A stretch of 48,135 nt of DNA, taken from the NCBI GenBank assembly GCA_022825385.1, contig JAJDWX010000016.1:1-48135 (forward strand), in the 5' to 3' direction. This DNA comes from Rhodothermales bacterium. Lineage in GTDB: Bacteria; Bacteroidota; Rhodothermia; Rhodothermales; VXPQ01. The position numbers were made by a program, and so were the translations under genes. This document shows, in pieces, positions 1-48,135 of the stretch (the stretch's first letter is position 1; each line of letters starts with the position of its first letter). A model generated the notes under the pieces. The model did no database searches. It was not told the origin of the DNA and worked only from the letters and a program-made list of their open reading frames with translations.

Positions 1-12
1 CGCGCCCTTCGG

Positions 13-108
13 GAGGCTGCGAGGGGCACGCTGGCTGTGTCATTCCTCATTATGTGGGGCCTACCACATTGCTTCGTCATTCCTTGCCAGCGCACCCCTC
101 GCAGCCTC
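13..108. repeat. Long inverted repeat upstream of recN
   Basis: Two arms of 23 bases (13-35 and 86-108) are reverse complements at 21 of 23 positions, around a loop of about 50 bases. The loop holds a smaller hairpin (atgtgg at 52-57 pairs with ccacat at 64-69). It ends about 50 bases before the recN start. It could be the terminator or 3' hairpin of a gene left of the window, or a REP-like element. Its sequence is unrelated to the hairpins near 18.3-18.7 kb. Confidence 0.55.
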
Positions 109-156
109 TGAGCTTCGTGGACTTAATCAGAGTATCCTTAAGCCTTTCGCGTTCTC

Positions 157-1866
157 GTGCTGAAGTCGCTTTACGTCCGCGATTATGCCCTTATCGAGGA
201 ACTCCGCGTCGAGTTCGATGCGGGGCTTACGGTTATTACGGGCGAGACGGGCGCGGGCAAATCCATTCTGATTGGCGCGTTGCAGGCGATTCTGGGCGTA
301 CGGACTTCGTCTTCCGTCATTCGGTCCGGGGCTGCAAAAGCCGTGATCGAGGGGATATTCGATTCGGGGGACGACCCGGCTATGGCGTCCTTGCTGCGGG
401 CGTACGCGGCGGAGCCGGCTCCGCTCACGATTCTGCGGCGGGAAATCGCGCCTTCGCACAGCCGCGGCTTTATCAACGATACGCCCGCCACGCTCTCGGC
501 GATGCGCGCTGTGGCTTCCCGTCTCATCGACTTGCATGGGCAGCATGAGCATCAGTCGCTGCTGAACGTTTCCACGCACCTGGGCCTCCTGGACGATTTC
601 GGGCGGCTTGGCGCGGCCCGCGAGGCGTACGCAGGGCATTACCGGGCGTTCTCGGCGCTGCGCAAAGAGCGGGAGGCGCTGGCGGCGCGGCAGCAGGACA
701 TGGAGGAGCGGCGCGCGCTGCATGACTTTCAGATCGAAGAGATCGATCGCGTATCGCCCCGGGAAGGGGAAGAAGAAGCGCTCGAAAAGGAGCGTCGCGT
801 ACTGGAGCATGCGGAACGCTTGCACGAGGCGTCTGTCCGGCTGGGCGCCGCCCTGTACGAAGGCGGGGGCGCCATCCACGATCAGTTGGTCGCCGTACGC
901 GACGAACTGCGCGAACTGGCGGAAATCGATCCCCTTTTCGGAGAAACGCTGGACGAGATCGAGGCGGCCTGCATCGTTACGGCGGAGACGGCCTCGTTTT
1001 TGAAGCAGTACGGCGAACGGGCCGCCTCCGACCCCGAGCGGCTCGAAGAAATCAGAATGCGGCTGGTCGATCTGCGAAGCCTGGCCCGGAAATACGGCGG
1101 TACGCTGGAGGCCGCGCTGGCGCATCGCCGCAAGATCGGCGAGGCCCGGGAGGAGGCGGAGCGTTTCGACGCCGCGCTTGCGTCCCTTGCGGAGCGGATG
1201 GCGGCGACCCGGGAGCAGTTGTCCGAGGCTGCCGGAAGCCTGAGCGCGCAACGCAAGGAGGTGGCCCGCGCTATCCGGAAAGCCGTGGAGGAGGAGTGCG
1301 GCAAGCTGGGCATGGCCGATTGCCGGTTCGAGGTCCGGTTCTCTGTGGACGAGCATCCGGAAGGATGGATTGTCGCAGGGGATCGGCGGGCGGCGGCGCA
1401 TGCGTCGGGCATGGATCGCGCCGAGTTCTACATCTCCACGAACCGGGGCGAGGCGTTGCGTCCGCTGGTTCGCGTGGCGTCCGGCGGAGAGATCAGCCGG
1501 ATCATGCTGGCCCTGAAGACGGTGCTGGCGCGCAGCGAGGCGTTTCCGGCGCTGGTATTCGACGAGATCGACACCGGTATTTCGGGCGCGGTGGCGGGCA
1601 AAGTGGGGCAAAGCTTGCGCGCGCTGGCCGCCAGCCATCAGGTTGTCGTCATCACGCATCTTCCCCAGATTGCGTCGCAAGGAGATACGCATTTCGTGGT
1701 TGAGAAATACGCGTCGGGCGCGCGCGTCGCCACGCGCATCCGCCGCCTGGCCGAAGAGCAGTGGGCGGAACAGGTTGCGGGGTTGATGGCGGGCAAAGAA
1801 ATTACGGACGCGGCGCTGCAAAGCGCCCGGGATTTACTGAAAGCCAGCCGCAAGGGAGGGGCATAA
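157..1866 (+). CDS. recN: DNA repair protein RecN
   Basis: This is a cytoplasmic SMC-like ATPase that acts early in double-strand break repair by holding and presenting DNA ends to RecA. The 569-residue protein has the family's full length. Seen: Walker A GETGAGKS at residues 29-36, the RecN-type DLHGQHEHQSLL segment in the N-terminal lobe, a charged helical middle (about 170-370) expected to form the antiparallel coiled coil, the ABC signature ASGGEISR, and Walker B VFDEIDTGISG in the C-terminal lobe. The start is a GTG at 157. This gives the canonical MLKSLYVRDYALI beginning, and no better upstream ATG exists. The stop TAA overlaps the ATG of the next gene by one base (TAATG), so the two are probably translationally coupled. 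Confidence 0.96.
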   Translation: MLKSLYVRDYALIEELRVEFDAGLTVITGETGAGKSILIGALQAILGVRTSSSVIRSGAAKAVIEGIFDSGDDPAMASLLRAYAAEPAPLTILRREIAPSHSRGFINDTPATLSAMRAVASRLIDLHGQHEHQSLLNVSTHLGLLDDFGRLGAAREAYAGHYRAFSALRKEREALAARQQDMEERRALHDFQIEEIDRVSPREGEEEALEKERRVLEHAERLHEASVRLGAALYEGGGAIHDQLVAVRDELRELAEIDPLFGETLDEIEAACIVTAETASFLKQYGERAASDPERLEEIRMRLVDLRSLARKYGGTLEAALAHRRKIGEAREEAERFDAALASLAERMAATREQLSEAAGSLSAQRKEVARAIRKAVEEECGKLGMADCRFEVRFSVDEHPEGWIVAGDRRAAAHASGMDRAEFYISTNRGEALRPLVRVASGGEISRIMLALKTVLARSEAFPALVFDEIDTGISGAVAGKVGQSLRALAASHQVVVITHLPQIASQGDTHFVVEKYASGARVATRIRRLAEEQWAEQVAGLMAGKEITDAALQSARDLLKASRKGGA

Positions 1867-3293
1867 TGGCGAATATTCGTTTTGGAACCGACGGCTGGCG
1901 CGCCGTGATCGCCGAGGATTTTACGTTCCGCAATTTGCATCGGGTGGCGTACGCCGCGGCGGCATGGGCCCTGGAGCAGTCCTCTGCGCCGAAGGTCGTC
2001 GTTGGCTACGATACGCGGTTTCTGGGCCGCGCTTTCGCCGAATATACGGCCCGGGTGCTGGCTTCGGCGGGGGTCAAGGCGCTTTTGCCGGATTCGTTCG
2101 TCCCCACGCCCGCCGTAAGCTGGGCTACGCGGGAATTCGGGTGCGCGGCGGGCGTGGTCATTACGGCCAGCCACAATCCGCCGGAATATAGCGGATTCAA
2201 GTTGAAGGCGGATTTCGGGGGACCGCTGCTGCCGGACGGCGTCGCCGAGGTGGAAGCCCGCATTCCTGCCTCCGCCGACGGCTTGCCGCCGCTGCGGTCG
2301 CTGGATCGGCTGCGGGCAAGCGGGGCCGTTGCGGAGCAGGACCTTATGACGGGCTATCTGGCGTGTTTGCGAGAGCGACTGGATATCGAGGCGATTCGCG
2401 CTTCGGGCCTGCGCGTGGCGCACGACGCCATGTTCGGGGCGGGCCAGGGCGTTTTCTCCGCCTTGCTGGGGGCCGGGCAGGTGGCGGCGTTGCGGCATGA
2501 ACGCAATCCCGGTTTCGGGGGGCAGCCTCCCGAGCCGATCGAGCGCAACCTTGGCGGCCTTGCCGAAGCCATCGCAGTCGAAGGGTGCGCAGCGGGCATT
2601 GCCCACGACGGCGATGCGGATCGGGTGGCGCTCTTCGACGAGCGAGGGCAGTTCGTGGATTCGCATACGTTGCTTGCCTTGCTGCTTCGGTATCTGCACA
2701 AGGACGCTGGCCTGTCGGGTTGCGTGGTAAAGGCCTTTTCGAGTACGTCGATCATCGACCGCATGGGCGCGGCGTACGGGCTGCCCGTGGAAACGACGCG
2801 GATCGGGTTCAAGCACATCGCCGGGCATATCGTGCAGGGAGACGTGCTGCTTGGCGGCGAGGAATCCGGGGGCATTGCGGCGCAGGGACATATTCCCGAC
2901 CGGGACGGGCTGTACATTGGCTTGCTTGTCCTGCAGATGATGGCGCAGCGAGGCAAAAACCTGTCGGAACTCGTTGCGGAATTGCACGAGGAGTTTGGCG
3001 CGCAAGCCTATCGCCGCATCGATTTTCGTACGTCCGCCGCGGTCAAGGAAGACATCCTGCAACGGCTTCGGGAGGGCCGCGGTCCTGTCCGGATCGCGGG
3101 TGCGCCGGTGCTTCGCGTGGATCCTTTCGACGGGTTCAAGCACTACGTCGAGGGGGGCTGGCTGCTGGTCCGGCCTTCGGGCACGGAGCCCTTGTTGCGG
3201 GTCTACGCCGAGGCGGAAACGCCGGAACGCGCGCAGGCGCTTATTCGCGACGCCGCCGGTCAGTTGGGCTTGCCGGTTTCGCAGGCGGGGTAA
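1866..3293 (+). CDS. Phosphoglucomutase/phosphomannomutase family protein
   Basis: This is a cytoplasmic alpha-D-phosphohexomutase that interconverts hexose 1- and 6-phosphates, linking sugar uptake to glycolysis and to nucleotide-sugar synthesis. The 475-residue protein has the four-domain family signature: the phosphoserine loop TASHNP (Ser near 102), the Mg-binding loop DGDADR (248-253), the sugar-binding loop GEESGG (331-336) and the phosphate-binding loop RPSGTEP near residue 440. The ATG at 1866 was chosen over an open frame reaching back to 1761. It gives the normal family start (MANIRFGTDGWR) and overlaps the recN stop by one base. Substrate preference (glucose, mannose or glucosamine phosphate) cannot be read from the sequence. 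Confidence 0.95.
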   Translation: MANIRFGTDGWRAVIAEDFTFRNLHRVAYAAAAWALEQSSAPKVVVGYDTRFLGRAFAEYTARVLASAGVKALLPDSFVPTPAVSWATREFGCAAGVVITASHNPPEYSGFKLKADFGGPLLPDGVAEVEARIPASADGLPPLRSLDRLRASGAVAEQDLMTGYLACLRERLDIEAIRASGLRVAHDAMFGAGQGVFSALLGAGQVAALRHERNPGFGGQPPEPIERNLGGLAEAIAVEGCAAGIAHDGDADRVALFDERGQFVDSHTLLALLLRYLHKDAGLSGCVVKAFSSTSIIDRMGAAYGLPVETTRIGFKHIAGHIVQGDVLLGGEESGGIAAQGHIPDRDGLYIGLLVLQMMAQRGKNLSELVAELHEEFGAQAYRRIDFRTSAAVKEDILQRLREGRGPVRIAGAPVLRVDPFDGFKHYVEGGWLLVRPSGTEPLLRVYAEAETPERAQALIRDAAGQLGLPVSQAG

Positions 3294-3336
3294 TCGCCTG
3301 GTCGGCGCAATGCAGCGTCCGGGCTTGCGGCGGCGT

Positions 3337-3879
3337 TCATTGCAGGCGGTCGGCGTATTCCTTCCGCAGTTTGGCGACTTTTGGGGCGATAACGATGCGG
3401 CAATAAGGCTGCCGGGCATGGTCCCGGTAGTATGCATGGTGTTCCTTTTCCGCAAGGTAGAAGACGTCCAGCGGCTCGATTTCGGTTACGACAGGGCTCG
3501 GCCAAATCCCTTTTTCGTCGATCTCGCGCCGCGCCCTTTTCGCCGCGGCAACCTGGGGTTCGTTATGACACAGGACAATGGAGCGGTATTGCGGTCCGAC
3601 GTCTCCGCCTTGCCGGTCCTGCGTCGTCGGGTCGTGCATTGCGAAAAACACGTCGAGCAGGTCCCGGTAGGATATTTCGGACGGATCGAAATCTATTTGC
3701 ACCACTTCGGCATGGCCCGTGCGTCCCGCGCACACCTGCCGGTATGTCGGATTGGGGACATGGCCGCCCGCATAGCCGGGAACGATGTTGCGAACCCCCC
3801 GAAGCGGTTCGAATACGGCTTCGAGACACCAGAAGCAGCCGCCGCCGAGCGTGGCTTGCTCCAGAACTTGTTCCGTCAT
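3337..3879 (-). CDS. msrA: Peptide-methionine (S)-S-oxide reductase MsrA
   Basis: MsrA reduces methionine-S-sulfoxide in oxidised proteins back to methionine. The 180-residue protein carries the catalytic GCFWC motif (Cys15 and Cys18), the GYAGG motif and the conserved GHAEVV and EKEHHAYY segments, which establish the family. No signal peptide is visible, so it is probably cytoplasmic. The ATG overlaps the stop of the upstream mutarotase gene by four bases (ATGA), so it is the last gene of the minus-strand run MTase, endonuclease, mutarotase, msrA. It converges with the phosphohexomutase across 43 bases. Confidence 0.96.
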   Translation of the reverse strand: MTEQVLEQATLGGGCFWCLEAVFEPLRGVRNIVPGYAGGHVPNPTYRQVCAGRTGHAEVVQIDFDPSEISYRDLLDVFFAMHDPTTQDRQGGDVGPQYRSIVLCHNEPQVAAAKRARREIDEKGIWPSPVVTEIEPLDVFYLAEKEHHAYYRDHARQPYCRIVIAPKVAKLRKEYADRLQ

Positions 3880-5024
3880 GGCAAGGCGTCGAAGGAGTAG
3901 ATGGTGCGCGAAGCATACGTTTCCCCGGGCCGCAGAATGGTGGAGGGGAAGGCGTCCTGGTTCGGCGAGTCGGGAAAATGTTGCGTTTCGAGGCAGAAGC
4001 CGCTTCGCTTTCCGTAGGATACGCCTTTGCCGGAAAGGGATCCGTCCAGAAAATTTCCTGTGTAGAACTGCACGCCGGGTTCGGTTGTGTGCACGTCCAT
4101 GACGCGCCCGCTTACGGGGTCCGTTACCCGGGCGGCGTGTTTCAGGATGCCCGCCTCTCCGTTCAGCGCGAAGTTGTGGTCGTAGCCTCCTCCGCGCGCG
4201 ATTTGCGTATCGTCTGCGTCGATGCGGGCGCCTATGGCCGTCGGTTCTGTGAAATCGAAGGGCGTTCCCGCGACCGGCTGCAGCGCGCCGGTGGGGATCA
4301 GGCCTTCGTCCACGGGCGTGAACCGGTCCGCATGGAGCGTAAGTTCATGGCCAAGAATATCTCCCTTGCCTGCGCCTGCCAGGTTAAAATAGGTATGTTG
4401 CGTCAGGTTGACGGGGGTTGCCTTGTCGGTCGTCGCCCGGTAGTCGATTTCAAAGGCGTTTTCGTCCGTCAGCGCATAGGTTACCTCCACGTCGAGCGTA
4501 CCCGGATAGCCCTCCTCGCCGTCCGGGCTGACGTAGGCAAGCCGCACGCCGCGTCGTCCGGCTTCTTCGAACGGCTCCGCCGCCCACACCACCTTGTCGA
4601 ACCCTTGTTCGCCGCCGTGCAAATGGTTGGGGCCGTTGTTGGCGGCGAGCGCGAAAGTTTCTCCGTCCAGCGAAAAGGAGGCCCCGCCGATCCGGTTTCC
4701 GTATCGTCCGACGAGGGAGCCGAAATAGGGGGACGATTCCAGATATTCTGCGAGCGTGTCGTATCCCAGCGCAACGTCTGCCACCCTGCCCTTGGCGTCC
4801 GGCGCGAACAGGTGCGTAACGACGCCTCCGTAATTCGTGAGGCGGATTTCCATGCCGCGCCCGTTCGTCAGCGTGAAAAGTTCTACGGAGACGCCGTCTG
4901 CTTCGCCGAAGGGGGCGACCTGCACGCCGGGCGCAGGCACTTCTGCTTCCGTTTCGTCCGCCGGGTCGGCGCAGGAGGCCATGAGCAGGGAAAAAAGCAT
5001 AAGAAAGCGGGCGGATCGTCGCAT
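3876..5024 (-). CDS. Aldose 1-epimerase (galactose mutarotase), lipoprotein
   Basis: Aldose 1-epimerases interconvert alpha and beta anomers of aldohexoses before metabolism. From the ATG at 5024 the protein is 382 residues. It starts with a lipoprotein signal (MRRSARFLMLFSLLMASC, lipidated Cys18), so it should act on the cell envelope as many Bacteroidota mutarotases do. Family motifs seen: LTNYGG, YGNRI, the catalytic-His regions NGPNHLHGG and LTQHTYFNL, and the C-terminal glutamate region CLETQHFPDSPN. The frame is open back to 5141, but that stretch overlaps the endonuclease gene and lacks a signal peptide. Its start lies 5 bases after the endonuclease stop and it overlaps msrA by ATGA. 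The fit with the sugar loci is inferred. Confidence 0.93.
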   Translation of the reverse strand: MRRSARFLMLFSLLMASCADPADETEAEVPAPGVQVAPFGEADGVSVELFTLTNGRGMEIRLTNYGGVVTHLFAPDAKGRVADVALGYDTLAEYLESSPYFGSLVGRYGNRIGGASFSLDGETFALAANNGPNHLHGGEQGFDKVVWAAEPFEEAGRRGVRLAYVSPDGEEGYPGTLDVEVTYALTDENAFEIDYRATTDKATPVNLTQHTYFNLAGAGKGDILGHELTLHADRFTPVDEGLIPTGALQPVAGTPFDFTEPTAIGARIDADDTQIARGGGYDHNFALNGEAGILKHAARVTDPVSGRVMDVHTTEPGVQFYTGNFLDGSLSGKGVSYGKRSGFCLETQHFPDSPNQDAFPSTILRPGETYASRTIYSFDALP

Positions 5025-5029
5025 GTCGC

Positions 5030-5917
5030 TTACCGAAGAGGTTCCAGTTTGTTGCGCAAGGTGGTTTCGAAATCGTCTCGGCGTACGGTGTGGGCGGCAA
5101 GGAGTTTCTTGTGGGAATCTTCCAGGGTAAGTACTTCCCAATGTCCGCGCGTCAAGCGATATGTCCCGTTATCCCGCTGTTCCATTTCTGGAACAAGCCA
5201 TATAATGTCTCCATCCCCAAGGTCATGGCTGGGATTTGAAGATGGTCCTCCAATGGCTTCAAAAAAGGGACGATCAACTGCTACGGCCATTTTCGATCCC
5301 CATCGGCGTAGCGTGGGCACCTTGATTTGCAATTGCGGCATAAGTCTTTTCGCACTGGACGAGCGCCAGTCCGGGCGGCGTGTCTCAGATGGAAATGGCG
5401 GCGTTGGCTGCATGCTCCTTGCCAGTTCCGAAAATTCGGCTTGCATCCCGGGCCCGGAAAAATACACGGCCTGAATTTCCAAGCCATACCAGGCCCATCG
5501 CTCGTTGCTTCCACGGGCAATTACAAGATCGATTTTTCCCGCTGGCCTTCCCGTTTCCGTGCCCTGCATAAAGGGGACTTCTTTTGCAAGCATGACATCA
5601 TCCTGTGGAAAGCCCACGATATTCGCAAGCCACCGTACAATGACATGGTTTTCATTGAACCTTTTTGGACATACGATAACAGGCCTTCCCTGCGGAGGGC
5701 GCGCGATCATGCCGCCTTCGCCGGGCGCGTAACTATTCAGCGAGCATATTCCGCCCTTTTTGCTGCAAGGCGGCGTTCCTTCCTGAAATGGACAGCACGG
5801 TCGTTTGTCCGGGCGATTGCTCAGCGCTATCCCGGCCAAGCGATTTCTTGAGGAGGGCGATAGATTCAGGAAGGAATATCCGTACCACTCAGCGATTCCA
5901 TAGCGCGGCGCATTCAT
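5030..5917 (-). CDS. NotI-family type II restriction endonuclease
   Basis: This gene probably encodes the cleaving half of a restriction-modification system. The 295-residue protein has the NotI family layout: an N-terminal four-cysteine cluster (Cys41, 42, 51 and 58 around CCPFQEG and CSKKGGIC) like the iron-binding Cys4 site of NotI, then a nuclease core with KIDLV (Asp130) and LEIQAVYFSG (Glu147, Gln149). In NotI the usual lysine of PD-(D/E)XK is likewise replaced by glutamine. The RRPDWRSSSAKRLMPQL block is also typical. Its ATG overlaps the methyltransferase stop (ATGA), so the pair is one operon. NotI itself cuts GCGGCCGC, but the adenine-type partner suggests this enzyme's site differs. 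Confidence 0.88.
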   Translation of the reverse strand: MNAPRYGIAEWYGYSFLNLSPSSRNRLAGIALSNRPDKRPCCPFQEGTPPCSKKGGICSLNSYAPGEGGMIARPPQGRPVIVCPKRFNENHVIVRWLANIVGFPQDDVMLAKEVPFMQGTETGRPAGKIDLVIARGSNERWAWYGLEIQAVYFSGPGMQAEFSELARSMQPTPPFPSETRRPDWRSSSAKRLMPQLQIKVPTLRRWGSKMAVAVDRPFFEAIGGPSSNPSHDLGDGDIIWLVPEMEQRDNGTYRLTRGHWEVLTLEDSHKKLLAAHTVRRDDFETTLRNKLEPLR

Positions 5918-6945
5918 GACGGGTTATGAAAAACGGGTTTTGGAGTGATGACCAGTTCCGGGAGATGGGTGTGATGGCTGTTTTTCATGAGCACCCGCAC
6001 CGCAGAAAATCCGTGCAGACGTATGAGCGATATGATTTCCGGGGCGCAATCGTACGTCATTAGAAAATTCGCTCTGGATTCGGCCAATATGGCGAATAGC
6101 CGTTCATGATCGATCCTGTTGTGCGCATAGAGCCGGGAACCGGCGCGCTTGCCCCCCGCAGTATATGGGGGATCGACGAAAACCACGACATCTTGCTTTA
6201 GGTCGCAGGCGAAATCTTCGAGAAATTGCATACCATCCGTTTCGCAAAAAGTGATCCGGTCCGCATGGCGTCCGATTGCATCAAGGCGCTTGACGAGGGT
6301 GTCGGGATACCACCTGGATGAGATGCCTTGTCCATTTTCGCCCTTTCTGGAGAGAGACGCCCCCGGAGCAAGAATGCCGCCTCGCCGGGTGCGATTCAGT
6401 ACAAGCGTACGAAACCCGTGTTCGATAAGGTTCCGGGGCGCCGTGTTGGCCAGGGCCTCTACATTGGATCGGGTGGGAGCGAATGTTTGTACGCGCTCCG
6501 TTAATCCTTTTCCTTCGTGCAAGGCGGCATGCCAGAAGGCCGCTACGTCTCTGTCCAGCTCGATCATTATGCATCGCTTGACCAGGCTTTCCATAACGGC
6601 GGTGAGGGAAACGACGCCGCCTCCCGCAAAGGGTTCAATAAGGAGTCTGGGGGAGGGTGAACCCCCAAGCCATGCCCGAATATGAGGGATAAGCCACGTT
6701 TTGCCGCCGGGATATCGCAGCGGGCTCCGTTGCGGAACCTGCGCTACGTTGACCGCCGGGATGGACGATTCCGGGAAAATCATGGGTGGCGCAACAGCGG
6801 TTTCCCCGTTACGGGGGGCGCGCTCCGGTCTTTTCCGAACGGGGGAAACGGGCAGCGTTGTCCTTGCGCCCCCGGTTTGTTGCGCAGGGTCGTCGATTTC
6901 CCGGAACAATGGTCCCGGATAGTTCATTTTCGCGTGGCTATCCAT
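5914..6945 (-). CDS. D12-class (Dam-like) adenine-N6 DNA methyltransferase
   Basis: This is the protective methylase of the restriction-modification pair. The D12 class transfers methyl from S-adenosylmethionine to adenine N6. Motifs: RSPLRYPGGK near residues 73-82, SAM-binding motif I EPFAGGG (104-110) and catalytic motif IV VDPPY (about 257-261). The C-terminal half has the usual Dam-like order. The 343-residue frame has about 70 extra N-terminal residues of low complexity before the catalytic core. A start at Met55 (MIFPESS) would give a more typical length, so the true start is uncertain. It overlaps the endonuclease by four bases. Transcription probably begins in the 6946-7090 spacer, divergent from the DUF4258 pair. 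Confidence 0.92.
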   Translation of the reverse strand: MDSHAKMNYPGPLFREIDDPAQQTGGARTTLPVSPVRKRPERAPRNGETAVAPPMIFPESSIPAVNVAQVPQRSPLRYPGGKTWLIPHIRAWLGGSPSPRLLIEPFAGGGVVSLTAVMESLVKRCIMIELDRDVAAFWHAALHEGKGLTERVQTFAPTRSNVEALANTAPRNLIEHGFRTLVLNRTRRGGILAPGASLSRKGENGQGISSRWYPDTLVKRLDAIGRHADRITFCETDGMQFLEDFACDLKQDVVVFVDPPYTAGGKRAGSRLYAHNRIDHERLFAILAESRANFLMTYDCAPEIISLIRLHGFSAVRVLMKNSHHTHLPELVITPKPVFHNPS

Positions 6946-7094
6946 TCCGTAATCCTCTCCGAACGTATATTCTCGCGTCGTCTTGCCCGCGGTGGCGCGC
7001 CTGCCCCCGACGGTCCATGCAGTAATGCAGTATACTGATTGCGTCCGTGGCCATCAAGAACGATCCCCGGATAAATCCTCTGTCACGTTATTTC

Positions 7095-7125
7095 CACCGC
7101 GCCACATCCTTATGATCCAGCCCGA
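7095..7125 (+). repeat. 31-bp direct repeat, left copy (DUF4258 start region)
   Basis: The 31 bases here recur at 7658-7688 with one mismatch. Each copy spans the bases before an ATG and the first codons after it (Met-Ile-Gln-Pro-acidic), so two unrelated genes share a translation start region. Just upstream, a frame encoding IKNDPRINPLSRYFHRATSL ends in the TGA that overlaps the ATG. HRATSL and a stop recur at the right copy. The two copies bracket the toxin-antitoxin-like pair. Confidence 0.75.
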
Positions 7126-7381
7126 TTTTCCTCAGTTGGAATATACCAGGCATGCCATACAGGTAATGTCGGAGCGCAAGATACCTGTGGAGTGGGTTGT
7201 ACGGGCAATCGCCAGCCCGGCCTTGCGTACGCCTGATCCGAACGATCCCCGGATAGAACGTTTTTTTAGCCGCATTCAGGAACAGGACAACCGCGTGTTG
7301 CGTGTAGCTGTGAATACGTATTCCGCCCCCTGGAGGGTGGTGAGCGTGTTTTTTGATCGTAAAATGAGAAAAAAACTATGA
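7112..7381 (+). CDS. DUF4258 domain protein, probable toxin-like partner
   Basis: This 89-residue cytoplasmic protein fits the DUF4258 family: YTRHAIQVMSERKIP near the start, then ALRTPDP, and a strand-rich end (RVLRVAVNTYSAPWRVVSVFFD). The fold is thought to be related to small RelE-like proteins. No catalytic function is established for DUF4258, but it is repeatedly found beside DUF2283 in toxin-antitoxin-like pairs, as here. The ATG at 7112 was chosen because it sits in the repeated start region and gives the family length. The open frame reaches back to 6983 without family character. It overlaps the next gene by ATGA. No clear Shine-Dalgarno is seen. Confidence 0.8.
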   Translation: MIQPDFPQLEYTRHAIQVMSERKIPVEWVVRAIASPALRTPDPNDPRIERFFSRIQEQDNRVLRVAVNTYSAPWRVVSVFFDRKMRKKL

Positions 7382-7578
7382 AACTGCATGTCGATAAAGA
7401 GGCCGATGCGCTGTATCTGCGTCTGGATGCCTCGACGATCATCGAATCCGAGGAAGTTTCGCCCGGCGTGGTGCTTGATTACAATGAATCGAACGAGGTG
7501 GTGGGCGTGGAAATCCTGGATCTTTCGCAACGCTCCAGCGAACTGGACCTTTCGTCGCTCGAATTCGAGACCGTTTAG
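7378..7578 (+). CDS. DUF2283 domain protein, probable antitoxin-like partner
   Basis: This is a 66-residue acidic protein with the DUF2283 pattern: DKEADALYLRLD near the start, SEEVSPGVVLDYNE in the middle, VVGVEILDLS near the end. Its ATG overlaps the DUF4258 stop (ATGA), so the two products should be made in fixed ratio. By analogy with other small overlapping pairs it is the likely neutralising partner. Here the order is toxin-like first, antitoxin-like second. That role assignment is inference. Confidence 0.82.
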   Translation: MKLHVDKEADALYLRLDASTIIESEEVSPGVVLDYNESNEVVGVEILDLSQRSSELDLSSLEFETV

Positions 7579-7657
7579 CCCAGCGGAGCCGCTGGCTCGA
7601 TTCCAGACGCAGGCAAGGCGCTGTGCCGTGCGGCGAGGGGTTTCGTCACATAATATT

Positions 7658-7688
7658 CACCGCGCCACCTCCTTATGATCCAGCCCGA
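7658..7688 (+). repeat. 31-bp direct repeat, right copy (UlaG-like start region)
   Basis: Right-hand partner of the repeat at 7095-7125, matching at 30 of 31 positions and lying 563 bases away. It covers the bases before the ATG at 7675 and the first codons of the hydrolase. Because this gene is full length and conserved, this copy is probably the original and the left copy the duplicate. Confidence 0.75.
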
Positions 7689-8523
7689 ACGCTCCGGCGA
7701 CGAATTTCTTGCGGACGTGCGCGCCGCGCAGGACCGGCCCGAACCTTTCCATATCTGGTGGCTGGGGCAGAGCGGTTTTTTGCTGCAATGGCGTACCGCG
7801 CGCCTGCTGTTCGATCCGTATCTGTCGGACGCGCTGACCCGTAAATACGCCGGCACGGCCAAACCCCACGTACGGCTCACGGAGCGCGTCGTCGCCCCGG
7901 AACGCCTCGGCGACATCGATGTAGCGACCTCCACGCACAACCATACGGACCATCTGGACGCCGAGACCCTGCGGCCGTTGATGCAGGCGAACGAGGGGCT
8001 GCAACTGGTTGTCCCGGAAGCGAACCGGGATTTCGTGGCGAAGCGTTTGCAGTGCGATCCGGCATGGCCTGTCGGCATGACGGTCGGCGCGGAACGCGTC
8101 GTCGGGCCGTTTCGGTTCGCCGCCGTGCCCGCCGCGCACGAGACCCTCGAAACGGACGAGGCCGGGCGGCACGCGCACCTCGGCTATGTGGTGCGATTCG
8201 GTCCGTGGACGGCGTATCACAGCGGTGATACGATCCGGTACGAAGGCATGGCCGAGCTCTTGCGCCCGTTCGGGATCGACGTATGCATGTTGCCCGTGAA
8301 CGGGCGGGACCCGGCGCGCGGCGTACCCGGCAACCTGACCGGCGAGGAAGCGGCCCGCCTGGCCCGCGATATCGGCGCGCGCGCGGCGATTCCTTGCCAC
8401 TACGAGATGTTCGCATTCAATACGGCTTCGCCCGAACCGTTTTTCGAAGAGGCGGCGCGCCTGGGCGTTCGCGCGGTTCGGCTCGTCGCCGGCGGGCGAT
8501 GGAGCTGCGACTTGCCGTCGTAA
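7675..8523 (+). CDS. UlaG-like metallo-beta-lactamase-fold hydrolase
   Basis: This 282-residue cytoplasmic protein has the MBL metal-binding motif HNHTDHLD (His88, His90, Asp92, His93), a downstream AAHET histidine, YHSGDT for the bridging aspartate, and a terminal CHYEMF histidine. The WWLGQSGFLLQ start matches the UlaG/RomA-like branch that includes L-ascorbate-6-phosphate lactonase. The substrate is not determinable here: UlaG-like enzymes act on lactones, phosphodiesters and N-acyl phospholipids. The ATG at 7675 lies in the 31-bp repeat. It converges with the MetE-like gene across 12 bases. Confidence 0.88.
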   Translation: MIQPERSGDEFLADVRAAQDRPEPFHIWWLGQSGFLLQWRTARLLFDPYLSDALTRKYAGTAKPHVRLTERVVAPERLGDIDVATSTHNHTDHLDAETLRPLMQANEGLQLVVPEANRDFVAKRLQCDPAWPVGMTVGAERVVGPFRFAAVPAAHETLETDEAGRHAHLGYVVRFGPWTAYHSGDTIRYEGMAELLRPFGIDVCMLPVNGRDPARGVPGNLTGEEAARLARDIGARAAIPCHYEMFAFNTASPEPFFEEAARLGVRAVRLVAGGRWSCDLPS

Positions 8524-8535
8524 CGCACCGTTGCC

Positions 8536-9552
8536 TTACGCCAGTTCCGCCCGCGCGATGCGCGCGCCTTCCGTCATGGCGCGCAGTTTGGCGCGGGCCG
8601 CCCAGCGGGCCGTCTGGCTGAATCCGCAGTCCGGCGTAACGGAAAGGCGTTCGGGCGGCACGTACGCCAGGAGCGCCCGGATGCGCTGCGCCACCAGGTC
8701 CGGCGATTCCACGAAGTAGTTTTTCACGTCCACAAGGCCCGCCGCCACGTCTTTCCCCGCTTCCGCAAGGCGCGCCGTCAGTTCGATTTCGGCCAGTTCG
8801 CGGTTGGCGAATTCCATGGCGAATTCGTCCGCGCGCGTATCCAGAATATGCGGAAAGAGCGGCGCATAGGTGCGGTGCGCCACAGGCCGTCCCGTGAAAT
8901 TCCCGAAGCACAGGTGAATGCTTATGCGGGCGTCGACGCCGTCCACGGTGCGGTTGAAGAGTTTGACGAATTCCGAGGGGGCGTCCGGGTGGACTGCGTA
9001 CGAAGGCTCGTCCAGTTGAATGAAATCCGCGCCTTCCCGGACCAGTTGTTGCAGCTCGGTCCGAATAAGGTCGGAAAAGGCATGGGCTACTTCCATGCGG
9101 TCCCGGTAGTGTTTTCCGGGTGTTTTGATGCGTCCGGCCAGCGTGTACGGGCCGGGACAGGGCACCTTTATCCGCCGTTGCGCGCGTTTTCGGGCATACC
9201 GGTATTCGGCGACGAGGCCGAGGCCCTCCGGCGCAGCGATTGGCTCCAGCGCTTCGTATCGTTCCCGCTGATCGTGTCCCGCCGGGCCAATGCGCCGGGG
9301 ACTGGGTTCCATATTGCCAAGCCCCGTCAGCCGTCCGTAGAAACCGGCGGTGAAGAACCCGATCCGCCGCATTTCTCCATCGGAGATTACGTCTACGCCC
9401 GCGTCTTCCTGGTCCCGGATGGCCAGGTCCACGGCGTCGTTCAGCGTTTCTTCGATATCCCGGATGCCGTATTCGTTCCGTTTCATGGCCTCTATGCTGG
9501 TGAAAAACCAGGACGGCCAGGCGTAACTGCCGATAACGCTTGTTTCGATCAT
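8536..9552 (-). CDS. MetE C-terminal-like protein (methionine synthase II family)
   Basis: The 338-residue protein corresponds to the C-terminal zinc-binding catalytic domain of cobalamin-independent methionine synthase, without the N-terminal half of full MetE (about 750 residues). Family features: VIGSYAWP at the start, DGEMRR, the QLDEPSY substrate-site segment, and the zinc-ligand segments IHLCFGN (His, Cys) and TPDCGFSQ (Cys). Stand-alone proteins of this type transfer methyl groups from varied donors (for example methylcobamide or other methyl carriers) to thiols such as homocysteine, so the methyl donor is uncertain. It is a single gene, convergent with the UlaG-like hydrolase and upstream-spaced 60 bases from the FKBP gene. 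Confidence 0.9.
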   Translation of the reverse strand: MIETSVIGSYAWPSWFFTSIEAMKRNEYGIRDIEETLNDAVDLAIRDQEDAGVDVISDGEMRRIGFFTAGFYGRLTGLGNMEPSPRRIGPAGHDQRERYEALEPIAAPEGLGLVAEYRYARKRAQRRIKVPCPGPYTLAGRIKTPGKHYRDRMEVAHAFSDLIRTELQQLVREGADFIQLDEPSYAVHPDAPSEFVKLFNRTVDGVDARISIHLCFGNFTGRPVAHRTYAPLFPHILDTRADEFAMEFANRELAEIELTARLAEAGKDVAAGLVDVKNYFVESPDLVAQRIRALLAYVPPERLSVTPDCGFSQTARWAARAKLRAMTEGARIARAELA

Positions 9553-9612
9553 GCGGGAAGATGGCGGGTGAATGCGTTGGCGGGCAAGAGGGAATGCAAT
9601 GAGTCCTTGCGG

Positions 9613-10140
9613 TTATTCGTCGTCGTCATCGTCGTCGCTATCGTCATCGTCGTCGCTATCGTCGCCCTCGTTTTCCGTATCCAGGAGTTCGATTTCGTAG
9701 ATGAGCGTAGCGTTCGGGGGAATGCCTGCTTGCTGGAATCCCGCTTCGCCATAGGCGAGTTCCGGGGGAATGACCAATTGGCGTTCGCCCCCTTCGCGCA
9801 TGCCCGGAATCCCCTCGACCCAGCCGTCGATCACGGCGTCCGAAGCCAGGCTTATGGTCAGCGGCTCGCCCAGGGCGTACGAACTCCCCACGAGGTTTTC
9901 GTTTTCGAGCCATCCGGCGTAATGGACCGTAACGCGATCCGTGGAGTCGGCCTGCTCGCCGTCGCCGACCGCGAAGTCGTAATACTTCAGGCCGCTGTCG
10001 GTCGTTGCGTAGGCGTTGTCGGCGACCTCGCGGGGCACCAGAATGTTGACCGGGGGAGGCGGTTCGTTCACGTCGCAGCCGCTTGCGCCGCCCGCAAGCA
10101 CGGCAAGCAGGAGCATTCGCCTTACATATCTATGCAGCAT
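9613..10140 (-). CDS. FKBP-type peptidyl-prolyl isomerase lipoprotein with poly-Asp tail
   Basis: This is an envelope-anchored prolyl cis-trans isomerase, likely a periplasmic or surface folding helper. The 175-residue protein opens with a lipoprotein signal (LAGGASGC, Cys22). A second Met at residue 9 is an alternative start. The FKBP domain covers about residues 50-155 (SGLKYYDF, VTVHYAGW, VIDGWVEGIPGMREGGER, PPELAYGE, LIYEIELLD). After the domain comes an 18-residue tail almost wholly Asp/Ser/Glu, encoded by a run of GAC/GAT codons visible as a tcg/tca-rich repeat at about 9615-9665. Such tails can bind calcium or vary by slippage. That is inference. Confidence 0.92.
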   Translation of the reverse strand: MLHRYVRRMLLLAVLAGGASGCDVNEPPPPVNILVPREVADNAYATTDSGLKYYDFAVGDGEQADSTDRVTVHYAGWLENENLVGSSYALGEPLTISLASDAVIDGWVEGIPGMREGGERQLVIPPELAYGEAGFQQAGIPPNATLIYEIELLDTENEGDDSDDDDDSDDDDDDE

Positions 10141-10209
10141 TGAATTCGGGGGAACGAAGCGCGCGGGCTGCGGAATGCGGAACGGATTGCGCAGGGATGC
10201 GAGACCGAA

Positions 10210-10305
10210 GCCGCCGCCGGGGTTTTTCCAGAGCGTAATTAGCGTATAACCAATATAATACGAAGGGGTCGGGGCCTTGATCCCTTTGCGGAACAGAGGG
10301 GATGC
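10210..10305. promoter_or_regulatory. Divergent spacer with A/T-rich patch and dyad before GH32
   Basis: Between the FKBP start (10140) and GH32 lies an A/T-rich patch (about 10236-10262, attagcgtataaccaat) unlike the surrounding GC-rich DNA. It is followed by an imperfect dyad near 10278-10303 (atcccttt facing agaggggat). This is where promoters and an operator for the fructan locus would be expected. No consensus was matched base by base. Confidence 0.35.
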
Positions 10306-10373
10306 AGGGTCGCTTTTCGCATTTCTTCAAATATCCGCGTATGTTTCATGCGCCGCAAACCTCCTTTTTGACC

Positions 10374-11948
10374 ATGCCACACTACATCATGCGTTTCGCG
10401 TCCCTGCGTTTGCGCGCCGCCGCGTGGACGGCGCCGGTCCTTCTTGCCCTCGCTTTCCTGTCCGCCGCGCCCGCCGCCGCGCAACCCGAGCCGTCCTACG
10501 CGGAGCGGTACCGTCCGCAATACCACTTTACCCCCGCCGTCAACTGGATGAACGACCCGAACGGACTGGTCTGGTTCGACGGCGAGTATCACTTGTTCTA
10601 TCAGTACAATCCGTTCGGGACGCGCTGGGGGCATATGAGCTGGGGCCACGCCGTAAGCCCCGATATGCTCCGCTGGGAGCATTTGCCCGTCGCCATTCCC
10701 GAAACGGACAGCGTCATGGCGTTTTCCGGCAGCGCCGTGGTGGACTGGAACAATACGAGCGGGTTCGGCGCAGAGGACAATCCGCCGCTTGTCGCCATTT
10801 ACACGGGACATTACCGGGAGCGGCGGCTGCAAGCGCAATACATTGCCTGGAGCGTCGACCGGGGCCGCACCTGGACTCCGTACGAGGGCAATCCGGTCCT
10901 GGACGAAGGCATGGCGGATTTTCGGGACCCCAAAGTGTTCTGGTACGCGCCCGAGGAGAAATGGGTCATGGTCGTGGCGTTGTCCGTGGACCGGAAAGTA
11001 CACCTGTATTCCTCGAAAGACCTGAAATCCTGGACCTTTCTGAGCGCGTTCGGCCCGGCGGGCAACGTGACCGGCATTTGGGAATGTCCCGACCTCTTCG
11101 AACTGCCTGTCGAGAATCGGCCTGGCGAGACGCGCTGGGTGCTGGACGTGGACAATGGCGGGGCCGCCGTGGCGGGCGGGTCCGGCGGCCAGTATTTCGT
11201 GGGCCATTTCGACGGGACCGCCTTCAAGGCCGAGCACGAGGATACCCGCTGGGTGGATTACGGGAAGGATTTCTACGCCGCCATTTCCTGGTCCGACGTG
11301 CCGCCCGAAGACGGTCGCCGCCTGTGGGTGGGCTGGCTGAACAATTGGACGTACGCGGGCGATATTCCCACGGACCCCTGGCGCAGCGCGCAGAGTTTGC
11401 CGCGTTCGTTGTCGTTGCGCGCCGACGCGCTGGGCGACATACGGCTCGTGCAGCGGCCTGTGGATGAATTGCAAACGCTGCGCGAAACGCACCGCCGCCT
11501 TGGCTCGCGCCCCATTGCGGAAGGAGAACAGGACCTCACCGCCGAAGGGATCTCTGGCGCAGCGATGGAGCTTGTGGTCGAACTGGAGATTGGCGACGCC
11601 TTGGAAGTCGGCCTGAAAGTGCGGCAGGGCGAGGGGGAGGAAACCGTCATCGGATACGACGCGCTCCGCAAGAAGGCGTTCGTAAACCGCTACGGGTCGG
11701 GCGAAAAGGATTTTCATCCGGCGTTCGCGGACCTTTTCGAGGCCTCGCTGGACGCGGCGGACGGGCGCGTGAAATTGCACGTGTTCGTGGACTGGTCGTC
11801 CGTGGAGGTGTTTGCGGACGATGGCGCGGTCGCGTTCAGCAGCCAGATATTCCCTTCGCCGGATAGCGACGGGGTCAGCGTCTATGCGAAAGGCGGCGCC
11901 GCCCGCCTCGCCTCGCTCGACATGTGGACGCTGGCGTCCGTCTGGTAG
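10374..11948 (+). CDS. Glycoside hydrolase family 32 (fructan hydrolase: levanase/inulinase/invertase)
   Basis: GH32 enzymes hydrolyse beta-fructosidic bonds in sucrose, inulin or levan with retention. Seen: the nucleophile motif WMNDPNG (Asp61 counted from 10374), the transition-state motif FRDPK (Asp185) and the acid/base motif WECPDLF (Glu237). A C-terminal beta-sandwich ends with the typical DWSSVEVFADDG. A Sec signal peptide ends near APAAAQ, so the enzyme is exported. Starts at 10374 (MPHYIMRF) and 10389 (MRFASLRL) both keep the signal. The open frame back to 10302 does not. The preference among fructans cannot be read. It heads the MFS, SusC, SusD run. Confidence 0.93.
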   Translation: MPHYIMRFASLRLRAAAWTAPVLLALAFLSAAPAAAQPEPSYAERYRPQYHFTPAVNWMNDPNGLVWFDGEYHLFYQYNPFGTRWGHMSWGHAVSPDMLRWEHLPVAIPETDSVMAFSGSAVVDWNNTSGFGAEDNPPLVAIYTGHYRERRLQAQYIAWSVDRGRTWTPYEGNPVLDEGMADFRDPKVFWYAPEEKWVMVVALSVDRKVHLYSSKDLKSWTFLSAFGPAGNVTGIWECPDLFELPVENRPGETRWVLDVDNGGAAVAGGSGGQYFVGHFDGTAFKAEHEDTRWVDYGKDFYAAISWSDVPPEDGRRLWVGWLNNWTYAGDIPTDPWRSAQSLPRSLSLRADALGDIRLVQRPVDELQTLRETHRRLGSRPIAEGEQDLTAEGISGAAMELVVELEIGDALEVGLKVRQGEGEETVIGYDALRKKAFVNRYGSGEKDFHPAFADLFEASLDAADGRVKLHVFVDWSSVEVFADDGAVAFSSQIFPSPDSDGVSVYAKGGAARLASLDMWTLASVW

Positions 11949-12044
11949 CCGCCCCTTTTTCCGGTAGCGAGGGGTTTTCCCCGATACGCCCGCCTCGTTT
12001 TTCCCTACGCAAATTTATCACGACATTAAAGAGTACTTCGCGCC

Positions 12045-13460
12045 ATGCAGGATCGCCGCACCGTTTTCTTCAGCACCGTCGTCGCTGCCCTTGGCGGCCT
12101 TCTTTTCGGCTTCGATACGGCCGTGATCTCCGGCACGACCGAAGCCCTCGAATCGGTGTTCGCGCTCGACGAGTTCTGGCTGGGCTTCACGGTGGCCTCC
12201 GCGCTCATCGGCACCATCGTCGGCGCGTTCGGCGCGGGCATTCCCGCCGACCGCTACGGGCGGAACCGCGTCCTGATTGCGCTGGCCGTTTTTTACTTCG
12301 TTTCCGCCTTGGGGAGCGCCATGGCCGAGCATTGGGTTGCGTTCTTGCTGTACCGTTTCCTGGGCGGGATCGCCGTAGGCGGTTCGTCCGTCGTGGCGCC
12401 CATGTACATTGCGGAAATCGCCCCGGCCCGGTTGCGCGGGCGGCTTGTGGCTGTGAGCCAGCTCAATGTCGTTACAGGCATTCTGCTCGCCTTTTTCTCC
12501 AATTACGTAGTGGCCCAGATTATTGCGGACGGAACCGCCTGGCGGTGGATGTTCGCCGTGGAGGCGGTCCCGGCCGCCCTGTTCTTCGCCTTGCTCTTTT
12601 TCATCCCGCAAAGCCCGCGCTGGCTGGTGAAGCGGGGGCGTTCCGAGGAGGCCCGCGCCGTCCTTGGTCGCCTCGGAGAGGTCGAGATAGACCGCGAACT
12701 GCAAGAAATCGTGGTTTCGCTGAAGACGGAAGCCGGGCAGGCGGGCAACAAACTCTTCCAGAAGCGCTATTCCCGCCCGATTTTGCTGGCGTGGGCGCTT
12801 GCCATGTTCAATCAGCTTTCCGGCATCAACGCGTTGATGTACTACGCGCCGCGCATTTTCGGCATGGCGGGCGCCGGGGCCGACGACGCGCTCCTGCAAT
12901 CGGTGGCGGTGGGCGGCACGAACCTGCTTTTCACGATTTCGGCGTTCTTTATTATCGACCGGTTCGGACGCCGTCCCCTGATGATCGTTGGTTCCGCAGG
13001 CACGGCGGCTTGCCTTGCGCTGGTAGCCTGGGCCTTTTTCGTCGGCGGCGACGGCATGGGAACGCCCATCCTGATCGGCCTGCTCGGATTTATCGCCTTC
13101 TTCGCCCTGTCCCAGGGCGCGGTGATCTGGGTGTTTCTTTCGGAGATTTTCCCGAACCGGGTGCGGTCCAAGGGGCAATCGCTTGGTTCGTTCACACACT
13201 GGTTCATGGCCGCCGCCGTTTCCTGGACGTTTCCCGTGGTGGCCGAGGCCTCCGGCGGCTTCGCCTTCGCGTTTTTCAGCGCCATGATGGTCCTTCAGTT
13301 GTTCTTCGCCGTGAAGGTCATGCCGGAGACGAAAGGCCTTTCTCTGGAGGAACTGGAGGTGAAACTGGGCGTCGGCACGGCGGAACTGGAAGCGCTCGAA
13401 GAGCGGCTTCATGCGGACTCCCAGCGAACAATGGATGAAGAAAAAGCGAAAAAATTGTGA
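12045..13460 (+). CDS. MFS sugar porter (sugar:H+ symporter)
   Basis: This 471-residue inner-membrane permease has twelve predicted helices in two halves and the sugar-porter signatures GFDTAVISG, DRYGRN, RFLGGIAVGGSS, PQSPRWL, QLSGINALMYY, DRFGRRP and PETKG. Members import hexoses or pentoses with protons. Its place between GH32 and SusC/D suggests fructose or glucose uptake after fructan breakdown, which is an inference. The short tail after PETKG is highly charged. The 96-base gap from GH32 could hold a promoter or an mRNA processing site. Confidence 0.94.
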   Translation: MQDRRTVFFSTVVAALGGLLFGFDTAVISGTTEALESVFALDEFWLGFTVASALIGTIVGAFGAGIPADRYGRNRVLIALAVFYFVSALGSAMAEHWVAFLLYRFLGGIAVGGSSVVAPMYIAEIAPARLRGRLVAVSQLNVVTGILLAFFSNYVVAQIIADGTAWRWMFAVEAVPAALFFALLFFIPQSPRWLVKRGRSEEARAVLGRLGEVEIDRELQEIVVSLKTEAGQAGNKLFQKRYSRPILLAWALAMFNQLSGINALMYYAPRIFGMAGAGADDALLQSVAVGGTNLLFTISAFFIIDRFGRRPLMIVGSAGTAACLALVAWAFFVGGDGMGTPILIGLLGFIAFFALSQGAVIWVFLSEIFPNRVRSKGQSLGSFTHWFMAAAVSWTFPVVAEASGGFAFAFFSAMMVLQLFFAVKVMPETKGLSLEELEVKLGVGTAELEALEERLHADSQRTMDEEKAKKL

Positions 13461-13586
13461 ATTGCGAAGAAGTATCGAAAAAATAACGAAAAAACAGAAA
13501 AAAATTGGGGGGTGGGTAAACAAATCCATGCGTATATTAGTTGGGATATGCACCCTGTTTTTCTCTCAAACGGTTCGCGTAGAAAC
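13461..13586 (+). promoter_or_regulatory. A-rich leader before the SusC gene
   Basis: The 126 bases between the porter stop and the SusC ATG are strikingly A-rich on the plus strand (several gaaaaaa/aaaaaac runs at about 13465-13506) in a GC-rich neighbourhood, then a G run (13507-13516) and tatatta at about 13533. This is a likely promoter and leader for susCD. The exact -33/-7 elements are not assigned. Confidence 0.4.
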
Positions 13587-16500
13587 ATGCTCAGGAAACT
13601 ACCGCTCCCGATTTTGCTGGCGCTCCTTGGAGCGAACATCGCTTTTTCGCAGGTCACCGTCTCTGGCTTCGTTACGGAAGCGGGGACGGACATCGCCCTG
13701 CCGGGCGTAAACATCGTGATCGAAGGAACCACGACGGGCACCACATCGGGGCTCGACGGCTCGTACAGCCTTGAAGCCGCTTCGGGCGACGTGCTGGTAT
13801 TCTCCTTCGTCGGCTATTTGTCCCAATCCATTCCGGTCGGCGACGCCACAACCATCGATGTGGAATTGCAACTGGACGAAATCCTGCTGGAGGAAATCGT
13901 CGTGGTGGGCTACGGCACGCAGAGCAAGGAGGACGTAACGGGGTCGGTGGCTACCATCGACGTGACGAACGCCCGCAAGGGACTGGTTACGTCCCCCGAC
14001 CAGCTTATTCGCGGTCGCGTGGCGGGCGTGAACGTTACGCAGAACAACGGCGAGCCGGGCGCGGGATTCAATATTCGCATTCGCGGCGGCACGTCGATCA
14101 GCGCGTCGAACGAACCGCTGTACGTGATCGACGGGGTGCCCATCGACAATAGCGCCATTACGCCGGGCGGCGTGGGCGTGGGCGGCGCGGCGGCGCCGGG
14201 ACGTAACCCGCTGGGCATGCTCAATCCCGGCGATATCGAAAACATCACCGTCCTGAAGGACGCCTCGGCCACGGCGATTTACGGTTCGCGGGGCGCGAAC
14301 GGGGTGGTGCTGATCACGACGAAGGGCGGTTCTTCCGAACGGCTTTCCGTGAACTACGAAGGGTACGTTTCCGCTTCCCGGTCCGCCCGCGCGCTGGACC
14401 TGCTTTCGGGCGCCGAGTACCGCTCTTTCGTAGAGTCGCAGGTCAGCGCCGGCGTACTTGGCCAGAACAACCTGGACGCCCTGGGCAATAGCGACACCAA
14501 TTGGGAGGACGAGGTTACGCAGACAGGCATCTCGCATTCGCACAACCTGTCTTTCGCAGGCGGGGCGAGCAATACGAATTACCGCGCTTCGTTCAATTAC
14601 CTGAATCAGGAGGGCGCCGTGATCAGTTCCGGGCTGGAGCGCTTGACGGCCCGCCTCAATGCCGACACGGGCATTCTCAACGACCGCGTTCGCCTTGGCA
14701 TCAACCTCACGAGTTCGTTCAATCAGGACGATTTCGTGCAGTACAACGAAACCGGCGGGTTCGAGGGGGCGCTGTTCACGAACGTATTCGCGTACAACCC
14801 CACGTTTCCGATTACCAACTCGGACGGATCCTGGTACGAAACCGGCGCCGGCCGGCAGTCCGTGCGCAACCCGGTCGCGCTGGCCAATCAGGTGGAAGAT
14901 TTCTCGAAGATGACCCGTTCGCTGGGCAACCTGTCGGCGGATATCGACCTGATCGAGGGCCTTACGCTGCGCATGAATTACGGCGCGGACCGTTCGCAGG
15001 CCACGCGCCGCACCTTCTTGCCGAGGAGCAGCCCGGTCGGGGCCGAGTTCGGCGGACGCGCCATTCAGGCGAACCGCGAGCGCACTTCGCAAACGTTCCA
15101 GAGTTATCTCACCTACAACGATATCCTCGCCGACGACCATACCGTGGATATCCTTGCGGGGTACGAGTACAACGAATTTCTGTTCGAGGAATTCCGCGCG
15201 GAAACGCGGGATTACGTAACCGACGCCCTGAGTTACAACTCGCTGGAGGCGGGCGCCGAACTGATTCCGCCGACGTCCCAGAAGGAAACCAGCCGCCTGA
15301 TCTCCTTCTTCGGTCGCGTCAACTACAATTATCGTCAGCGCTATTACCTTACCGGCGTGTTGCGACGCGACGGTTCTTCCCGGTTCGGCGACGGCAACAA
15401 GTGGGCCATGTTCCCCGCTGTTTCGGGCGCCTGGCGCATCAGCGAGGAATCCTTCCTGGCGGGCAACGACCTGTTCGACGATTTGCGGCTCAAGGCCGGT
15501 TGGGGCGTCGTGGGAAGCCAGGAAATCGCCAATTACCTGTCGCTTGCGCAGTTGGGCGCGGATCCGGGCAATCGGGCCGTGCTCGGCGGGGTGCCCATTA
15601 CGGGCGTCGCGCCCATCAACTTCGCCAATCCGGACTTGCAATGGGAAGAAACTTCTTCCATCAACGTGGGCCTGGATTATAGCCTGATGTCGGGCAAGTT
15701 CTCGGGTTCGATCGAGTACTATGTCAAGAACACCGACAAGTTGTTGCTGGAAATTCCCGTGCCGCAACCCGCGCCGGTGCCCACCCGCATCGAAAATGTG
15801 GGCGAGACGCAGAATCAGGGCATCGAGTTTTCGCTGGATTACGCCGCCATTCAGGGCAACGACCTGAACGTAACGTTCGGCGGCGTATTCAACGCCAACC
15901 AGAACGAAGTCGTAAGCCTCGGCAGTCGGGACCAGATCATCACGGGCGCGATTAGCGGGCGCGGACAATCCGACGCCTTCGCGCAGTTGATCCTTCCCGG
16001 CGAGCCGCTTGGCACGTTTTACGGCCCGGTATTCACCGGCGTCGAGAACGGCGTACAGCAATTTCAGGACATCGACGGAGACGGCATGGTCGAGCCGACC
16101 GGCGACGACCGCATGATCCTCGGCAACGCGCAGCCCGATTTCACGTACGGCTTCCGCGCCAACGTGGATTGGAAATCCTGGGACTTCAGCCTCTTCGTCC
16201 GGGGCGTTCAGGGCGTAGACATCTTCAACAACACAAGGCTGGTCTACGAAACGAAGAGCGCGGTGACGCAGGGACAAAACTTCCTTGCGGCGGCGCTCGA
16301 CGCGCCCGACGGCACCACCGAAGCCGCCAAGTATTCCTCGCGCTGGATCGAGGACGGTTCGTTCATTCGCCTCGACAACGTGACGATAGGCTACACGATC
16401 AACCCGTCGCAGGTCCTGAGCCAGTTGACCAGCGCCCGGATTTATTTCTCGGCGAACAACCTGCTGACCATCACCGAGTACGAGGGGTACGATCCAGAGG

Positions 16501-16595
16501 TGAATACGAATGCCGGACTGGCCACCATCGGCATCGATTACACGAACTACCCGCGCTCCCGCACCTTTACCCTGGGCGTCGCCCTCGGATTCTAA
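13587..16595 (+). CDS. SusC-like TonB-dependent outer-membrane transporter
   Basis: This is an outer-membrane beta-barrel that imports oligosaccharides using TonB energy, capped by a SusD lipoprotein. From the ATG at 13587 it is 1002 residues: signal peptide (MLRKLPLPILLALLGANIAFSQ), an N-terminal CarboxypepD_reg-like domain (VTVSGFVTEAG, GVNIVIEGT, FSFVGY), a plug domain ([38 protein letters not shown]) and a long barrel ending in the aromatic TFTLGVALGF typical for barrel insertion. A GTG at 13512 extends the frame but puts 25 residues before the signal peptide, so it was rejected. It pairs with SusD 87 bases downstream. Fructan-derived oligosaccharides are the probable cargo, judged from the adjacent GH32. 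Confidence 0.95.
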   Translation: MLRKLPLPILLALLGANIAFSQVTVSGFVTEAGTDIALPGVNIVIEGTTTGTTSGLDGSYSLEAASGDVLVFSFVGYLSQSIPVGDATTIDVELQLDEILLEEIVVVGYGTQSKEDVTGSVATIDVTNARKGLVTSPDQLIRGRVAGVNVTQNNGEPGAGFNIRIRGGTSISASNEPLYVIDGVPIDNSAITPGGVGVGGAAAPGRNPLGMLNPGDIENITVLKDASATAIYGSRGANGVVLITTKGGSSERLSVNYEGYVSASRSARALDLLSGAEYRSFVESQVSAGVLGQNNLDALGNSDTNWEDEVTQTGISHSHNLSFAGGASNTNYRASFNYLNQEGAVISSGLERLTARLNADTGILNDRVRLGINLTSSFNQDDFVQYNETGGFEGALFTNVFAYNPTFPITNSDGSWYETGAGRQSVRNPVALANQVEDFSKMTRSLGNLSADIDLIEGLTLRMNYGADRSQATRRTFLPRSSPVGAEFGGRAIQANRERTSQTFQSYLTYNDILADDHTVDILAGYEYNEFLFEEFRAETRDYVTDALSYNSLEAGAELIPPTSQKETSRLISFFGRVNYNYRQRYYLTGVLRRDGSSRFGDGNKWAMFPAVSGAWRISEESFLAGNDLFDDLRLKAGWGVVGSQEIANYLSLAQLGADPGNRAVLGGVPITGVAPINFANPDLQWEETSSINVGLDYSLMSGKFSGSIEYYVKNTDKLLLEIPVPQPAPVPTRIENVGETQNQGIEFSLDYAAIQGNDLNVTFGGVFNANQNEVVSLGSRDQIITGAISGRGQSDAFAQLILPGEPLGTFYGPVFTGVENGVQQFQDIDGDGMVEPTGDDRMILGNAQPDFTYGFRANVDWKSWDFSLFVRGVQGVDIFNNTRLVYETKSAVTQGQNFLAAALDAPDGTTEAAKYSSRWIEDGSFIRLDNVTIGYTINPSQVLSQLTSARIYFSANNLLTITEYEGYDPEVNTNAGLATIGIDYTNYPRSRTFTLGVALGF

Positions 16596-16682
16596 ACAGG
16601 TTTTCGAGCGTAACGGAGACGGCAATCCCGCCTGATCGCATCCACACCCCATTTTTTTATCTCGCATAGCCACCGAATACCG

Positions 16683-18260
16683 ATGAAAGATTTCATGTCC
16701 CGCAGACCGCGACTGCTTACGGGAATTCTGGTGCTCACGCTCCTCCTTCCCTCATCCCTCGTGCTGCACGGCTGCACGGACCTCGGCGAGGATACGTTCG
16801 GCATCGTTACGCCGGATCAGTTCTACGAGACGGACGAGCAGATCATTTCGGCGCTTGCCCCGGTGTACTCCCTGTTCCGGGCCTTGCTTTGGAATTATCA
16901 TAACCTGAGCCAGGTCAGCTCCGACGAAACGCTGGTGCCCACCCGCGGCTCTGACTGGTTCGACGGCGGACGCTGGCTGTCGATCCACCGGCATACCTGG
17001 GATCCCGGCCTTTCCGACCTGAACGGCGCATGGATCGAATCGTACACGGGGATTGCCCGGGCGAACGGCTTGCTCCAGATTCTGGAAGAAGCCGGCAATA
17101 CGGACGCCGCGCTTAACGCCGAAATTCGTTCCCTCCGGGCTTTTTATTACTTCCTGCTTCTGGACCTGTTCGGCAATGTGCCCATCGTGGGCGACGACGA
17201 ATTCGTGATCGACGCGGACAATCCGCCCCCCACCCAGTCCCGCGCCGAAGTGTACGCTTTCGTGGTAAGCGAATTGTCGTCGGCCGTAGGGGATTTGCCC
17301 GCCCAGTGGAGCGGCTCGAATCGGGGACGCATTACGAAAGGCGCTGCCAACGCCATGCTGGCGACGTTGTACCTGAACGGCAACGTGTTCACCAAAACCA
17401 GTTCCGATATCAACGCGTCTGGTCCGAACCCGTGCAGCCAGGCCGATTGCCAGAATGCGATCAATGCGGCGGACGCGGTGATCAACTCGGGTCTGTACAG
17501 CTTGCTTACCGATTTCCATGGGAATTTTGCGGTAGAAAACGCAAATTCCTCCGAATTCGTGATGGAAGTGCAGCATCTGAACCAGCCGGGCCTGGGCATG
17601 ACCTTCCCCATGCGCGCCTTGCATTACAATCAGGGTACGCCCAGCCCCTGGAACGGCTTTTCGACGCTTGCCCATGTGTATAATGCGTTCGACGACGCCG
17701 ATGCGCGAAAGGATATTTTCCTGATCGGTCGGGCCGTGAATTACGAGACGGGCGAAGAGGTGAACGACCGGCAGGACAACCCGCTCATTTTCACGCCGGA
17801 AATCAACAACGTGGAAGACGCTACGGAAGGCGAGGGCATTCGCATTCTGAAATTCCCCTTTGACGTGGACAATGCCGGCGGCGATATGTCGAACGACTAT
17901 GCCTGGTGGCGTTTGTCCGAAATGTATCTGATCAAGGCCGAGGCGCTGAACGAAATGAACGGCCCGAGTCAGGAAGTCGTCGATCTGATCAACCTGGTGC
18001 GCGCGCGCGCCTTCGACCCGGACAAGCCCATTGCGCTGAGCGATTTCTCGACCAAGGAGGCCATGCGCGACCGGATCATGAACGAACGGCTTTTCGAGCT
18101 GACGTACGAAGCGCGCCGCAGGCAAGACTTGATCCGCGCGGGCGAGTTCACGTCTCCCTGGGATTTCAAGGAGCGGCTTGAAGGGCACCTTGTGCTTTTC
18201 CCGATTCCGCAGACCCAGCTCGACGCGAACCCGAATCTGACGCAGAATCCGGGGTACTGA
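16683..18260 (+). CDS. SusD/RagB-like outer-membrane glycan-binding lipoprotein
   Basis: This is the surface lipoprotein lid of the SusC transporter, binding oligosaccharides by a TPR-rich fold. The 525-residue protein has a lipoprotein signal with LHGC (Cys31) and the family markers FYETDEQI, RSLRAFYYFLLLDLFGNVPIV, KGAANAMLATLYLN, a C-terminal WWRLSEMYLIKAEALNE, and the NERLFELTYEARRRQDLIR block near the end. Either Met1 or Met5 could start the signal peptide. It lies directly after SusC and is followed by a clear hairpin terminator, so it ends the operon. Confidence 0.95.
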   Translation: MKDFMSRRPRLLTGILVLTLLLPSSLVLHGCTDLGEDTFGIVTPDQFYETDEQIISALAPVYSLFRALLWNYHNLSQVSSDETLVPTRGSDWFDGGRWLSIHRHTWDPGLSDLNGAWIESYTGIARANGLLQILEEAGNTDAALNAEIRSLRAFYYFLLLDLFGNVPIVGDDEFVIDADNPPPTQSRAEVYAFVVSELSSAVGDLPAQWSGSNRGRITKGAANAMLATLYLNGNVFTKTSSDINASGPNPCSQADCQNAINAADAVINSGLYSLLTDFHGNFAVENANSSEFVMEVQHLNQPGLGMTFPMRALHYNQGTPSPWNGFSTLAHVYNAFDDADARKDIFLIGRAVNYETGEEVNDRQDNPLIFTPEINNVEDATEGEGIRILKFPFDVDNAGGDMSNDYAWWRLSEMYLIKAEALNEMNGPSQEVVDLINLVRARAFDPDKPIALSDFSTKEAMRDRIMNERLFELTYEARRRQDLIRAGEFTSPWDFKERLEGHLVLFPIPQTQLDANPNLTQNPGY

Positions 18261-18290
18261 TCGCTGCGACGGCAAAAAGAATCGCTATGC

Positions 18291-18334
18291 AAAGCCCGCC
18301 TGGACATGGTTCCGGGTGGGCTTTCGCATTTTTT
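18291..18334 (+). terminator. Rho-independent terminator after SusD
   Basis: A stem aaagcccgcc (18291-18300) pairs with ggtgggcttt (18315-18324) with one G:U-type mismatch and a 14-base loop. It is followed by a T-rich stretch ending in six T (18329-18334), which is also the left edge of the first long hairpin repeat. It is placed 30 bases after the SusD stop. Confidence 0.8.
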
Positions 18335-18485
18335 GGGCCTTGTGGCGCGGATTTGCACGAACCATAAACGTGCGGCAGGCTACGAGGGAGCAGGCGAGCC
18401 CGGGCCCTATGTTTCGTTCAAATCCGCGCCACAAGGCCCTTTGTCTACACTGAATTTTCGGGCGGAGAATGCCTCTTCAGAAGGG
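18329..18485. repeat. Long hairpin repeat, copy 1
   Basis: The unit begins with six T, then an arm of about 32 bases (from gggccttgtggcgcgg at 18335) that is repeated inverted at about 18407-18438 with only two mismatches. Between them is a loop of about 40 bases containing cgagcccgggccc. A tail (tgaattttcgggcg) is also shared. The second copy begins 212 bases later, with one difference across the first ~107 bases. It resembles a REP/MITE-like element or a structured RNA. No open frame of interest lies inside. Confidence 0.85.
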
Positions 18486-18487
18486 TC

Positions 18488-18534
18488 GGTTAAAATAATA
18501 AGGCATCAAGATTTCGAGGTTAAATAATTAAGGC
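18488..18534. promoter_or_regulatory. Two direct A/T-rich motifs between the hairpin repeats
   Basis: ggttaaaataataaggc (18488-18504) and ggttaaataattaaggc (18518-18534) are near-identical 17-mers, 30 bases apart centre to centre (about three helical turns). The same motif occurs as an inverted pair at 29598-29641 upstream of the GH16 gene. The spacing and recurrence suggest a protein-binding site, but no regulator is encoded in the window. Confidence 0.5.
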
Positions 18535-18540
18535 GAGTCT

Positions 18541-18697
18541 TTTTTTGGGCCTTGTGGCGCGGATTTGCACGAACCATAAACGTGTGGCAGGCTACGAGGG
18601 AGCAGGCGAGCCCGGGCCCTATGTTTCGTTCAAATCCGCGCCACAAGCCCCGCGGTCCATCTTGAATTTTCGGGCGTAGAATGCTTCTTTGGAAGGC
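18541..18697. repeat. Long hairpin repeat, copy 2
   Basis: Second copy of the unit at 18329, in the same orientation. The arms and loop match copy 1 at all but one base through about 18647. The base of the right arm then differs (ccccgcgg instead of gcccttt), and the tail remains about 80% alike. Even this copy can fold into a stem of about 30 base pairs. It ends about 100 bases before the plug-lipoprotein gene. Confidence 0.85.
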
Positions 18698-18799
18698 GCG
18701 TCCCAGGCGCTTGATTATTTTTAGACAAACCTTATGCGTTTTGCAACGTCTCACTGGTACCGTATGGCAAGGGCTTTGCATCATAGAGGAGGCAAGATT

Positions 18800-19261
18800 A
18801 TGGCACAGGGTACAAAGGGCACCAACGCAGCGTACGCGCTGCTTGCGGCGGGCGCGCTGATTCTGGGCGGATGCGCGGGTTCTGGAAGCGCGCAAGGCGG
18901 CGGAGCGCTCGGCGATTCCGAAACAGAAGCGTCTACCGGGGCCGTGGCTACGCTGGACGTTTCCGAACTGCTGGAGCAGAATCCGACGGCGACCATCGCC
19001 GAGTTGATCCAGGGGCGCGTGGCGGGCGTACATGTGGTTGGCGGGCGCATCACGATTCGAGGCGTGAACTCGATTCAGGGCAACAACGAACCCCTCATTG
19101 TGCTGGACGGCATTCCGCTTGCCGTCGATCCGTTCTCGTCGCACATCAATGCGCGCGACATTCAGTCAATCAATGTGCTCAAGGATGCGGCGTCCACTGC
19201 CATCTACGGATCGCGCGGAGCGAACGGGGTGATCGAGATCAAAACGAAAAAAGGCAGGTAG
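18800..19261 (+). CDS. Stand-alone TonB-plug-domain lipoprotein
   Basis: This 153-residue lipoprotein has signal [13 protein letters not shown] (Cys25), a Gly/Ser/acidic linker, then a SusC-type plug domain from about residue 50 to the end ([49 protein letters not shown]). It stops at KTKKGR, exactly where a transporter would enter its first barrel strand, so there is no barrel. An excellent Shine-Dalgarno GAGGAGG (18786-18792) sits 7 bases before the ATG. The frame runs back to 18734 but without a signal at the N-terminus. The role is unknown: a decoy or accessory plug interacting with TonB or SusD, or a relic. The intact lipoprotein signal and strong ribosome site argue against a plain relic. 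Confidence 0.85.
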
Positions 19262-19283
19262 CCAAAAGGCGCCGCGCGCTACC
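19257..19283. terminator. Possible bidirectional terminator between convergent genes
   Basis: ggtagc (19257-19262) and gctacc (19278-19283) form a perfect short stem spanning the two convergent stop codons, with A-rich and T-rich flanks on the respective sides. The stem is short, so this is tentative. Confidence 0.4.
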
Positions 19284-20160
19284 TTCTTCGGGCGAGGCAT
19301 TGCGCTCTTCTCCCGCCCAGCAGCACGACCAGGCCCGGCCACGGACGCTCCCACCGGATGGCGCCGCCCAGAAAACCCATGCCGTTCCGGACCTGGTCGG
19401 TAAGATCGGGGTCGGCCAGCATTTCGTCGTCGAGGCGAAAGAAATCCGGCCAGTCCGAGGTGCCGCCGCCTGCAATGACCGTAGCGCTCAGCGCCTGCGG
19501 GCAGCTGCCGGGAAAACGCGCCGCGATGTCTCCGTACGCGTCGAATACGAGGGCCAGGCGATCCTCGCCGCTGGCGCGCGTCTGGTCTACATAGGACAGC
19601 GTGATCGGCTCGCTCGCGCCGCCTTCCGCTGTGCGCACCGTGTAGACGATGCGCAAATCGACCAGTTTTTCGATGCCGCGCAGCCCGATGTTTTGCAGGC
19701 GCGGCGGGGGCAGGGGCGAAAACGGAATCAGGTTTGTCCGAAGGTCCGGGTCGGGAAAGGCGGCAGGCATGCGTACGGTCGCCGAACTGCTTGCGCCGTC
19801 TGATCGGGTGACGGTGAAAAGATAGCGTCCGCCCGCCTGTACGGCCTCCTTCGACCAGAAGACATGCCCCACGCTGCCATTGGAGAACCGGAAAAGCGAA
19901 TCCCGCCACCTTGTGGTTTCGCCGGTTTCGAGATTTTGCAGCGCGACGGCGGCGTCCAATGGGTCCGCAGCGGGCGTTACGACCTGGCGCAAGGCCGCGA
20001 CGGCGACGAACTGGGTGTCGGCGGCGGCGTCCAGGTATCCATAGATCGAGAAATGCCGTTCGTTTTCCTGAAAAGGATCGAAGGTTTCGGCGCAGCCCCC
20101 GAAGAGCAGTCCCCCGGCAAGGCACAGGGCAGGCAAGCATGTTCGGAACGTCGCAGGCAT
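19279..20160 (-). CDS. DUF4249-type lipoprotein, partner of TonB receptor
   Basis: This is a 293-residue envelope lipoprotein (signal ending LLFGGC, Cys23). The opening HFSIYGYLDAAADTQFVAV followed by a beta-rich domain (ALQNLETGETTRW, YLFTVTRSDG, VRMPAAFPDPD) matches the DUF4249 family, which habitually follows TonB receptors in Bacteroidota. Its function is undefined, probably ligand binding next to the receptor. The ATG overlaps the receptor's TAA by one base (TAATG), showing coupling. The open frame to 20490 was rejected because the extension overlaps the receptor gene and precedes the signal. Confidence 0.75.
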   Translation of the reverse strand: MPATFRTCLPALCLAGGLLFGGCAETFDPFQENERHFSIYGYLDAAADTQFVAVAALRQVVTPAADPLDAAVALQNLETGETTRWRDSLFRFSNGSVGHVFWSKEAVQAGGRYLFTVTRSDGASSSATVRMPAAFPDPDLRTNLIPFSPLPPPRLQNIGLRGIEKLVDLRIVYTVRTAEGGASEPITLSYVDQTRASGEDRLALVFDAYGDIAARFPGSCPQALSATVIAGGGTSDWPDFFRLDDEMLADPDLTDQVRNGMGFLGGAIRWERPWPGLVVLLGGRRAQCLARRR

Positions 20161-22436
20161 TACGGCCACTCGATTTGCAGGGCGATGAACGGGACAATGG
20201 GCAATTGATTGACGCGACGTACGCGAAACACGTCGAAATAGAACAGGTTGGTTCGATCGTACGCATTGATGGCGCCGGCCTGTATGCTTAGCGGCGCGCC
20301 TGCGACGACGAAGCGGCGTTCGAGCGACAGGTCCAGCCGGTGGTACGCGGGCAGGCGTCCGTTCCATGGGCGCTCGAAGAGTACGCGCGGGCGGCGGGCC
20401 GCTTCGCGCACGTCCACCAGCGTACGCAGGGCCAGGACGTCGTCGAAGCCCAGTACGCGGGTAAAGGGGAGCCCGGAACCGAATTGCCACCGTACGCTTG
20501 CGGCGAATTTGCGTCGTTCCGCGCCCAGCACGACGCTTACCTGATGACGCCGGTCGTGCGGCGGGCTATAGCGCGCGATGGTTTCGCCGAACCAGGTCCC
20601 GAAACTGCCGTCGGTTGCGCGGTACGAGGTATTCGCCAGGCCGTAGCCTGCATATCCGTACAGGGCCCCGCGCTGGAACTCCACGCGGAGGTCCGCGCCG
20701 TAGACCCGTCCGTCGGCCAGCGTGAGCGGCGTAGTGAAGCGGGCGATGGCGCTGAGAATGGGCACGGGGATGTCGCGCAGGCGCTTGTAGTACCCTTCTG
20801 CGGCCAGGCGAAGCGTTGCGCCGATCTGTTGCTCCACGCCGACGAGCAGATGCACTGCCTGCGCTTGCGCGCCTCGGACGGGGGCGGGGACCCAGGCTGT
20901 GAACACGGAACCGGCGTCTCGTTCGTCGTTGACGCCGGTCACGGTCTGTCGGTATGCGCCCAGCGCGCCATGGAACGCGCGATGCGCCCGTTGTCGCCAG
21001 GAGACGCGCAGACGAGGTTCCAGCACGGGTTTGTACGGCTCGGGGTACAAGGTGGCGGAGAGGCCGGGGGTAACGGACAGGTTTGCGCCCGGGGTGGTTT
21101 CCAGCTCTGCGTACGCCCCGACGGCGATGAGCAGGTCTTCGCCCGCGCGCAGGTTCTGGAACTGTTCGCCCAGCGTATATTTCAGCCAGTTGGCCCGGGC
21201 AAAGACCCCCGCGCGCAGCGGCCTGCCCCGCCAGGGCGCGGTCAGGTTGATTTTTGTGTTGATCTCCAGCGCGTCGGAGTCGCGTTCGGACCGCATGGAC
21301 TGTTCCACGGCGTTGTTGAAATACGAGGCCCCGCCCACCAGTTCGAGCATGGAGGAGGTATTGGCCGGAAAGGCGATGCAGCGCCCGCCCGCGACCGTGT
21401 TGCTCCATCGAAAAATATCCCCCGGATTCGCCTGGTCCACATCAATGGCGCCTCGGTCGAAGGTGTGCAGGGCCGACAAACTGCACCGACTCTGCGCGCC
21501 TCCCGACGACGTGAGCTTCAAAAACACGTCCCCGAAGCGCAAGGGCAGGGATTGCCCCAGAAAGGTTGGCGCGGCGCGTTCGATGACGGACAGGCGGGCC
21601 GAGCCGAGAAAGGAAAGCGCCTCTTTGCGCAGGGGGCCTTCGACGCGCAGGCTGGCCAGGAATGGACTTGCGGAGGCCGCCGCGGCGAAGCGTTGCGTGT
21701 TGCCGTCGCGCATGGTTACGTCTACGACGGAAGAAATGCGTCCGTTGTAGCGGGCGCCGAACCCGCCCGCGTAAAAATCGGCGGTGGACACCAGGTCGTG
21801 CGGAAACGCCGAAAAGAATCCAACGATGTGGAAGGGTTGCCAGACCGGCAATCCATCCATCAGCACGAGGTTCTGCGCGGGCGTGCCGCCTCGCACGAAC
21901 AGTTGCCCGCCCCGATCTCCAAGCGCCACGACGCCCGGCAGGCTTTGCAGCCAGGACGCCAGATCGCCGCCGGCGTCGGGCGCGGGAATGCGGCGGATGC
22001 CTGCGGAGCGAACCGTTTGCAAACCGGCCCGCACCCGCCCCGCTCCGCTTTCGGCGCCAATGATCACTTCGTCCAGCGCGGTCGAGCCGGGCGCCAGCGC
22101 GATATGGCGCGTTACGATCGCGCCCGCCTCGACGATCAGCGTATCCTCATGCGTTGCAAAGCCGATAAAACTTGCCTGGAGGCGGTACGCGCCAGCGGCC
22201 AGTCCGGCGATAAGGTAAAAGCCGTCCTGATTCGCCGCGCTTCCCCGCAGGGTTCCCGTGCTGTCCCGGAGCAGCACGTTGGCTCCGGGCAGGGGCAATC
22301 CGTTCGAAGCGTCCGTAACCACGCCCCGCGCGACCGCTGCGCCCGCCCGGCCATCCTGCGCTTGCGCCCCGGCCGTTCCGCCGCCAGACGCCCAGATCAA
22401 CGCCGCCATTGCACAAATCCGGAACAACCGTGTCAT
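20160..22436 (-). CDS. TonB-dependent receptor with carboxypeptidase-regulatory-like domain
   Basis: This 758-residue outer-membrane receptor has a signal peptide ending near GTAGAQAQ, a CarboxypepD_reg-like domain at about residues 35-115 (ARGVVTDASNGLPLPGANV, FIGFATHEDTL), a plug domain at about 150-250 (SLPGVVALGDRGGQLFVRGG, LVLMDGLPVW, FYAGGFGARYNGRISSVV) and a barrel ending FIALQIEW. It is shorter than SusC and lacks a SusD partner. A DUF4249-type lipoprotein follows instead. This architecture is used for substrates other than large glycans, and the ligand is unknown. The start is at a 153-base divergent promoter region shared with the UnbV lipoprotein genes. Confidence 0.92.
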   Translation of the reverse strand: MTRLFRICAMAALIWASGGGTAGAQAQDGRAGAAVARGVVTDASNGLPLPGANVLLRDSTGTLRGSAANQDGFYLIAGLAAGAYRLQASFIGFATHEDTLIVEAGAIVTRHIALAPGSTALDEVIIGAESGAGRVRAGLQTVRSAGIRRIPAPDAGGDLASWLQSLPGVVALGDRGGQLFVRGGTPAQNLVLMDGLPVWQPFHIVGFFSAFPHDLVSTADFYAGGFGARYNGRISSVVDVTMRDGNTQRFAAAASASPFLASLRVEGPLRKEALSFLGSARLSVIERAAPTFLGQSLPLRFGDVFLKLTSSGGAQSRCSLSALHTFDRGAIDVDQANPGDIFRWSNTVAGGRCIAFPANTSSMLELVGGASYFNNAVEQSMRSERDSDALEINTKINLTAPWRGRPLRAGVFARANWLKYTLGEQFQNLRAGEDLLIAVGAYAELETTPGANLSVTPGLSATLYPEPYKPVLEPRLRVSWRQRAHRAFHGALGAYRQTVTGVNDERDAGSVFTAWVPAPVRGAQAQAVHLLVGVEQQIGATLRLAAEGYYKRLRDIPVPILSAIARFTTPLTLADGRVYGADLRVEFQRGALYGYAGYGLANTSYRATDGSFGTWFGETIARYSPPHDRRHQVSVVLGAERRKFAASVRWQFGSGLPFTRVLGFDDVLALRTLVDVREAARRPRVLFERPWNGRLPAYHRLDLSLERRFVVAGAPLSIQAGAINAYDRTNLFYFDVFRVRRVNQLPIVPFIALQIEWP

Positions 22437-22494
22437 ATTTCCGCGAAGCGTATGAATTGCAGGGCGATTCGTATTTTAAACACAACGGAATGTA

Positions 22495-22525
22495 CGTTAC
22501 GGTGTTACAGAATAGTTTCGTAACG
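22495..22525. promoter_or_regulatory. Small dyad in divergent promoter region
   Basis: cgttacg (22495-22501) faces cgtaacg (22519-22525), a perfect 7-base dyad with a 17-base spacer in the 153-base gap between the divergent TonB receptor and UnbV lipoprotein starts. It could be an operator serving both. Chance cannot be excluded for arms this short. Confidence 0.35.
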
Positions 22526-22589
22526 AAGGCCGGGCGGGACGTTTTTTGCGTACGCGTTCCGAACGGGAATTATTCAGCGCATCCTGTAT

Positions 22590-25500
22590 ATGGCGAAATA
22601 CATCCACGGACCGGCGCGCGCCGCGCTTTTTCTGGTTCTCCTTGTCGCCGGCGGCTTTTTCGCCGGGTGTGCCGGCCCGCAGGAACCGCCTCCGGGCGAT
22701 CGTCTTTTCACGCTGCTTCCTTCTTCCTGGACCGGCGTCCGTTTCGAAAATCGTCTCCGGCCCACCGAGTCGTTCAATGTGTTCACCTATCGCAATTATT
22801 TCAACGGCGGCGGGGTGGGCATTGCCGACCTGAACGGGGATGGATTGCGCGACCTGGTGCTGACCGCGAATCAGGCCCCGGATCGATTGTACCTGAACAA
22901 GGGGGCGCTCCGGTTCGAAGACGCGACGAGCCGGGCCGGACTGGAAAGCGGGCGCGGCTGGTCCACCGGCGTGAGCATCGCGGACGTGAACGGAGACGGG
23001 TTGCCGGATATTTATATTTGCCGATCAGGCAGCGCCGCCGGAACGGATCGGGCGAATTTGTTATTCGTCCATACGGGATCGGACGAAGCGGGGGTACCCC
23101 GTTTCGAGGAACGGGCGGCGGACTACGGCCTCGACGATACGGGATTTTCCGTCCATGCGGCGTTTCTGGATTATGACCGGGACGGGGACCTCGATATGTA
23201 CCTTGTCAACAATTCGCCGCGCGAAGTGAGCAGTTTCGGCTTGCAAAACATACGCGACAGCCGCCATGAGGGCGGAGGGGACAAATTGTACCGGAACGAA
23301 GGGGACGTTTTCGTGGACGCAAGCGCCGAAGCAGGCATCTACGGGAGCGAAATCGCTTTCGGGCTGGACGTCGTGGCCAGCGATTTCGACGCGGACGGGT
23401 GGCTTGATTTGTATGTTTCCAACGATTTTTTCGAGCGCGATTATTTCTACCGGAATAACGGGGACGGGACGTTCGCCGAAGCGCTGGAAACGCATTTTCC
23501 GCACGTCAGTCTTTCCTCCATGGGCAACGACGCCGCCGACATGGACAACGACGGCCGGACGGATTTGTACGTTACGGACATGCTCCCGCAGGACGAGTAT
23601 CGGCTCAAGACCACTGGAAGCCACGAATCCTGGGATATATATCAGGACAAGGTCGCGCGCGGATTTTATCATCAGTTCACCCGCAACACGTTGCAGCGCA
23701 ACCTGGGCGTCGGCGCGTTCAGCGATATTGCGCCGATGGCGGGCGTGGAGGCCACCGACTGGAGTTGGAGCGCGCTTCTCGTCGATCTGGATATGGATGG
23801 GCAAAAGGACATTCTGGTTACCAACGGGGTGTACCGGGACGTGATCGATCAGGATTTCATGGCGTTCTTCGCCGGGGAAATACAGCGCATGGCGCGCGAA
23901 CGCGCCGACAAGCTCGACTATCTCGAATTGCTGGAGCGCATGCCCTCGGAGCCGATCCCCAATGTGGCTTTTCGGGGGAATGGGGACCGTACGTTTACCG
24001 ACAAGACGGCGGAATGGGGGCTCGACGCGCCTGCTTTTTCCAATGGCGCGGCGTATGGCGACCTGGATAACGACGGCGATCCGGATCTGGTGATCAACAA
24101 TATCGACGAAGAGGTTTTCCTATACCGGAACGAGGCGGACACGCTGCATGCGCATCGTTTTTTACAGGTCGCGCTTGCGGGCGAGGGGGCCAACCGCTTT
24201 GGCGTGGGGGCCCGCGTCATCGTATGGCAAGGAGCCGTCCCGCTCGTGCAGGAGCAGATGCCGTCCCGCGGATTCCAGTCCACGGTAGACCACATACTGA
24301 CCTTTGGGCTCGGGACAGGCCCCGTCGATTCGGTGGAAGCGCGGTGGCCGGACGGCAGGCGGCAGGTTCTCGAACGGCCTGCGATAAACAGCGTACTGAC
24401 CTTGCGACAGGCGGAGGCGGGCGCCGCGTCATCCGATGCGTTCCTGCATGCGCCACCGGAATCGTCGCCGCGTTTTGCGGACGCGACGCAGGCGTCCGGC
24501 CTGGCGTTCGCGCATGTGGAAAACGAGTTCGTTGATTTCGAGCGAGAGCCGCTGCCGCTGCGCATGCTTTCCACCGAAGGCCCGCGCCTTGCCGTGGGCG
24601 ACGTGGACGGAGACGGACTGGACGATGTGTATGTGGGTGGCGCCAAGGGTTCGCCGGGAGGGCTGTTCCGGCAGCGGCCCGGCGGGCGTTTCGAGGCGCT
24701 GGATACCGCGCCGTTCGTCGCCGACGCCCTGTCCGAAGACGTCGATGCGGCCTTTTTCGATGCGGACGGGGACGGCGACCGCGATTTGTACGTAGCGAGC
24801 GGCGGCAGCGAATATTCGGAGCTGGCCCCGGCGCTGCGGGATCGTTTGTATCTGAACGACGGCGCCGGGCGGTTCGCCAAAGCGCCCGCCGCCCTGCCCT
24901 CCCTGTACGCGAGCAGTGCCTGCGTGGCCCCCGCCGACTACGACGGTGACGGCGACCTGGACTTGTTCGTGGGCGCGCGTTCCATTCCGTGGCAATACGG
25001 GCTTGCTCCTGCCAGCGCGCTTCTCCGTAACGATGGGCGGGGGCGTTTTACCGACGTAACCGAGGAGGCGGCGCCTGCCTTGCGGCGTATCGGCATGGTT
25101 ACGGACGCAGCCTGGTTCGACGCCAACGCCGACGCCCGTCCGGACCTGGTCGTCGTGGGGGAATGGATGCCCGTCGCCCTGTTTTTGAACGAAGGGACGC
25201 TCGTTCCGCAATCGGACAACGGCCTGGACAGCAGCCACGGCTGGTGGAATCGCCTGCTGGTCGAGGATATGGATGGGGACGGCGATATGGATTTCGTGGT
25301 CGGCAACCTCGGCCTCAACACGCCGCTGCATGCTTCGGAAGCGGAGCCGCTCACGATGCACGTAAACGATTTTGACCGGAACGGACGCATCGACCAGGTT
25401 ATTTCCCTGTACCGGAACGGGACGCGGTATCCGATGGCGCTTCGGCAGGACCTTTTCCGGCAACTTCCGATGCTGGCGCAGCGTTTCCCCCGTTTTGCGG

Positions 25501-25934
25501 ATTACGCCGGTACGCCGCTCGAAGACGTATTTACCCCCGAGGAGCTGGCCTCCTCCGTCGCGCGCCATGCCTATACGCTGGCCACCTCGTATGTCGAAAA
25601 CCTTGGCGACGGCGGGTTCGCTGTGCGCCCCTTGCCGTTCGAGGCGCAACGCACGCCGATCTATGCGCTCGTTGCCGGAGACTTCGACGAAGACGGCGCC
25701 CGCGATCTCTTGCTGGCCGGGAATTTCCATGCGGCCAGGCCCGAACTCGGACGGATGGATGCGGGCTATGGCCTGTTTCTGCGCGGGGACGGCGCAGGCG
25801 CGTTTTCGCCCGTTCCCATGGCGGACAGCGGTTTTCGCGCGCCGGGCCAGGCGCGAGACATGGCGCTGGCGGGGGAGGGGCTTGTCGCGATCGCCTTCAA
25901 CGACGGTCCCGTGCAACTGATTTCGATACGGTGA
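22590..25934 (+). CDS. FG-GAP/VCBS and ASPIC/UnbV repeat lipoprotein (1)
   Basis: This is a 1114-residue surface lipoprotein (signal ending FFAGC, Cys27). It carries many calcium-binding FG-GAP/VCBS blades of the type DLNGDGLRD, DVNGDGLPD, DNDGRTD and DMDGDGDMD in two sets, expected to fold as beta-propellers. Between them is an ASPIC/UnbV domain (GVGARVIVWQGAVP, LTFGLGTGPVDSVEARWPDG) at about 530-600. Such proteins occur in SusCD-type operons and are presumed glycan or protein binders. No enzymatic role is known. Its stop overlaps the start of a paralogue by one base. Confidence 0.9.
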   Translation: MAKYIHGPARAALFLVLLVAGGFFAGCAGPQEPPPGDRLFTLLPSSWTGVRFENRLRPTESFNVFTYRNYFNGGGVGIADLNGDGLRDLVLTANQAPDRLYLNKGALRFEDATSRAGLESGRGWSTGVSIADVNGDGLPDIYICRSGSAAGTDRANLLFVHTGSDEAGVPRFEERAADYGLDDTGFSVHAAFLDYDRDGDLDMYLVNNSPREVSSFGLQNIRDSRHEGGGDKLYRNEGDVFVDASAEAGIYGSEIAFGLDVVASDFDADGWLDLYVSNDFFERDYFYRNNGDGTFAEALETHFPHVSLSSMGNDAADMDNDGRTDLYVTDMLPQDEYRLKTTGSHESWDIYQDKVARGFYHQFTRNTLQRNLGVGAFSDIAPMAGVEATDWSWSALLVDLDMDGQKDILVTNGVYRDVIDQDFMAFFAGEIQRMARERADKLDYLELLERMPSEPIPNVAFRGNGDRTFTDKTAEWGLDAPAFSNGAAYGDLDNDGDPDLVINNIDEEVFLYRNEADTLHAHRFLQVALAGEGANRFGVGARVIVWQGAVPLVQEQMPSRGFQSTVDHILTFGLGTGPVDSVEARWPDGRRQVLERPAINSVLTLRQAEAGAASSDAFLHAPPESSPRFADATQASGLAFAHVENEFVDFEREPLPLRMLSTEGPRLAVGDVDGDGLDDVYVGGAKGSPGGLFRQRPGGRFEALDTAPFVADALSEDVDAAFFDADGDGDRDLYVASGGSEYSELAPALRDRLYLNDGAGRFAKAPAALPSLYASSACVAPADYDGDGDLDLFVGARSIPWQYGLAPASALLRNDGRGRFTDVTEEAAPALRRIGMVTDAAWFDANADARPDLVVVGEWMPVALFLNEGTLVPQSDNGLDSSHGWWNRLLVEDMDGDGDMDFVVGNLGLNTPLHASEAEPLTMHVNDFDRNGRIDQVISLYRNGTRYPMALRQDLFRQLPMLAQRFPRFADYAGTPLEDVFTPEELASSVARHAYTLATSYVENLGDGGFAVRPLPFEAQRTPIYALVAGDFDEDGARDLLLAGNFHAARPELGRMDAGYGLFLRGDGAGAFSPVPMADSGFRAPGQARDMALAGEGLVAIAFNDGPVQLISIR

Positions 25935-28900
25935 TGCGCGACGGTTTCTTCATACGATGGTCCGTGCTCGCGCGGCTTGCCCGCGCAGGGATCGCCGCCC
26001 TGCTGGCCGCATGGCTTGCGGGTTGCAGCGAGGATACGCTTTTCAAGCGGCTTCCGCCCGAGGCGACAGGCATTGCATTTCGCAACGACCTGCCTGCGGA
26101 CACCTCGTTCAACATCCTCAATTATTTGTATTACTACGATGGCGGCGGGGTGGCGGCGGGCGACGTGAACGGAGACGGACTCGTCGATCTGTATTTCACC
26201 GCGAATGCGTCGCCGAACCGGTTGTACCTGAACCGGGGAGATTTCCGGTTCGAGGACGCGACCGAAGCGGCGGGCGTGGCGGGCAAGGGAGACTGGAGCA
26301 AGGGCGTGGCCATGGCGGACGTGAACGGGGACGGACTGCTTGATCTGTACGTGTCCAACGTGGCGTACCTCGACAAGCAGGGGCGCAACGAGCTCTTCGT
26401 CAACAACGGCGACGGCACGTTCGCGGATCGGGCTGCGGAGTATGGCCTGGCGCACGAAGGATTTTCCACGCAGGCGGCGTTTTTCGACTACGACGGAGAC
26501 GGGGACCTCGACATGTATCTGCTCAATCATTCCCTGCATGTCGAGGATACGTACGGTCCCGACACGCTGCGATACGAACGCCACCCCCGGGCGGGGGACA
26601 AACTTTTCCGGAACGAAGGCGCCTTTTTCGCGGACGTCAGCGATGCGGCCGGGATATACGGGGGGCGCATCGGGTACGGGCTGGGCGTGGCGATCAGCGA
26701 TCTGGACAACGATGGATGCCCGGATATCTATGTGTCCAACGATTTTCACGAGCACGATTATTTGTACTACAACAACTGCGACGGCACGTTTACGGAGTCG
26801 ATCCGGACCGCCATGGGGCATGTGAGCCGCGCCTCCATGGGCAACGACGCGGCGGATTTTAATAACGACGGGCGCATCGATCTCGTCGTGCTGGACATGC
26901 TTCCGGAGCGTCAGGAATACCGCAACCGGTCGGATGTGGGCGAGCCGCAGGAACTGTACGATCTCAAGCGCCGCTTCGGATACCATCATCAGGCGGCGCG
27001 CAACACGTTGCAACTCAACCGCGGGCGCCGCCGCTTCAGCGAAATCGCCTATCTGGCGGGGATCGAGGCCACCGACTGGAGCTGGGGAAGCCTTTTCGCC
27101 GATTTCGACCACGACGGGCGGCAGGATCTGTTCGTGACCAATGGCATTCCGCGGCGTCCGAACGATATGGATTACGTGCAATTCGTTGCGTCCCCGGGCA
27201 GGCAGGCTGCGCTTTCGCGCCCGATTGCCCCGGAAACGTACGCCTGGATCGAACGCATGCCCGTGGTGCGCATCGCCAATTACGCTTTTCGCAACGAAGG
27301 GGACCTGGCTTTTTCGAACCAGACGCGCGCCTGGGGCCTGCGCGATCCGGGTTTTTCCAACGGAGCGGCGTACGCAGACCTGGACAACGACGGGGACCTG
27401 GACCTGGCGGTCAATAATATCGACGAGCCTGCGGCGGTGTACGAAAACCGGGCGGAGCGTTTGGCGGACCGCCATTATTTGCAGGTGCGCCTTGAGGGAG
27501 AAGGGGCGAATACGGGGGGCGTCGGCTCTCGGGTGATTCTCCGGCGCCGGGGCGAAACGCAGGTCCGGGAGCACATGCCTGTTCGGGGATGGCAATCGTC
27601 CGTGGACCCTCGCCTGCATCTGGGGCTTGGCGCCTGGACGAGCGTGGATACCCTGATGGTGGTCTGGCCCGACGGCCGCCGCCAAACGTTGACCGATGTG
27701 GCGGCGGATCAGACGCTGACGCTGCGGCAGGAGGAGGCTACGGAAATCCATCGTCCCGCGCCCCTGCCGACGCCGCTTTTCGAGGAGGTTACGTCCTTGC
27801 TGAACGTGCATTTTCGGCACGAGGAAAATGTGTATTTCGATTTCAATCGGCGGGAGGGGCTCATGCCCCACAAACTATCTACCGAGGGGCCGGCCCTTGC
27901 TGCGGGCGACGTGAATGGAGACGGGCGAACGGATGTGTTCGTGGGCGGCGCGAAACGGCAGGCGGCGCGCCTGTTCCTGCAACAGCGCGACGGGCGTTTC
28001 GCATCGGTTTCCGAAGCGGCGTGGCGGGCGGATAGCCTGCACGAAGACGTGGACGCCGCTTTTTTCGACGCCAATGGGGATGGGGCGCTGGACCTGTACG
28101 TCGTGAGCGGGGGCAATGAGTACTGGGGGCAGGCCGACGCGCTGCTGGATCGTCTGTATCTTGGGGACGGCGCGGGCGGCTTTGCGCGCGACGCCAGCGC
28201 ATTGCCGCCCAGCTACGTCAACGGATGCTGCGTGGCGCCCCGCGATTTCGATGGGGACGGAGACGTGGACTTGTTCGTGGGGGGGCGGGTAGCCGCCCGT
28301 CGCTACGGGGAAATTCCGCAGAGTGCGTTGTTGGAAAACGACGGATCGGGCGTTTTCGAAGAGGTTACGGAGGCGTATGCTCCGGGGTTGTCCAGGGTCG
28401 GCATGGTGGGCGGGGCGGCGTGGGCCGATTACGATGGCGACGGGCAGGAGGATTTGATCGTGGCGGGCGAGTGGATGCCCGTGCGCGTATTTGCTCAGCG
28501 CGGCGGGCGGTTCGAGCAGCAGGCTGCGCCGGGCCTGGCGGGTTCCGAAGGCTGGTGGCAGACCGTTGCGGTGGAGGATATGGATGCGGACGGCGATCCC
28601 GACCTGATCCTTGGGAATCTGGGACGCAACTCGTCCGTCCGTGCGGCTCCGGAAGCGCCCGCGCGTATGTACGTCCACGACTTCAACGGCGACGGGAATA
28701 CGGATCATATTCTGACGATCCTGCGAGACGGAGACCGGTATCCCGTGGCCACCCGCGACGAAATCATCCGGCAGATGCCTTCGCTCCTGCGTACGTTCCC
28801 GACGTACGCCGATTTCGGAGCGGGGCGCTACGAGGACCTGTTTACGGAGGACGAACGCGCCGATGCGCTCCTCCTGCAGGCGAACACGTTCGCCAGCGCA

Positions 28901-29311
28901 TGGGCCGAAAACCTTGGCGACGGGTCGTTCGCCCTGCATGAACTGCCCGTCGAGGCCCAGTTTGCGCCGATATACGCCATTCTGCCAGGGGATTTCGACG
29001 AAGACGGCCACAAAGACTTGATTCTGGCCGGCAATTTCCATGGCGCGCGGCCTTCGCGGGGGCGCTACGACGCCAGTTATGGCCTTTTGCTCCTCGGTGA
29101 CGGGCAGGGCGGTTTCGAGCCGGTCGATCTGGCCGAAAGCAACCTCGCGCTGGAAGGGGAAGTGCGCGCCCTGCGCCTCGTTCCGCACGAGCGCGGTCCG
29201 TTGCTTTTCGCCGCCCGCAGCGACGATACGCTTCAGGCGCTGCGTTGGCGCAGCAGTGTGTCCGGGCTTGTTCAGGGGGATTCCGCAACAGTCGCCGCTG
29301 CTCGCCGGTAG
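25934..29311 (+). CDS. FG-GAP/VCBS and ASPIC/UnbV repeat lipoprotein (2)
   Basis: Paralogue of the preceding gene with the same plan: lipoprotein signal (ALLAAWLAGC, Cys31 from 25934), FG-GAP/VCBS blades (DVNGDGLVD, DYDGDGDLD, DLDNDGCPD), a central UnbV domain (GVGSRVILRRRGE, LHLGLGAWTSVDTLMVVWPDG) and a second propeller set. It is 1125 residues from the ATG at 25934, which overlaps the previous stop as TGATG. A GTG at 25931 would add one residue. The two proteins were probably produced by tandem duplication and may work as a pair. GH16 follows after a 427-base spacer. Confidence 0.9.
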   Translation: MRDGFFIRWSVLARLARAGIAALLAAWLAGCSEDTLFKRLPPEATGIAFRNDLPADTSFNILNYLYYYDGGGVAAGDVNGDGLVDLYFTANASPNRLYLNRGDFRFEDATEAAGVAGKGDWSKGVAMADVNGDGLLDLYVSNVAYLDKQGRNELFVNNGDGTFADRAAEYGLAHEGFSTQAAFFDYDGDGDLDMYLLNHSLHVEDTYGPDTLRYERHPRAGDKLFRNEGAFFADVSDAAGIYGGRIGYGLGVAISDLDNDGCPDIYVSNDFHEHDYLYYNNCDGTFTESIRTAMGHVSRASMGNDAADFNNDGRIDLVVLDMLPERQEYRNRSDVGEPQELYDLKRRFGYHHQAARNTLQLNRGRRRFSEIAYLAGIEATDWSWGSLFADFDHDGRQDLFVTNGIPRRPNDMDYVQFVASPGRQAALSRPIAPETYAWIERMPVVRIANYAFRNEGDLAFSNQTRAWGLRDPGFSNGAAYADLDNDGDLDLAVNNIDEPAAVYENRAERLADRHYLQVRLEGEGANTGGVGSRVILRRRGETQVREHMPVRGWQSSVDPRLHLGLGAWTSVDTLMVVWPDGRRQTLTDVAADQTLTLRQEEATEIHRPAPLPTPLFEEVTSLLNVHFRHEENVYFDFNRREGLMPHKLSTEGPALAAGDVNGDGRTDVFVGGAKRQAARLFLQQRDGRFASVSEAAWRADSLHEDVDAAFFDANGDGALDLYVVSGGNEYWGQADALLDRLYLGDGAGGFARDASALPPSYVNGCCVAPRDFDGDGDVDLFVGGRVAARRYGEIPQSALLENDGSGVFEEVTEAYAPGLSRVGMVGGAAWADYDGDGQEDLIVAGEWMPVRVFAQRGGRFEQQAAPGLAGSEGWWQTVAVEDMDADGDPDLILGNLGRNSSVRAAPEAPARMYVHDFNGDGNTDHILTILRDGDRYPVATRDEIIRQMPSLLRTFPTYADFGAGRYEDLFTEDERADALLLQANTFASAWAENLGDGSFALHELPVEAQFAPIYAILPGDFDEDGHKDLILAGNFHGARPSRGRYDASYGLLLLGDGQGGFEPVDLAESNLALEGEVRALRLVPHERGPLLFAARSDDTLQALRWRSSVSGLVQGDSATVAAARR

Positions 29312-29358
29312 CGGGCGGATGTCCGCAAGGGGCGAGACGAGAGGAAATCAGCGTATCC

Positions 29359-29496
29359 CTACACCTCCCCAAGCCCCACCGCCGCAACGCCGCCGCCCAG
29401 CGGGAGCCGGGCGTCTCCCGTCAACACGACGGCCGGGAATTCGGAAGCCGCTTTTTTGAGAACGGGTTCCAGAGATCGCGTAACGTAGCGAGACAT
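29359..29496 (-). pseudogene. N-terminal remnant of a DUF4143-type AAA ATPase
   Basis: A 45-codon frame reads MSRYVTRSLEPVLKKAASEF and then FPAVVLTG. This is the usual opening of AAA_14/DUF4143 ATPases just before their Walker A loop (GPRQxGKT). The expected loop is missing and the frame degenerates into Gly/Ala-rich residues and stops. It appears to be the 5' stub of a lost gene in the spacer between the UnbV and GH16 genes. It is short, so identity is moderate. Confidence 0.45.
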
Positions 29497-29529
29497 GACG
29501 AAAGAAGCGTGTGGATGACGGCGAGTACA

Positions 29530-29560
29530 TGTAATTTTGCATTTAAAATGCAAAATTGCA
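29530..29560. promoter_or_regulatory. Near-perfect A/T-rich palindrome
   Basis: aattttgcattt (29533-29544) and aaatgcaaaatt (29546-29557) are perfect reverse complements around a single A. The dyad extends to 29530-29560 with one mismatch. It lies 34 bases before the start codon of the DUF4143-type remnant (minus strand) and 179 before GH16. It is a likely protein-binding site, perhaps the old operator of the lost ATPase gene. Confidence 0.6.
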
Positions 29561-29597
29561 AGAAAAATAGTAGCCACAGGCCCCGAAATTTACTTTG

Positions 29598-29641
29598 CCT
29601 TAATTATTTAAGTCTGGAAATTTTGACTTAAAAAATTAAGG
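29598..29641. promoter_or_regulatory. A/T-rich inverted repeat upstream of GH16
   Basis: ccttaattatttaagtc (29598-29614) and gacttaaaaaattaagg (29625-29641) are reverse complements at 16 of 17 positions, separated by 10 bases. The half-site is the motif found as a direct pair at 18488-18534. It is followed by a T-rich run (about 29647-29653), so a terminator reading is possible, but the recurrence of the half-site favours a binding site about 100 bases before the GH16 start. Confidence 0.55.
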
Positions 29642-29738
29642 TTGTCATTTTTTTCGAGCTGATTCAGGCGGGTAAGAATATAGAAACGTATATTATTGAT
29701 CTATCGAAGAAAGCGCCTCCCGCAAAAAGGCATCCGCC

Positions 29739-30932
29739 ATGCAGAAAGAAAAGCGACACAGGATTCGACATGAAAGGCGTGGATACGTCCGGCATGCGTG
29801 GCTGCCGCTGCTCGTCTGCGTCTGGGCCTGGGGCGCAAGCGTCGCTCCGTTGCATGCCTCGCCTGATTCGCCGACGACCCCGGACAAGCGCGTCTGCGAA
29901 CCGGGCGAACTGGTGTGGAGCGACGAATTCGACGAGGACGGCTTGCCAGATCCTGCAAAGTGGCGCTACGAAACGGGGGGGCACGGCTGGGGCAATCAGG
30001 AATCGCAGTTTTATACGCGCGCCCGTTCGAAGAATGCCCGCGTCGAGGACGGAAGGCTGATTATCGAGGCGCACCAGGAGTCCTTTTCGGGCAGGCGCTA
30101 TACGTCCGCCCGCCTCAATTCCACGGCAGAATGGACCTATGGCCGCTTCGAAGTGCGCGCCATCGTACCGTCGGGCCGCGGAACCTGGCCCGCCATCTGG
30201 ATGCTCCCGGACCTGGGCAAATACGGAGGCTGGCCGCGGGCCGGCGAGATCGACATTATGGAGCATGTGGGGTTCGAGCCGGACAGGGTGCATTTCACGG
30301 TGCATACGGATGCGTACAATCACCAGCGGGGTACGCAAAAGGGCGCGTTCATCAGGGTCCCGACGGCGCGTTCGGAATTCAACGTGTATGCGATGGAATG
30401 GACGCCTTCGGAAATAAGCGCCTATCTCAACGACAACGACAGGCCCTATTTCCGGTTCAGGAACGAGACCTTGACCAATCGGGCGGCGAATGATCGGCAC
30501 TGGCCTTTCGACCATCCGTTTCATTTCGTTTTGAACATTGCGGTGGGCGGCACCTGGGGCGGCGCCATGGGGATCGATCCGAACATTTGGCCCCAGCGCA
30601 TGCAGATCGACTATGTGCGGGTGTATTCCTGCGCGGACGTCGTGTCCGCCGAAGCCGACGAATTGCCCCAGACAGCCCGTCTCGACCAGAATTATCCCAA
30701 TCCGTTCAATCCCGAAACGTCCATTCGTTTCGCATTGTCTCGGACGGGCCCGGTTCGCCTTGCCGTGTACGATGCGGTGGGCAGGGAGGTCGCGCTGCTT
30801 GTGGACGGCGTCCGGGCGCAAGGAATCCATACGGAAGTACTCAGGACGCCCGGCTTGCCTACGGGCATGTACGTGTACGTATTGTCCACGCCCGATGCGG
30901 TGTTGACGAAAAAGATGCTGCTCGTCAAGTAG
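29739..30932 (+). CDS. Secreted GH16 beta-glucanase (laminarinase-like) with T9SS sorting domain
   Basis: GH16 enzymes cleave beta-1,3/1,4-glucans or related galactans with retention. The 397-residue protein has an arginine-rich N-region and signal peptide, a GH16 jelly-roll at about residues 55-295 (LVWSDEFDEDGLPD, GRFEVRAIVPSG, WPAIWMLP) and the catalytic motif GEIDIMEHVG (Glu170, Asp172, Glu175), which with WPRAGEIDIMEHVG context is laminarinase-like. Residues about 315-397 form a type IX secretion C-terminal domain (LDQNYPNPFNPET to TKKMLLVK), so the enzyme is probably exported across the outer membrane and attached to the surface or released. Laminarin is a reasonable but unproven substrate. 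Confidence 0.93.
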   Translation: MQKEKRHRIRHERRGYVRHAWLPLLVCVWAWGASVAPLHASPDSPTTPDKRVCEPGELVWSDEFDEDGLPDPAKWRYETGGHGWGNQESQFYTRARSKNARVEDGRLIIEAHQESFSGRRYTSARLNSTAEWTYGRFEVRAIVPSGRGTWPAIWMLPDLGKYGGWPRAGEIDIMEHVGFEPDRVHFTVHTDAYNHQRGTQKGAFIRVPTARSEFNVYAMEWTPSEISAYLNDNDRPYFRFRNETLTNRAANDRHWPFDHPFHFVLNIAVGGTWGGAMGIDPNIWPQRMQIDYVRVYSCADVVSAEADELPQTARLDQNYPNPFNPETSIRFALSRTGPVRLAVYDAVGREVALLVDGVRAQGIHTEVLRTPGLPTGMYVYVLSTPDAVLTKKMLLVK

Positions 30933-31163
30933 CGTAGCGCGCCCGCGAAGCGCTGAGCAAAGCGGTTCCGGTCAGCGCATCTTTGGTTATTCTTTCGGGG
31001 GGAATGATCCGAACCCTGCGTCCCGCGCGGTCGATTACCCGGACAGGTCCCTTTCGCACATCGTCTCCGTACGGAATGCCCTCGGCGGCCGCGCGTTTGC
31101 TTACGACGACGCCGGGCGGGAGCGCTGCGGGCGCAGCTTTGTTGCGTCGTCTGAATGCGCGCG

Positions 31164-33374
31164 CTATGGGTCGGTTTCCGGTTCTGCCTCGAAGTGTTCG
31201 CTCAGCAGGTAGCGATACAGGCCCAGCGCATAGCGCTCCTTATGCTTTTCCAGCCAGCGCCGGTTGGCCGGCGTCAGCGCCATCGTTTCGCAGGGTTCGT
31301 CGGCGGTCACGGCGGCGGCTTTCTTGTCCAGAGGATCGATGGGCCAAATCGCATCGCCGGGACTGTACTGCCGGGAACGCGCGCCCGCGGCTTCATGCGA
31401 GGAAGCCCGACCGGAAATCAGGAGTTGCAGCCCGTCGTTCTGCGCTTTCTGTCCTGCAATGACTTCCCCCGCAGCGTAGCGGCGAGGATGCAGCCAATTG
31501 CGGAGTTCGTCCATCAGCTCCTCAAAGCGAACCTGTCTGTCCAGGTATCGCTCAAGGTCGTCGCCCGTACGTTCAAGCAACGAGGCGCGTTGCCCGCCCA
31601 TTCTGTTTGCGTCCGTTTTCCACGATGAAATGACGCATTCTTCGCAGCGTTCCAGCGCCCGATCTGCATTCGGCTCGAACTGCAAGGCGGCAAAGTCCGA
31701 AGGCGGAAGGTTACGCTCGAGTCCGGCTCGCAATGGTTCCGACGGTGCGCCCAAAACCGTCTGCACTCCCTGCGCGTTCGCCGCCTGGAGAAACCTCCCC
31801 AGGACGTTCACCGCCGAGAAGTCCAGGCCGGAAACGGCTGTGAAGTCCAGCATCAGGCAGAGGGGAGGCGATTTCGCCTTGAGCATTTTCCGCAGACGAC
31901 TGGCGAGGGGGTAGACGCTTCCGAAGAAGATGTAGCCGCGCAGCTGGTACGCAAGCGCCCGCTCGCCGTTTTCCAGCAGAATGGCGCGATCAGGCACGGA
32001 GCGCGCTTTGCTGCTTTGGCGATCGCGTACGGTGAATCGGGATTCGATCGGGCTCACGCGGCTCAATCGCACGGCGAAGAATACGAGCGTGGCCAGCATG
32101 CCTGTGGCCACGCCTTCGAACAACCCGAATGCGATGACCACGACGAAGATCAGCGCGATGACGCCGTACTCTGCCCAGGGAAGCCGCCTTCGGCTTCTCA
32201 GAAGTCCTTCGTCCAGCATGCCGAGGCCAGCGAAGAACAAAATGCCTCCGACGAGCGGAACCGGGACCAGCTCCAGCATCCCGTCCCCCAGAAACAATGC
32301 GCCGCCGATAACGCATGCGGCGACCACGCCGGTGAGGCGTGTGGAAGCGCCGAAGAGTTTACTGCGCAGCGAGGCGGGTACGATCAGGCTTGCCGTGGTT
32401 CCGCCCCCCAGACCCGCCGCGACGCTTGCCAGCCCGCTTGCCCGGAACTCGCGGTTCCAGTCCAGGTCTTCGTTCGCCGCCATTTCGAGGCCTGCGATAT
32501 TCATGATCACGACGATGAGCGCGATGAGCGTCAGCGTCAGGAGGGCGGGGAACTGCGTCGCCATTGCGGCGAAGTCCACATGCGCGAAATCGGCGGGGAA
32601 TAGTGCGGGCCAAAGGGTACCGCCAAAGGTGCTCTTCAGAAGCAGGCCCGCCTGCCTTGCTTCGTCGCCGGAAAGGCCAAGCGCCCCGAGAACGAGATGG
32701 TAGCTCCCGACGAAGAGCGCAACGCTCCCCGGCAGAATGAGCGGATGGCCCCAGCGTTTCATGGCGATGTACAGGGCTGCTCCGAACGCGGCGCCTGGAC
32801 CCCATTGCCATAGCGCGGCGGGTTCTGCAAGCGCGGGAATTGTTCGCCAGTGAACCTCCGTGCCCATCAGGGACATAGCCGACAGGCACACCATGCCCCC
32901 GATGCCCGCCACGAAACCGGCTGCCACTGGCCAGGGAACGAAGCGCACCAGGTTGGCGAGTTGGAATTGTCCGATCAGGAGACAGCATACGCCGGCGCCG
33001 ACCGCGCCGATCATAAGCGCGCTTGCCGTGGTGACGAACAGCGCGTCGCCCTCGGCGTCCATGCCGTCGCCGATCAGGGCCATCGCGATCACCAGCGCGG
33101 GAGACAGTCCCGCGATCGCTCCGCGATAGCTGCTTGCGAGCGCGACAACAAGGCAAGCAGCGAAATTCCCGAACAGCACCAGGCCGACGCCCTGGGAAGA
33201 ATACGGCGCCAGCGATCCGGAAAATATGAAACTCCCGAAAGCGACCTGCGCAACGAGGAGGCCGAGACCCGACGTGAAGCCTGCCGCTATGGCCGGGACC
33301 GTTTTTTCGGGAAACATTTCGCGCGCTCGTATCGGGGACTTTTTTCCAGAGGCGATGGAATGAATTCCGGGCAA
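31164..33374 (-). CDS. SulP/SLC26 anion transporter with STAS and cyclic-nucleotide-binding-like domain
   Basis: This 736-residue inner-membrane protein begins with a SulP transport domain of many hydrophobic helices (about 25-420; SLAPYSSQGVGL, AGLSPALVIAMALIGDG, AANEDLDWNREFRASGL, FFAGLGMLDEGLL). A STAS domain follows (about 470-580; LRGYIFFGSVYPLASRLRKM, LDFTAVSGLDFSAVNVL), then a C-terminal domain resembling cNMP-binding effector domains (about 620-720; PRRYAAGEVIAGQKAQNDGL, YSPGDAIWPIDP). SulP proteins carry sulfate, bicarbonate or other anions, and those with this three-part layout are not well characterised. Whether the effector domain binds a nucleotide is unknown. Met20 (MFPEKTVPAI) is an alternative start. 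The carbonic anhydrase lies 2.2 kb upstream on the same strand. Confidence 0.9.
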   Translation of the reverse strand: MPGIHSIASGKKSPIRAREMFPEKTVPAIAAGFTSGLGLLVAQVAFGSFIFSGSLAPYSSQGVGLVLFGNFAACLVVALASSYRGAIAGLSPALVIAMALIGDGMDAEGDALFVTTASALMIGAVGAGVCCLLIGQFQLANLVRFVPWPVAAGFVAGIGGMVCLSAMSLMGTEVHWRTIPALAEPAALWQWGPGAAFGAALYIAMKRWGHPLILPGSVALFVGSYHLVLGALGLSGDEARQAGLLLKSTFGGTLWPALFPADFAHVDFAAMATQFPALLTLTLIALIVVIMNIAGLEMAANEDLDWNREFRASGLASVAAGLGGGTTASLIVPASLRSKLFGASTRLTGVVAACVIGGALFLGDGMLELVPVPLVGGILFFAGLGMLDEGLLRSRRRLPWAEYGVIALIFVVVIAFGLFEGVATGMLATLVFFAVRLSRVSPIESRFTVRDRQSSKARSVPDRAILLENGERALAYQLRGYIFFGSVYPLASRLRKMLKAKSPPLCLMLDFTAVSGLDFSAVNVLGRFLQAANAQGVQTVLGAPSEPLRAGLERNLPPSDFAALQFEPNADRALERCEECVISSWKTDANRMGGQRASLLERTGDDLERYLDRQVRFEELMDELRNWLHPRRYAAGEVIAGQKAQNDGLQLLISGRASSHEAAGARSRQYSPGDAIWPIDPLDKKAAAVTADEPCETMALTPANRRWLEKHKERYALGLYRYLLSEHFEAEPETDP

Positions 33375-33421
33375 CAGGCGGGGCCATGTCGGCGTTTCGC
33401 CGGATCAGTCTGCTTCCGGAA

Positions 33422-34159
33422 TCATTGCTCCAGCAGCCGTTCGAAGTGCTCCAGCATCAGATCGGCCACGAACCGGTTGCCCGCCTCGTTGAGATGCACG
33501 CCGTCGGTCGTCAGTACGCCTTCGTACAGTTTGTCGGGATTGCTCGCGGCGAGACGCTCTTCGAACGCAGCCCGCAAGTCGCACAGGACCGCCCCGGACG
33601 CTTCCGCTACGGCGCGGGAAATATCCGCATAGTCCATGAGCGCCTGGTTGACTTCCGCCTCGCTGGCCGGGTCTTCTCCGATCACGCTGGGGGTGCACAG
33701 GGATACGTGCACGTTTGCGGCGTGCATGGTCGAGATCAGATCGCGCAAGCCCGCCTCGAATACGTCCCGGTCCGTACCGGTGACATGATCGAACGCATAG
33801 GAATGCCATACGTCGTTGATCCCGATATAGATCGCCACGTGCGTCGGATGGTAGGCCAACACGTCCCGGTCGAGTCGTTCCTGCAAATCGGGCACCTTGT
33901 TTCCGCTTATGCCTGCGCCGATCACCTCGGCCTTGCCGCCGGGGTAGCGTGCTTGCAGGGCTTCGTCCACCAGCGCCACATATCCGCCCGGCGACGCGCC
34001 CGCCTCGGTAATGGAATCCCCAAGGAAAACGATGCGGATGGCGGCGTCCGGCTCTGGCTCGGCGGATTCCGAAGCGTTTTCCTGCCCCCGGCATCCGCAG
34101 GCGAGGACGAGGGCGAAAAGCGCGATGCGAAGGGCTGGTTTGCCAATAGCGTTTTGCAT
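33422..34159 (-). CDS. SGNH/GDSL-family hydrolase lipoprotein
   Basis: This is a lipid-anchored serine esterase of the SGNH superfamily, 245 residues from the ATG at 34159. Blocks seen: I FLGDSITEAG (nucleophile Ser49), II GAGISGN, III GINDVW, and V DGVHLNEAG (catalytic Asp and His). The signal peptide ends LVLACGC, with the lipidated Cys at about 21 or 23. Related enzymes deacylate sugars or lipids. A role in deacetylating imported polysaccharides would suit this organism but is inference. The frame reaches 34180 without a better start. Confidence 0.9.
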   Translation of the reverse strand: MQNAIGKPALRIALFALVLACGCRGQENASESAEPEPDAAIRIVFLGDSITEAGASPGGYVALVDEALQARYPGGKAEVIGAGISGNKVPDLQERLDRDVLAYHPTHVAIYIGINDVWHSYAFDHVTGTDRDVFEAGLRDLISTMHAANVHVSLCTPSVIGEDPASEAEVNQALMDYADISRAVAEASGAVLCDLRAAFEERLAASNPDKLYEGVLTTDGVHLNEAGNRFVADLMLEHFERLLEQ

Positions 34160-34369
34160 GGGGCGGTCGTTTTTATCCAAAAAAGACAGGGCGGCCGGCG
34201 GAGGCGCGTTCGTCTAAAAACGCACGGATGCCTTTTGCTGCGCCGCCGACGAAATGAAGATACTATTTTGCCGCCGATTTTTACAGGAAATTCAATGCAG
34301 ACCGGCCAATGCGGGTCGGCCAGCGCGTCCGGCTGACGACATGAACCGTACCGGGGACCTCCCGCGCCT

Positions 34370-35032
34370 TTACGGGCGGATTTCCACATAGCGCTCCAGG
34401 CGCGCCACTTCGTCGTCATCGACATACTTGCCGATTTCCCGGCGAAACTGCTCGATCCGGCTGTACGGTCGGTATTCCTTGAATTCCCGGAGCATCCGGT
34501 TGCCCAGGTTCGGAATCGTAAGGATATCCTCGTCGCTGGCCGCGTTCAGGTCGATGGGCACGAAAACGAATTGCTCCAGGCGCGCCACCTCTTCGTCGTC
34601 TACGTACTTGCCGATTTCCCGACGAAACTCGGCAAGGTGCGCGTACGGCTTGTATTCGTCGAACTCGTGGGCCATTCGGTTGCCTACGCCGGGAACCAGC
34701 AGAATTTCGTCCTCGCTCGTTTGGTTCAGGTTCAGGGGCAGGAAAAGCCGGGCGTACAGCGTGTCTTGCTGCGCCGCTTCCAGTTCCGCGCCGACCAGCG
34801 CATGGACGTCGAGCATGTTCATGAAGGGGCGCCCCGCGAGAATGGAGTCCGCCTTGGCCTCGTCCATGTAAGGCAGTTTGGCGAGTTCGGCTTTGGGGGC
34901 CGTGTTCGGGTTCAGTACGCCCGTATTGTTCCCTGCCTGGGCTCTTGCAGGCGCGGCGGGAAGCAGAACCAGCGCGGCGAACAACCCGCACAGCAGGGAA
35001 GAAATGCGTGATTTCATGGTTTTTGGGGTCAT
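34370..35032 (-). CDS. Secreted helix-hairpin-helix repeat protein
   Basis: This 220-residue protein has a signal peptide (MKSRISSLLCGLFAALVLL, ending near ARAQA) and three ComEA-like helix-hairpin-helix units: LNPNTAPKAELAKLPYMDE, then LNLNQTSEDEILLVPGVGNR and IDLNAASDEDILTIPNLGNR. The last two are near-duplicates of about 55 residues, including the linker EFRREIGKYVDDEEVARLE. The duplication is also obvious in the DNA (gacgaaactcggcaag near 34621 resembles ccggcgaaactgctcg near 34439). HhH units bind DNA or mediate protein contacts. The function here is unknown. Its ATG overlaps the previous stop (ATGA at 35029-35032). Confidence 0.8.
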   Translation of the reverse strand: MTPKTMKSRISSLLCGLFAALVLLPAAPARAQAGNNTGVLNPNTAPKAELAKLPYMDEAKADSILAGRPFMNMLDVHALVGAELEAAQQDTLYARLFLPLNLNQTSEDEILLVPGVGNRMAHEFDEYKPYAHLAEFRREIGKYVDDEEVARLEQFVFVPIDLNAASDEDILTIPNLGNRMLREFKEYRPYSRIEQFRREIGKYVDDDEVARLERYVEIRP

Positions 35033-35496
35033 GTTGCTTGTTCGTCGGGTGGATTGGATTCCCCGGTTTCCAAAGACGCGGGAAAGGCGGAAAAAGCCGG
35101 ATGCTTCCATGCGTACAGGAACCCAACGAGGCCAAGATACGTCATGGTTCCGGGCGCCAGGGCCGGCATGGCCCCCTGAAGCGCTTCGAAGATCAGTTCC
35201 CAGCCCGCTGCCGAGGGGTTCATTTCCCGTTCGAATTCGAGGTTGCTTTGGTAGTGCAACCAGCTGCCCACCGCGCCCGCCGCGACGAACAGCGCCATGC
35301 AGCACTGGAATGCGCGGAGGATGCGGGCGTTTTTGACAAAAAGCCGGATTGCAAGGAGCGCCAGGCTCAGTCCAATGAGAGCGAGCGGCGCACGCTGCCA
35401 GAATGCTTCGTAGTGGCCCAGCAAGAACAATTCGCTTCCGGCGCCCAGCGCGCCCAGCAGAAACAGTAGTAGCAGCAGCGGGCGGATTCGCTTCAT
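35029..35496 (-). CDS. Small membrane protein of unknown function
   Basis: This 155-residue protein has about four predicted membrane helices (LLLLLFLLGALGAGSELFLL, APLALIGLSLALLAIRLF, CCMALFVAAGAVGSWL, TMTYLGLVGFLYAW) and an acidic soluble tail (ETGESNPPDEQAT). I do not recognise the family. It is translationally coupled to the HhH protein through an ATGA overlap, so the two probably act together at the envelope. Confidence 0.7.
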   Translation of the reverse strand: MKRIRPLLLLLFLLGALGAGSELFLLGHYEAFWQRAPLALIGLSLALLAIRLFVKNARILRAFQCCMALFVAAGAVGSWLHYQSNLEFEREMNPSAAGWELIFEALQGAMPALAPGTMTYLGLVGFLYAWKHPAFSAFPASLETGESNPPDEQAT

Positions 35497-35563
35497 GTGT
35501 GTGCGGGGGGGGGGCGTGGTTGCCTGATCGAGTTCGCTCTGTTGGACTTCGCCGCGCTTCGTT

Positions 35564-36211
35564 TTATTCCTTTTGCGTTTTCCGGGAAAGCGCGTCTGGC
35601 GCCCCGTCGAAGAAATCCACTTCGCCGGATTTCAGGGAATAGGCTGCGCCAACCACGAGCAAACGCCCCTCGTCCATGAGATGCCGGAGAATTTCCGAAT
35701 CGCGCCGCAGCGTTTGTACGGTCCTCCGCACATGGGCCCGCATCGCTTTGTTCAGCAATGCGTCTTCCTCGTCGGGCGCCGCCGTCGCCAGCAAGGGTTC
35801 CACGGCGGGGCGGATGCGCCGGACAATGGCCGCGAGATTGTCCGAGAGCGGGGCGTCCGGCTGCCGCAGGCTTTCCAGCGTGGCTCCGACTGCGCCGCAT
35901 CCGGTGTGGCCCAGCGCCACGAGCAGGCTTGCGCCGAGATGCTGCGCCGCGTACTCTGCGCTGCCGATCTGGGACGGGGCCGCAATGTTTCCGGCTACGC
36001 GGATCACGAACAGGTCTCCATATCCCTGGTCGAAAATCTGCTCGACCGGCACCCGGGAATCGGAACAGGCCAGCACGGTGGCGAAGGGCGCCTGCCCCGC
36101 AACGAATTGTTTGCGCTTTTCCTGCGAGAGCGCCTCGGTGCGCCGTATGCCGTTTGCGAAGCGGCGGTTGCCTTGCCGTAGCCGTTCGAGGGCTTCAAGA
36201 GGCGGAATCAT
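35564..36211 (-). CDS. Beta-class carbonic anhydrase
   Basis: This cytoplasmic zinc enzyme interconverts CO2 and bicarbonate. The 215-residue protein has the beta-class zinc ligands and dyad: ACSDSR (Cys49, Asp51, Arg53) and GHTGCG (His102, Cys105), with IRVAGNIA between. Length and motifs are complete, so it should be active. The start overlaps the end of the CPA2 antiporter gene by 17 bases, suggesting a shared transcript. It probably serves anaplerotic bicarbonate supply or pH control, together with the antiporter. Confidence 0.95.
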   Translation of the reverse strand: MIPPLEALERLRQGNRRFANGIRRTEALSQEKRKQFVAGQAPFATVLACSDSRVPVEQIFDQGYGDLFVIRVAGNIAAPSQIGSAEYAAQHLGASLLVALGHTGCGAVGATLESLRQPDAPLSDNLAAIVRRIRPAVEPLLATAAPDEEDALLNKAMRAHVRRTVQTLRRDSEILRHLMDEGRLLVVGAAYSLKSGEVDFFDGAPDALSRKTQKE

Positions 36212-37859
36212 GGGTTGCGGTTTTGGTGGCGTGCAATGCGGCGAGGCTGGCGTCTACGATGGCGACACTGGTCGTGTTTTCCGCCGTGACGACTTTCGTG
36301 GCTCCGGCGGCTTGCAAGGCGTCCTTGTCCATGTCGTACCAGGCCCTTGCGATGATGGGCAGGCGCGGGGCTATTTTGCGAATGCCGCGCACCGCAAGTT
36401 CGGCGGCGCGAGTGTCGTTGATGCTGATTACGACCAGCCGGGCATGCCTGCATCCGAGGCTTTCCAGTACTTCCGGCTGCGTAATGTCTCCAAGGACCGC
36501 CCGGTTTCCGGCTGCTTTTGCGGCCCGGACGTTATCGGCGTTTACGTCTACGGCAATGGAAGCCATGCCCCTGTCCTGTATCGCCCGGCACACTTCCTTC
36601 CCCGTCAGGCCATATCCGGCCACGACGACATGCCCGCTGTGCGGTTCGCGCGCATCCACGCCGGGCGGTTCTGCGTCCAGTACGCGATTCAGCCACGGGA
36701 TGCGGGACGCGCTGAGCGCCAGCCTGGGGCCGAACGCGATCGCTACGGGCGTAAGCAGCATGGACAGGATGATCGCCGTGAGCAGATTGTGGGATAACGT
36801 GGCGTCGAGGAGTTCGAATCCCGAAGCGTTGTTCAAAAGCACGAACGAGAACTCCCCGATCTGGCACAGCGTGGCCGCCGACAGGACGCCTACGCGAACA
36901 GGCATACGCAGGATCATCGCCGTTCCCCAAATGATGACGAATTTACCGACGAGAATCATGCCCAGCAGCCCAACGGTCGAGGTCAGGTGGGCGAGCACGT
37001 CCGAAACGTCCAGCAGCATGCCTACGGAAACGAAGAAGAGGCTGGCGAATATTTCCCGCGCAGGAATCAGGTCCGACATGGCCTGGTGGCGAAATTCGCT
37101 TCCGGCCACGATCAGTCCTGCGAGAAACGCGCCGAGCGCCAGAGAAATGCCCGCCAGCGACAGGGCCCACGCGGTCCCGAAACAGACGAGAAATACGGCA
37201 AGAACGAAAATATCCCGCTGCCTGGTTCTGGCGACGATGGCGAGCAGGGGCGGGACCAGATAACGGGCCGCCGCCAGCACGGCCGCAAGAATGATCAACG
37301 CCGTGCCGGCCGCCAGCAAAATCTCCTGGACGGTTCCGCTGCCTCCGGCCAGAATGGGCACGGCCAGAATCATCGGGACCACGCACAAATCCTGAAAGAC
37401 CAGAATGCCTACGGCCAGCCGTCCGTGCGGCGCCTCCAGTTCGCCGCGCGTAGACAGTCCGCGCAAGACCACGGCGGTGCTGGATATGGCGACGACGCAT
37501 CCCAGAAATATCGCGGACCCCGGCGCCAGCCCGAATGCTTTGGCTACGAGGGCGGTGCACGCCACGGTGAGCGTTACCTGAATGCCGCCGCCGAGGAGCA
37601 CGGCTTTCCAGAAACGCCGCAGCCGATCCAGCGAGAGTTCCAGTCCGATGCCGAACAGCAGCAGCGCAATGCCGATTTCTGCCAGGACCTCCACATGATG
37701 CGTATCGTCTACCAGGGCCAATGCCGTAGGCCCGACCAGCGCGCCCGTTAGAATAAACCCGGCGATGGACGGGACGCCCGCGCGGCGCAGCGCGGTGACG
37801 ACGACGATGGCCGCCCCCAGCACGATGACCAGGTCTTTGAGGTAGGTGATTTCGGGCAT
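36195..37859 (-). CDS. CPA2-family cation:proton antiporter with RCK (TrkA-N) domain
   Basis: This 554-residue inner-membrane KefB/KefC-like protein exchanges K+ or Na+ for protons. The transport domain (about 1-380) contains LLFGIGLELSLDRL, AISSTAVVLRGL, the FQDLCVVP segment with the conserved membrane aspartate, and FFVSVGMLLDVS. A TrkA-N nucleotide-binding domain follows (about 400-520) with the Rossmann motif VVVAGYGLTGKEVCRA. KefB/C relatives are gated by glutathione adducts or NAD(H), but here the regulator is unknown. It overlaps the carbonic anhydrase gene by 17 bases. Confidence 0.93.
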   Translation of the reverse strand: MPEITYLKDLVIVLGAAIVVVTALRRAGVPSIAGFILTGALVGPTALALVDDTHHVEVLAEIGIALLLFGIGLELSLDRLRRFWKAVLLGGGIQVTLTVACTALVAKAFGLAPGSAIFLGCVVAISSTAVVLRGLSTRGELEAPHGRLAVGILVFQDLCVVPMILAVPILAGGSGTVQEILLAAGTALIILAAVLAAARYLVPPLLAIVARTRQRDIFVLAVFLVCFGTAWALSLAGISLALGAFLAGLIVAGSEFRHQAMSDLIPAREIFASLFFVSVGMLLDVSDVLAHLTSTVGLLGMILVGKFVIIWGTAMILRMPVRVGVLSAATLCQIGEFSFVLLNNASGFELLDATLSHNLLTAIILSMLLTPVAIAFGPRLALSASRIPWLNRVLDAEPPGVDAREPHSGHVVVAGYGLTGKEVCRAIQDRGMASIAVDVNADNVRAAKAAGNRAVLGDITQPEVLESLGCRHARLVVISINDTRAAELAVRGIRKIAPRLPIIARAWYDMDKDALQAAGATKVVTAENTTSVAIVDASLAALHATKTATHDSAS

Positions 37860-37893
37860 GGGCCTTTCTTTTTATGAATACGACCTGGCCGAT

Positions 37894-37960
37894 GCAGAAT
37901 ACGTCGCCGGGTATTCTGCTGCCCAGCTCTGGGAGAGATTGTGCGGACAGCACCTGCACA
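37894..37960 (-). promoter_or_regulatory. Cluster of hairpins before the antiporter gene
   Basis: The 166-base gap between the defence island and the antiporter contains gcagaatac (37894-37902) facing gtattctgc (37911-37919), a perfect 9-base stem; cccag/ctggg at 37922-37933; and gattgtgc facing gcacaat at about 37938-37961. They could be the terminator of the pglZ operon, a structured leader of the antiporter, or scars at the island boundary. Confidence 0.4.
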
Positions 37961-38025
37961 ATTTACGGAAGCCCCCGGTGCCCATCTCTCTTTTTGGGCG
38001 AATTGTCTAAAACTACTTCGGAAGG

Positions 38026-38802
38026 TCATTTTATCCCCCCCTTTTCATGCAGCATCACAAGGCTATCATCCAGTCCGTGCCGCAGGATACTCAGACGAGG
38101 CGAGAGCGACGCCACATGTTCGGCTGAGATATGGGTCAATCGCAATGGAAAGATGCTCGGGCTGTCGAGCAGTTCGTTTATGGCGGCCGACCCGTTCGCC
38201 CGGGCGCGGAGAGATGCTTCCATCATCCAGGCGATGAGTTTGGGTTCTTCAACCAGATAGTGGTTTCCTTGGCTGTAAGTCCCCTTGACTTGCGTTTCTT
38301 CCAGTACGTCCCAGTCGATAAAGCTGCGCAGGACATATCGAACTCGACGAGAGACCGTTTCGCGCTCTCCGTATTGTTCCCGCGCTCTGCGTTGTATTTG
38401 ATCGCTTGCCGCCGTGCCTTGAAGTCTGAGTAGCCGTCCTGTACGGGCGGCTACCGAACCCCAAAAAGGGTAAACCGCCATGGTCATGCCCCAGTGAACT
38501 GCAATATGGTCTTTTTTAGGCAGGCTCGAGAGTAGATTAAGCCCATCCTTCCGAAGGGGATGGAGAGTGTCTGAAACGCCCGTCCAAATCCTCAACAAAA
38601 TGGTGATTGTTTTGTCGAGCGAACCTCGCACATTGGCGTTGCTGGAGCGGAACGCATCTGAAAGTTCCTCCTGCAGGATAGGTTTAATTTCATGCGCTTC
38701 GTTCCCGGCCAGGACCAGATAGGCAGTTCGCTCTAACCAGTCAAGCCGAACAAGGCGATCAAGGCCAATCTGGCTGTGCCGTCGGTCTATCCCTGTGCTC
38801 AT
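38026..38802 (-). CDS. Unknown protein coupled to PglZ
   Basis: I do not recognise this 258-residue soluble protein. Its middle (RRAREQYGERETVSRRVRYV, then FIDWDVLEETQVKGTY) looks like a winged-helix segment with a wing rich in polar residues. The N-terminal third is helical. Its ATG overlaps the pglZ stop by four bases (ATGA at 38799-38802), so it is co-translated with PglZ and very likely a partner. It sits where type 3 BREX loci carry brxA, and BrxA is a winged-helix DNA-binding protein, but I see no convincing DUF1819 signature. It is intact, unlike most of the island upstream. Confidence 0.7.
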   Translation of the reverse strand: MSTGIDRRHSQIGLDRLVRLDWLERTAYLVLAGNEAHEIKPILQEELSDAFRSSNANVRGSLDKTITILLRIWTGVSDTLHPLRKDGLNLLSSLPKKDHIAVHWGMTMAVYPFWGSVAARTGRLLRLQGTAASDQIQRRAREQYGERETVSRRVRYVLRSFIDWDVLEETQVKGTYSQGNHYLVEEPKLIAWMMEASLRARANGSAAINELLDSPSIFPLRLTHISAEHVASLSPRLSILRHGLDDSLVMLHEKGGIK

Positions 38803-40805
38803 GTGTCCCTCCTTTCGATCTGAACAAGCGGGACGATGAGTTCTTCGAGGGTGGCGCCGCCATGGCCGACAAGGTTTTCGGTCTTGCGGACAAACGCGGC
38901 GCGAGGTGGAGCAAGCAAGGGAAGATAATCCTCGGGCAGTCCGATAGGCGGCCATTCCAAAGCGTCCGGGAATCGTTCCTTGATCCGACCTCGCAGCAAG
39001 GAATCGGGATAAATCCGAGCGCGTTCTCCGCGCAGGTCAGCCACGGCTCCTTCGGCAGGTCGGCCACAACCCGATGCTTCGATATTGCCGTGATCCGACG
39101 ACAGGTAAGCACAAAATCCGTTCTCCAGAAGCAAGTCGAACAGTTGCGTCATGAATGGCCCACTGGCCCACTGGCGAACCTGGTTGTGCATGCCTGCTGC
39201 GCCAAGTTCCATGCCGTGCATGATCTTGTCCACTTTATCGACAACCAGACCGACAACCCGCGTCTTGGGCCGGGCAACAATCTCTTCCACCCTTTCCAGT
39301 GTGCCGTTTCCCAATCCCTTGGCATATGCGACTTCCTGCTCTGTCAGCCCCTGGTCGATCCAAAACTGCGTCCACAACACCGGTTCTTTGTCGGTGGCAT
39401 GGATGCTGTTCGGGAAATAGATCGGTGGTTTTCCTGCAAAGGCAGCCTGTCGCGAAACAGACGTGATGGTTGGTATCCAGGCGAACACCGCGTTCTCGCG
39501 AAAGCGGTAATTGGGTCGCAGCCTGGCGATTTCCTTTCGGATGACGATCCACTGATCCAGCGCAAGGCCGTCCACCACGACGAACGCAGCTTTGTGATGC
39601 CTGGCGTCGTTGACGTGGCGGGCGAGGAAACGGGGAATATGGTGGAGCATAACCGGAGGAACTGGAGGCAGGTTGATCAATCCTGCGTAGCGTTTTGTCA
39701 GCCACGGCACAAGTGCGGCATCAATCTGAGATTGAAGCGCTCTCATCTTCTGATGCACCGATTCCGGCAGCGCCTCATTTGTATCCAGTACCAACGCCAT
39801 AAGCCCCGCCCATGTTTTGGCAAATTGGAGCCAGCCATCGTACCGTGTTTCCTCATTCGGAATATCGGAGGCCAAGGTATTGAGGAGTCCCTCCACGCGC
39901 CTCCCCCGGTCCGCCCGCTCGTTGGTTCGGATGCCGATGGCGAGCCAGGTTCTGGAGAACGACTCGGCTTGATCATGGGAAACCGTTTCAAGCAGTCCTT
40001 CGACAAAGAGGTTGTCGATGTAGACACGGATGTCGTCATGGTCGAAGGGCAAGTTCGAAGGGCCGGGATACGTAAGGCCGTAAGGCTTCTCATCCTCGTG
40101 AACGCTGGTGGTATCCTGGGTTGCCGACCGATTTAAGAAGATGGGCCAGCGTTCCTGGAGAAATGCGAAAAAGGCTTCTCGATCCGGGGTAATCGTTTCA
40201 AGGGGCCACTCTTCAAAACCGCTCTGTTGGCGCAGGACCTGAATAAAGCGCTTGTCAAGCAAAGCAGGGATGCGTTGCTCCCGATAGTGGCGGCGCAGCA
40301 GCGCCCGCAGCAGATCGGACGGCTTGCGAATGAGTTCCGGGGCGATCTCAAAGACATGGCGCAGAACGAATTCCTTTGTAGCGTTGTCGCCCAGTACTCC
40401 GGGGACGTGCCGCTTCTGGGCTTCGTAGAGCGCATCCAGATCCCCCCGATCCAAGGCGGTCACGATTGGATAGCTCAGGTTGGGGAATATCTCCCCGAGG
40501 TTGAATGAAAGTGTCCGACCGGTCTGGAGCAGATCGTATGGCAGACAGCCGAGGTCGCTTTCCGCAGAGCGTAGCACGACTACCAAATCCGTCTGATCAC
40601 CCTGGTCCCAGCGGGAGCGAAATCCGGATTCGTAAGCGTAGCGAAAGGTGACATGATCCTCGAACGGAACCAATTCAAAACCACGCTCGCGTATGTCTGC
40701 AAGAACGCCTTCTTCCAGGAGCAGACCATCCGGATCGGCAACCAGGGTCAGCCGGGCGACATGTGGAGCGAACTCCCTGAGAATCTGATCGCGCCAGTTA
40801 TTCAT
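38799..40805 (-). CDS. pglZ: PglZ-domain phosphatase, BREX type 3-like
   Basis: PglZ is an alkaline-phosphatase-superfamily protein central to BREX phage-defence loci. This 668-residue protein starts MNNWRDQILREF after a strong Shine-Dalgarno (ggaggt at 40809-40814). The phosphatase-fold half has VVVDGLALDQW near residue 410 and LSSDHGNIEA near 570, the metal-site motifs. The length and the N-terminal half (ADPDGLLLEEGVLADI, FNLGEIFPNLSYP) match my memory of type 3 BREX PglZ better than the longer type 1 form. The open frame reaches 41027, but this is read-through of the duplicated leader in another frame. No brxC or pglX lies nearby, so it is an orphan or belongs to a reduced system with the coupled downstream gene. 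Confidence 0.88.
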   Translation of the reverse strand: MNNWRDQILREFAPHVARLTLVADPDGLLLEEGVLADIRERGFELVPFEDHVTFRYAYESGFRSRWDQGDQTDLVVVLRSAESDLGCLPYDLLQTGRTLSFNLGEIFPNLSYPIVTALDRGDLDALYEAQKRHVPGVLGDNATKEFVLRHVFEIAPELIRKPSDLLRALLRRHYREQRIPALLDKRFIQVLRQQSGFEEWPLETITPDREAFFAFLQERWPIFLNRSATQDTTSVHEDEKPYGLTYPGPSNLPFDHDDIRVYIDNLFVEGLLETVSHDQAESFSRTWLAIGIRTNERADRGRRVEGLLNTLASDIPNEETRYDGWLQFAKTWAGLMALVLDTNEALPESVHQKMRALQSQIDAALVPWLTKRYAGLINLPPVPPVMLHHIPRFLARHVNDARHHKAAFVVVDGLALDQWIVIRKEIARLRPNYRFRENAVFAWIPTITSVSRQAAFAGKPPIYFPNSIHATDKEPVLWTQFWIDQGLTEQEVAYAKGLGNGTLERVEEIVARPKTRVVGLVVDKVDKIMHGMELGAAGMHNQVRQWASGPFMTQLFDLLLENGFCAYLSSDHGNIEASGCGRPAEGAVADLRGERARIYPDSLLRGRIKERFPDALEWPPIGLPEDYLPLLAPPRAAFVRKTENLVGHGGATLEELIVPLVQIERRDT

Positions 40806-41034
40806 GGGTACCTCCTTCAACCCGTAAGATAACGAGAGGCGCCATTTCCGGCAGTGGTCCTGTTTCTGAATCCTGCAGGGGGGCGAACCTGGATACAGGG
40901 ACGCGGACCACCGAATCGCGGCCGGGCAGCCATACCCGACAGGTCGTCTCACCCCAAAGCGCCTGGGTCTTGATGACCTGGCAATTTTGTCCATGGTCCA
41001 GACTGAAATACCAACTGTTTGTATCAATCTTCAT
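40798..41034 (-). pseudogene. N-terminal remnant of SNF2/BrxH-type helicase (copy 1)
   Basis: A 78-codon frame from MKIDTNSWYFSLDHGQ continues CRVWLPGRDSVVRVPVSRF, a small beta-barrel-like opening found before the helicase core of large SNF2-type enzymes of defence loci. In type 3 BREX the helicase gene directly precedes pglZ, as this does. Everything after about residue 65 is missing and the frame ends in GGTHE and a stop that overlaps the pglZ start. Met at 41049 is an alternative start. It could alternatively be a genuine small protein kept in two copies. Confidence 0.5.
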
Positions 41035-41070
41035 TATGAAACAGTTCACTAGGTTCCAGGGTTTTTTCTT
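40802..41070 (-). repeat. 270-bp direct repeat, copy 1 (before pglZ)
   Basis: This stretch matches 44006-44275 at roughly nine of ten bases, in the same orientation. It includes a short end of the DUF262-type gene (aaaccctggaac), the helicase N-terminal remnant, the Shine-Dalgarno ggaggt and an ATGA start. Copy 2 has one net extra base near its end (a C-run), which shifts the frame of the remnant. The two copies bracket the helicase-nuclease gene and IS3 relic. Confidence 0.85.
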
Positions 41071-41076
41071 GAGTTC

Positions 41077-43704
41077 TCAACTGCTGCTTCCCCTACCGCC
41101 ACGTTTTTCCATGTCGGCAACAGGCATTTGGGAAAGCCTTTTCATCAATTGCATAGGTGTAAGGCTGCCCGCTGTGAGTTCGCGTGATAGCTCCTCAAGG
41201 ACTTTCTCATCACTGAGATCGGTCAACTTCGATCTGACTCGACGGAGGATGCCAGCAGTCTCGTCAAACAATTCCTTCAGTTGTGCAGGGGTCACATGGT
41301 AAAGAGACTCAGCATGAGCAATGGCCTCTGGATATACTGCTACACGTGGGCTCTCAATCAGACAGAGAATTTTGGTATTATCTTCACACGTTCGATTGGC
41401 ACGGACCCAGTTACCGTGGCTTTTCGCCTGCCGGATGTCATTGACTCCGATAGGGTCGCTTGGCGTGTGTTCCGATTTGGCCTCATGTACTACATAGATC
41501 AGATTTCCAACTGACCAAATGCAATCAGGCGCAGCGTCTCCTTCTGGCAATTCTGAGTAGAAACCAAGCATCTCGCCTAGCCCCTTGAGTCCTTGATGAA
41601 ATGCTTTGTGCTCGGTGGATTGGATGTTATTCTTGACCTGAGTGAGTTGCTGTTCAAAACGCGGCCCGACAGCACCCCAATTTGCCAAATGCCTTCGGAT
41701 CGTCTCAACGGCTATCGCAGTTTTTTCATCGACTTCCAGAGTCTCGTCACCTGCCTCGAATGATCGCCCCAAGCGTGCAAACCAGCTAACGCCGATACAA
41801 CATCGAGCGGCACGTTTAAGGAAGTCGCGGGCGGTATCTTGATAAGCTTCCCCTCCAGTGGTCTCATAAAGAGCTATCGCTGCTTCAGCAGAAAGGTAGT
41901 ACCACCATGCTCGATATGCCTTTGTCTCATCACCACCAAGTGCGTCCGCGGCTTTTCGGGCGTGTTCAAGCGCATCCTCAAAATTGTTGCTCCACATTGC
42001 ATAGAGATAGGAAACCTCATTGGCAACCACAGAATTTAGCTTCCTTGAGATTGGGTCATCATGACGCGAACAGCCATCTCGCAGAGCGAGAATTGCAGTC
42101 TCTGCGTCTTCCCAGTCATCTGCCCTTGATAAGAACGCATTCCATAATTTCTTAAAATCTTCTGCAGATTTTTCTCTGGAATTCTCTATGCCGAATTTAA
42201 TCTCCGCCTGTAATTCCGGATTGAAGATTCGGCGGTTTTCATTCTTCAGAAGAAAATCAACCAACCGACGCCCGATCACGAACACAGCAGCATAGTCATT
42301 ATCAGATCGCGTACACCTGCCAACACCTTGGGTAAAACGCGTTATCACGCGATCTCGCAATAGCGAAAAGGCTGCTATTTTGGACCATAGGAACTTCTCC
42401 TGCAGATTGACCCCGCTGGGTAGTCCACAAAAAATCAGCAGGCGACAGGTCTCGTCAGGTAAATCTAATCCGTCGTAACGCGAAAGAAGCAAGGCGGAGT
42501 TAGTGCTGGTCAGGAATGGGTCGATACTGTCCTCAATATCATCAGCATGAAGTATTTTCATATCCAATCGATCAATAGCGTTGACCAGACCGGTAGCCTC
42601 AGAGTCATGTCGGCTAGGAACGAGAATAAGGCTTCTGTTGAACTCTTGCACCGCATCTTCTACAACTTCAATCATCTCCTCGCTAGTCATTGATAGTTCC
42701 GGAATGAGGAATAATCTCCGTCCGCTACCTCGTTTGTCCCATCCTGAGGGAAGAGGCAGACGCTTTATGGATTTGACACCGGTAATACGTTCCAGTTCTC
42801 CACCAGCCCCTAAAGTTGCCGACATATAAACCCTTTGAGCCGCCTGCTCGAATGGTGCATGAGTTTGAGTTGGTGGAATGAATGGCCGGATGAGAATTGC
42901 ATCCCAAGAAATAAAAAAATTACAGGCGGCGAGGTGATCTTTAACAACGTCCCACGCGTACCATGGCGATGTTTTTTCTTCGAGATTCTCGTCAAGCAAG
43001 TCTCTGATAGCATCCGCGTGTTTACGGATTGAAGCGCCAGCGACTATCTCTATCATGCCGGCTTTCTTTGGGTCCCAATCGGTATGACCTGAAATGTCTG
43101 AATAAAATCCTGAATCAAATGCATTTCGCAGAAGTTCCACAATCGCAAGGTAGGTGTCAGGACTGGCTGAGCGAGATATTTTCACGGACCACATGCTGAC
43201 CATGAAATTTTCGCCAGCATGAGCATCGTCCAGAATCAATGTCTGGGCAGCTTCTATCCGTGGATTGATATTGAATACCCCACTATATGTAGTTATTGCA
43301 ATAGCACGACTTGATTGATATTCGCTGAACTCTTGCGGAGGGTAGTCGCGTTGCTTTCCAACCAATACGTAGGCTCTAATTCCATATTCATTTGCCTGCG
43401 ACCCAACTTGGCGAGCAAGCTGGCGAGTGGGGCATAGGTAAGCTACACGAGTACCAAGTGCCTGTCGTCGCCATTCTGCGATTAGTAATCCTACAAGCGT
43501 CTTCCCTGATCCCGTAGGAAGCTCAATAGCAACATCTCGTTCTTCAAGATGTTGCTGGTGGTAGGCCCGAAGAAGATCGGCCTGATGTGACCAAAGGTGC
43601 TTAATGTCTGGAGCCCTTCCTCGCAAGTTGTGGAAAAGTGTTTCTGGATCAGCAGGCCCGGCTGTTTTGGTGAAGTCGGTTTTGAAAATTGATTTATTAG
43701 CCAT
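41077..43704 (-). CDS. DEAD/DEAH helicase with C-terminal PD-(D/E)XK-like nuclease site
   Basis: This 875-residue superfamily 2 protein has a Q-like motif HLWSHQADLL (about 37-46), Walker A ELPTGSGKT (61-69), motif II LILDDAHAGE (156-165; DDAH), motif III MSATLG (294-299), the motif V region LSRYDGLDLPDETCR (408-421) and motif VI QGVGRCTRSD (459-468). After a helical middle the C-terminus reads APDCIWSVGN, then VVHEAKSE: an Asp about 14 residues before Glu-Ala-Lys, followed by a DIRQAKSH helix. This is the layout of a PD-(D/E)XK nuclease. The gene is visibly A/T-richer than its neighbours, suggesting separate acquisition. Its start is 5 bases from the IS3 relic. It is a probable antiphage helicase-nuclease. 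Confidence 0.85.
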   Translation of the reverse strand: MANKSIFKTDFTKTAGPADPETLFHNLRGRAPDIKHLWSHQADLLRAYHQQHLEERDVAIELPTGSGKTLVGLLIAEWRRQALGTRVAYLCPTRQLARQVGSQANEYGIRAYVLVGKQRDYPPQEFSEYQSSRAIAITTYSGVFNINPRIEAAQTLILDDAHAGENFMVSMWSVKISRSASPDTYLAIVELLRNAFDSGFYSDISGHTDWDPKKAGMIEIVAGASIRKHADAIRDLLDENLEEKTSPWYAWDVVKDHLAACNFFISWDAILIRPFIPPTQTHAPFEQAAQRVYMSATLGAGGELERITGVKSIKRLPLPSGWDKRGSGRRLFLIPELSMTSEEMIEVVEDAVQEFNRSLILVPSRHDSEATGLVNAIDRLDMKILHADDIEDSIDPFLTSTNSALLLSRYDGLDLPDETCRLLIFCGLPSGVNLQEKFLWSKIAAFSLLRDRVITRFTQGVGRCTRSDNDYAAVFVIGRRLVDFLLKNENRRIFNPELQAEIKFGIENSREKSAEDFKKLWNAFLSRADDWEDAETAILALRDGCSRHDDPISRKLNSVVANEVSYLYAMWSNNFEDALEHARKAADALGGDETKAYRAWWYYLSAEAAIALYETTGGEAYQDTARDFLKRAARCCIGVSWFARLGRSFEAGDETLEVDEKTAIAVETIRRHLANWGAVGPRFEQQLTQVKNNIQSTEHKAFHQGLKGLGEMLGFYSELPEGDAAPDCIWSVGNLIYVVHEAKSEHTPSDPIGVNDIRQAKSHGNWVRANRTCEDNTKILCLIESPRVAVYPEAIAHAESLYHVTPAQLKELFDETAGILRRVRSKLTDLSDEKVLEELSRELTAGSLTPMQLMKRLSQMPVADMEKRGGRGSSS

Positions 43705-43709
43705 TATGT

Positions 43710-44003
43710 AGAAGTGGTCCGAAAAACTGGACAGGCGTTTAGGTTTAGGATTGCGATGGTTTACGCCGCCTTCGCCAGCGGCTTTCGTCTGTAGTATACG
43801 TCGTCGAGCGTGAGGTTGTCAAGGCCTTGATGCGGGCGTTCTTCGTTGAAGTAGCAGACGTAGGTGGCGATCCCCTTTTTTGCCTCGGCCACCGTCTCGT
43901 ACGCATGCCGGTACGCTTCCTCCTTCTTGGGGCTGCGCCAGAAGCGCGCACTGCCGGACGATAAACAAGCGATGATCGCGATTGATCTGGTCGCTGCGTG
44001 TAC
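43710..44003 (-). mobile_element. Internally deleted IS3-family relic
   Basis: One end (agaagtggtccg then aaaaactggacagg from 43710) matches the end of the IS3 element at 47163. The body keeps the last ~65 codons of orfB (WRSPKKEEAYRH, YFNEERPHQGLDNLTLDDVY, RRKPLAKAA) fused to the first ~40 bases around the orfB start (gaccagatcaatcgcgat). The central integrase core, including the first two catalytic residues, is gone, so it cannot move by itself. It lies directly before the helicase-nuclease start and may now supply its promoter. Confidence 0.8.
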
Positions 44004-44005
44004 AC

Positions 44006-44275
44006 TCATGAGCACCTCCTTCAACCCGTAAGATAGGGGAAGGGGCCATTTCTGGTAGCGGTTCCTGTTCCTGAATCCTCCAGGGGGGCGAGTCTGGAGG
44101 CAGGGGCCCGGACCACCGAATCGCGGCCGGGCAGCCATACCCGACAGGTCGTCTCGCCCCATAGCGCCTGGGTCTCAATGACCTGGCAATTTTGTCCATG
44201 GTCCAGACTGAAATACCAACTGTTTGTATCAATCTTCATTATGAAGCAGTTCATTCAGTTCCAGGGTTTTTCCTT
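44006..44275 (-). repeat. 270-bp direct repeat, copy 2
   Basis: Partner of 40802-41070. Here the repeat joins on its upstream side, in frame, to the full 3' end of the DUF262/HNH gene, so this is the more original junction. On its downstream side the shared Shine-Dalgarno and ATGA are followed by atgagtgtacac and then the IS3 relic rather than by pglZ. Confidence 0.85.
44021..44239 (-). pseudogene. N-terminal remnant of SNF2/BrxH-type helicase (copy 2)
   Basis: Same opening as copy 1 (MKIDTNSWYFSLDHGQ, CRVWLPGRDSVVRAPASRL), with a few substitutions, then a one-base frame change that ends the frame after GPFPYLTG. Its ATG overlaps the end of the DUF262/HNH gene by 11 bases, indicating that the lost helicase was translated right after that gene. 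The helicase body is absent. Confidence 0.5.
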
Positions 44276-45184
44276 CACATGCCTGCTGTGCCGCATCCGC
44301 CAGGATGGTTGCCCTAGCGGATAGGAACGCATCGTAGTCCGTTTTTACTCGGGTACGCCGTTCCTGATCTTCGAGACCGTCATATCCTACAGCGAGTTTG
44401 CTGTACGGGATCAGGTGGGTCTTCAGTCGGCGGCGTAATTCCTTCTCGCCAAGGGCGCTGTTGTCCGACCGCTCCTTCAGGTAGGCAATCGGGTCCTTAT
44501 TGCTTATGGTTCGGTTCGTACGCCATGTGACCAAGGCGCAGTTGAGTGCCCGAAAGGCCTCTTTATTCGGAACCTCGGCATCTTCCAAGGTCGATGCCGG
44601 AAACAGGTGATGGTATTCCCGCGGGTGTTCTTTGGAGGTAATGGTTGCAATCGAAGCCCGTGCGCCGTCCGCCAGGTCCTCAGCACCACATTTGATCTGC
44701 AGAGCTAGTAGTCCGCGCCCGAGGATGGTCTTGCGCTTGGGCCAGTCGGCCTGCAGCACCATTTCTGGGGTCGGAAGCGGATAAGAGTCAGCATTCAGGA
44801 TAGGCACGACATCCTCATCGGCGCCGTCCCGAAGCACCTTCTTCAATCCACGGAAATCCTGAAGGGCATTCGATGTTGATGACTGTTCGTACCGTGATGT
44901 TAAAAAAGCACGCCAAAGGAATTTACGCAGCAGGTACCGGGCGTTGCCAAGTTGGTCGGGTTGCGTCGGTAGATGCTCCCAGATCGCCGCGATGATCGGG
45001 ATCGCCGTATAGCTGGGTAACCGCTGAGCGTCGAATATGGTTTCGTCCTCCAAAAAGCGGACGACCCCCTTAATACCTTTGACCACCGTGTCCCACTCGT
45101 CAATCATCTTGGTGTAGTTGATACCGCGATACCCGGCTTGGCTTGGAATACGGTCCTGCCGCAGCGCCACCACATCCAATACTA
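44229..45184 (-). pseudogene. 5'-truncated DUF262/GmrSD-like protein with HNH-type C-terminus
   Basis: The surviving ~317 residues are the middle and C-terminal part of a DUF262-type protein. EYHHLFPASTLED followed by CALVTWRTNRTISNKDP is a DUF1524/HNH-like nuclease motif as in GmrSD-type, modification-dependent restriction enzymes (BrxU, a BREX-linked enzyme, has this architecture). The frame is open up to the IS5 end (LVLDVVALRQDR at the junction), and the N-terminal DUF262 NTPase part is missing. A TTG at 45179 could restart translation. DNA beyond the IS does not continue this gene, so a deletion accompanied the insertion. Confidence 0.7.
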
Positions 45185-45197
45185 GGGCCTGTTAACA

Positions 45198-45955
45198 CTA
45201 AAGCAATGCATCGACGATAAGCACGAAGACGACGAAGCCGAGGAAGATGACATCGAGTTTTTCGAAGCGCGAGAAGATGCGCCGATACCCCTTCAGGCGC
45301 CGGAACAATCGCTCGATCTCGTTGCGCCGCTTGTACATCTCGCGGTCGTACTCCCAGGGAGCAAGGCGATTACTCTTCGGAGGAACGACAGGGACGAACC
45401 CGAGGTCGAGCGCCAACTGGCGTGTGCCGTCGTCCTCGTACGCGCGATCCATCAGTAGCGCAGGCTTGTTCGTTGGCCTTTTCATGGCGCTCAAGAGCTT
45501 GCGGCCTTCGGGCGCGTCGTGCGCTTGGCCGGGAGAGAGCGAGAACGCGAGGGCCGTTCGAGCATTTGCGGCAACCATATGAATCTTGGTGGTCCAGCCG
45601 CCTCGAGACTTGCCGATGGCCTGCGGACCGTTTTTTTTTCTGCGCCCGTGCCGTCTGGATGAACCTTGACGCTCGTGCTGTCGAGGCCCACCGCTTCGAT
45701 CTTGATGCGCACGATTTGCTGGCGTTGCAGGTCCTCGAACACGCGGTCGAGAACGCCTTTCTTCGACCAGCGGTTCATGCGCGTGTATACGGTGTGCCAA
45801 CTGCCAAAGCGCTTGGGCAATCCGCGCCACTTGCAGCCGTGCTCGGCAACGTACAGGATCGCGTTGAGCACCTGGAGGTTCGAGATGCTTACGTTACCGC
45901 GCTGTTTGGGAAGCAACGGAGCGATCCGTTCAAATTGGGCCTCGGTGAGTTCCAT
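45198..45955 (-). CDS. IS5-family transposase (orfA/orfB, -1 frameshift)
   Basis: A DDE transposase is encoded in two overlapping frames. orfA (45955 down to 45491) has the N-terminal MELTEAQFERIAPLLP and the first catalytic Asp in AVGLDSTSVKVH. orfB continues in the -1 frame after the A-run, with the second Asp in LLMDRAYEDD and the Glu in YKRRNEIERLFRRLKGYRR. A -1 shift at the A9 run (plus-strand T9, 45631-45639) would yield a single protein of about 250 residues with all three catalytic residues. If frameshifting fails, orfA ends in an unrelated tail (PSRSRSLPAKRTTRPK). Confidence 0.9.
45631..45639 (-). promoter_or_regulatory. A9 programmed -1 frameshift site
   Basis: Nine consecutive A on the coding strand at the point where orfA (gca gaa aaa aaa acg) and orfB (aga aaa aaa aac) overlap. 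The -1 shift joins the two transposase frames. Slippery A-runs are known for this IS group. Confidence 0.7.
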
Positions 45956-46116
45956 GTCTCTGAAATTTGCTTTAGATTGCAGCGTTCATAGACAACGAAA
46001 CAAAGGAAATCATGTTCTCGAATAGTGTTAACAGGCCCTAATCAGGTAGGGCGAAACGGGTTTCCGCCCCGCCGAAAAGGATACGCCGCCCCGTCGATCC
46101 GCGCAAGCCCCCGGAG

Positions 46117-46884
46117 TTACTCCCCTGCCGCTTCCCATGCCTGGGCCGCGCTTTCCCACGCCTCCGCCGCCTTGTTCGCCAGTTCCTTCAGGCCGCCCGT
46201 TTCGCGCCCCGCCCTACGCCGCCAGTCCGAAGCGTTCTCCCGCGCCCGCAAAGCGTGAAGGTTCGCCCGCGAAGCCTGTTCACGCGCAAAGGAACCGCCA
46301 GTTTGAAGCCCAAGTGCGCGCAACTCTTCGTCCCCGACTATCCCATCCGGCGACGCTAATCCAGCACTATTGCGTGCCTGTTCCGCCCGTGCTTTCTTGT
46401 CTCCGTCGAAACCGTCGTATTTCACAAAATCAAAATCTGCTTCCGAATCCCATGCCCGCGCCTCCGCATAGTACGCCCGCGAAACCGCTTCCCGGATCCG
46501 GTGCGGTTGCCGTTCGCGCTCCGCCTCCGCCGCTTGCCATATCCGTTCGCGCTCCGCCTTCGCTTGCCTCGCCTCTTCGGAAACCGCATTCCACGCCGTT
46601 ACAACCGTTTCCCAACCCAAAAGCCCAAGCGATACTTGCTTCTGTGCAAACGAAGCCTTATCCCCCCAACGCAAAGCCCACTTTAGTGCATAGTCATCCG
46701 ACTTTAGCGCAACCGAAGCATAGTCTTTCCGCCCAAGAGCAAGCGTTTCTAATCCCTGCGCCTCCCACGCCGCCGCTTCCGCCTCGAACGCCGCCGCAAC
46801 AAGTTCTTGAAGTTCGGTTTGCGCCCGCACGGGCAACGCCGCCAGCGCAAGGGCCGCCGCAAGAAACAGGATTCGCGCTTTCAT
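46117..46884 (-). CDS. Secreted Ala/Glu-rich helical protein of unknown function
   Basis: This 255-residue protein has a clear signal peptide (MKARILFLAAALALAALPVRAQ) and a body rich in Ala, Glu and Arg (EAEAAAWEAQGLETL, ARQAKAERERIWQAAEAERE, AAEAWESAAQAWEA), predicted to be mostly helical or coiled coil with repeated AxxWE patterns. I do not recognise the family. The start at 46884 was chosen over 46953 because it begins the signal peptide and overlaps the preceding exonuclease stop (ATGA). The island context does not identify its role. Confidence 0.65.
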   Translation of the reverse strand: MKARILFLAAALALAALPVRAQTELQELVAAAFEAEAAAWEAQGLETLALGRKDYASVALKSDDYALKWALRWGDKASFAQKQVSLGLLGWETVVTAWNAVSEEARQAKAERERIWQAAEAERERQPHRIREAVSRAYYAEARAWDSEADFDFVKYDGFDGDKKARAEQARNSAGLASPDGIVGDEELRALGLQTGGSFAREQASRANLHALRARENASDWRRRAGRETGGLKELANKAAEAWESAAQAWEAAGE

Positions 46885-47162
46885 GGCTTTTCGGGAAAAA
46901 GGTTCGTTTTCGCCTTCGCCGCCGCCTGCATAACGCCCAGAACGCGGGCGCAATCTCCCGTTGCGCTATGCGCCGCCGCTTCCACTTCCACGCCCTCCGC
47001 CCGTACGGCCTTCGCAAGTTTAACGTACTCGCTTCGCCGCCTCCGAACGGAAGCATATTCCCGCATAGCGCAACGCCAGCGAAGGGCGGGCATAGACAGT
47101 CCATGCCGGGCGCAGGATTGATTCAGCAAGCGTCTATCAAAGGGCATATTCCACGCGAAAAC
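46881..47162 (-). pseudogene. 3' part of a DnaQ-like 3'-5' exonuclease, cut by IS3
   Basis: About 93 residues survive (SVFAWNMPFDRRLLNQSC, ARHGLSMPALRW, then AAAHSATGDCARVL). These match the second half of DnaQ-family exonucleases: NMPFDRR carries the Exo II-type Asp and HSATGDC the Exo III His-to-Asp motif. The first catalytic motif (DxE) would lie beyond the IS3 insertion at 47163. A start at 47147 is possible but would leave an inactive fragment. It overlaps the secreted protein gene by four bases. Confidence 0.65.
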
Positions 47163-47214
47163 AGAAGTGGTCCGTAAAAACTGGACAGGCTTTTAGGTAT
47201 AGGGTTGCGTTGGT

Positions 47215-48021
47215 TTACGCCGCCTTCGCGAGCGGCTTTCGTCTGTAGTATACGTCGTCGGGCGTGAGGTTGTCAAGGCCCTGGTGCGGGCGTTTTTCGT
47301 TGAAGTAGCGGACGTAGGCGGCGATCCCCTTTTTGGCCTCCGCCACCGTCTCGTACGCATGACGGTACACCTCCTCCTGCTTCAGGCTGCGCCAGAAGCG
47401 CTCCACGTACACGTTGTCCAGCCAGCGACCCTTGCCGTCCATCGAGATGCGCACTCCGTGCGCCTTCAGCGCGCCGGTGAACGCTTCCGACGTGAACTGC
47501 GCCCCCTGGTCCGTATTGAAAACCTCCGGCGCGCCGTAGCGGCCGATGGCCTCCTCGAGCGCATCGACGCAAAAATCCGCCTCCAGCGTGTTCGAGACGC
47601 GGTGAGAAAGCACCTTGCGGCTCTTCCAGTCGATTACGGCTACGAGATAAAGAAAGCCGCGCTCCATCGGTATGTACGTAATGTCCGCCGCGTAGACCTG
47701 GCCCGGTTCTGTGATCTTCATCGTTTTGAGCAGGTAAGGATAAATCTTGTGCCCCTCTCCGGGAGAGGACGTGCGCTTCTTCGGATAGATGGCCCGCAAG
47801 CCCATAAGCCGCATAAGGCGCGCGACGCGGCTTCTCGCCACCGTAAGGCCCCGCGCTTCGAGCAGGCTCTTTATCGTGCGCGAGCCGCTCGTCGGACGAT
47901 CCATGTAGATGCGGTCGATCTCTCTCATGACGGCGAGGTCCTCCGCGCTCACGCCTTTGGGGCGATAGTACGCCGTGGAGCGGCTCAGCGCCAAGAGCGC
48001 GCACTGCCGAACGATAGACAA
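47215..48021 (-). CDS. IS3-family transposase OrfB (rve integrase core)
   Basis: This 268-residue DDE integrase-core protein has an HTH_21-like region (YMDRPTSGSRTIKSLLEARG), then YAADITYIPMERGFLYL with the first catalytic Asp, VFNTDQGAQFTS with the second, and WLDNVYVERFWRSLKQEEVY with the Glu, ending in YFNEKRPHQGLDNLTPDDVY. The TTG at 48021 is a possible internal start, but the frame stays open to the slippery site at 48084-48090, so the active form is probably an OrfAB fusion. Confidence 0.93.
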   Translation of the reverse strand: MSIVRQCALLALSRSTAYYRPKGVSAEDLAVMREIDRIYMDRPTSGSRTIKSLLEARGLTVARSRVARLMRLMGLRAIYPKKRTSSPGEGHKIYPYLLKTMKITEPGQVYAADITYIPMERGFLYLVAVIDWKSRKVLSHRVSNTLEADFCVDALEEAIGRYGAPEVFNTDQGAQFTSEAFTGALKAHGVRISMDGKGRWLDNVYVERFWRSLKQEEVYRHAYETVAEAKKGIAAYVRYFNEKRPHQGLDNLTPDDVYYRRKPLAKAA

Positions 48022-48056
48022 GCGGTGATCGCGATTGATCTGGTCCCTGCGCTCGG

Positions 48057-48135
48057 CTACAGGCCGCGACCGAGCGCCTTCGATAAAAAATCATTCTCGA
48101 TCAGAAGCTCCCCTATCTTGGACTGAAGCGTCTTG
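48057..48135 (-). CDS. IS3-family OrfA, C-terminal end (partial)
   Basis: The frame entering from beyond the window reads KTLQSKIGELLIENDFLSKA and stops at 48057-48059. This is the leucine-zipper end of IS3 OrfA, ahead of OrfB. Only about 25 codons are visible. It overlaps the -1 frame of OrfB. Confidence 0.8.
   Translation of the reverse strand, partial: KTLQSKIGELLIENDFLSKALGRGL
48084..48090 (-). promoter_or_regulatory. Slippery heptamer T TTT TTA for -1 frameshift
   Basis: In the orfA frame the coding strand reads gat ttt tta, that is T TTT TTA aligned as X XXY YYZ. The -1 frame is closed by TGA just before and open afterwards straight into OrfB. This is the expected arrangement for making the IS3 OrfAB transposase. 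Confidence 0.75.

Follow-up and report, generated by a model that had tools for sequence, protein, structure and literature searches.

A 2023 report described Hna as an anti-phage gene that stands alone, and structures and biochemistry of Hna have been described since (PMC13381803, PMC12445080). The protein from S. meliloti is a 3'-5' single-stranded DNA (ssDNA) exonuclease that is inhibited by ATP, is activated by a phage ssDNA-binding protein (SSB), and acts through abortive infection (PMC13381803, PMC12445080). Its residues P712, D713, E727, and K729 matter for nuclease activity (PMC13381803). Because no unwinding was detected with purified Hna (PMC13381803), the label "helicase" needs care when applied to this family. 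Helicase and nuclease also work jointly against phages in the Hachiman (HamAB) and Gabija (GajAB) systems, but these are composed of two chains.

Other relevant precedents come from BREX operons. Nuclease effectors embedded in such operons, including PD-(D/E)XK domains coupled to SF2 helicases, have been proposed to provide back-up restriction (PMC12839542, Rakesh and Krishnan 2026). In BREX type 3, the accessory and probably abortive gene for BxaP lies between pglXI and brxHII, and it protects without BREX (PMC10799925). BrxHII is itself an SF2 superfamily protein, present in 77% of BREX type 3 systems and missing from about 23% (PMC12839542). Here we describe a gene that shares its architecture with Hna and its operon type with BxaP and BrxHII. 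It is located in a 48,135-nucleotide stretch of DNA from a Rhodothermales bacterium, which we call the window.

A divergent Hna-family protein

The gene and its principal sequence features are as follows.

41077..43704, minus strand: coding sequence of an Hna-family SF2 helicase / PD-(D/E)XK nuclease, 875 aa; intact open reading frame with an ATG start
43498..43518, minus strand: SF2 motif I (Walker A), PTGSGKT, residues 63-69; T64, G65, G67, K68, and T69 invariant
43219..43230, minus strand: SF2 motif II, DDAH, residues 159-162; D159 and D160 invariant
42307..42330, minus strand: SF2 motif VI, QGVGRCTR, residues 459-466; Q459, G462, R463, and R466 invariant
41353..41610, minus strand: PD-(D/E)XK nuclease core, residues 699-784, from alignment with Hna catalytic residues D713/E727/K729
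41524..41526, 41482..41484, and 41476..41478, minus strand: nuclease codons for D727, E741, and K743, respectively

An initial annotation, made from the letters alone, had proposed that one chain combines an SF2 helicase part with a PD-(D/E)XK nuclease, and motifs, Pfam matches, and predicted fold all agree with this view. Each of the SF2 motifs that it placed in the N-terminal half (I, II, III, V, and VI) was located. The core of motif I, TGSGKT, spans residues 64-69, motif II reads DDAH, motif III is SAT (residues 295-297), and motif V is represented by a V-like YDGLDLP (residues 410-416). Pfam assigns the DEAD (8e-15) and Helicase_C_2 (2e-8) families to the protein.

The nuclease pattern was also real, although its residues had been numbered one too high (D728 and K744): the motif consists of P726-D727, E741-x-K743, and Q759. 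The expected conservation of its Asp, Glu, and Lys residues is evident in an alignment of 27 relatives, wherein D727 is invariant and P726, E741, K743, and Q759 are each at least 90% conserved. An AlphaFold2 model built with the same 27-relative alignment (pLDDT 85.6, pTM 0.86) predicts a helix at residues 699-712, strands at 716-718, 728-732, and 736-742, a helix at 754-770, and a strand at 778-784. This predicted order is that of a PD-(D/E)XK core, the fold on which the initial annotation had made its nuclease assignment depend. The middle region, from about residue 500 to 695, is entirely helical in the model.

Several lines of evidence place the protein in the Hna family as a divergent member that has a DinG/XPD-like SF2 ATPase part and a C-terminal PD-(D/E)XK nuclease. 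The PADLOC models named PDC-S28 match it over its full length with 411 and 391 bits (the former over residues 12-866), and the same models match S. meliloti Hna, whose gene was recovered from pSymA, with 865 and 310 bits. We found no description of PDC-S28 as a literature term. The best sequence match in the PDB is the chain present in 10UJ, 9YHN, and 9YKJ (phmmer to 10UJ, 1.5e-41); 10UJ and 9YKJ are structures of S. meliloti Hna (PMC13381803). In the phmmer alignment, PDCIW..HEAKSE of the window protein stands opposite PDNLW..FECKSE of Hna, such that the Hna catalytic residues P712, D713, E727, and K729 correspond to P726, D727, E741, and K743. With Foldseek, the best PDB match of the model is the Hna monomer 9YHN (7e-38), and VIA likewise ranks Hna first (9YHN, Z 35), with 768 residues aligned along almost the full chain.

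The suggestion that a one-chain helicase-nuclease might represent a new kind of defence protein was therefore rejected, because PDC-S28, phmmer, Foldseek, and VIA all point to Hna, which already has this architecture (PMC13381803). The middle region, once regarded as a possible novelty, falls within the whole-length structural match and so is no new module. Hna and the window protein share a single chain, a DinG/XPD-like SF2 part, a helical middle, a C-terminal nuclease with P-D-E-x-K residues, and a lack of Fe-S cysteines. The two-chain HamAB and GajAB systems show only weak helicase-motif similarity to the window protein (HamB, E about 2e-3).

The similarity of the SF2 part to DinG, CasDinG, and XPD, which come next in VIA (Z 15-18, SF2 part only), together with weak NCBIfam dinG_rel matches, could be taken to mean that the protein is a housekeeping repair enzyme of the DinG/ExoDinG type and serves no role in defence. 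We regard this as highly improbable. The dinG_rel score of 30.8 bits lies far below the NCBIfam cut-off of 547.7, whereas the whole-chain match is Hna. Inspection of the sequence between motifs I and II shows C91 as the only cysteine, and thus the Fe-S cluster cysteines are missing there. Also unlike a housekeeping gene, the family is patchily distributed and is encountered on plasmids, on IMG/VR viral contigs, and in BREX type 3 operons. Among genomes of the same phylum, the window protein has matches in 8 of 296, half of these by short helicase-motif matches alone.

Hna-family genes are common on plasmids, with 233 records that include IncX1 Salmonella plasmids and Enterococcus plasmids, and relatives are also present on IMG/VR viral contigs. 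Phages as carriers were considered and rejected, because the single match in the phage collection is a 501-kb Salmonella contig. In three relatives (L019, L021, and L028, from Nostoc, Rhodobacteraceae, and Peribacillus) the E-x-K region is altered to FEDH, FEAH, and SEDK, respectively, and the lysine is missing from the Nostoc and Rhodobacteraceae members, in which nuclease activity may therefore have been lost or changed.

The window protein is only distantly related to the Hna that has been studied. Identity with the S. meliloti protein is ~21-26% (about 26% over the SF2 part), and a maximum-likelihood tree of 34 members resolves two well-supported clades. One (support 97/90) holds S. meliloti Hna with members from Salmonella, Enterococcus, and Agrobacterium. 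Its sister (99/99) holds members from Nostoc, Paenibacillus, and Streptomyces/Mycobacterium, and within it a subclade (100/100) unites the window protein with its closest relatives. This sister-clade position fits with the PDC-S28 scores of the window protein, which are well below those of most members on the Hna side.

Sites linked to Hna regulation also differ in part. Among the dimer-loop residues T30, D31, and P34 and the ATP-site residues R36 and Q39 of Hna, the window protein keeps D31 and Q39 and carries P, H, and W at the others, with Trp in place of R36. Except for Q39, the corresponding columns vary among Hna-side relatives as well. With the dimer loop and R36 so poorly conserved, the regulation of Hna cannot be transferred with confidence, and it may differ in the window protein.

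As the initial annotation had noted, the gene is A/T-richer than its surroundings, with a GC content of 47-50% versus ~60%. Comparisons with its relatives gave dN/dS values of ~0.07-0.14 where computable, that is, only where synonymous sites, which are near or at saturation in these comparisons, were not saturated. Protein identity is 67-84% despite nearly saturated synonymous sites, and this, together with the low dN/dS values, indicates that the gene is maintained under purifying selection.

A damaged BREX type 3 operon

The gene had been described as part of a defence island. This can now be made precise, because pglZ and brxA of a BREX type 3 system are located directly downstream. The neighboring features in the window are these.

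38026..38802, minus strand: brxA, BREX type 3; PADLOC BrxA 327 bits and tblastn to BrxA of L003
38799..40805, minus strand: pglZ, BREX type 3; NF033449 846 bits, PADLOC PglZ 1017 bits
40798..41049, minus strand: brxHII remnant directly before pglZ, an in-frame fusion of the first ~60 codons and the last ~24
43761..43940, minus strand: IS3/IS481-type transposase (rve_3), 3' fragment, with the second brxHII remnant on one side and the Hna gene on the other
43994..44233, minus strand: second brxHII remnant, within a 270-nt direct repeat shared with 40802-41070
44229..45179, minus strand: C-terminal half of a GmrSD-type protein, whose N-terminal half is on contig C25 of the same genome (C25:99-1064)
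45198..46041, minus strand: IS5-family element (Pfam/NCBIfam) that splits the GmrSD gene; 97.6% match to C25:1-248

Two copies of the 270-nt repeat flank the Hna gene, and each carries the ~60 codons at the start of brxHII. The repeats were considered as possible IS ends, an interpretation that was discarded once their sequence was recognized as brxHII remnants. Intact brxHII was not found in the window, where remnants are its only trace.

Contig C25 begins with 248 nt of the window's IS5 element (97.6% identity) and continues with the N-terminal half of the GmrSD gene, which carries a Pfam GmrSD_N match (7e-21). On its own, the C-terminal half at 44229-45179 has no credible Pfam match, and it is recognized in combination with the C25 half. 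The same contig carries complete brxC and pglXI genes, with a 264-aa open reading frame preceding brxC. The split GmrSD halves and the shared 248 nt of IS sequence link the window to C25, which indicates that the two represent one BREX type 3 operon divided by an IS element at the point where the assembly breaks. Because C25 completes the GmrSD half, the genes at the contig end were not treated as an unrelated second island. Between them, the window and C25 supply the BREX type 3 core of brxC, pglXI, pglZ, and brxA.

The IS5 element lies at the point where contigs C6 and C25 break apart, and beyond 46041 C6 may continue into another part of the genome. The Hna gene and pglXI are no longer neighbors in the window. 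With brxHII reduced to remnants and GmrSD split by an IS element, the island is damaged and may be decaying.

A second conserved accessory place was observed between brxC and pglXI. It holds a protein of 628-630 aa with Schlafen/AlbA_2, HATPase, and Fic-like_C parts (L113:3933-5816, minus strand, and L003:3208-5097), which is 72% identical between the window's genome and L003. In the search of the phylum for BREX type 3 PglZ, matches below the model cut-off were set aside, because both their length and their nearly universal occurrence suggest a PorX-type response regulator.

BREX type 3 and one Hna lineage

The six closest relatives of the window protein (L002-L007, 67-84% identity) come from metagenome-derived genomes of several phyla, although the L002 and L007 proteins are identical and belong to two bins. 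All six are located in BREX type 3 operons, as is the window protein. In L002, L003, and L005, the start of the Hna gene overlaps the stop of pglXI by 4 nt. Common descent explains part of this consistency among close relatives. The copy in L006 (L006:6366-10463, a Terriglobia bin) is probably broken, as an IS insertion splits the gene after ~50 codons.

Outside this subclade the association was not encountered. BREX type 3 genes were found near 0 of 39 more distant Hna-family members, with between about 2 and 10 kb of flanking DNA in view, and an Hna gene was found at 0 of 32 sampled BREX type 3 pglZ loci from two phyla, for which the interval after pglXI was fully in view in ~20. Thus, the arrangement is a rare BREX type 3 variant carried by one Hna lineage. 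This setting is the new part, whereas the Hna family itself was already known. The word Hna has zero occurrences in the main text of PMC12839542, and the arrangement may already be contained in the supplementary neighbourhood table of that paper.

Because the window has lost brxHII or retains it in reduced form, because L003 and L006 lack it, and because the Hna gene occupies the place of brxHII between pglXI and pglZ, the window protein might have replaced BrxHII as the BREX type 3 motor, with restriction running through an Hna-type enzyme. We consider such a replacement unlikely. Both genes are present in L002, L004, L005, and L007, and with so few cases an exchange cannot be demonstrated. 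BrxHII also has another architecture, that of a Swi2/Snf2 protein with Tudor and inactive nuclease domains, and its absence from about 23% of BREX type 3 systems occurs anyway (PMC12839542). That the window protein is itself BrxHII was rejected, as no BrxHII family appears among its PADLOC matches.

A more serious competing interpretation, which we rate at somewhat short of an even chance, is that the gene encodes a stand-alone Hna that merely adjoins BREX type 3 genes, such that its neighborhood has no functional meaning. S. meliloti Hna stands alone and works by itself (PMC12445080, PMC13381803), BxaP protects without BREX from the same slot (PMC10799925), many unrelated cargo genes are held there, and pglXI is no longer beside the Hna gene in the window. 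Against this view, the window protein and all six of its closest relatives are embedded in BREX type 3 operons, the 4-nt overlap with pglXI recurs in the relatives checked, and the 39 more distant members have no BREX type 3 gene nearby. The BREX-embedded proteins also form one clade in the tree.

The pglXI-brxHII interval and a proposed function

The gap after pglXI exceeds 1 kb in 17 of the 19 sampled BREX type 3 loci in which it could be measured. Some of its occupants bear PADLOC names, which include Gabija GajA and GajB, IetS, PDC-M23 (Hachiman-like), AbiU, PsyrT, and an AriA-like ATPase. The Gabija and Hachiman-like pairs, which resemble the window protein in uniting helicase and nuclease, are found in the same slot at other loci, as is BxaP, which belongs to another protein family and lacks the helicase-nuclease architecture (PMC10799925). 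Around the Hna gene are genes of HEPN type (DUF3644, AbiU2) and GmrSD.

Cargo is varied across the gaps of L074-L104 (e.g., L081:6622-10211, L086:6431-10452, and L074:6424-10072), and includes full GajAB, IetS beside an AAA ATPase (ietAS), PDC-M23AB, AbiU/AIPR, and PsyrT. Scar-like fragments were noted at 40858-41049 and 43994-44233 of the window and at L002:5946-6247, L003:10649-10837, L077:4774-4857, L078:8726-8797, and L099:6573-6713.

Pieces duplicated from the pglXI 3' end or the brxHII 5' end adjoin cargo in the window, L002/L007, L003, L077, L078, and L099. Such duplications, seen at few loci, are what recombination that swaps and stacks cargo would be expected to leave. We give about equal weight for and against a general model based on this pattern. 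The pglXI-brxHII interval would serve as a general exchange slot, in which recombination places entire second defence systems (Gabija, ietAS, Hachiman-like, AbiU/AIPR, GmrSD, Hna, and others) and stacks them, with duplicated pieces left as scars. One Hna lineage would have become fixed there as a translationally coupled back-up effector of BREX type 3.

For the window protein, we consider it probable that a divergent Hna (PDC-S28) member has been integrated into the post-pglXI cargo slot of a BREX type 3 operon and acts there by an Hna-type mechanism as a second line of defence. By analogy with Hna, its most likely role is that of a back-up ssDNA exonuclease of the BREX type 3 island, probably an abortive one. 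The SF2 part would bind ATP and ssDNA, and the nuclease would be held off at normal ATP levels, as Hna biochemistry suggests. A phage signal, which for Hna is the phage ssDNA-binding protein, would then free the nuclease to degrade DNA in the 3' to 5' direction from free 3' ssDNA ends. This degradation would halt replication of the phage, and the infected cell would probably be lost. The division of labor with BREX is likewise a conditional part of the proposal: from its operon setting, the enzyme would serve as the second line once BREX itself has been bypassed or blocked.

With this assignment, a PADLOC candidate family that is still listed unnamed gains a candidate name and a testable mechanism, that of an Hna-type, ATP-gated ssDNA exonuclease. 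The family is also seen to contain another deep clade, which differs from the one investigated to date. Moreover, other defence systems ride as cargo at a concrete place in BREX type 3 operons, the gap that follows pglXI. A systematic reading of this gap may uncover new back-up systems and clarify how layers of immunity are built up.
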